34,632 nucleotides of DNA from an uncultured bacterium (GTDB taxonomy: Bacteria > Bacillota > Clostridia > Lachnospirales > Lachnospiraceae). Below, one piece after another: positions 1 through 34,632 of the stretch (its first letter is position 1; each line of letters starts with the position of its first letter). The position numbers and the translations under genes are program-made. The notes beneath the pieces are model-generated. The model saw nothing but the letters and a program-made list of their open reading frames with translations. It was not told the origin of the DNA and searched no databases. The stretch covers positions 1-34,632 of the forward strand of contig CANDBT010000046.1 of the NCBI GenBank assembly GCA_947383005.1, read 5' to 3'.

Positions 1-126
1 AGGGTTCGCGGAGCGGTTCCTGTAATATAACTTATCAGAATTTGCGAAGCAAATTTTGATAAAAGGCACACGCTTTTCGTGCCGTCCATCCGATTACAGG
101 GTTCGCGGAGCGGTTCCTGTAATATG
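1..126 (-). repeat. Composite hairpin repeat, two copies of a 28-base module
   Basis: Bases 1-28 and 98-125 are identical, a direct repeat with a 97-base period. The second copy forms a palindrome: ATTACAGG at 93-100 and CCTGTAAT at 116-123 around a GC-rich centre. Between the copies lie two more inverted repeats. One is an imperfect 12-bp stem with a GAA loop at 34-60, the other GGCAC/GTGCC at 65-69 and 79-83. Read on the minus strand, the order is hairpin, CGGAT, ACGGCAC hairpin, A/T-rich hairpin, hairpin. A related unit lies at 34582-34632 in the opposite orientation. No protein is suggested. This is best called a structured intergenic repeat, cut by the window edge. Confidence 0.75.
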
Positions 127-289
127 GCTCAGTGTCCCTATTATACCTTTAATTCCGGATATTTTCAATAGGATTGCTTGCTTCTATCTATTTTACCCAC
201 ATCTTCCTGCAAAATTTCTCTTTTTTAAAATTTTTCCCGTTTTTAAAATTCCCTGATAATCCGATAGCAAAGCAATTGATTAAAGCGGT

Positions 290-1816
290 TTATCCAACAA
301 AAAAACCCTCAACGTTCCGTGAAGGCAGAAATACCGATGCCGGAAACCATTCATCGTCAGAAATAAGCTGCTTTTCGAGTGCTTCGATCTTTTTTCCCCA
401 TTCTTCCTGCGATATTTCTTCGGAACTTCGTTCTCCCTGCAGGGTACAGTCCCGTGAATAAAAGTAAAGATATCCCCCATCCTCCTGATAATCTTTGCGC
501 AATGCGTACAGGGGAAGCATATGCATTTCTCTGCCCTTTCCCTCAAACTGTCCCACAACCAGATACCACTCCCCGCCATAGTCATCCATAAAGATCATCT
601 GCCCGGTTTTCAGCGGAACAAAGCTTTCATGAAGAACCCCCAGGAAACGCAGGTTTATCCAACCGTTTTCATAAGATAAAACAGCAAAACTGCCCCATGC
701 ATGTTCAAAATCTTTGTAATCCGACTCATCCGGTTCATAACGGACGAGAAGTTCATCTTCCCCGTCATGATTGATGTCCATAAGAAGATATCGCCAAAGA
801 CATCTTCCCGTGTCCGGATCAGAAGAATAGTGGTAGGCGATACGACCTCGATCGGACAGATGTTTTACCCTTGAAAAATCGCCGGATAAAATTTCCTGGT
901 AGGCTTTCCATGCCTCCTGTTCGTTCTCCTCGACGACAAAGGAAACGTTTCCCTTTCCCTCATCCAAAGCATCCAGATAATCCCATTCTTCTTTGGGAAA
1001 AAGGGGAAACTGCCCGACCGGAAGTTCTGCATTTTGCCATACTTCCAAAAAGGCAGCCGCTGTTTCCCGGCAGTCGCTGTAGGAACATTCCTGGTCTGGT
1101 TTTGGCTGCGTTCCAAAGGGAACCTTAAAATAATGTCTGACGATTTTGATGGTTTCGCCCTCTTCTGCGGTCAAAGGAACTTCATCTTCTTTGGCAGTCA
1201 AGGAAATCCATTCATAAATATCCCCTCCTTCTTCCGGGAGCGGTGCATCAAAGGTCTGGGGGATTTTTCGCTTAGAGGAGGTAGAGGAATACACATTCGG
1301 ATCGGTAAAACAGGTTTCCAGCCGGTGGGAGATAAGAAAAGACCCATCGGCAAGGGGCTGTATCTGCGCAGACGAATAACGCCTGTAGTCATCAAAATCA
1401 TAGAGAAGTTCGACCTTCTGGTTTCGGAAGGTGTATATATGATAAATATTTCCGCCGTCAATGCAGAGCTCCGGCACCTGCTCCCCATTACAATCGACAA
1501 AGGCATAGGAGGCACGGCTGTCGCCCCGGGGATAGCGGTCTGTAGCGGTAAGGCTGTGCCAGTCCCCCGCGGCTAAGAACTCCCGGTAGGCGGCCATGGC
1601 CTCGTTTTTGGAGGCAATATTTCCCGTGAAAGGATTTTGTGGATCAGTATTTTCCAAGACATCCGTTTCCCGGGAAGGCGGGGCGGATGATTTAGCTGTT
1701 TCGGCGCTGCCCATACAGCCGGACAAAAACAAAAAGAGCAGGCTAAGGACAGAAAACAAAACCCGTTTCCTCCTTTTTGGACAATGGTTACGAAATGCAG
1801 CGGAGTGTTTTTTCAT
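290..1816 (-). CDS. Secreted lipoprotein with two internal repeat units, function unknown
   Basis: 508 residues. A basic N-terminus, a hydrophobic stretch at about residues 19-31 and a lipobox LSGC with the modified cysteine at residue 34 predict a lipid-anchored extracytoplasmic protein. A serine-, proline- and threonine-rich linker follows. The mature part seems to hold the same unit twice: AYREFLAAGDW followed by an acidic strand (FVDCNGEQVPEL), then AYQEILSGDFS followed by LLMDINHDGEDELLV. The second acidic strand resembles the Ca-binding D-x-N-x-D-G loops of FG-GAP or VCBS-like repeats. It follows recO after 58 bases on the same strand and may be its last cotranscribed gene. I do not recognise a named family. 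A four-codon reading frame (1827 to 1813, minus) overlaps the start codon as ATGA, and the AAAGAAAGG-like ribosome site sits closer to that mini-ORF. Confidence 0.85.
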   Translation of the reverse strand: MKKHSAAFRNHCPKRRKRVLFSVLSLLFLFLSGCMGSAETAKSSAPPSRETDVLENTDPQNPFTGNIASKNEAMAAYREFLAAGDWHSLTATDRYPRGDSRASYAFVDCNGEQVPELCIDGGNIYHIYTFRNQKVELLYDFDDYRRYSSAQIQPLADGSFLISHRLETCFTDPNVYSSTSSKRKIPQTFDAPLPEEGGDIYEWISLTAKEDEVPLTAEEGETIKIVRHYFKVPFGTQPKPDQECSYSDCRETAAAFLEVWQNAELPVGQFPLFPKEEWDYLDALDEGKGNVSFVVEENEQEAWKAYQEILSGDFSRVKHLSDRGRIAYHYSSDPDTGRCLWRYLLMDINHDGEDELLVRYEPDESDYKDFEHAWGSFAVLSYENGWINLRFLGVLHESFVPLKTGQMIFMDDYGGEWYLVVGQFEGKGREMHMLPLYALRKDYQEDGGYLYFYSRDCTLQGERSSEEISQEEWGKKIEALEKQLISDDEWFPASVFLPSRNVEGFFVG

Positions 1817-1874
1817 ATGACAACCATGTACCTTTCTTTAATAGACCTTTTGACGCTTTTTAACGTTTTTTGCC

Positions 1875-2531
1875 TTATGCATATCCCCCCAACGCCTTTA
1901 ATATTTTCAGCGATTGGAATTCCCTGTCAATAAACCGTTTTTTATTTTCGTCCACGCATAGCTTCAATTCCCTTTCCACATCTTTCTTCAAAACAAATGT
2001 ATACAATGACTCCAATGGGGCAGCAATGATGTATTCCCAGGCATATACTGCGGAATCGCCAGCCGGGCGCGGCGGCTTGGCAGTATACTCTCCATTTGCC
2101 GCCATCGCGCGCAGTTCAAATACCAGTTGGACCAGGGAATTGGGCAAAGATGGTTTCAAAAGCGCCCGCATGGATTGATACAGTAGCAGAAGCAGTTCGC
2201 TTCCGTCCAGATTTTCCCGGCTGTAGTAATCGGCAAATTCCAGAAAATAGAATCCATAGCAAGCGGTTTCCATATCCCTGGCAATATCCGTAAAATAATT
2301 CTTCGCCTCTGCCCGAGCCAGGCGATACGCGTCTTTTCCCTCATACAGATAAAAATTTGCAAAAACAAAAGGCTGGCTGGCCGCCATCAGAGGACTGCCT
2401 GGCCTTTTCGCGCCGCGGGCGAATGCCGTAATTTTTCCTCTTTCCCGGGTTAATATAACCAGCCGCCGGTCATATTCCCCCACCGGAGACGCTTTCAGCA
2501 CCATACCGGTAAAGGTTAATAATTCTCTCAA
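1875..2531 (-). CDS. recO: DNA repair protein RecO
   Basis: RecO binds SSB-coated single-stranded DNA and, with RecR, helps load RecA during gap and break repair. The 218 residues begin with the family's OB-fold signature (FTGMVLKASPVGEYDRRLVILTRERGKITAFARGAKRP). A helical domain follows with CYGFYFLEFADYYSRE. The start is taken as TTG at 2531 because GAGGAGG lies seven bases upstream. The first in-frame ATG, at codon 10, would remove the first OB-fold strand. Many Gram-positive RecO proteins have a four-cysteine zinc site in the second half. Here that stretch (around NGEYTAKPPRPAGD) has no CxxC pair, so the zinc site appears lost and the protein is somewhat short. It lies 44 bases downstream of the NusG domain II gene, a pairing that suggests one operon. 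Confidence 0.93.
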   Translation of the reverse strand: MRELLTFTGMVLKASPVGEYDRRLVILTRERGKITAFARGAKRPGSPLMAASQPFVFANFYLYEGKDAYRLARAEAKNYFTDIARDMETACYGFYFLEFADYYSRENLDGSELLLLLYQSMRALLKPSLPNSLVQLVFELRAMAANGEYTAKPPRPAGDSAVYAWEYIIAAPLESLYTFVLKKDVERELKLCVDENKKRFIDREFQSLKILKALGGYA

Positions 2532-2575
2532 TTAGCCGCCTCCTCTTTCAGGATCGTTAGCACTCTATTTTACTG

Positions 2576-2965
2576 TTAGTCTCCGACTATTTGAACTATC
2601 ATTAAATTGGGCAGGCAAACAATTATATCCCCATCCTTGGACTGTTTTCCCTGACGAATACAGACTTTGTCCGGGCAGGAGGCTTCGGAACACCAAATCT
2701 GCCCATCCTGGACGATCAAATGGTTCGTCCCATTACGGGCGCCGTCAACGGTAATTTCCTGATTTTTCGACAAATCGAGAATCGCTGTCTGTTTTCCGTC
2801 AACCGTAACTTCTGCCCGTATAGCCGGAACCCGATGACGAAGATAATATCCCAGGCCCAATATAGCAAAAATCGCCAATAAAATAACAATCAGAATCACG
2901 TCCGGTTTCTTAATTGCCCGATTGGCTTTAGCGCTAACCATATTGGCCTTGCTGCTTTTATCCAT
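2576..2965 (-). CDS. Membrane-anchored NusG domain II protein
   Basis: 129 residues from the chosen start. A basic cytoplasmic N-terminus is followed by one membrane segment (about residues 23-41) and an outer domain of the NusG_II family (Pfam PF07009). The signature cysteines are visible in CSEASCPDKVCIRQGK and IIVCLPNLMIVQIVG. The family is a small beta domain first seen as an insert in some NusG proteins. As a stand-alone membrane protein its role is not established. ATG at 2965 is preferred to the ATG five codons upstream because GAGGTGG sits six bases before it, inside the longer frame. It heads the run NusG_II, recO, lipoprotein on the minus strand. Confidence 0.85.
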   Translation of the reverse strand: MDKSSKANMVSAKANRAIKKPDVILIVILLAIFAILGLGYYLRHRVPAIRAEVTVDGKQTAILDLSKNQEITVDGARNGTNHLIVQDGQIWCSEASCPDKVCIRQGKQSKDGDIIVCLPNLMIVQIVGD

Positions 2966-3065
2966 AACCGTCCACCTCATTATTCCTTAATTCTAAAACA
3001 CCTCAAATCGCTCATTTTTTCTGCGAAAACTGGTTACTTTTCGGTATTTTTAGGGTCCCAAGTTC

Positions 3066-3104
3066 AAAAATCCTCTTGCAGGCATGCTTGCATCGGATTT
3101 TTTT
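3066..3104 (+). terminator. Terminator-like hairpin with T tract
   Basis: AAAAATCC at 3066-3073 pairs with GGATTTTT at 3095-3102. Inside, TGCA at 3077-3080 pairs with TGCA at 3089-3092 around an 8-base loop containing GCATGC. The T run continues to 3104. No gene on the plus strand ends just upstream, so what it would terminate is unclear. Confidence 0.5.
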
Positions 3105-3107
3105 GAC

Positions 3108-3126
3108 CTTTTGACCCTGGTATCAT
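3108..3126 (+). repeat. Dispersed repeat cttttgaccctggtatcat, copy 1
   Basis: These 19 bases recur exactly at 10109-10127. The last 13 recur on the opposite strand at 28101-28113. All copies are intergenic. Confidence 0.7.
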
Positions 3127-3132
3127 ATCATA

Positions 3133-3159
3133 CTTCCTTTTATAAGGGAAGATTTTTTT
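3133..3159 (+). terminator. Rho-independent terminator-like hairpin
   Basis: CTTCCTTT at 3133-3140 pairs with AAGGGAAG at 3144-3151, with one G-T pair and a 3-base loop, and is followed directly by A and seven T (3152-3159). This is a textbook terminator shape on the plus strand, yet no plus-strand gene precedes it in the window. Confidence 0.55.
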
Positions 3160-3205
3160 CATCAAGCGGTTGAAGCGGCGCCATCTGCGATACTGTTCAG
3201 ATAGA

Positions 3206-3263
3206 TCTGCGCAGAGTCTGCCCCAGCGAAGCGAGGGTACTTGCTGCGCTGACCGTACGACAT
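3206..3263 (-). repeat. Dispersed intergenic repeat, copy with perfect 34-base core
   Basis: Read on the minus strand, the 34 bases 3239-3206 match 15088-15121 on the plus strand exactly. The core contains CCTCGCTTCGCTGGGGCAGA. A 27-base part (3210-3236) recurs at 26098-26124. The outer part, 3263-3247, matches 10126-10142 in 16 of 17 bases, just after the cttttgaccctggtatcat module there. The copies look like pieces of one modular repeat. Confidence 0.75.
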
Positions 3264-3333
3264 CGTGCCCTTTGGGTATAACTTGGGCCGGCGAGCAAAA
3301 ATCCTTCTACACTCCGTTTCGCTCAAATAACCC

Positions 3334-3376
3334 AACCACAAAAGACTGCTGCGTTATGCCGCAGTCTTTTGTGGTT
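3334..3376. terminator. Strong inverted repeat, possible bidirectional terminator
   Basis: AACCACAAAAGACTGC at 3334-3349 and GCAGTCTTTTGTGGTT at 3361-3376 form a perfect 16-bp stem with an 11-base loop. The stem carries A and T runs on its arms, so it could act in either direction. It may insulate the gene at 3502 from the divergent minus-strand operon. Confidence 0.5.
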
Positions 3377-3466
3377 CCAAGGGAAAACCTTATCAGACAA
3401 GCAAACGCTACATCTGAACTAATACATCTGTTGTCATACAACGTGCAAACTGGCTGTGAAATTTCC

Positions 3467-3495
3467 TTGCTCTTTTCTTTATAAAATGATATACT
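3467..3495 (+). promoter_or_regulatory. Extended -10 promoter giving a possibly leaderless mRNA
   Basis: TGATATACT (3487-3495) is an extended -10 element. A weak -35, TTGCTC, is at 3467-3472 with 17-base spacing. Initiation about seven bases after the -10 falls at 3501-3503, on or next to the ATG at 3502. No Shine-Dalgarno sequence precedes that ATG. Confidence 0.55.
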
Positions 3496-3501
3496 CTGTC
3501 T

Positions 3502-4179
3502 ATGATGAACCAATATATTATTTCATTTTTCCGCACCTTGTCAGACCACACGGTAGACAAAACCCTGTTTGTCTGCGGCCTTTTTTTGTCTGCCTGCGAA
3601 CTCTATAAACAAATATTTATCTATGTTGCCGTCAACCACGGCTATTATGACTGGTGGTATTTCCCTTTCCAGCTTTGCAGCCTGCCTATGTACTTATGCC
3701 TGCTGCTCCCGTTCCTTCCGGCTGGCCGTGGAAAAACAGCCTTCTATACGTTCATGCAGGATTACCACCTTCTCGGGGGTATCGCCGCATTGATTGTGCC
3801 GGAAGGATTTTCCCATATCCACTGGACATTAACTCTCCACGGATATCTTTGGCATATTCTCCTGCTCCTGATCAGCCTGTTTATCTGGATTAGCGGACGA
3901 AGCGATTTAAGCGCCAGGGGATTTGTACGCACCCTCCCGATATTTTCCGTCTGCTCCGCAATCGCCACGATAATCAATCTGCTGACGCCGGGACACGGAC
4001 AGGCCAATATGTTTTATATCTCCCCTTACTATCCCAACGTCCAGTTTATCTTTCACTGGATCGCCCTCCGTTTGGGCATCCACCCTGCCAACCTGCTATA
4101 CCTTTTGGCCATCTCCCTGGGCGCAGGTATCATCCATTTCCTATTGGGAGCCGCAGAAAAAACCGGCAACGCCTTCTGA
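3502..4179 (+). CDS. YwaF / TIGR02206 family integral membrane protein
   Basis: 225 residues, almost all hydrophobic, with about six or seven membrane helices. Family-like features include the YDWWYFPFQLCSLPMYLCLL segment, HGYLWHILLLLISLFIW and a final NLLYLLAISLGAGIIHFLL helix. I recognise this pattern from the YwaF / TIGR02206 group of putative membrane proteins, whose biochemical role is unknown. The first two codons are both ATG. No ribosome site is visible before either, and the promoter position suggests translation starts at or very near the 5' end of the mRNA. It converges with the MATE gene, with only 15 bases between the two stop codons. Confidence 0.85.
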   Translation: MMNQYIISFFRTLSDHTVDKTLFVCGLFLSACELYKQIFIYVAVNHGYYDWWYFPFQLCSLPMYLCLLLPFLPAGRGKTAFYTFMQDYHLLGGIAALIVPEGFSHIHWTLTLHGYLWHILLLLISLFIWISGRSDLSARGFVRTLPIFSVCSAIATIINLLTPGHGQANMFYISPYYPNVQFIFHWIALRLGIHPANLLYLLAISLGAGIIHFLLGAAEKTGNAF

Positions 4180-4194
4180 CATCGGCATGGGCAA

Positions 4195-5556
4195 TCAATG
4201 TCTTGCCATTTTCCTTCGGACAACCAGGTAGCAGGCAATATGAGCAAAAAAGGTGATTGTCCAGGATACCGGATAAGACAAATACAGCGTCGGCAGCGTC
4301 GGGCTTATAGCAAATACAGTAAAAATCCATAACACCCGGAAAGCGCAAGCCCCGGTCAGGGATACAAACATAGGAATCAGCGAGCAGCCCACTCCCCGAA
4401 GGCCCCCCACCATAGTATCCATCATCCCGCAGATAAAATAAACGGTCGCAATAATCCGCAGGCGATCAATACCATACTGGATTACCTGCTCATCGGAAGA
4501 ATAAATTCCTACAAGCTGCTTCCCAAACACCACCGTACTTCCGCCCAGTACTATCCCCACCACAGTCACTAATCCCAGACAGTACAAAAGGACCTTCGTC
4601 ATTCTCTGATACTTCTTGGCGCCAAAATTCTGGCTGGTAAAACTTAATGCCGTCTGATATACCGCGTTCATGGACGTATAGACAAATCCCTCGATATTTG
4701 CGGCGGCAGTATTTCCTGCCACGGCTATCTCGCCAAAAGAATTGACCGAAGCCTGGATCAGCACATTAGATATAGAAAAAACAGCTCCCTGCATTCCTGC
4801 AGGAAGGCCGATTTTTGCTATTGCCGCCAGCTTGCCCTTATTCAGCTTCAGCCGGTCAAATCTCAGCCGGTAATTTGCATGGGAACGGACAAGGCACTGT
4901 ACAATCAGCACCGCCGAAATACACTGGGAAATCACGGTTGCCAAAGCAACTCCCGCCACATCCATATGAAACCGAATCACAAAAATCAAATTCAAAATTA
5001 CGTTAATTACCCCCGCCGTCATCAAAAAATACAACGGCCGCCGGGTATCTCCTACCGCCCGTAAAATCGCGCTGCCAAAATTGTATACCAGCGTAGCCGG
5101 CATACCGATAAAAAATATCCGCATATAAAGTACCGCCAGCGGAAGCACATTCGCAGGCGTTTTCATCATTTCCAGCAAAGGAGCCGCCAACAGCATGCCT
5201 ACGGCAATCAAAAACATCCCCCCTGATATGGCCAGCAGCATGGATGTATGTACCGTCTCCTCCAAATCTTTCTGCCGCTGAGCGCCATGATACTGGGCCA
5301 CCAATACATTAGCCCCTACAGAAAGTCCAATAAACACATTGACCAGCAAATTTATCAGAGAACTGGTAGAACCAACTGCCGCCAGGGAATCACTACCCGC
5401 ATACCGGCCCACAACAATTATATCCGCCGCATTGAACAACAACTGCAAAACTCCTGACACCATCAGCGGTACCGCGAATATCACGATTTTGGAAAACAGC
5501 GGGCCATTGCACATATCGATTTCATAGACTTCCCCAGCCTTTCTTTTCCCCATCAT
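4195..5556 (-). CDS. MATE family multidrug/cation antiporter
   Basis: 453 residues with about 12 membrane helices, the normal MATE size. The N-terminal half carries VPLMVSGVLQLLFNAADIIVVGRYAG and AAVGSTSSLINLLVNVFIGLSVGANVLVAQYHGAQ. The equivalent IGLPAGMQGAVFSISNVLIQ starts the second half, showing the internal duplication of the family. These proteins export drugs, metabolites or toxins across the cytoplasmic membrane using Na+ or H+ gradients. The substrate cannot be told from sequence. The start has two adjacent ATG codons, with AAGGG about eight bases upstream of the first. No regulator is adjacent. Confidence 0.93.
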   Translation of the reverse strand: MMGKRKAGEVYEIDMCNGPLFSKIVIFAVPLMVSGVLQLLFNAADIIVVGRYAGSDSLAAVGSTSSLINLLVNVFIGLSVGANVLVAQYHGAQRQKDLEETVHTSMLLAISGGMFLIAVGMLLAAPLLEMMKTPANVLPLAVLYMRIFFIGMPATLVYNFGSAILRAVGDTRRPLYFLMTAGVINVILNLIFVIRFHMDVAGVALATVISQCISAVLIVQCLVRSHANYRLRFDRLKLNKGKLAAIAKIGLPAGMQGAVFSISNVLIQASVNSFGEIAVAGNTAAANIEGFVYTSMNAVYQTALSFTSQNFGAKKYQRMTKVLLYCLGLVTVVGIVLGGSTVVFGKQLVGIYSSDEQVIQYGIDRLRIIATVYFICGMMDTMVGGLRGVGCSLIPMFVSLTGACAFRVLWIFTVFAISPTLPTLYLSYPVSWTITFFAHIACYLVVRRKMARH

Positions 5557-5659
5557 TTTATCTACCCTTTCGACGCGTTTTGTCCGATACTATACCACAC
5601 TTTATCCAATATGGCAATACCTTCATGCGTGCCAAATTGCACAAATTGCCTAATCATGT

Positions 5660-5690
5660 GTAACCGTTCAAATAACCCTTGAACGGTTAC
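5660..5690. repeat. Perfect 12-bp palindrome of the gtaaccgttcaa family
   Basis: GTAACCGTTCAA at 5660-5671 and TTGAACGGTTAC at 5679-5690 make a perfect stem with a 7-base loop. The first 15 bases (gtaaccgttcaaata) recur exactly at 9446-9460, and GTAACCGTTCA recurs at 12538-12548 as one arm of a larger hairpin. It could terminate transcription downstream of the glycosylase gene, but there is no T tract. Confidence 0.7.
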
Positions 5691-5782
5691 GAGCGTGTTA
5701 CTGCCCACATCTGATCACTCTGCCGATTAGCCATGGGCAAATACAGTTATGGGGGCAACGCATACGCCTCGGCCTGCTGCAG

Positions 5783-6286
5783 CTATAGTTTCAGCCGCTG
5801 ATAGCTCGCAAGCAGTTCCTGGTCGCTTATCCTGCAATTGGCCGGGCTGGTAGACGGCAAAGCTATGCAGGGACGGTCATACTTTGGTTCGCAATATTTT
5901 CGATACAATGCCGCCGCTTTGGCGCCTGTAGTAAATATGGCTTTGATATCGGCATACTGCAATATCACATCCAAATCGTTGATAACCGGATTTTGGATGC
6001 TGGCATCCTCCGCCCCGCGGATACTGCAGCTTGCCAGCACATCCCATAACGCCATGTGGTTGCGCAGGGCCAACTGCTTTTTCTCCTCAACCGTAACAGG
6101 TTCTTTCTCCCCGAACACCTGTGCCACTACTTTCCAAAACCGGTTCCTCGGATGTCCATAATAAAACCCCTGCTCCCTGGATTTAGGGGAGGGTATCGTC
6201 CCTAATACTAAAATCCGGGATTTTTCGTCAAACAGAGGACCAAATTCATGAGTCACTTTTTCTGTTTTGTTCGCTGCTCTTGCCAT
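5783..6286 (-). CDS. DNA-deoxyinosine (hypoxanthine) glycosylase, UDG superfamily
   Basis: 167 residues. Motifs of the uracil-DNA glycosylase superfamily branch that removes hypoxanthine (TIGR04274-like) are clear: GTIPSPKS (residues 29-36), GHPRNRFW (44-51) and LPSTSPAN (143-150). The enzyme would excise deaminated adenine, and possibly uracil, starting base excision repair. Length is typical. The start ATG follows an AAAGG / CAGG purine stretch. It is on the same strand as the MATE gene, but 226 bases with a hairpin separate them, so it is probably monocistronic. The AT-rich island begins just upstream, divergently. Confidence 0.88.
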   Translation of the reverse strand: MARAANKTEKVTHEFGPLFDEKSRILVLGTIPSPKSREQGFYYGHPRNRFWKVVAQVFGEKEPVTVEEKKQLALRNHMALWDVLASCSIRGAEDASIQNPVINDLDVILQYADIKAIFTTGAKAAALYRKYCEPKYDRPCIALPSTSPANCRISDQELLASYQRLKL

Positions 6287-6354
6287 CCTGCGCCTGCCTT
6301 TCTCTTCTATATTCCGTATTTGTTATTATTCACGGAATAGCTGTGAACCAAATA

Positions 6355-6374
6355 GTTGCTGTCCACACAGTAAC
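6355..6374. promoter_or_regulatory. Imperfect palindrome, possible operator upstream of the nuclease gene
   Basis: GTTGCTGT and ACAGTAAC form an inverted repeat (7 of 8 pairs) around CCAC, about 40 bases upstream of the -35 element at 6412. A shorter TTCAC/GTGAA repeat is at 6329-6347. No dedicated regulator gene is adjacent, so an operator role is speculative. Confidence 0.3.
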
Positions 6375-6411
6375 ACCAAATGATTTCTTTTCATTATTAT
6401 CCACAGCGGCC

Positions 6412-6440
6412 TTGAAAGAAATGAACGATATACGTATAAT
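6412..6440 (+). promoter_or_regulatory. Sigma-A type promoter of the nuclease-methyltransferase operon
   Basis: TTGAAA at 6412-6417 and a perfect TATAAT at 6435-6440 are separated by 17 bases. Transcription would start near 6447, leaving a leader of about 50 bases before the ATG at 6496. Confidence 0.75.
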
Positions 6441-6485
6441 AATATCACAATGCAATATTCTTTGTACATAATAAAAGCGAGAAAA

Positions 6486-6505
6486 GGAGAAGCAAATGAA
6501 GAACC
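6486..6505 (+). repeat. 20-base near-identical segment at island gene start, left copy
   Basis: Matches 9493-9512 at 18 of 20 positions. The last 15 bases, agcaaatgaagaacc, are identical. Each copy covers part of the ribosome site, the ATG and codons 2-3 of the gene that follows. The two copies bracket the two-gene island. Confidence 0.6.
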
Positions 6506-7413
6506 TGGCTGTAAAAACATTTGGAGTCCTGAGGAATTTATTCTTCGATAAAAGCAGTAAGCCTATTAAGTTTCCTCTTCGTGAAAAACGTAATACGCAA
6601 GATGATCCTTTTGACGAATATATATCAATGGCTTTAGATGATAAATTACAAGAACACGGGGCAAGATGCCAGAGATCCTCAGGACCGCTTATAAGCCCTG
6701 ATATGGCCGTAGTATCAATTGGAATAAATATCGAAAGCGATAACATTAATAATAATCCAGAAGAAATTATAGGAATTGAAGTAAAAAAGCTCGAAAGAAC
6801 AGCAAATGGAAAAATTGCAAGGCCAACGGGGATAGATTACAACTCAACCCCGCCATGTGGCCGGGTAAAGATTTACACTTCTAATAATGAGCCATTAATG
6901 ATAAAAAGTTATTACCTTTTCGCATGCTTAGAAAACGATGAATCCGGAAATTATTTTGTTAGCGCCATGTGCCTTTGTGATGGAAGTATCTTAAACGATG
7001 ATTATGGCCTTTATTTGCAAATAACAGGATCAAGAGAGAAAGGGATCAACATGGGAACTTATGGTGACGGGGCAAACAGGAACAGACCAATGCTGATTTT
7101 TTCAAACCCTTTAGGCGCTGATTTTTTAGACCATAAAATTACCTTGGTAAGCGAACTTGATTTAGGGGAACGGATAGATAATATAGAATTAGTTTGGCGG
7201 TTTATTAGAAAAGACGTTGAGGGAGTAAATCATACTTTTTATGCGTATATGGACAGCCAGGATAATTTGGGCAGCCAACCAGTGACAAATGTCATCGAAC
7301 CGTTCCCCACACCGCGCAACCGGGTTAGTGAGACGCAGGAAAGAGGAAAATTTAAGCTTTTGAAGTATTATGAGGAGCTTGATAAAATATGGCCAAGCAA
7401 AAACAACGACTGA
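6496..7413 (+). CDS. Putative type II restriction endonuclease, PD-(D/E)xK fold
   Basis: 305 residues, with no named family recognised. SPDM with Asp69, then 26 residues later E95-V96-K97 inside IIGIEVKKLER, fits the PD-x(n)-ExK catalytic signature of metal-dependent DNases. It is followed by the unusual stretch IARPTGIDYNSTPPCGRVKI and a beta-rich YYLFACLEND segment. The gene has its own promoter and an AAGGAGA ribosome site five bases before ATG. Its last 25 bases overlap the methyltransferase gene at 7389, implying coupled translation. Restriction activity is inferred from motif plus partner. The base composition is AT-rich: 15 G+C in 6721-6780 against 27 in 26401-26460. This supports acquisition by transfer. 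It might instead be a methyltransferase accessory subunit or a DNA-binding protein with a degenerate nuclease fold. Confidence 0.65.
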   Translation: MKNLAVKTFGVLRNLFFDKSSKPIKFPLREKRNTQDDPFDEYISMALDDKLQEHGARCQRSSGPLISPDMAVVSIGINIESDNINNNPEEIIGIEVKKLERTANGKIARPTGIDYNSTPPCGRVKIYTSNNEPLMIKSYYLFACLENDESGNYFVSAMCLCDGSILNDDYGLYLQITGSREKGINMGTYGDGANRNRPMLIFSNPLGADFLDHKITLVSELDLGERIDNIELVWRFIRKDVEGVNHTFYAYMDSQDNLGSQPVTNVIEPFPTPRNRVSETQERGKFKLLKYYEELDKIWPSKNND

Positions 7414-9443
7414 TAGAAAAAGGATTTCCTTTTGCCCAGTTAAGTGCCATTGCTGAGCAGGAATCCTGGCGTAAAGAAATAAACAGACCGCCTTCTTATA
7501 TCCATAAGTGGTGGGCCCGTAGGCTGGGCAGTATATTCAGGGGACTAATAATCGGAGGATTTGAGGATTCGAACGGAGATTTCTTTGACAAATATTATAA
7601 GCATACAATCTATAAAAACAAGATCGTGTTTGATCCTTTTATGGGAAGCGGCACTACTGTTCATGAAGCCGTTAAACTGGGAGCTAAGGCATTAGGGGCT
7701 GACATTAATCCTGTAGCCGTTTCAATGGTTCGGGCATCACTGGATACATATAGCCGCGAAGACGTAATTGCCACATTTGAACAAATTAAATCGAACTGCA
7801 GTGCAAAAATAAAAAAATATTACAAGGCTCCGTTTCGGGAAGAGATAGTTGATGTTTTATATTATTTTTGGGTAAAAGTGGCTATATGTGGAGAGTGCGG
7901 GACTGAAGTGCCTCTCACAAAAAGCTGTGTATTTTCAAAAAACGCGTATGTGTCTAAAAAGCCAGAAGCAAGAGCATTGTGTCCTCATTGCCTGCATATT
8001 AATAAAGTTCTCTATTCTGATACAAATGCCGAGTGCAAAAAATGCAAGAAACATTTTAACCCGCAGCAAGGCAATGTCAAAGGTTATGATTATATTTGCC
8101 CTGTGTGCGGAAAAAAAGAACGCATAATAGATTATATGCGGCGCAAAGGCAGTACGCCCAGGGAAAAAATGTATGCAAAAATGATTATTGATCATTCTGG
8201 CAAAAAACATTATGTAGATATCGAAGAATCTGATATTCACTTGTATAAGGAAGCTCAGAGAGCGCTTCCCGAATATCAGGAATTTATACCTAATGATAAA
8301 ATACATGATGGAATAAATACCCGGCAAATACTGAATTATCAATACAGATATTGGAGAGAAATGTTTAATGACAGGCAACTGCTGTCTTTTGGTATACTCT
8401 CGAAAGAAATAATGTCTATCAGGGATGAACAATTAAGAAGGTTATTTGCTGTCTTATTGAGTGGAACTTTGGAATTTAATAATATGTTTTGTTCTTTTAA
8501 AGGTGAAGGAACTGGAGCCGTGCGTCCACTATTTTACAATCATATATTGAAGAATGAATTAATGCCATTAGAGGCAAATCCATGGGGACATAAAGCATCA
8601 TCGGGATCTTTTTCAACATTGTTTGAGACAAGAATAAAAAGAATGCTGGATTACAAGGAAAATCCTTTTGAATTAAAAATTCTTCCAGGAAAAAAATCTG
8701 AGAAAGTTTTTCTTAATGGATGCAAAGACGAAGCTAAAGTTGCCACTGAAGAAAACTGGGATGCTGGCAATAGCATAATATTATGTAAAGATTCCGCCCA
8801 CATAGATATCATGGATGAAAGTGTCGATTTGGTTGTAACGGACCCGCCGTTTTTTGATAACGTAAATTATTCTGAGCTGGCAGACTTTTTTTATGTATGG
8901 TTAAAAATGTTTAATATAGGCGTCGGGTCTCTGGATGTCGACTCAACTCGTGGAAAAGAGGATGTTCAAGACAACGAACCAGAGTCATTCTCAAGAAAAC
9001 TATGCGATGTTTTTAAAGAATGCAACAGAGTGTTGAAGCAAGAGGGCAGGCTTATTTTCACATACCACCATTCCCGCACTGAAGGCTGGGTGTCTGTTTA
9101 TAACGCTCTTACAAATGCCAGGTTTTCTATATGCCAGGTTATTCCGCTGAAAGCAGAAATGTCCGTGTCTGTCGCCATTATAGCGGCAAAAGAACCAATT
9201 AACTATGATTTGGTGTTTGTATGCAAAAAGCAGGATGATTTTGAACAAATGTGTTTTCCCTCTGATGTAACAGGCCAATATAATGACTACATTGAGAAAA
9301 TCAAAGAGAAATGCCTCAAATTCTCAGAAGGCGACAAGCTGATTTTAAAATATGGGCTTTCCTTAAAATATTTATCGGAATTGGGAATACAAAATATTGG
9401 TAAAGAGGATATTGAAAAAATTGTAATTACCATAACCAATTGA
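7389..9443 (+). CDS. DNA methyltransferase with zinc ribbons (COG1743 / DUF1156-like)
   Basis: 684 residues. The N-terminus (LIEKGFPFAQLSA, then PPSYIHKWWARRLGS at 34-48) resembles DUF1156-type adenine-specific methylases. The SAM-binding motif FDPFMGSGTT is at 81-90 and the catalytic TDPPF at 484-488, continuing DNVNYSE. About 400 residues separate the motifs. They hold four CxxC knuckles (168/171, 198/201, 216/219, 237/240), enough for two zinc ribbons, and a likely target-recognition region. The motif order, SAM site before catalytic site, is that of amino-methyltransferases modifying N6-adenine or N4-cytosine. Start at 7389: GAGGAG lies 11 bases upstream, inside the nuclease gene. It should modify the host sites cut by the upstream nuclease. 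No specificity subunit, helicase or ATPase gene is adjacent, which argues against BREX or type I/III systems. Confidence 0.88.
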   Translation: MAKQKQRLIEKGFPFAQLSAIAEQESWRKEINRPPSYIHKWWARRLGSIFRGLIIGGFEDSNGDFFDKYYKHTIYKNKIVFDPFMGSGTTVHEAVKLGAKALGADINPVAVSMVRASLDTYSREDVIATFEQIKSNCSAKIKKYYKAPFREEIVDVLYYFWVKVAICGECGTEVPLTKSCVFSKNAYVSKKPEARALCPHCLHINKVLYSDTNAECKKCKKHFNPQQGNVKGYDYICPVCGKKERIIDYMRRKGSTPREKMYAKMIIDHSGKKHYVDIEESDIHLYKEAQRALPEYQEFIPNDKIHDGINTRQILNYQYRYWREMFNDRQLLSFGILSKEIMSIRDEQLRRLFAVLLSGTLEFNNMFCSFKGEGTGAVRPLFYNHILKNELMPLEANPWGHKASSGSFSTLFETRIKRMLDYKENPFELKILPGKKSEKVFLNGCKDEAKVATEENWDAGNSIILCKDSAHIDIMDESVDLVVTDPPFFDNVNYSELADFFYVWLKMFNIGVGSLDVDSTRGKEDVQDNEPESFSRKLCDVFKECNRVLKQEGRLIFTYHHSRTEGWVSVYNALTNARFSICQVIPLKAEMSVSVAIIAAKEPINYDLVFVCKKQDDFEQMCFPSDVTGQYNDYIEKIKEKCLKFSEGDKLILKYGLSLKYLSELGIQNIGKEDIEKIVITITN

Positions 9444-9445
9444 GC

Positions 9446-9460
9446 GTAACCGTTCAAATA
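9446..9460 (+). repeat. gtaaccgttcaaata, second copy
   Basis: An exact 15-base match to 5660-5674, two bases after the methyltransferase stop codon. The other arm of the palindrome seen at 5660 is missing here. Confidence 0.65.
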
Positions 9461-9492
9461 GTGTTTAAAAAATAAAATGTAAAGAAAAACGA

Positions 9493-9512
9493 GGAACAGC
9501 AAATGAAGAACC
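9493..9512 (+). repeat. 20-base near-identical segment, right copy
   Basis: Partner of 6486-6505 (18 of 20 identical). It covers the ribosome site and first codons of the C_GCAxxG_C_C gene. Confidence 0.6.
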
Positions 9513-9976
9513 AGAATATGAATCATCACAAAGAAAAAGCAAAGGCTTATTTTCTGGAAGGTTACAACTGCGCCCAATCCGTACTTCTGGCCTATCATGA
9601 AGAACTTGGCCTGGAAAAAGAAACTGCTGCCCGCCTGGCCAGCTCCTTTGGCGGCGGAATGGGGCGCCTCCGGGAAGTATGCGGCACATTCAGCGGTGTA
9701 CTCCTGGCTGCCAGCCTCTTTTATGGCTACAGCGATCCCAAAGATATGGCCGGAAAAAAGGCCCAATACGAGCGGGTACAGGCTTTGGCCCGCACCTTCC
9801 GGGAACACCATGGCAGCATCATATGCCGTGAACTTCTGGGACTGGATCACCATTCGGATGCCCCCACGCCTTCCCTCCGCACCGCCGAATATTACAAAAA
9901 ACGCCCCTGTGCCGACTTGGCTGCAGATGCCGCACAAATTTTGGAAGATTTCCTGAAGGAAAACCCTCCCCAGTGA
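9503..9976 (+). CDS. C_GCAxxG_C_C family putative redox protein
   Basis: 157 residues matching the family named for its cysteine pattern: GYNCAQSV (Cys23), GGGMGRLREVCGTFSG (Cys60), IICRELLG (Cys108) and RPCADLAADAA (Cys136). The conserved cysteines are thought to bind metal or act in redox chemistry, but substrates are unknown. The family is common in anaerobes. GAGGAA six bases before the ATG supports this start. Base composition returns to the host type from here, so the AT-rich island ends just upstream. No clear terminator separates it from the methyltransferase, so read-through is possible. Confidence 0.85.
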   Translation: MKNQNMNHHKEKAKAYFLEGYNCAQSVLLAYHEELGLEKETAARLASSFGGGMGRLREVCGTFSGVLLAASLFYGYSDPKDMAGKKAQYERVQALARTFREHHGSIICRELLGLDHHSDAPTPSLRTAEYYKKRPCADLAADAAQILEDFLKENPPQ

Positions 9977-10027
9977 CGCTTTGCAGCTCTTTATGACACA
10001 AATTTTATGCTTTTCTTAAATTTGCCG

Positions 10028-10074
10028 AAAATCAATATTAATTTATTGTTTTTCAATAAATTAGTATTGATTTT
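10028..10074. promoter_or_regulatory. Long AT-rich palindrome before the DUF2975/HTH operon
   Basis: Two 21-base arms (10028-10048 and 10054-10074) are complementary at 20 of 21 positions around a loop of five T. It lies 51 bases after the upstream stop codon and 115 bases before the DUF2975 start. It could be a weak terminator for the upstream gene, but its symmetry and AT richness also suit an operator for the HTH protein encoded in the operon. Confidence 0.6.
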
Positions 10075-10108
10075 TGATAATTTCTATGCTATGTTCGTTT
10101 CAGAGTTG

Positions 10109-10142
10109 CTTTTGACCCTGGTATCATGTCGTACAGTCAGCG
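10109..10142 (+). repeat. Dispersed modular repeat: cttttgaccctggtatcat plus adjacent module
   Basis: Bases 10109-10127 equal 3108-3126. Bases 10126-10142 match the reverse complement of 3247-3263 at 16 of 17 positions. This copy joins two modules that lie apart and in opposite orientation in the gap at 3108-3263. Confidence 0.65.
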
Positions 10143-10188
10143 TGGTAAACGCGCATATCTGATCTAATATACTGTAAAGGAGCCTGCA

Positions 10189-10644
10189 ATGAAAGAAAAC
10201 AATCAACCCCTGATCCTGTTCACCAAAAGATTACTGGATTTATTGTTTGGCCTGGGAATTTTGCTGACCTCGGCCATTCCGTTGATTTTCCTCCATGTAG
10301 GAAACTATATTGAAAGTTTTCGCCGGTATTATATTGCCCAAACGGCTCTCTACATGTTTTCCGGTATATTCAGCCTGGCCATTTTATGGGATTTACACCG
10401 CATGCTTGCCACTGTTCTCGCCGACAATGCCTTTATCGATGCCAATGCTGCCTCTTTAAAACGCATGAGCAAATCCGCTTTTCTCATCGCACTGACTTCT
10501 CTTGTACGCATATTTTTCTCACCTACTCCAGCCACGGTAGTCATTATCCTTGTATTTTCCATTGCCGGGCTGTTTTGCCTTGTCTTGTGCCAGGTATTTG
10601 AAAAGGCCATCCAATACAAAAAAGAAAACGATTTAACCATTTAA
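10189..10644 (+). CDS. DUF2975 family membrane protein
   Basis: 151 residues with four predicted membrane helices (about residues 14-36, 47-68, 92-110 and 115-137). The NAFIDANAASLKRMSKSA segment and the VFEKAIQYKKENDLTI end are typical of DUF2975 proteins. They usually sit directly upstream of a small Cro-like regulator, exactly as here. Function is unknown. A signalling or sensory role in concert with the regulator is often assumed. An AAAGGAG site six bases before ATG supports the start. It is the first gene of an operon with the two that follow. Confidence 0.85.
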   Translation: MKENNQPLILFTKRLLDLLFGLGILLTSAIPLIFLHVGNYIESFRRYYIAQTALYMFSGIFSLAILWDLHRMLATVLADNAFIDANAASLKRMSKSAFLIALTSLVRIFFSPTPATVVIILVFSIAGLFCLVLCQVFEKAIQYKKENDLTI

Positions 10645-10671
10645 CCGGCCAACTAAAACAAGGAGATATAT

Positions 10672-10890
10672 ATGGGAATCATCATCAATTTAGACGTAGT
10701 CATGGCGAGAAGAAAAATCGGTCTCACGGAACTTTCCCGAAAAGTAGACATCACTATGGCCAATCTGTCTGTTCTTAAAAACAATAAAGCAAAAGCCATC
10801 CGCTTTTCTACCCTGGAAGCTATCTGCCAGGCCCTGGACTGCCAGCCTGGCGACATTATTACTTATGTAAAAGAGGAGGAACCATCATGA
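10672..10890 (+). CDS. Small Cro/CI-type HTH transcriptional regulator (YozG-like)
   Basis: 72 residues forming little more than one helix-turn-helix: ARRKIGLTELSRKVDITMANLSVLKNNKAKAIRF, then STLEAICQALDCQPGDIITY. This matches the YozG-like XRE regulators paired with DUF2975 membrane proteins. AAGGAG lies six bases before the ATG. The gene is 27 bases after DUF2975 and its stop overlaps the next start as ATGA, so all three genes should be cotranscribed. The 21-bp palindrome at 10028 is a candidate binding site, by inference only. Confidence 0.92.
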   Translation: MGIIINLDVVMARRKIGLTELSRKVDITMANLSVLKNNKAKAIRFSTLEAICQALDCQPGDIITYVKEEEPS

Positions 10891-12392
10891 GCAATTTGTC
10901 CAAAGAAGAAAAATCCCTGCGTTTAAAACCAATTCGGGACAATTTCCCCTTTTTTGCGGGAATCAGCCTGTTTTTCGGACTGCTGTATTCTTTCTGCCTT
11001 TATCGCAATCCCTGCGGCATTACTTTCCCTTTGCTGGTCACAGCCGGCTGCGGATGCTGCCTGGCTGTCTGCAAAAAACTGTCTGTCCCCATCAAAAAAG
11101 GAAGCTGGTTCCTTTTGGCCATAGCCATGCTTATCGGTATTTCCACCTTCCTCACCGCCAATCCTTTTATACACTTTTTTAATAAAGTTGCCTTAATCCT
11201 GCTATGCGCCGTGTTTGCCCTCCATCAATGCTATAACGAAAAGCATTGGAACTTAGGCAAGTATTCGGCCTCCATCCTATTGTTTTTTTGTCAGGCTCTG
11301 GCCGCCTTGCCGATACCCTTAATGCATGCGTTCCATTACAGAAAAGAAGCAGGCTCCCCAAATTACATTATACTTTTGCTGTTTGCCCTGGGCTTTATCG
11401 TCGCCATGCCCATATCCCTGATTTTGATTGTCCTTTTATCCCAGGCGGATGCTGTATTTTATTCCATGGTAATATGGTGCCTCAAACCGCTCTTTTTCCC
11501 CGGCCCTCTGATTGTTATTGCTTTTCAGATTGCCTTCGGCGCCCTGGCTCTGTACTGCATAACCTGTTGCTGCTGCCTTGGCAAAATCCCGGAAACCGTA
11601 CCCAACCGGCAATTTATCCATCCGGCCGTGGCCGCCGCCTGCACAGGAAGCATTTCGCTGCTTTATCTGCTATTTTGTGCTATCCAGATTGTTTACCTGT
11701 TTCTCGGAAAAGGCAGCCTCCCGGAAGGTTACACCTACTCTTCCTATGCCCGGCAAGGATTTTTCCAGCTTTTGTCCGTTGCATTTTTTAACCTGGCAAT
11801 GATACTGTTCTGCTTAAAATACGTCCGGCCTCATCCGGCGCTGCGGCTAATCCTGAGCGTTATCTGCGGCTGTACGTATATCCTTATTGCTTCCGCCGCT
11901 TACCGGATGATGCTTTATGTGGGCGAATACCATTTGACCCGTCTACGAATACTGGTATTGTGGTTTTTGGCCCTCCTTTTTGTCCTGATGGCCGGAGTCA
12001 CGCTGATTCTGTGGAAACCGAAGTTCCCTTTATCCTGGTTTTTTATCGCCACCGTATCAATTTTTTATGTCGGCTTGTCGCTGGCACGTCCGGATGCCAT
12101 CATTGCCCGGGATTACGTAAGCCGCATAGAGCCTGACTCAATAACCGTGCTTCAGCTTAAATATCTGTCCGAAAATTTATCTGCCGACGCCGCGCCCGCC
12201 GTCTCCTCTTTAGGTTTTTCCCTGGATGAGCTCCAGCAACGAATCGGCACCTACCCCGGGACAGGATGGTTCTGGACCATAGCCCGTCACCCTGGCCCCA
12301 AACATCACTACACCTATCCGGACAGTATCCGGACCTGGAACTATTCCATTGGGACGGCCCGTCAGCTTTTTGGGGAAAAAGCAAATAAATAA
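10887..12392 (+). CDS. Large polytopic membrane protein, DUF4153/DUF4173-like
   Basis: 501 residues with about 11-12 membrane helices, then a soluble tail of about 100 residues after residue 400. The pattern YTYSSYARQGFFQLLSVAFFNL and YHLTRLRILVLWFLALLFVLMAG is what I associate with DUF4173/DUF4153 proteins, which often sit beside DUF2975 and YozG-like genes. The tail includes DAIIARDYVSRI, consistent with a short post-membrane domain of the family. Function is unknown. The start overlaps the HTH stop by four bases (ATGA), with AGAGGAGG-like purines before it. The family name is less certain than the membrane nature. Confidence 0.78.
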   Translation: MSNLSKEEKSLRLKPIRDNFPFFAGISLFFGLLYSFCLYRNPCGITFPLLVTAGCGCCLAVCKKLSVPIKKGSWFLLAIAMLIGISTFLTANPFIHFFNKVALILLCAVFALHQCYNEKHWNLGKYSASILLFFCQALAALPIPLMHAFHYRKEAGSPNYIILLLFALGFIVAMPISLILIVLLSQADAVFYSMVIWCLKPLFFPGPLIVIAFQIAFGALALYCITCCCCLGKIPETVPNRQFIHPAVAAACTGSISLLYLLFCAIQIVYLFLGKGSLPEGYTYSSYARQGFFQLLSVAFFNLAMILFCLKYVRPHPALRLILSVICGCTYILIASAAYRMMLYVGEYHLTRLRILVLWFLALLFVLMAGVTLILWKPKFPLSWFFIATVSIFYVGLSLARPDAIIARDYVSRIEPDSITVLQLKYLSENLSADAAPAVSSLGFSLDELQQRIGTYPGTGWFWTIARHPGPKHHYTYPDSIRTWNYSIGTARQLFGEKANK

Positions 12393-12454
12393 CTGCCTGT
12401 TTATGAAAATTTTATTCTTTTTTACACAAAAGACTATCGATTTTTCTTATTTTG

Positions 12455-12463
12455 TGGTACAAT
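12455..12463 (+). promoter_or_regulatory. Extended -10 promoter candidate for glgCD
   Basis: TGGTACAAT (12455-12463) matches an extended -10. No good -35 hexamer is found at 16-18 bases upstream. It would give a leader of about 140 bases before glgC, which contains the hairpins described next. Confidence 0.4.
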
Positions 12464-12537
12464 TTCAATATTAGCAACGGGCATTGGTCAATTACGCATC
12501 ATACCGGATGGATTGCCCGATTCTAAGTAACAAAAAA

Positions 12538-12585
12538 GTAACCGTTCAGACAGGGCATCATTTTACCCGCCATCTGAATTGTTAC
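12538..12585 (+). promoter_or_regulatory. Large hairpin in the glgC leader, gtaaccgttca family
   Basis: GTAACCGTTCAGA at 12538-12550 pairs with TCTGAATTGTTAC at 12573-12585, with one G-T and one mismatch. An inner GGG/CCC stem sits in the loop. It ends just ten bases before the GGGGGAG ribosome site of glgC. Its left arm shares GTAACCGTTCA with 5660 and 9446. A second inverted repeat, CGGGCA/TGCCCG, lies upstream at 12478-12519. It could be a repeat hitch-hiking in the leader or a leader control structure. Confidence 0.55.
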
Positions 12586-12608
12586 ACAAAAATCAGGGGG
12601 AGATTAAA

Positions 12609-13817
12609 ATGGCAAAAGAAATGATTGCAATGCTTCTTGCCGGCGGACAGGGTTCACGTCTTTATGCACTGACCCAAAAGCTGGCAAAACCTGCAGTTCC
12701 TTTTGGCGGAAAATATCGTATTATCGATTTCCCGTTATCGAACTGTGTCAACTCCGGCATCGATACCGTGGGTATCCTTACCCAATACCAGCCACTGGTT
12801 CTGAATGAATATATTGGCAACGGACAACCGTGGGATCTGGATCGTCTTCATGGCGGCGTTCATGTTCTTCCGCCTTACCAGCAGGCTTCCGGTTCTGATT
12901 GGTACAAGGGTACCGCCAATGCTATTTATCAGAACATTTCCTTTATTGAACGCTACAACCCTCAATATGTGATCATCCTCTCCGGAGACCAGATCTGCAA
13001 GCAGGATTACAGCGATTTCCTTCGTTTTCACAAGGAAAAAGGCGCTGAATTCAGCGTAGCCGTTATGGAAGTTCCGTGGGATGAGGCTTCCCGTTTTGGC
13101 CTGATGGTTGCCGACGAGAACGACAAGATAACTGAATTCCAGGAGAAGCCGAAGAATCCGAAATCCAACCTCGCTTCCATGGGTATCTATATCTTTAACT
13201 GGGATATCCTGAAAAAATACCTGGTAGAAGATGAGGCCGATCCTAACTCCGAAAACGACTTTGGCAACAACATTATCCCCAATCTGCTGCGTGACGGCCG
13301 CAATATGTATGCTTATCATTTCAGCGGGTACTGGAAAGATGTGGGGACAATCTCCTCACTTTGGGAAGCCAACATGGAAGTCCTTGACCCGGAGCACAGC
13401 GGCATTAACCTGTTTGACGAAAACTGGAAAATCTACAGCCGCAACAGCGGTATGACCGGACATCGGATCAGCAGCGATGCTGTCGTGGAAAACTGCATGA
13501 TCACCGACGGCTGCCGTATTTCCGGTACCGTAAAACATTCCATCCTCTTCGCCGGCGTCACGGTAGAACCAGGCGCTCAGGTTGAAGACGCGGTAGTTAT
13601 GGGCGGCACCACCATTAAGGCCGGCGCCGTAGTTAAACATTGTATTGTGGCAGAGAACGTAGTAATCGGGGAAAACGCCGTAGTGGGCGCTATGCCTTCA
13701 GACGGCGAGAAGGGCGTAGCTACCATAGGTTCCGGCGTCTATGTAGGTGACAACGCAAAAATCGGCCCCAATGCCATGGTCAGCAGTAATGTGAAAGGCG
13801 GTGAAGAACAATGGTAA
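12609..13817 (+). CDS. glgC: Glucose-1-phosphate adenylyltransferase, catalytic subunit GlgC
   Basis: 402 residues. It makes ADP-glucose from ATP and glucose-1-phosphate, the committed step of bacterial glycogen synthesis. The nucleotide loop [20 protein letters not shown] is intact, as are [21 protein letters not shown] and GYWKDVGT. A left-handed beta-helix of hexapeptide-like repeats fills the C-terminal third. ATG at 12609 is preferred to one ten codons upstream because GGGGGAG lies six bases before it and the family begins [13 protein letters not shown]. The stop codon overlaps glgD by seven bases, so the two subunits should be made in a coupled way. Confidence 0.97.
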
Positions 13818-14953
13818 ATTCCAATGCAGATGCCCTGGGTATCATTTTCCCAAACACTTATGACAGCTTGGTTCCCGAACTGGTCAGCGAGCGTTTGATG
13901 GCTTCCATCCCGTTTGCAGGCCGTTACCGCATGGTGGACTTCATTTTATCCAGCATGGTAAACAGCGGAATCGGAAACATTTCCCTGGTTGTTCGTAAAA
14001 ACTATCACTCCCTGATGGATCATTTGGGTTCCGGCCGTGAGTGGGATCTTACCCGTAAAAATGGCGGTTTGAATATTGTTCCTCCCTTTGCCCAGAAAAA
14101 TATAAAAATGTATACAGGCCGTGTGGAGGCATTGGCCAGCATTTTGACCTTCTTGAAGTCCCAGAAAGAAAAATATGTGGTAATGTCCGATGCCAACATT
14201 GCCGTAAACTTTGATTTTAAAGCGTTTATGGATGCCCATATCAAAAGCGGCGCTGACATAACTGTTGCCTATTCAAAAGATGAGATACCGGCAGGCGTAC
14301 GCAAAAAAGACGATGTTACTGCCGACATGTACTTTACCTTTGATATTAAAGACGGCCGTGTAGTGAAAATGGACATCAACTCCAAGGAAAACGGCGTTAA
14401 GAATCTCTCTATGAATATTTACATCATGGAACGGGAACTGCTGATTAAGCAAATCAATACCGCTTATCTCCATGGGCATTCCTATTTTGAGAGAGATATC
14501 CTGGCCACACAGCTTGATACTTTAAATATACAGGCATTCTGTCATGACGGCTACCTGGCTCGGGTATGCGATTTGAACAGTTACTTCGAGGAGAATATGA
14601 AGCTTCTCGATGAAGCCAACCTGGATGCCCTGTTCTCAGGAGATTCCATTTATACCAAGATTCGTGATGACAACCCGTCCCGCTACATTGGCAATGCCAA
14701 AGTTAAAAACGTTGTAGCTGCTGATGGTTGTGTGATCGAAGGTGAAGCGGAAAATTGTATGCTGTTCCGTGGTGTCAAGATCGGCAAAGGCGCAAAAGTT
14801 AAAAATTGCGTGCTGATGCAGGATACCGTAGTCGAAGACGGCGCTACTTTGGAATACATTATCTCCGATAAAAATGTTACCTTTACGGCCAATAAAGAAC
14901 TGAAAGGCAGCGACAGCTTCCCTGTATATGTTTCTAAACATCAAACTGTATAA
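13811..14953 (+). CDS. glgD: GlgD, regulatory subunit of ADP-glucose pyrophosphorylase
   Basis: 380 residues, homologous to GlgC along its length but with catalytic features lost. The N-terminus reads [13 protein letters not shown] where GlgC has its GGxGxRL loop, and MSDANI replaces SGDQ. In Firmicutes GlgD forms a heterotetramer with GlgC and alters its activity and effector response. [21 protein letters not shown] and the C-terminal beta-helix repeats are kept. It starts inside the end of glgC (ATGGTAA overlap) and is followed by a strong terminator, making a two-gene operon. The rest of the glycogen pathway is not in the window. Confidence 0.96.
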
Positions 14954-14970
14954 GCAGTTCTTTCCAACAA

Positions 14971-15012
14971 AGGGGGCTGTCGTCGGTTAATCCCGATTCC
15001 AGCCCCCTGTTT
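14971..15012 (+). terminator. Rho-independent terminator after glgD
   Basis: AGGGGGCTG at 14971-14979 pairs with CAGCCCCCT at 15000-15008, and an inner TCGG/CCGA stem tightens the loop. Downstream is GTTTATG. On the other strand the stem is followed by TTTGTTGG, so it may also stop addA transcripts. Confidence 0.8.
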
Positions 15013-15067
15013 ATGTCCTCCTGTCTCCCGGAGGATGCACACGGAATGCAGAATCAGCATTCCGACG

Positions 15068-15121
15068 CTGTATGGTCAGCACGCAAATACCCTCGCTTCG
15101 CTGGGGCAGACTCTGCGCAGA
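15068..15121 (+). repeat. Dispersed intergenic repeat, plus-strand copy
   Basis: 15088-15121 is identical over 34 bases to the minus strand of 3206-3239. The similarity weakens but continues upstream (tatggtcagc...gcaaatac against tacggtcagc...gcaagtac). It lies between the glgD terminator and the end of addA. Confidence 0.75.
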
Positions 15122-15175
15122 CCTACTATAAGGGTTCGATACTTTCACAGCACCCCCATGCCTGCCAATCAACAC

Positions 15176-18100
15176 TTACATGGCAATTGCCTGATGCAGG
15201 GTCAATGAGTAAATCATCTGTTCTTTTACCGCCTTTCCCGTAATCTGTTCCAGAGCCAGGCCGTAATATTCTATTTGTTTATGATAATGTTCAATCAATG
15301 TCTGTGCCTTTTGCACCTTATCTGTTTTATAATCAATAAGTACCAAACCATCCTCTTCTTCTATATAAGCATCAATAATTCCCTGGATGATCACCAACTC
15401 ATCAGAATTTCCTGCCCCCATCTTTCTGGCCGGAAGTCCCATAATAAACTGGCGTTCTTTATAAAGACGCCCCTCTTTCTCCGCCCTGCACATCCGTTGC
15501 CCCAAAGGAGATTGGATAAATTTCCATATCTCGCTGCAGCGAATCAAATCCAGGTTTTCCTGGACAAATTTCTTTTTATCCACCAGCATTTCCAGATAGT
15601 GCCGTACATCTTCCCCGCTTTCCATTTGACAAAAAGGCAATAACTGCAACGCCTGATGATATGCTGTTCCCCTGGAAGTCCCATATCCGCGGGATTTCGC
15701 TTCCGTCGCTTCCGTCTCTCCAGCCGTTTTTATCATTGATGGCAATGTCGTATCCGGCCAAGGGGATTCTTTCTGCTCTTTTCCCTTTTTCATCCGCTCT
15801 TCCAGCCATAGCTCCCAAGCCGGATTTAATGGACCCGTATGCTGAAGGCTCTCGGCCGCATCCATTAACTGTCCTTGTTTTTTCAGTTCGGACACGGAAA
15901 TTTCTGTATACAATTTGATATCTGCTTCAAAAGGATAGACAAATTCCAGATTTTTCTCCAGTTGCTTTCGATAATTGGGGTCAAAACATCCCTCCGCTTC
16001 TATATTCAACAATTTTTCTTTATCTCCGGCATTTTTTATCTGCCGGACCAATTCATCGCTGACAATATCAGAAAGAGGGACTTCCGTCATTCTTATTCTT
16101 ACTTTCCCGTCGCCCAGGCTCATCAATAGCCAATCCAGATAAGAATTGGCGGCCGATAAAACCGTAAAGGGAATTTGTCCGTCTATCACAGGCACCTGTT
16201 CATACTTTTCCCGCTTCTTTCCCAGAGAGCGATCTGTCCCTGTCATAATCAGTCTTTCCTTGGCACGGGTCATCGCCACATATAACACCCGCAATTCTTC
16301 TCCCAGGCTGTCCAGATCCATTTTCCTCCGCAGCACATTTTTTTTCAGCGTGGTAGTTTTCAGGCGATGCTCCAAATCCAGATAATCGGTGCCGATACCC
16401 AGCTCCGGGTCAATTAAAACTCTTTTGTACAAATCCTGCCGGTTGAATTTTTTCCCCATACCCGCCAGAAATACAATCGGGAACTCCAAACCTTTGCTCT
16501 TATGGATGCTCATAATCCGAACAGTATTATCTTCCTCTCCCAAGGTGGAAGCTTCTCCGAAGTCTGTGCGGTATTTTTTCAGATTCTCAATATAGCGGAT
16601 AAAATGAAACAATCCCTTATAGCTGGTCTTTTCATAAACAGAAGCCTTTTCCACCAGCATATCCAAATTAGCCCTTCTTGTCTCCCCTGCAGGCATAGCC
16701 GATATATAATCATAATAACCTGTCCCGGCAAACACATGGTAAATCAACTCATGTATAGGAAGATACGTGCTCTCGCTTCGGAACTGTCTCAGCAAAGTCA
16801 AAAATTTACCTAATTTCTGCCGGATAATTTCCCCTTCCTGCTTTGCCTGTTCAGCCTGTCCCTCCTGTTTTTCCTGAAGTTTTTCCACCCACTGATCTTT
16901 TTCCGTTTCCAGGCAATACTTCATTGCCCCATAAATCCCTCTGTCCTGACCCTTATCGGCGCATGTCCCATATACTGCCATCATTTGCGCCATATTTTTG
17001 TCAGACAGCCCAACTATAGCCGATTTCAATACCGAAGCCAACGGAATATCCTGCATGGGATTATCGATGACAGCCAGCATGCTAAGCATGGTTTCTACTT
17101 CCGGCGTATGAAAATATCCCATTCTTGACTCTGCATAAGCCGGTATCCCTTCATTCATCAACACGGACAGCAAGGTCTCCGTCCATCCGCTGGTACTACG
17201 CAGCAAAATCACCATATCCCGATACTGTGCTGTCCGGTAACAGCCGGCTTCCCCCAGATTTTTGTCCCAAACCTGAATTCCATTTTCCTTATCCGTCATC
17301 TCCCGGATTTTCGCAGCAATCAGCTTTGCTTCCAATTCCCTGGCCGTATAATCCGCCGCATCTTCCTCCATTTGCGTCAGAATCTCCGTTCCCGTATCCA
17401 CTACCAAAAGTTCAGGACAATCGATTTCCGGCCCTTCAGCAAATTGTGCTCCCGGATGGAGAGCCGTCTCCTCCGTATAACGGATATTACCCAGGTTTTC
17501 CGTCATAATCCGGTAAAATACATCATTGATTCCTGCCAATACCTGCTCGCGGCTGCGGAAGTTTTTATGAAGCTCAATTTTTCTGCCTCTTATTCCCTGG
17601 ACTGTACTTGCTCCGGCTTCCTTATCTCCCTCTGTCTTCGTATCCAGCCCTGCCCGAATATAGGAATGATACTTTTCCAAGAACAATTCCGGCCGCGCCA
17701 AACGGAATTTATAAATACTTTGTTTAACATCGCCCACCATAAATACGTTAGGATGGCCGAAACGCTCTCTCGACACGGCGCCTAAAAGCGCTTCCTGCAC
17801 CAAATTGCTGTCCTGATATTCGTCTACCAGCACTTCCTCATACTGCATAGCAATCTGATCTGCCGCTTCCGTGTAGCGGATTTCCCCGGACTCAAAATGA
17901 ATCAGCACTTTCAGTGCCTCATGTTCCAAATCATTGAAATCCACCAGATTCCGATCCCGCTTTTTTTCCTGGAAGCGCCGGGAAAATTCTTCTGCCAGCC
18001 CCAGCAAAGTTTCCACCACTCCGCTGGTTCCCGCCATATCTTTAATCATTTCCTCCCATTCCCCAAAGGCATATAACTCTTTCATCTTGGCGACAGCTTT

Positions 18101-19021
18101 TTTTATCCGATCACGGCATCCTGTCACATAAGCCTTTTTTTCCTGATCTGCTTCTTTGCTGCGCACCGTCGCCAACCGGCACCAGACAACCGCAGACAAA
18201 GCTTTTAAGAGATCCGGAAAGTCCCCTGCCTCTCCCACAGCCGAAAGCAACCGGTAATCTTCCTGCAGCATAGGCTCGTATACACATATATAGTCATCCT
18301 CCCTGCATATCCGGATAGCATCAATAAGCTGCTGCTTCCATTCCTTCACCTGCCGTTTTATATCTTCCATCAAAAAATCCATCCAGGGAAACTGTCTGGC
18401 GGCCTTATCGTCTTCCGGTTCACGAAGCTCCTGACGGCATCTGGCAAACCACTGGCCGGGATAAGGATTGCTCTGAGAAAAGGTATATACCTGCATAATA
18501 TACTCCTCGATTCCGGCATCACTCTTCCCTTGAGCATAGGTTTCAACAAAACGCTCAAAATTCTCCCCGCCATGTTCATAACAATCTTCCAATAGCTCCT
18601 GCATGGCATCGGCTCTCAGCAGCAAAAGTTCCCCTTCATCGCCGATTTGAAAAGCCGGATCCAAATCAAGCAGGTTAAAATGATTACGGATTAAGTTCAC
18701 GCAAAAGCTGTCAATAGTCGTAATCTGTGCATGATGAACCAACGCTGCCTGGGTCTGGAGATGTTCATCTTCAGGCGTTTCCCTCAGCTTCCGCTCAATG
18801 GCATAGCCAATCCGCTCCCTCATTTCCGCAGCCGCCGCATTGGTAAAAGTCATCACCAGCAATCGATCAATATCCAACGGATGTTCTTTATCTGTCACCA
18901 TCTGAATAATCCGTTCTACCAATACCGCCGTCTTTCCGCTCCCGGCCGCTGCGCTGACTAACAGGTTGCTCCCCCGGCTTTCAATGACCTGACTCTGCTC
19001 CCTGGTCCATTCTACTGACAT
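15176..19021 (-). CDS. addA: ATP-dependent helicase/nuclease subunit A, AddA
   Basis: 1281 residues, the Firmicute AddA size. AddAB resects double-strand breaks and makes 3' tails for RecA, stopping at a Chi-like site. The UvrD-type helicase core starts SVEWTREQSQVIES with Walker A SAAAGSGKT at 23-31, and Walker B is EVLVDEYQDSN. Later motifs include HKNFRS and VRIMSIHKSKGLEFP. The C-terminal RecB-like nuclease domain has RGTAYHQALQLLPF and LVLIDYKTDK, with the catalytic Asp near residue 1230. Its ATG overlaps the addB stop by ten bases, with GGAGG six bases upstream, so the subunits are translationally linked. Confidence 0.97.
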   Translation of the reverse strand: MSVEWTREQSQVIESRGSNLLVSAAAGSGKTAVLVERIIQMVTDKEHPLDIDRLLVMTFTNAAAAEMRERIGYAIERKLRETPEDEHLQTQAALVHHAQITTIDSFCVNLIRNHFNLLDLDPAFQIGDEGELLLLRADAMQELLEDCYEHGGENFERFVETYAQGKSDAGIEEYIMQVYTFSQSNPYPGQWFARCRQELREPEDDKAARQFPWMDFLMEDIKRQVKEWKQQLIDAIRICREDDYICVYEPMLQEDYRLLSAVGEAGDFPDLLKALSAVVWCRLATVRSKEADQEKKAYVTGCRDRIKKAVAKMKELYAFGEWEEMIKDMAGTSGVVETLLGLAEEFSRRFQEKKRDRNLVDFNDLEHEALKVLIHFESGEIRYTEAADQIAMQYEEVLVDEYQDSNLVQEALLGAVSRERFGHPNVFMVGDVKQSIYKFRLARPELFLEKYHSYIRAGLDTKTEGDKEAGASTVQGIRGRKIELHKNFRSREQVLAGINDVFYRIMTENLGNIRYTEETALHPGAQFAEGPEIDCPELLVVDTGTEILTQMEEDAADYTARELEAKLIAAKIREMTDKENGIQVWDKNLGEAGCYRTAQYRDMVILLRSTSGWTETLLSVLMNEGIPAYAESRMGYFHTPEVETMLSMLAVIDNPMQDIPLASVLKSAIVGLSDKNMAQMMAVYGTCADKGQDRGIYGAMKYCLETEKDQWVEKLQEKQEGQAEQAKQEGEIIRQKLGKFLTLLRQFRSESTYLPIHELIYHVFAGTGYYDYISAMPAGETRRANLDMLVEKASVYEKTSYKGLFHFIRYIENLKKYRTDFGEASTLGEEDNTVRIMSIHKSKGLEFPIVFLAGMGKKFNRQDLYKRVLIDPELGIGTDYLDLEHRLKTTTLKKNVLRRKMDLDSLGEELRVLYVAMTRAKERLIMTGTDRSLGKKREKYEQVPVIDGQIPFTVLSAANSYLDWLLMSLGDGKVRIRMTEVPLSDIVSDELVRQIKNAGDKEKLLNIEAEGCFDPNYRKQLEKNLEFVYPFEADIKLYTEISVSELKKQGQLMDAAESLQHTGPLNPAWELWLEERMKKGKEQKESPWPDTTLPSMIKTAGETEATEAKSRGYGTSRGTAYHQALQLLPFCQMESGEDVRHYLEMLVDKKKFVQENLDLIRCSEIWKFIQSPLGQRMCRAEKEGRLYKERQFIMGLPARKMGAGNSDELVIIQGIIDAYIEEEDGLVLIDYKTDKVQKAQTLIEHYHKQIEYYGLALEQITGKAVKEQMIYSLTLHQAIAM

Positions 19022-22000
19022 AATTCCTCCCAGATCTCTTCTGTTTTTTTGCTTTTCAGCCTCCGGTATTCATAACCGGAAGTTTTTTTGTCAAAGCCAC
19101 ATACTGCATGATACGGACAATAATCACAAGCCGTCCTCACACCGCTTTTATATGGCTCAACCCCGATTTCTCCCCGCAAGATATCCTGCCCTGCCTCTCT
19201 CACCTTTTCATGTACATAACGACGCAGATATGCAAAACGCTCTCCGTTAGCTACGGAAGATCTTCCTTGCTGCACTTCCTCGTTTTTTAACACTACGGGG
19301 ATAATATCCGATTCCTTCTCAATCGAAGAATCCAAATGACGAATGACTTTTATCTCACTGTTGATCAGGCCATTCATCCGTAATTTCTGCAGAATTTCCC
19401 GCTCTATAGCCTCTCTGTCCGGCTCTCCCTCTCCGCCCGCCATCTTTCCCTCTTTGTCTGCCAACGGATCGGCAATATTGTAATAGAGAATTCCTGCGGG
19501 AAGCACTTCCTTATTCGGATACCGGCGGCTGGTCATTTCCAATACGGCATCCATATAGACAACTAACTGCAGTTGCAGCCCATAGTAAATAGCCAAAAGG
19601 TCAAAAGACGTGCTGCCGGATTTGTAATCGATAATCTTTACATATACCTGTTTCCCGTCCTCACACAAATCAAGACGGTCAATCCGTCCGCGCAAATGCA
19701 GCTCCTCATCCGCAGAAAGCGAAATTTTCATCGCTTCCAAATTATCGGCAGCCGAAAAAGACACTTCAAAGCCTGCCGGCACAAAATCCCCCCGCAAAAT
19801 CTGCTGCTGCAGCGCCCATATCGTCCGTTGAGTAATATTCTCTACCCTCTGCGCCAGATAAGCGTTCCGGGAGGAGCTGCCCAAAATAGTATTACCGTAT
19901 TCTGAAGTAACTCGCTCCACACATTGATGTACCAACGCCTTTCGCTCTTCCTCCGTAATTGTACGCCAATCTTTCCCTTCCGCCTGAACCTGGCGAAAAC
20001 ATTGGTCTATGGAATAATGGAACAAATTGCCTAAATCCGCCGCGGCCAATTCATATCTCTGCCGCTCCATCAGTTCCAGGCCATATTTCAAAAAGTGGCC
20101 ATAAGCACAAGCGGCATACTGCTCCAGCCGGGTCACGCTTCCGCTTAAAATATTTCCGTACAAAGCCCGCGCTACCGCATGGCCAATCCCTTGTTTTTCA
20201 TAAATATAAAAAGCAGCTTCCACCAGGTTTTTGACTGCCTCCCGATAATCCGGAGAAGCATAAAACCATCGGTACAATTCGAAAAACTGCTGTTCTGTCA
20301 CATTTTTATCCGAAGAATCCTCTGCCTGAGAAAATTCTCCCAACCGAAACTTACGTAGCCTGTCAATCAACTGCTGCCATCCTTCCCGGGAAGAATAAGC
20401 GATTTTTACATTTTCTTGTTCCCCTTCCCCTTTTAATCCGGGAAACATCTTCTGCATCTCCCCGATCAAATAAGACGCCCTGCGGCTTTTTCCGTCGGAA
20501 CCAACGGCAGCATAGGATAAAATCAATTTTTCCGACGGCTTCGTCATCATCAAATACAGGTAGAATCTCTGCTGAAAACTATCCTCCCTGGCCGAAGGTG
20601 CCAATTCCACATCATGAATACTGAAAAACTCCCTCTCCTGGTCGGAAAGCAGGCTACCCCCGCTCTTCCGCATAGGAATAATACCATCATTGATCCCCAC
20701 AAAAAACAATACCCGGATATGTGCCAGCCTGCTTCGGGTAATATCGCCCACCACGATCCGGTCTACCGTAGCCGGTATTGCTCCTACAGAAATCTCGCTG
20801 AAACCGGCATCCAAAATTTCCATAAACTCCTTCCGCCCTACCTGCTCTTCCCCCAGCAGATCTGCCAGACGTTCCAAAAGATCATCGATCAGCTCATAAA
20901 CCTGACCATATTCTTTAGCCAAACGATATTCCCCGCGGCTGGTAAAATATTCCTGATATGCCTCAAGCTTTTCCTGTACCTGGCATGTTTCCAAAAGCTG
21001 TCTGACTGCCTGCACCCGCCCGGCCACCGTAATATGCTCCTGTCCGAAAGCTTCCCGCAAATCAAACAAAGGCTTCATGACCTGATCCCGAAAACTGTTG
21101 ATCTCTGTCAGATTATACCCTGCCAGGCCGCGGCAAGTCCTCTCCCATGTCTCCTGCCACCGTTTATAACCCCGAATTCCCATCGCCAACACATAATTTT
21201 CCATCCTGTCGGTCATCTCCCGATTGATGGCAACCAACCCGCTCCGCAGAAAACGAAACACACTCTCATAAGAAAAGTCCCGCCGCACAACTTCCAAAGA
21301 TGCACGAATCAGCTCAGCCATAGGATTATCCAGAATATTTTTCTTATCGTCAATGAAAAAAGGAATACCGCTGCGTTCTAACTGCCCGGCAATCTCATTT
21401 CCGTATCCGGCCAAATCCCCAGTTACGATAGCCATATCCCTGTACCGCATTCCGCTATCTCGAAGAAGTCCCTGTATCCGATGGATCACATAACGGATTT
21501 CCTCAGAAGGATTAGCAGCCTGATGCAACTCTATCCCCCCGTGACATCTCCCTTTATACTCATTTTCCCGCCGATAACGAAACAAATTCGCCTCCAAAAA
21601 CGCAAGCTCCGGACTTTGCAAAAAACGCGGAAATATTTTACCGTTCTTTGTTTCTTGTCCGCTCATCCACCGATCAGGAAGCTTTTTTACCTGGTTTTCT
21701 TCCGCCAGCCGTGTCAACCGGCACACGATTTGGCTGCTCATATAAAAGAGATTCTGCATCCCCGGCCTTTTGTACAGAGAAACAGAAAGGTCTGCAGTAA
21801 CCGTCACTACCACCTGCTGCGCATAGAGCAAAAACATTTGCAGCAGCCGATATTGTACCGGCATAAAACCGGCATAGCCATCCAGGGCAATAATGCTGTT
21901 TTTCACCAACTGTGATTGCGGAAGCACACGGCACAACACGTCCAAAACCTCTTCCGTAGTGATATAATGTCCGGCAATATAATCGGCAAATCCCTGGAAT

Positions 22001-22482
22001 ATCACCGCAAAATCCTCTAACTTTTGCCGAAACAAAGGTATTTTGGCAAGGAGCGCCATTTCCCGGAGAATTTCAGGAGTTACTCCATATTGATAAAATT
22101 CGGATAAAGTGGATTTCAACTGATTGATAAAACCAGTCTGGCCCAAATGGCCTTGAAATAAGATCAAATTCCGACGATGATTAGCTGCCACCTTCCGCAG
22201 CACCATAGACTTGCCCATATCATCTAAAATCTGCAGGTTTTCTACTGCCAGCTCTTCAAATATCCGGTAGGCAAGCCGCTGAAAACTGACTACATCAATA
22301 TTCATGGTTCCGTGATTGGGATGGAGTGTCACAATATCTTTTTGCGCCTGCATAGTAAACTGTTCTGGCACAATAATAAAATACATCCGATCCGGACGCT
22401 TTATCGACGCCTGTATCACATGCTCATACAAATACGTCGTCTTTCCTGAACCGGAAGCGCCCAAAATTAATTGCAACGACAT
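19012..22482 (-). CDS. addB: ATP-dependent helicase/nuclease subunit B, AddB
   Basis: 1156 residues from the chosen start. Walker A GASGSGKT is at residues 8-15, next to the N-terminus as in other AddB proteins, and a degenerate helicase fold follows. The C-terminal nuclease has VKIIDYKSGS. Cysteines of the AddB iron-sulfur cluster appear as YAACAYGHFLKYGL upstream and ACDYCPYHAVCGF near the end. AddB recognises Chi and contributes one nuclease activity. The ATG at 22482 is chosen over a start 35 codons upstream because GAGGAG lies eight bases before it and the family begins MSLQLILGASGSGKT. Confidence 0.97.
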   Translation of the reverse strand: MSLQLILGASGSGKTTYLYEHVIQASIKRPDRMYFIIVPEQFTMQAQKDIVTLHPNHGTMNIDVVSFQRLAYRIFEELAVENLQILDDMGKSMVLRKVAANHRRNLILFQGHLGQTGFINQLKSTLSEFYQYGVTPEILREMALLAKIPLFRQKLEDFAVIFQGFADYIAGHYITTEEVLDVLCRVLPQSQLVKNSIIALDGYAGFMPVQYRLLQMFLLYAQQVVVTVTADLSVSLYKRPGMQNLFYMSSQIVCRLTRLAEENQVKKLPDRWMSGQETKNGKIFPRFLQSPELAFLEANLFRYRRENEYKGRCHGGIELHQAANPSEEIRYVIHRIQGLLRDSGMRYRDMAIVTGDLAGYGNEIAGQLERSGIPFFIDDKKNILDNPMAELIRASLEVVRRDFSYESVFRFLRSGLVAINREMTDRMENYVLAMGIRGYKRWQETWERTCRGLAGYNLTEINSFRDQVMKPLFDLREAFGQEHITVAGRVQAVRQLLETCQVQEKLEAYQEYFTSRGEYRLAKEYGQVYELIDDLLERLADLLGEEQVGRKEFMEILDAGFSEISVGAIPATVDRIVVGDITRSRLAHIRVLFFVGINDGIIPMRKSGGSLLSDQEREFFSIHDVELAPSAREDSFQQRFYLYLMMTKPSEKLILSYAAVGSDGKSRRASYLIGEMQKMFPGLKGEGEQENVKIAYSSREGWQQLIDRLRKFRLGEFSQAEDSSDKNVTEQQFFELYRWFYASPDYREAVKNLVEAAFYIYEKQGIGHAVARALYGNILSGSVTRLEQYAACAYGHFLKYGLELMERQRYELAAADLGNLFHYSIDQCFRQVQAEGKDWRTITEEERKALVHQCVERVTSEYGNTILGSSSRNAYLAQRVENITQRTIWALQQQILRGDFVPAGFEVSFSAADNLEAMKISLSADEELHLRGRIDRLDLCEDGKQVYVKIIDYKSGSTSFDLLAIYYGLQLQLVVYMDAVLEMTSRRYPNKEVLPAGILYYNIADPLADKEGKMAGGEGEPDREAIEREILQKLRMNGLINSEIKVIRHLDSSIEKESDIIPVVLKNEEVQQGRSSVANGERFAYLRRYVHEKVREAGQDILRGEIGVEPYKSGVRTACDYCPYHAVCGFDKKTSGYEYRRLKSKKTEEIWEELCQ

Positions 22483-22670
22483 AATTTTTACTCCTCTGCT
22501 CTTTTTATGATCATTACTGTTCGCAAGTACCCTGTAACCGCAGCCGCAAAATGCCTTTTTCCGGCACAAACCGGCGCGCAAATACACCGTCTGGACTGTT
22601 ACAATATCATAGCATAAATTTTTCTTTGAGAGAATAGATTATATCAAACATCCCCCCGGAGGGCTTCTCC

Positions 22671-23105
22671 ATGAGTTCCAAAACCAAAATTGTCGTGCTG
22701 CGAATGAAAGAAATTATATACACGGCTATCTTTATCGGCCTGGGCATACTGCTGGTCATGCTGCTCTTCATTATGTTCCGACCTAAAAATGATCTGCCCG
22801 CATCATCAGAACAGGTTCTTTACATACCGGGCATTTACTCGTCTTCCCTTATCTTAGGCTCGCAAGAAGTTAATGTAGAAGTGGCTGTAGATGCCAACCG
22901 TATCACTTCTATTTCAATGGTGCCTTTAAGCGACTCCGTTGCCACTATGTATCCGCTGGTTCAGCCATCTCTGCAAAATCTGACCCAGCAAATCTGCGAT
23001 ACCCAGTCCACAAAAAATTTGACTTACCCCGATGAAACACGCTACACTTCACTGGCGCTGCTTCAAGCCATCGAACATGCTTTAGAGAAAGCCTACAGCA
23101 AATGA
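22671..23105 (+). CDS. Small membrane-anchored protein with possible FMN-binding-like domain
   Basis: 144 residues. One membrane helix (about residues 14-37) is followed by an extracytoplasmic domain of about 100 residues. YIPGIYSSSLILGSQEVNVEVAVDANRITSISM resembles the opening strands of FMN_bind domains (GxYxG... VxVxVxxGxIxxI). The threonine motif used for covalent flavin attachment is not seen, so flavin binding is doubtful. GGAGG eight bases before the ATG supports the start. It is divergent from addB with a 188-base shared upstream region. I do not recognise a specific family. Confidence 0.75.
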   Translation: MSSKTKIVVLRMKEIIYTAIFIGLGILLVMLLFIMFRPKNDLPASSEQVLYIPGIYSSSLILGSQEVNVEVAVDANRITSISMVPLSDSVATMYPLVQPSLQNLTQQICDTQSTKNLTYPDETRYTSLALLQAIEHALEKAYSK

Positions 23106-23493
23106 ATTTTCGATACCTATTCGTTGACCGGGGAGGGAAAAATTCACCCTCCCCGCCGCACGGCCCGCATGCGGCGCCAGCAGCAATTTCCCTATGTGAG
23201 ACTTTGCAATCGAGCAGAAGAAGTTACTACCCACGCTGTCACGCGGCCCGCATGCTGCATCAGCAGCAAACTTCCCTATGCGGACCTGCGTATAATCGAG
23301 TAGGGGAGGCTGCTTCCCCTACTCGCCGCGCGCCCCATGCACCGCTTCTACGGCATATTCCTCTATGCGGGCCTGTGCATAAACAAGGGGCCAAATATAT
23401 TTTGACCCCCGATACCTACGAATCGTTCTGTACTATATGAACCTGCTCTTTCGCGCCGATACAACCGCCGCCCGGAAACGTTGCAAATAAGCT
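23106..23493. other. 388-base gap of GC-rich repeats between convergent genes
   Basis: Contains a 9-bp hairpin (CGGGGAGGG at 23129-23137 with CCCTCCCCG at 23147-23155), an approximate tandem repeat of about 84 bases (23155-23400), and a perfect 11-bp hairpin (CGAGTAGGGGA at 23297-23307 with TCCCCTACTCG at 23315-23325). No convincing gene was found. The plus-strand frame 23102-23440 is built from the repeat. Confidence 0.6.
23155..23400 (+). repeat. About 84-base tandem repeat, three degenerate units
   Basis: Units begin near 23161, 23244 and 23328 and share cggcccgcatgc, cagcagcaa and ttccctatg in the same order, with the third unit most diverged. A lone related segment (cagcggcaaactcccctatgcgg) is at 33802-33824. 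The first and second hairpins in this gap fall between units. Confidence 0.6.
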
Positions 23494-25797
23494 TTAAACA
23501 GTAGGGGGGATTTCGTCATTTCCTTTTGCAGGCACCCATCCCTGTGTGTTTTGCGGCTTTTTCTGTTCCCCCGCTTCCTTGTTTCCCACCGCCTGACCTG
23601 TCTGTTCCGCCTCGGCCTCATTCTGTTCCTGGTCTGACTTTTCCACTCCAGTCTCTGTCTGTTCCTGGTCTGACTTTTCCACTCCAGTCTCTGTCTGTTC
23701 CTGGTCTGACTTTTCCGCTTCAGCCCCTGTCGGTTCCTGGTCTGACTTTTCCGCTTCAGCCCCTGTCGGTTCCTGGCCGGACTTTTCCGCTTCAGCCTCT
23801 GTCTGTTCCCGAACCGGCTCTTTTGCTTCGCTTTCTATCTGACTCAGAGCGAATTCATCCTCGTCCCCCGTTTCCTTTTCCGCTTTCTTATCTACGAAAT
23901 CCTTGCTGATTCCTTCTTTCTCTTTCTCCTTTGGTTCAGGAATACCTTTACACTTCCGGTAGATTTGCATGAACTCCTTGCCTGTAATCGTTTCCTTTTC
24001 TATCAAAAATTCTGCTATCTGATCCATAATCTGACGATTATCCCTCAGAAGACGTTTTGCCTCGTCATAAGACTCTTTCAAAATACGCATGACCTCTGCA
24101 TCTACTTCCGCTGCCGTGGCGTCACCGCAATTCATCACCATGCGGCCGGTCAAATATTGATCCTGCTGAGTAGCTAACCCCATAAGGCCAAATTTTTCCG
24201 ACATGCCATATTGAGTCACCATAGCACGAGCCAGCTTAGTCGCCTGTTCAATGTCATTAGCAGCTCCGGTGGTAACGGAATTAAATACCAGTTCCTCCGC
24301 AGCCCGGCCGGCCAAATATCCTACCAACATAGCTTTCAGTTCTTTTTGTGTATTTAAGTATTTCTCTTTCTCCGGCACGTGCATCACGTAGCCCAGCGCG
24401 CCCATAGTCCGCGGCACAATCGTAATTTTCTGCACCGGCTCCGCATCCTTCTGCAGCGCGCTGACCAACGCGTGCCCAACTTCGTGATAAGAAACTATAC
24501 GCCGCTCTTCCTTGCTGAGTACCCGATCCTTTTTCTCCTTGCCCACCAACACTACTTCCACGGCTTCGAATAAATCCTTCTGATTGACCGCATTCCGTTT
24601 GTGCTTTACCGCCAAGATTGCCGCCTCATTAATCATATTGGCCAAATCTGAACCTACGGCGCCCGAAGTGGCCAAAGCAATGGCATCCAAATCTACCGTA
24701 TCATCTAAAGACACATCTTTGGCATGAACTTTCAAAATTTCCACTCTGCCTTTTAAGTCCGGTTTATCCACGATAATCCGCCGATCAAAGCGCCCTGGAC
24801 GCAGAAGAGCCGGATCAAGGATTTCCGGCCGGTTGGTAGCCGCTAAAATCAAAAGGCCCTTCGAGGAATCCACACCATCCATTTCGGAAAGAAGCTGATT
24901 CAAAGTCTGCTGCTGCTCGGATTCCCCCCCGCCGCCGTAATTGCTCCGGCTCCGGCCAATGGAATCCACCTCATCAATAAAGATAATACAGGGAGAAGTC
25001 TGCTGCGCCTGCTTAAACAAATCTCTTACGCGGGAAGCGCCTACCCCCACATACATTTCCATAAAATCCGAACCGGACAGAAAATAAAAGGGAACCTTGG
25101 CCTCGCCCGCTACCGCCCTGGCAAGCAAAGTCTTTCCTGTTCCGGGAGGGCCGACCAGCAAAGCGCCCTTAGGCAACTTTGCACCGATATGGGTATACTT
25201 GCCCGGATTTTGCAAAAAATCCACCAGCTCTACCAATGATTCTTTTGCCTCGTCCTCACCTGCCACATCCGCAAAAGTAATCCCTGTGTCCTTCTGCATA
25301 TACATCTTGGCCGTGCTTTTCCCCACGCCCATGATCCCGCCGCCGACACGCTTCATCATAAAATTCATAAAGACCACAATAAGAATGAAAGGAATCACGA
25401 GACTGAGAATATTTTCCAACAGCACGCTGCCGTCCTGAGCTTCCTGTTCGATCTGCACTCCATGCTCTAAAAGACGGGTGGAAAATTCCCAATCCGACCC
25501 AAGCTTAATCACATAATACTGCTTGACCGGGTTTTTCTCATCAACATCTTCCTTATAAGTAATGTCAATAGTAGAACTCTTTACCAGAACCGATTCCACT
25601 TTCCCCTCATTGACTTCCTGTACAAATTGGTCATACCGTACTTCTTCACGACCCTCGCTTACCATGATATTGCGCATCACGTAAACAGCCATCAAGGTAA
25701 TAATTGCCGCAACAATCATCACCATAAACTGACTTCCCGGACCTTGATTTTTATTGCTGCCGCCGTTTTCCGGCGGCCGATTGCTGTTATTTTCCAT
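23494..25797 (-). CDS. ftsH: ATP-dependent zinc metalloprotease FtsH with a long repetitive tail
   Basis: 767 residues, longer than the usual 600-650. FtsH degrades membrane and short-lived cytoplasmic proteins as a membrane-bound hexamer. Two membrane segments (about 24-44 and 128-148) flank the outer domain. The AAA module has Walker A GPPGTGKT (216-223) and Walker B IIFIDEVD (271-278), and TNRPEILDPALLRPGRFDR follows. The protease zinc site is HEVGH (438-442). After about residue 615 an acidic, low-complexity tail runs to the end. Residues about 664-735 are repeats of a 12-residue unit such as EPTGAEAEKSDQ. The gene appears monocistronic. AGGAG lies 12 bases before the ATG. Confidence 0.97.
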   Translation of the reverse strand: MENNSNRPPENGGSNKNQGPGSQFMVMIVAAIITLMAVYVMRNIMVSEGREEVRYDQFVQEVNEGKVESVLVKSSTIDITYKEDVDEKNPVKQYYVIKLGSDWEFSTRLLEHGVQIEQEAQDGSVLLENILSLVIPFILIVVFMNFMMKRVGGGIMGVGKSTAKMYMQKDTGITFADVAGEDEAKESLVELVDFLQNPGKYTHIGAKLPKGALLVGPPGTGKTLLARAVAGEAKVPFYFLSGSDFMEMYVGVGASRVRDLFKQAQQTSPCIIFIDEVDSIGRSRSNYGGGGESEQQQTLNQLLSEMDGVDSSKGLLILAATNRPEILDPALLRPGRFDRRIIVDKPDLKGRVEILKVHAKDVSLDDTVDLDAIALATSGAVGSDLANMINEAAILAVKHKRNAVNQKDLFEAVEVVLVGKEKKDRVLSKEERRIVSYHEVGHALVSALQKDAEPVQKITIVPRTMGALGYVMHVPEKEKYLNTQKELKAMLVGYLAGRAAEELVFNSVTTGAANDIEQATKLARAMVTQYGMSEKFGLMGLATQQDQYLTGRMVMNCGDATAAEVDAEVMRILKESYDEAKRLLRDNRQIMDQIAEFLIEKETITGKEFMQIYRKCKGIPEPKEKEKEGISKDFVDKKAEKETGDEDEFALSQIESEAKEPVREQTEAEAEKSGQEPTGAEAEKSDQEPTGAEAEKSDQEQTETGVEKSDQEQTETGVEKSDQEQNEAEAEQTGQAVGNKEAGEQKKPQNTQGWVPAKGNDEIPPTV
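23593..23808 (-). repeat. 36-base tandem repeat inside ftsH
   Basis: Five clear 36-base units start at 23629, 23665, 23701, 23737 and 23773, with a degenerate sixth at 23593. Adjacent units are nearly identical. They encode 12-residue Glu-, Gln- and Thr-rich repeats in frame and fall into two subtypes (ETGVEKSDQ and GAEAEKSDQ). Confidence 0.85.
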
Positions 25798-25835
25798 TTT
25801 TTGCTTGTTCTCCTATTCCTGTTACCTAATATCTT

Positions 25836-25891
25836 GGCCGCATTATATTCAGTCAAACCTCCTTGCCTATTTACCCATCTGCTGCGTTGGA
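25836..25891 (-). promoter_or_regulatory. ftsH promoter region, first copy of a duplicated segment
   Basis: On the minus strand this segment carries GAATATAATG, giving a perfect TATAAT (25847 to 25842). A start near 25835 would leave a leader of about 38 bases before ftsH. A similar segment lies 187-188 bases upstream, with its own TATAAT at 26034 to 26029. No strong -35 is present; TAGGCA and CAGACA sit 16 bases upstream in the two copies. Confidence 0.5.
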
Positions 25892-25935
25892 TTTTCTAGC
25901 CGTAGCCACCTACTACGTCGTCAAAAATCCGCCTT
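25889..25935 (-). promoter_or_regulatory. Hairpin upstream of ftsH
   Basis: On the minus strand GGATTTT pairs with AAAATCC, and inside it CGTAG pairs with CTACG around a 7-base loop. It lies upstream of the nearer TATAAT but downstream of the farther one, so it would be transcribed only from the distal promoter copy. Confidence 0.4.
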
Positions 25936-26023
25936 CCAGATGAACAAATATACCAGATAAAACGGGGCATGCTGTCCTGCGAAGTTTCGCCAGATATAAC
26001 GCGGACAAGACACTAATGTACTG

Positions 26024-26079
26024 GCACGATTATATTCAGCCAAACCTCTTTGTCTGATTCCCCATTGGACTGCGTTGTT
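26024..26079 (-). repeat. Second copy of the ftsH promoter segment
   Basis: Aligns with 25836-25891 over about 56 bases with one single-base indel and scattered changes. Both read attatattcag, caaacct and ctgcgttg in the same order on the plus strand. Confidence 0.55.
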
Positions 26080-26097
26080 GTCAGTCGACGATGCCGC

Positions 26098-26124
26098 CGC
26101 AGAGTCTGCCCCAGCGAAGCGAGG
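26098..26124 (-). repeat. Dispersed intergenic repeat, 27-base partial copy
   Basis: Identical to 3210-3236 over 27 bases and in the same orientation. The flanks differ. Confidence 0.7.
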
Positions 26125-26254
26125 ATATCGCCTCCTTCCTCCGCTTTAAAGGCTTCCGTTTCAAAGCCTTTCTTCATTATACTGGTTGTGAGTGCAGAAA
26201 TCAAGGAAAGTAAAGATAAAAAAATGTGAAAAATGGATGAAATTGAAAAAAACC

Positions 26255-26283
26255 TGGATTTCTCCTTTCTCAGGTTGTATAAT
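26255..26283 (+). promoter_or_regulatory. pyrG promoter
   Basis: A perfect TATAAT at 26278-26283 has TGGATT 17 bases upstream (26255-26260) as a weak -35. The predicted start near 26290 gives a leader of about 60 bases. The run of G followed by C used for CTP-sensed reiterative initiation in some Firmicute pyrG genes is not seen at that point. Confidence 0.5.
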
Positions 26284-26351
26284 AGACAAGTTATTGTAAC
26301 CGAAAGACAATATCATATTCGTCACCTTTAGCTGATAAGGAGGGTTCCGTT

Positions 26352-27965
26352 ATGCCAGTTAAATATGTCTTTGTCACCGGCGGCGTTGTTTCCGGCCTTG
26401 GAAAAGGTATCACCGCAGCTTCTCTGGGCCGTTTGCTAAAAGCCCGCAATTATAAAGTTACCATGCAGAAATTCGATCCCTACATCAATATTGATCCTGG
26501 CACTATGAATCCCGTGCAGCATGGAGAGGTTTTCGTTACCGACGACGGTGCGGAAACCGATCTGGATTTAGGGCATTATGAACGCTTTATTGATGAAAGC
26601 CTGACTAAAAATTCCAATGTAACCACGGGGAAAGTATACTGGAGCGTGCTGCAGAAAGAACGGCGGGGCGATTTCGGCGGCGGTACCGTCCAGGTCATCC
26701 CACATATTACCAATGAAATAAAAAGCCGTTTTCACCGTAATTTTACCACTGAAGATACGGAAATTGCGATTATTGAAGTAGGCGGTACTGTAGGTGATAT
26801 CGAAAGCCAGCCCTTTCTGGAAGCTATCCGCCAATTCCAGCATGAGGTGGGCCACAACAATGCCATTCTCATCCATGTGACGCTGATCCCCTATCTGAAG
26901 GCATCCGGTGAACTGAAAACCAAGCCAACCCAGGCAAGCGTCAAAGACCTGCAAGGCATGGGGATCTGGCCCGATATCATCGTCTGCCGCAGCGAACATC
27001 CTTTGGACAGCAGTATCCGCAGCAAAATCGCCCTTTTCTGTAATGTTCCCAAAGAACACGTACTGCAGAACCTTGATGTAGAAGTCCTTTATGAGGCGCC
27101 TCTGGCCATGGAGGAAGAGCATCTGGCCCAGGTGGCCTGCGAATGTTTGCATTTACCCTGCCCTGAACCTAACCTGGATGACTGGCGCACGATGATCGAC
27201 CACTGGAAACACCCCCAGCATCAGGTCAATATCGCTTTGGTCGGTAAATACACCCAGCTTCATGATGCTTATATTTCCGTAGTGGAAGCTTTAAAACACG
27301 GCGGCGTCGCCAACCATGCCAGCGTTAATATCCAATGGGTCGATTCCGAAACCGTTACGGAAAAAAATGTCTCGGAAATCCTTAAATATGCACAAGGCAT
27401 ATTGGTGCCTGGCGGATTTGGCGACCGGGGAATTGACGGTATGCTCCACACTATCTGCTATGCCCGCAGACAGCAGATACCATTTCTTGGTCTTTGCCTG
27501 GGGATGCAGCTTTCCATTGTGGAATTTGCCAGAAATGTCATCGGTTTCGAAGACGCTCACAGCGTTGAGCTGAATCCATCCACTACTCACCCGGTCATCC
27601 ATCTGATGCCTGACCAGGACGGCATTGAAGACATCGGCGGCACGCTGAGGCTTGGTTCCTATCCCTGTGTATTGGACAAACAATCCAAAGCTTTTGCCCT
27701 TTACGGCCAGGAAACCATCTATGAGCGTCACCGCCACCGCTATGAAGTCAACAATGATTTCCGCAATGCCTTGACCGGCCATGGTATGATATTATCCGGA
27801 AAATCTCCCGACGGGAGGATTATTGAGATGATTGAATTGTCCGGCCATCCATGGTTTATCGCCACCCAGGCCCATCCCGAATTGAAATCCCGGCCCAACC
27901 GTCCCCATCCGCTATTCAAAGGGTTTATCGAGGCGGCTTTAAAACAAAATAAAAGCCAAAAATAA
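26352..27965 (+). CDS. pyrG: CTP synthase
   Basis: 537 residues, the normal length. It converts UTP to CTP using ATP and glutamine. The amidoligase domain begins [23 protein letters not shown] and carries IDPGTMNP and [23 protein letters not shown]. The glutaminase domain has GGFGDRG and the nucleophile in [10 protein letters not shown], and ends with [16 protein letters not shown] stands eight bases before the ATG. It is preceded by its own promoter and appears monocistronic. No strong terminator is visible after it, and the small gene at 28202 may lie on the same transcript. Confidence 0.98.
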
Positions 27966-28100
27966 AAAATTTTTGTCGTTCACTATAATATGTTACGAAT
28001 AAATTGCGCTCCATGGTTTTCCAACATAAAACCTATACCTTTCTCCCATACTAATATCGTCCCAGCGCTGAACCTGCTTGCTGGAACCGCTGCCATATTT

Positions 28101-28113
28101 ATGATACCAGGGT
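28101..28113 (-). repeat. Partial copy of the ccctggtatcat repeat
   Basis: atgataccagggt is the reverse complement of the last 13 bases of the repeat at 3108 and 10109. It lies between pyrG and the next small gene. Confidence 0.45.
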
Positions 28114-28201
28114 ACCAAGGCCGTAAAATCCAATACAAGTTTGCCTGCTGGCTCCGACATCATATATATTTACAGCATAAACAAGACAGAAAGGAATGGT
28201 G

Positions 28202-28414
28202 ATGACCATGCAGCACCCACAAAATCAGCCGGAAAAGGACGCTCCTCTTCCGGGCAAAGATTCTACCGGCTATGACGACACAGAAGGGCTGAATATCAAA
28301 GCTTGCTCTGCTACCGACTTCACCGGCTTGATTCCTTCTCTCCCCAGCTCCGACGCCGAATTGGAATCCTATGCGGAAGTTTACCATTACCCCGCAGACA
28401 TTTTCCACGACTAA
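28202..28414 (+). CDS. Small acidic hypothetical protein
   Basis: 70 residues, acidic and polar, with no membrane segment. The C-terminal half CSATDFTGLIPSLPSSDAEL and ESYAEVYHYPADIFHD looks like a conserved short motif rather than random sequence. I have an impression of similar small proteins in related Clostridia but cannot name a family. Three in-frame ATG codons occur at 28196, 28202 and 28208. AAGGA at 28191-28195 is correctly spaced (six bases) only for 28202. A terminator follows at 28458. Function unknown. Confidence 0.6.
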   Translation: MTMQHPQNQPEKDAPLPGKDSTGYDDTEGLNIKACSATDFTGLIPSLPSSDAELESYAEVYHYPADIFHD

Positions 28415-28457
28415 ATCAGGGGACAAACAAAATTCAACATCCGATATAATTGTTACG

Positions 28458-28507
28458 GCATCTGCTCCAATTGTCGTTTTGCTTTGACAAAAGGTGCAGA
28501 TGCTTTA
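28458..28507 (+). terminator. Terminator after the small acidic gene
   Basis: GCATCTGC at 28458-28465 pairs with GCAGATGC at 28496-28503, with an inner TTGTC/GACAA stem. TTTAT follows. It lies between convergent genes, so it may serve both. Confidence 0.6.
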
Positions 28508-29056
28508 TCAATACCCTTTTCGCCGCAGCAGCTTACGCAAATATGCGAATGTGGTCTTCTCCCCCTTATCCCGCAACATCTTCAATATTTTCTCCAGCAG
28601 CTTTTTGGTATCCGGGTGCATAGCTCCCTCCAAATAAGGCTGTTCCTTCTGGTAATATTCCCAAGCTGAGGCATCGGTATAATCTGTCCCCCGGTATACT
28701 TTACAGGCAGCGATTCGATCCATAACCATCTCTACTACATAAGGAAGCGGCATTTTGCACCCCATCATCCCCCCGCTGGCTTTGGAAAAATCCATCCAAT
28801 ACTCAAAATGATGCTTATTCCTCCCTTTATGATGAAGCCACGCAGACGAATATCCTTCCAGCTCCCTCTCAACTGCGTTGGGACTGCGGGTTCCCTGATA
28901 ATAGCGAACACCCGTTATAAATTCTGCCGGAGTGTATTTAGACAAATCATGCAACAACCCCTGCCGGTACAACCCCACTCTAAAACAATTTTCCATCACC
29001 AGGCACTTATGCTTGGTGATGGTAACTAAATGATGCCAAATATTCTGCCATTCCAT
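28508..29056 (-). CDS. DUF5662 family protein
   Basis: 182 residues, soluble. HDLSK at 36-40 and the histidine-rich WLHHKGRNKHHFEYW at 73-87 are the hallmark of DUF5662. The spaced histidines and aspartate suggest a metal-binding site, possibly HD-like, but no activity is established to my knowledge. Start at 29056 is supported by AAGAGG about eight bases upstream. It is a single minus-strand gene between convergent and divergent neighbours. Confidence 0.85.
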   Translation of the reverse strand: MEWQNIWHHLVTITKHKCLVMENCFRVGLYRQGLLHDLSKYTPAEFITGVRYYQGTRSPNAVERELEGYSSAWLHHKGRNKHHFEYWMDFSKASGGMMGCKMPLPYVVEMVMDRIAACKVYRGTDYTDASAWEYYQKEQPYLEGAMHPDTKKLLEKILKMLRDKGEKTTFAYLRKLLRRKGY

Positions 29057-29181
29057 AGACTCAACCTCTTAATCTCTAAGATACATTTTGTTTCAATGTT
29101 TTTTGAAAACAATAAGATATGTCTCTAAATAGTAACATTTTTCTAAATAAACTTTTCCTGTCGAAAATTATTCAAAATTGT

Positions 29182-29210
29182 TTGACAGTTTGTGTTTTCT
29201 ATGATATTCT
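29182..29210 (+). promoter_or_regulatory. Strong promoter of the cold-shock gene
   Basis: A perfect TTGACA at 29182-29187, 17 bases, then TATTCT at 29205-29210 preceded by TG at the extended -10 position. Start near 29217, giving a leader of about 40 bases. Confidence 0.8.
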
Positions 29211-29257
29211 TAAGCTAGTTGCAGATGACAACGCATATATTTTTGGAGGTAGGTAAC

Positions 29258-29458
29258 ATGAGTAAAGGTACAGTTAAGTGGTTCAACAATCAGAAGGGCT
29301 ATGGCTTTATCTGTGACGAACAGGGAAACGACGTTTTCGTTCACTACTCCGGCCTGGATATGGAAGGCTACAAGACCTTGGACGAAGGCGCTTCTGTAAT
29401 GTTTGAAGTGACAGAAGGAGCCAAAGGACCTCAAGCCATTCATGTAACCACACTGTGA
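29258..29458 (+). CDS. Cold-shock protein, CspA family
   Basis: 66 residues, a single cold-shock domain. The nucleic-acid-binding motifs are KGYGFI (RNP1) and DVFVHY (RNP2), and the N-terminus [18 protein letters not shown] is classic. It acts as an RNA chaperone. The ATG at 29258 has GGAGG about nine bases upstream; an earlier in-frame ATG at 29219 adds only non-family residues. It is monocistronic between a strong promoter and a strong terminator, which suggests high expression. Confidence 0.97.
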
Positions 29459-29534
29459 AACACATAGTTTAACTCGGGTTCTCACCTGATGCAAGTGAAG
29501 TGCGGAACAGCTACATGAAAGTAAATTGTGGGGG

Positions 29535-29573
29535 AAAGCTGTTGCGGACAAGATGTCCGGCAACAGCTTTTTT
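29535..29573 (+). terminator. Rho-independent terminator of the csp gene
   Basis: AAAGCTGTTGC then GGAC (29535-29549) pairs with GTCC, one bulged G and GCAACAGCTTT (29555-29570), followed by more T to 29573. Confidence 0.9.
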
Positions 29574-29590
29574 ATTACGAAGTATCCAGC

Positions 29591-29613
29591 AAAACGCGCC
29601 AGTGACGCGTTTT
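29591..29613 (-). terminator. Terminator of the nucleoside salvage operon
   Basis: AAAACGCG at 29591-29598 and CGCGTTTT at 29606-29613 form a perfect 8-bp stem with a 7-base loop, nine bases past the deoB stop codon. Confidence 0.6.
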
Positions 29614-29621
29614 GTCGGATT

Positions 29622-30818
29622 TCATTTAAGTAAATCCAGCAGAGAATACCCTATCGTCCCCTTCGGAAGCTTCACCCCCAATAGTTCTGCCGCCGTAGCA
29701 CCTACCACAGCAAAAGTGTCTGCGTGCGGCAGTTCACCGCTTTCCTGCAGCCCCTTTCCATAAATCAGCAGCGGCACCTGCTCTCTTGTATGATCCGTCC
29801 CGCTGTAAGTCGGATCGTTGCCGTGATCCGCCGTGATCATCAGTAAATCTTCCTCTCTCAGGATTTCCAGCAACCCCCCAAGCTTTTCATCAAACAGCTC
29901 CAGCTCCCTGGCGTATCCGGCCGGGTTTCGCCGATGCCCCCACAACGCATCAAAATCCACCAAATTCACAAAACAAAGTCCATGAAAATCTTCTTTCGCA
30001 ATCTCGATTGTCTGCTCCATACCATGAACGGAGCTTTTTGATTTTAACGAGCGGGTAAGTCCGCACCCCGCAAAAATATCATAAATTTTCCCAATTGAAA
30101 TCACATCCCGCCCGGCTTCTTTCAGCGCATCCAAAACCGTCTTTCCAAACGGCGGGACTGCGTAATCATGGCGATTGCTGGTCCGTTTAAATTCTCCTTT
30201 TTTCCTGCCGATATAAGGCCGGGCGATCACCCGCCCTACGCGCCACTCATCTTTTAATGTCAGTTCCCTGGCAATCTGACAGCATCGATATAATTCCTGC
30301 AAATCAAAAGTCTCTTCATTCCCGCAAATCTGCAGCACGGAATCGGCTGAAGTGTAAACAATCATATGTCCTGTGGCAATCTCTTCTTCCGCCAACTCGT
30401 CCAATATCTCTGTACCGCTGGCGCTTTTATTGCCGATAACCTTATGGCCGGTCCGTCTTTCCAGCTCATCAATCAACTCCGGCGGAAAACCTGTTTCGGT
30501 AAAAGTAATAAACGGCTTAACCGTCTTCAGGCCCATCATCTCCCAATGGCCAGTCATCGTATCTTTGCCGCGGCTCTTTTCATTGAGCCGCAGATAATAA
30601 CCCATGGGCTGCTTCACCGGTGCCACCTGCCTCAATGAGTGAAGATTTGCCAGACCCAGCCGCTGAAGGTTGGGAATATAAAACTTCTCCACACTTTCGG
30701 ATATATGACCCAGCGTATCGCTTCCTGCATCGCCATAATCTGCCGCATCTTTTCCCTCTCCTACCCCCAGCGAATCAATAACAATCACAAATACCCTTTT
30801 CCACATATTTCCTGCCAT
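29622..30818 (-). CDS. deoB: Phosphopentomutase
   Basis: 398 residues. It interconverts ribose-1-phosphate (or deoxyribose-1-phosphate) and the 5-phosphates, feeding sugars from nucleoside breakdown into central metabolism. Alkaline-phosphatase-type metal ligands are visible in [13 protein letters not shown] at the N-terminus and [18 protein letters not shown] near the end, with [13 protein letters not shown] between. ATG at 30818 is used because GGAGGAG, overlapping the cdd stop codon, lies ten bases upstream. An ATG four codons later is possible. It is the last gene of the operon. Confidence 0.96.
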
Positions 30819-30834
30819 TTCTTCCCGACTCCTC

Positions 30835-31254
30835 CTACCCAAGATTTTCCGGTCCAAAACTCATGGGAAATAAATCCTTCAGCAAATATTTCTGCCAATG
30901 GCTTTCATCAATAGCCAAAATCACCTGAAACGTTTCCGAATCGCAAAATTCCCGCATAACCTGGCGGCATACGCCGCATGGAGAGGTATACCCGGTCGGC
31001 TTCCCATCCTTGCCGCCCACAACAGCAATAGCCAAAAATCGTCTCTCTCCCATGGCAACCGCCTGAAAAAAAGCAGTTCTTTCCGCGCAATTGGTCGGTG
31101 TATAAGCAGCATTCTCAATATTGCAACCCTGATAGATCTTTCCCTCTTCCGTCAGAAGCGCCGCACCTACCTGAAATCCCGAATAAGGTGCATAAGCACG
31201 CCCCATAGCCTCGATCGCCTGGCGGATCAATTCGCCAACTATCAGCCCATCCAT
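30835..31254 (-). CDS. cdd: Cytidine deaminase
   Basis: 139 residues. It deaminates cytidine and deoxycytidine to uridine forms. The zinc site is NCAERTAF (catalytic Glu) and PCGVCRQV, with CNIENAAY for substrate binding. An in-frame TGA stands three codons before the ATG, fixing this start, with GGTGA and GGAGG purine tracts upstream. It lies 23 bases after udp, whose product pathway it feeds, and 16 bases before deoB. Confidence 0.97.
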
Positions 31255-31277
31255 AATTTTTCACCATCCTCCTGATT

Positions 31278-32060
31278 CTACTCCTTATCTTTATCCTGAC
31301 GGATCAAAACGCGGATTGCTTCTACCGCCGTGCGGATAGCCAAATCCGTATCATGGACTACGGGATTTTCCAAACCGGCCTTGGCCCTCTCCTGGTTTGC
31401 CAAAACCAACAACACGGAACCGGCCCGCACATGCAAATAGCTGGCCACCACAAATATAGCCGCCGATTCCATCTCTGAAGCCATACAGCCAAGCCTTAAC
31501 CAGGCTTCCCACTTTTCCGTCAGCTCAGCCGCCACCGGTTTTGTCTCCGGCGAATGCTGCCCATAAAAAGAATCTTTACATTGTACCACGCCCACATGGC
31601 AGGGCGCTCCCAAATTCTCCGCTGCTTCTTTGAGCGCAGATGTCACGTCAAAATCCGGGACCGCCGGAAATTCGATAGGAGCATATTCTTTACTGGTACC
31701 CTCCATTCGGATGGCGCCGTTAGCCACGATCAAATCACCGCTTTTTACCCGCAAATCCATACCGCCGCTGGTGCCTACCCGAATGAACGTATCTGCCCCG
31801 CATTGCACCAGCTCTTCTACCGCGATAGCCGCCGAAGGTCCGCCGATGCCTGTGGACGTAACGCTGACCTTCACCCCATCCAGAGTTCCCGTATAAGTGA
31901 CATATTCACGACTGTCTGCCACTAACTGCGGATTGTCAAAATATCGGGCAATCTTTTCACAGCGCTTGGGATCTCCCGGCAGAATGACATATCGTCCTAT
32001 ATCGCCTTTTCCTACCTGAATATGGTATAACTTGCCCTCATGTTCCGAATAATTAATCAT
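31278..32060 (-). CDS. udp: Uridine phosphorylase
   Basis: 260 residues of the NP-1 nucleoside phosphorylase family. It splits uridine with phosphate to uracil and ribose-1-phosphate. Motifs include [14 protein letters not shown] (phosphate), [11 protein letters not shown] and [13 protein letters not shown] for ribose binding. It sits between hslO and cdd on the minus strand with 26- and 23-base gaps. Together with cdd and deoB it completes a cytidine-to-ribose-5-phosphate route. Confidence 0.94.
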
Positions 32061-32086
32061 AACTTTCCCCCATCTGTTATCTTCCT

Positions 32087-32965
32087 CTATCTGGCCCGGA
32101 TCAACAACTCTTTCAGTTCTTCTACCGTAACAGGATAAGATTTATTACAAAAATGACAATTCACTTCTATTGTCTCGCCGTCCCGAATCATGGCCGTCAA
32201 CTCCTGCTTTCCTACACTGACCAAAGCCTTCTCGATTCTCTTTTTCGAACAATTGCAAAAAAATCCTGCCGGTATCCGATCCTGGATCTCCAGACCATAT
32301 TCCCCCAAAAGAAAATCCAAAATCTGCTCTGGCGTCCTGCCTTCATCTAACAACGCCGATATAGAAGGAACCTTTTTCAGCTTCTCTTCCAAATCGGAAA
32401 TCATCTTTTCTTCAGCTCCCGGCATCATCTGCAAAATAAAGCCTCCTGCCTGGCGCACCGTATTTTCACGGTTCATCAGCACTCCCAACGCCACACTGGA
32501 CGGCGTTTGCTCGGAAGTGGCAAAATAGTAAGTCAGATCCTCGGCTATCTCACCGGTGACAAGAATGGTCTGCCCCACATAAGGTTCTTTCATGCCTAAA
32601 TCTTTTATGACGCTTAAAACGCCGATTCCCAATGCTCCGCCAACATCCAGCTTTCCTTTATCATTAGGCGGCAGCATCACTTGAGGATTGAAAGCATAGC
32701 CTTTCACTCTTCCTTTGGCATCCGCCGTGACCATCAGGCCCTTAATCGGGCCGTCGCCCTCGATCTTGATCGTCAGCAGATCATCCTCACCCTTCATCAT
32801 CACACCCATCATCGCCCCACCAACCAGCAACCGGCCTAAAGCTGCCGTCGCCACAGGACTGGTGTCATGAGCCTGCCGGGCATACTCCACTGTATCCCGC
32901 ATAGTCGCCGCAAAAGCCCTTACCTGACCTTGGGCCGCCGTCGCTCTCACAATATAATCGGTCAT
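32087..32965 (-). CDS. hslO: Redox-regulated chaperone Hsp33
   Basis: 292 residues from the second ATG. Hsp33 is a cytosolic holdase that is switched on when its zinc-binding cysteines are oxidised. The C-terminal CNC and CHFC pairs (residues 237, 239, 270 and 273) are present, and the N-terminus [18 protein letters not shown] is typical. Two adjacent ATG codons overlap the methyltransferase stop (ATGATG). The second, at 32965, is better spaced from AAAGGA and makes a TGATG coupling. It is unusual to find it at the head of nucleoside salvage genes. Confidence 0.96.
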
Positions 32966-33708
32966 CATTTTCCTTTTTCCTTTACTACAAAATATATCCT
33001 CTCGCTATCCGGCCCCGGGCTTTTTCTGCTGCCCGCTTCATAAGCCGCAACAAACTCCATACCGGCCTCATGAACGGCCCTGACTATAGTCTCTTGCTCA
33101 TACGCGTGCTGGAAATGGGTTTCTTCATGCTTTCGATAACGTCCGTCCGGTTCCCGGATAAATAATGTCAGATCATATTCATTAACCTGCTGTTCTTCAT
33201 CAAAATAATTTTCCCAGATAAAGCTTCCCTCTTCCCGATTCTCTGCAATCGTCTGCTCTCCCAAAAGCTCTTTATACTTATAAAGAGTGTTTAAATCAAA
33301 AATAAACACTCCACCCGGATCCAGATAATTATTTGCCAGCCTGAACACCTGCACCAATTCGTCATATTCCATCAGATAGTTCATGGAATCACAGATACTG
33401 ACGATAGCTTTTACGGTTCCATATAGCTCAAACTCCCGCATATCCTGCTGCAGATACAAAATCTCACGGCCGCCCTTTTCCATGGCAACCCCCAGCATCT
33501 CCGCGGAAGCATCTATACCGATCATATCATAACCTTCAGCCGCCAGCATCCTGGTCAACGTACCTGTCCCACAGCCCAGATCCAACACCAGACCGCCGTC
33601 AACACCATGTTCCCGCAAAAGCCCGGTCAAATAATCGCACCATTCCTCATAAGGAGTATCCTCCATAAACAGGTCATAAACCTGGGCAAAACCTGTATAT
33701 GCGTCCAT
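32965..33708 (-). CDS. Class I SAM-dependent methyltransferase, substrate unknown
   Basis: 247 residues. Motif I VLDLGCGTG is at 41-49, followed by AAEGYDMIGIDASAEMLGVA, which binds S-adenosylmethionine. Motif IV is near AIVSICDSMNYLM. The N-terminus MDAYTGFAQVYDLFMEDTPYEEW is common in a group of small Firmicute methyltransferases of unassigned substrate. The ATG at 33708 has GGAGG seven bases before it; the open frame extends 29 codons further without family similarity. It overlaps hslO and probably heads the operon. Confidence 0.9.
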   Translation of the reverse strand: MDAYTGFAQVYDLFMEDTPYEEWCDYLTGLLREHGVDGGLVLDLGCGTGTLTRMLAAEGYDMIGIDASAEMLGVAMEKGGREILYLQQDMREFELYGTVKAIVSICDSMNYLMEYDELVQVFRLANNYLDPGGVFIFDLNTLYKYKELLGEQTIAENREEGSFIWENYFDEEQQVNEYDLTLFIREPDGRYRKHEETHFQHAYEQETIVRAVHEAGMEFVAAYEAGSRKSPGPDSERIYFVVKEKGK

Positions 33709-33801
33709 CTCTTTTCCTCCAAAACACCTTGAGAGCACTCTTGGAAACTCTCTTGCACCTATCTTTGCGTTTGATTTTCTGCCAGAAGCACTCAAATTTA
33801 A

Positions 33802-33824
33802 TCAGCGGCAAACTCCCCTATGCG
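33802..33824 (+). repeat. Isolated segment related to the 84-base repeat
   Basis: Shares cagc-gcaaact-ccctatgcgg with the second unit at 23260-23283. It lies between the SEC-C terminator and the methyltransferase start. Confidence 0.4.
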
Positions 33825-33844
33825 GATCCGCACACAGAAGGCAG

Positions 33845-33899
33845 AAAAAGCCGCAAAACGTGCTTCCATCGTTTCCCGGCTTTTGCGGCGGCAATCCTA
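33845..33899 (-). terminator. Terminator of the SEC-C gene
   Basis: On the minus strand GCCGCAAAA (33899-33891) pairs with TTTTGCGGC (33858-33850), followed by TTTTT. The long loop contains an alternative AAAAGCCG pairing. Confidence 0.75.
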
Positions 33900-33900
33900 A

Positions 33901-34410
33901 TCAGGCATTTTTACCGCAGCACTTTTTATATTTCTTTCCGCTTCCGCACGGACATGGATCATTGGGGAAAACCTTTTTCTCCTTACGAACGGTTCCGGAA
34001 GCCTTCTGCTGCTTATATAACTCCTTACGCTTCTCCTCACTGAGAATCTGATCCCACTGAGGCAGATTGTACAGCCAGTCAGCCTTCGCCGCTACCATAT
34101 TGTAATACAGCTTTTCCGGATCAATCTCAATCTTTACCTGTGTATCCTCCTCCATGGTTTCAATAGGATTCTCATAACCTTTCAGGCTTTCATTGATCCC
34201 ATCCAAAAAACCGGTCATAATCAAAAGCTCTGTCTCATACTTTTCTGCCAATTCCCGGACTGTCCCCGTAATCACTTGCGTGGGGTCGGAGAGAATCTTT
34301 TCATAAATCCCCTTCTCGATGGCAAAATACCCCTGCCACAACCGCTCCTTCTCTTTATCATCAGAACCATTGCCATAAGCAAGATTTCTCCAAGTCTCCA
34401 ATAACGCCAT
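33901..34410 (-). CDS. SEC-C zinc-motif protein
   Basis: 169 residues. A helical, acidic body is followed by the SEC-C motif [17 protein letters not shown] at the extreme C-terminus (from residue 150), identical in style to the zinc tail of SecA. The motif binds zinc and in SecA contacts SecB or ribosomes. In stand-alone proteins the role is unknown, so a SecA-related or ribosome-linked function is only a guess. ATG at 34410 is chosen because AAAGG is nine bases away; the ATG three codons upstream directly abuts that site. It forms its own unit with a terminator. Confidence 0.85.
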
Positions 34411-34581
34411 AACACGCATCCTTTCTCCACTTTGTTATTCTGCATCCCTGCTGCCTCGTCATGATATACCCCGCCAGGCTCCCTGTCTGGCCGATTCAAC
34501 ATCATAGACGAATACTTCTGCCGCACAGATTACCCAACTAGTATATAACACTTCTAAAAAATTTGCAATTTTTATTTTTAT

Positions 34582-34632
34582 ATTATAGGAAGCAAAATCA
34601 GCTTCCTATAATCGGATTTACGGTGCTAAGAA
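34582..34632 (+). repeat. Hairpin repeat related to the left-end repeat
   Basis: ATTATAGGAAGC at 34582-34593 and GCTTCCTATAAT at 34601-34612 form a perfect 12-bp stem with a 7-base loop. The bases after it (CGGATTTACGGTGCT) match the minus-strand continuation of the left-end hairpin (CGGATGGACGGCACG) at 11 of 15 positions. The element is cut by the window edge. Confidence 0.65.

Follow-up and report, generated by a model that had tools for sequence, protein, structure and literature searches.

A probable Type II restriction-modification pair with a nuclease family unnamed in five searched libraries

The window, as we call the whole stretch of 34,632 nucleotides analysed here, contains two overlapping genes for proteins of 305 and 684 residues, and the question raised by this locus is whether they form a restriction-modification system and, if so, of what kind. 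The first-pass annotation had described a compact restriction-modification pair with a nuclease that it could not place in any named restriction family. A review (PMC4081073) states that genomes hold genes for thousands of putative Type II enzymes, and that Type II enzymes of unrelated specificities generally have no common sequence similarity. We find that the pair is very probably a Type II restriction-modification system. It is ordinary in kind, and its nuclease family is new as far as the searched libraries show.

Organization of the locus and the predicted nuclease

Both open reading frames were found at the places and with the motifs first described for them, the only correction being to motif I of the methyltransferase, which had been put at residues 81–90 and is DPFMGSGTT at residues 82–90. 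The features of the locus are as follows.

5783..6286, minus strand: left flank, DNA-deoxyinosine glycosylase gene (TIGR04274, 2.1e-36)
6412..6440, plus strand: candidate sigma-70-like promoter TTGAAA-17-TATAAT, by consensus match only (11/12 bases), ending 55 bases before the nuclease start codon
6484..6489, plus strand: ribosome-binding-like AAGGAG 5' of the nuclease gene, read in the sequence
6496..7413, plus strand: putative PD-(D/E)xK restriction endonuclease, 305 aa (ORF, invariant residues, predicted fold)
6697..6702, plus strand: predicted catalytic P68-D69, invariant in 20/20 aligned homologs
6778..6786, plus strand: predicted catalytic E95-V-K97, E and K invariant in 20/20 aligned homologs
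7389..9443, plus strand: DNA amino-methyltransferase, 684 aa, N6-adenine predicted (PF01555, 1.6e-17; PF02086, 4.8e-6)
7632..7658, plus strand: methyltransferase motif I DPFMGSGTT, residues 82–90 (sequence and alignment)
7887..8108, plus strand: zinc-ribbon segment, residues 167–240, between motifs I and IV (aligned Cys columns)
8424..8663, plus strand: best-conserved stretch between motifs I and IV, residues 346–425, LEFNN..SFKGEGTGAVR (alignment)
8841..8852, plus strand: methyltransferase motif IV DPPF, residues 485–488 (sequence and alignment)
9440..9457, plus strand: weak terminator-like hairpin at the end of the methyltransferase gene, by consensus match only
9503..9976, plus strand: right flank, C_GCAxxG_C_C redox protein gene (PF09719, 4.6e-36)

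The two genes of the pair share 25 bases, read in different frames, and are probably transcribed from one promoter. The promoter noted earlier is present and is a candidate by consensus and place. It is supported by its position before a start codon preceded by AAGGAG and not by the scan statistic, promoter-like matches across the region numbering 14 against 11.0 ± 2.8 in shuffled sequences. Elsewhere in the window, a 508-residue ORF on the minus strand (290–1816) lies beside a RecO gene (1875–2531) and has no Pfam match at 1e-5.

The nuclease alignment comprises 20 rows, the window protein included; the broken L077 was left out, and L074 lacks its N-terminus, only the open piece of 235 residues that starts after an in-frame stop having been used. 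The conservation of PD...ExK in these rows exceeds chance. The AlphaFold model of the nuclease is of medium confidence, with no confident model for residues 172–208 and for the C-terminal end, 269–305. Its best structural matches are the Type II restriction enzymes SwaI, EcoRV, NlaIV and HincII, over residues 3–217, and the PD-(D/E)xK core proposed from the sequence is thus upheld at the level of prediction.

Queries with the nuclease, singly or as a profile, found nothing significant in Pfam, PADLOC, PHROGs or PDB sequences, and a query with the window protein only found nothing significant in NCBIfam; within this scope the family is unnamed in all five libraries, as had been surmised. Sub-threshold rows for GABAtrns_euk, DUF956, Pectate_lyase22 and a chitinase chain were taken for chance and rejected as identities. 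A Rhodococcus homolog (L016:3208–3957) is annotated "DUF956 family protein" and scores 14.4 bits against a cut-off of 26.9; this label is probably a misannotation. No paper on this nuclease-methyltransferase pair was among the matches listed from the open-access literature, as judged from titles and the starts of abstracts.

Distribution and genomic setting of the pair

The nuclease was found in one of 61 relatives and one of 397 genomes of the family, both times the window's own genome, and in two of 398 genomes of the phylum, namely the same genome and one with a decayed copy. Around the Streptomyces genome G444 it occurs in 3/295 genomes of the genus and 5/345 of the class, and in the phylum of the Latescibacterota genome G443 in 4/64, G444 and G443 being included in these counts. 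The family was also seen on alphaproteobacterial and actinobacterial plasmids, with a subfamily B nuclease on four plasmid records, and on two viral contigs. The nuclease is rare and patchy, which is the pattern expected for a horizontally moving system. By tblastn the window nuclease had no match in phages or plasmids, a viral scan with the nuclease alignment yielded nothing beyond the viral contig L005, and no subfamily B nuclease was found in phages or viral contigs. On L005, the nuclease follows ORFs judged by eye to be recombinase-like and prophage-lysis-like.

Searches with the nuclease or its alignments gave 16 loci: the window, L002–L005, one each in G471 and G528, a second one in G444, and further ones in G910, G1385, G1315, G1357, G1359, G1499, G1510 and G1511. 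A methyltransferase of the same family adjoins the nuclease in all 16, with both genes in pieces in G910, and this recurrence excludes the absence of the pair elsewhere. Five additional pairs (L013–L017) came from methyltransferase searches. Of the 21 pairs, 14 are in tandem with the nuclease first and 7 are convergent, and the pair recurs among different neighbours. In the decayed pair of G910 (L077, contig C97, 32500–41500) each gene is split between reading frames. After the pair on an 8.2-kb Tabrizicola plasmid (L015:4592–6936) come a DUF262 gene and a gene for a HEPN-like nuclease of the MAE_28990/MAE_18760 type, a neighbourhood that is possibly a small defence cluster.

A methyltransferase match was obtained in 143 plasmid records; of the eight plasmid loci inspected among them, four have the methyltransferase without a nuclease homolog, as does the viral contig L012. 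In L012 the methyltransferase relative (1906–4107) comes after a 606-residue ORF (14–1834) with a DGQHR motif, which we take to be DndB-like, and this arrangement suggests that the methyltransferase family is also paired with other defence genes. On a Streptomyces cellulosae plasmid, a methyltransferase relative (L018:3962–6049) lies beside a large hypothetical gene and a helicase-related one, without the nuclease.

The pair probably entered as a cassette of 3 kb that was inserted between two host genes, because the flanking glycosylase and redox protein genes adjoin without it in three sister species of the same genus (L033 in G021, L035 in G004 and L039 in G013). None of these three genomes has a nuclease match. 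Close homologs of the right-hand gene (70–79% identity) were found at 13 loci besides the window, these three among them; at the remaining ten, the left-hand gene was not seen in the ≤1.5 kb of sequence on that side. The AT-rich island noted earlier is real within the contig, where the G+C content of the pair is 37.8% versus 47.2% in the rest of the window and lies below that of all 255 equal-sized windows elsewhere (minimum 44.6%). Yet a 400-kb sample of the genome yields 1720 windows of this size, 102 of them as AT-rich, so that composition by itself is weak evidence of import.

The methyltransferase insert and the exchange of partners

The window methyltransferase is the sole full-length member of its family in the genome, the three other weak matches (E 2.5e-4 to 8e-4) being to short motif stretches. 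All 22 methyltransferases in the alignment have motif I, the long insert and motif IV (DPPF/Y) in this order, motif I varying by small substitutions; neither this alignment nor the zinc-segment comparison below includes L002 and L077. A DPPY/F motif IV suggests N6-adenine methylation. The order is that of the alpha-class DNA amino-methyltransferases, in which a target-recognition region lies between motif I and motif IV.

The window protein has four CxxC pairs in the insert, C167/170, C198/201, C216/219 and C237/240. Residues C198, C201 and C216 are kept in 22/22 sequences, and the partner of C216 is absent in seven actinobacterial B rows, which have Gly-His in its place. The first and fourth pairs are lost jointly in L012, L014 and L015, one Cys of the first being left in L015; outside these three the first pair and C237 are retained, with Gly-His often substituting for the last Cys. 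From this pattern of loss and retention, there may be two zinc sites, one made by pairs 1+4, which would be optional, and one made by pairs 2+3. The methyltransferase model, with a pTM of 0.49, is too weak for placing the zinc ribbons on DNA, and a fold search with it returned general methyltransferase matches including CcrM, none under E 0.001.

In the nuclease tree, subfamily B forms one clade (100/100), whereas A and C are not separated from each other: C falls among the A rows, a monophyletic A being recovered in 46% of bootstrap trees. Very long branches lead to B (5.6) and C (5.3). The methyltransferase tree places the Streptomyces A enzymes together with those of the actinobacterial B pairs (100/100, L018 included), and the alphaproteobacterial B enzymes L014 and L015 together with the nuclease-less L012 (100/99). 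The broken L077 was left out of the trees, the L002 methyltransferase, cut by a contig end, was partly used, and L013 and L073 are long branches. A constraint that unites the B methyltransferases lowers the log-likelihood by 174 units (p-AU 1.4e-41), one that unites the A methyltransferases by 217 (p-AU 4.7e-7) and one for the A+C methyltransferases by 156 (p-AU 1.4e-59); uniting the nucleases of Streptomyces A with those of actinobacterial B lowers it by 171 (p-AU 1.0e-60). The groups in these AU tests were picked with the nuclease relationships already known. The two trees disagree strongly, so the nuclease and methyltransferase genes have recombined, with an exchange of partners.

The zinc segment (160–260) was compared with core stretches (20–160, 260–425 and 471–615) in pairs of 19 methyltransferases. 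At 62–70% core identity, the zinc segment is 51–64% identical in same-type pairs (n = 13, mean 57%) versus 34–47% in A-B pairs (n = 27, mean 40%), a contrast that amounts to one tree split among pairs that are not independent. At 45–52% core identity hardly any difference is left, the values being 36.0% (28 same-type pairs) versus 32.8% (69 others), with overlapping ranges. The comparison suggests, short of a conclusion, that it is the zinc-ribbon segment which has to match the nuclease. The proposal that the zinc ribbons may read the target fits the motif order and the A-B divergence; that divergence rests on one evolutionary split and is no proof. That A and B share one site, as their related methyltransferases might imply, was dropped after the divergence in A-B pairs was seen. 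A more specific scheme, which we consider rather unlikely, is that the insert is a dedicated, replaceable recognition module that changes with the nuclease. The methyltransferase core would have been shuffled between two nuclease subfamilies at least, A and B, each time with a new zinc segment, by which the two separate proteins of a Type II system could be re-matched in recognition.

Assignment to Type II and comparison with known systems

The assignment to Type II draws on the 16/16 co-occurrence, the invariant PD...ExK and a model closest to Type II restriction enzymes, which together bear out the compact pair first described. The restriction and methyltransferase genes are separate and adjacent, and the nuclease has the active site (20/20 rows) and, by prediction, a fold like that of such enzymes. 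No ATP-dependent translocase or separate specificity subunit lies by the pair, both neighbours being host genes that are adjacent in three pair-less relatives. Type I and Type III were rejected because the pair has neither a specificity nor a helicase gene next to it; of the 18 ORFs of the window searched with Pfam, the helicase-nuclease ones lie at 15.2–22.6 kb and match UvrD, ADDB_N and PDDEXK_1. We infer activities, a recognition site and host protection for the pair as follows: the 684-residue enzyme would mark one base, predicted to be adenine, in a short site of the host DNA, the zinc-ribbon-containing insert between motifs I and IV would help to read that site, and the 305-residue metal-dependent PD-(D/E)xK nuclease would cut incoming DNA without the mark.

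A different reading starts from the relatives of the methyltransferase, whose best PADLOC match is HmaB (1.9e-27) and which matches DUF1156_antiphage of NCBIfam (1.9e-35). The pair could be a remnant or reduced form of a multi-gene defence system related to DUF1156, Hma or BREX, with the small protein as an accessory subunit, and the neighbours of the more distant relatives L019 and L021 do include DUF499 genes and small proteins from a different family. In BLAST, however, the proteins encoded upstream of these two do not match the nuclease (best E 0.31 over all nuclease homologs), the flanking genes of the window pair (5783–6286, 9503–9976, 10189–10644 and 10887–12392) match no helicase or ATPase family in Pfam, and the pair is found again with different neighbours. 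The DUF1156_antiphage score is also low, at 122 bits against a cut-off of 1000. The remnant reading is very unlikely. Pfam DUF1156 gives 17.9 bits against a gathering cut-off of 24, and with both scores short of their cut-offs the earlier label "COG1743/DUF1156-type" is only approximate. A paper on BREX relatives (PMC12839542) describes DUF1156 as an N-terminal helical domain of related methyltransferases, in which the recognition insert comes after a core strand.

Since a preference for modified DNA is unreadable from sequence, the nuclease might instead be modification-dependent (Type IV-like) or methyl-directed, cutting methylated foreign DNA while the methyltransferase has another role; but cutting the mark of its own partner would be lethal, and with a methyltransferase adjacent at every one of the nuclease loci we regard this as extremely unlikely. 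It is very unlikely, too, that the cassette is restriction-modification by descent and inactive here, a reading that overlaps with Type II so that the odds do not sum to one. A decayed copy does exist in G910, but in the window neither gene is truncated, and all motifs and translation signals are present.

For the Type II system, the scarcest six-base palindromes in 400 kb of the window's genome (observed/expected) are GTTAAC 5/29, GGGCCC 5/21, AGGCCT 14/52, CAGCTG 34/118 and GAGCTC 10/35. The sister genome G018, which has no nuclease match, likewise under-uses GAGCTC, GGGCCC, GTTAAC and CAGCTG in a 320-kb sample. No recognition site is proposed because there are several candidate palindromes and other systems are possible in the genome. 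The constant methyltransferase partner makes the site of the nuclease easy to find by methylome sequencing, and new Type II enzymes can serve as reagents. The locus adds a nuclease family, named in none of the five libraries, that occurs in bacterial genomes, on plasmids and on viral contigs, and the partner exchange with parallel zinc-ribbon divergence offers a testable case of how restriction halves stay matched after a swap.

Among known systems, the HmaB/DUF1156 anti-phage methyltransferases, COG1743-like enzymes with a zinc ribbon, share with the window enzyme the N6_N4 methylase domain and the succession of motif I, long cysteine-containing insert and motif IV, but their profiles are 960–973 residues long compared with 684. 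In the Hma system the partners of HmaB are helicase and ATPase genes, whereas neither is found by Pfam among the scanned genes flanking the window methyltransferase. EcoRV, HincII, SwaI and NlaIV may share with the window nuclease a PD-(D/E)xK core, predicted here to be of similar size, have like it a separate adjoining methyltransferase gene, and are 8–20% identical to it in the listed structural alignments. The plasmid pairs of Acidiphilium, Tabrizicola, Rhodococcus and Tomitella have nucleases 21–24% identical to that of the window, annotated as hypothetical or "DUF956", and in each of them a homologous subfamily B nuclease gene overlaps a methyltransferase gene of the same kind.
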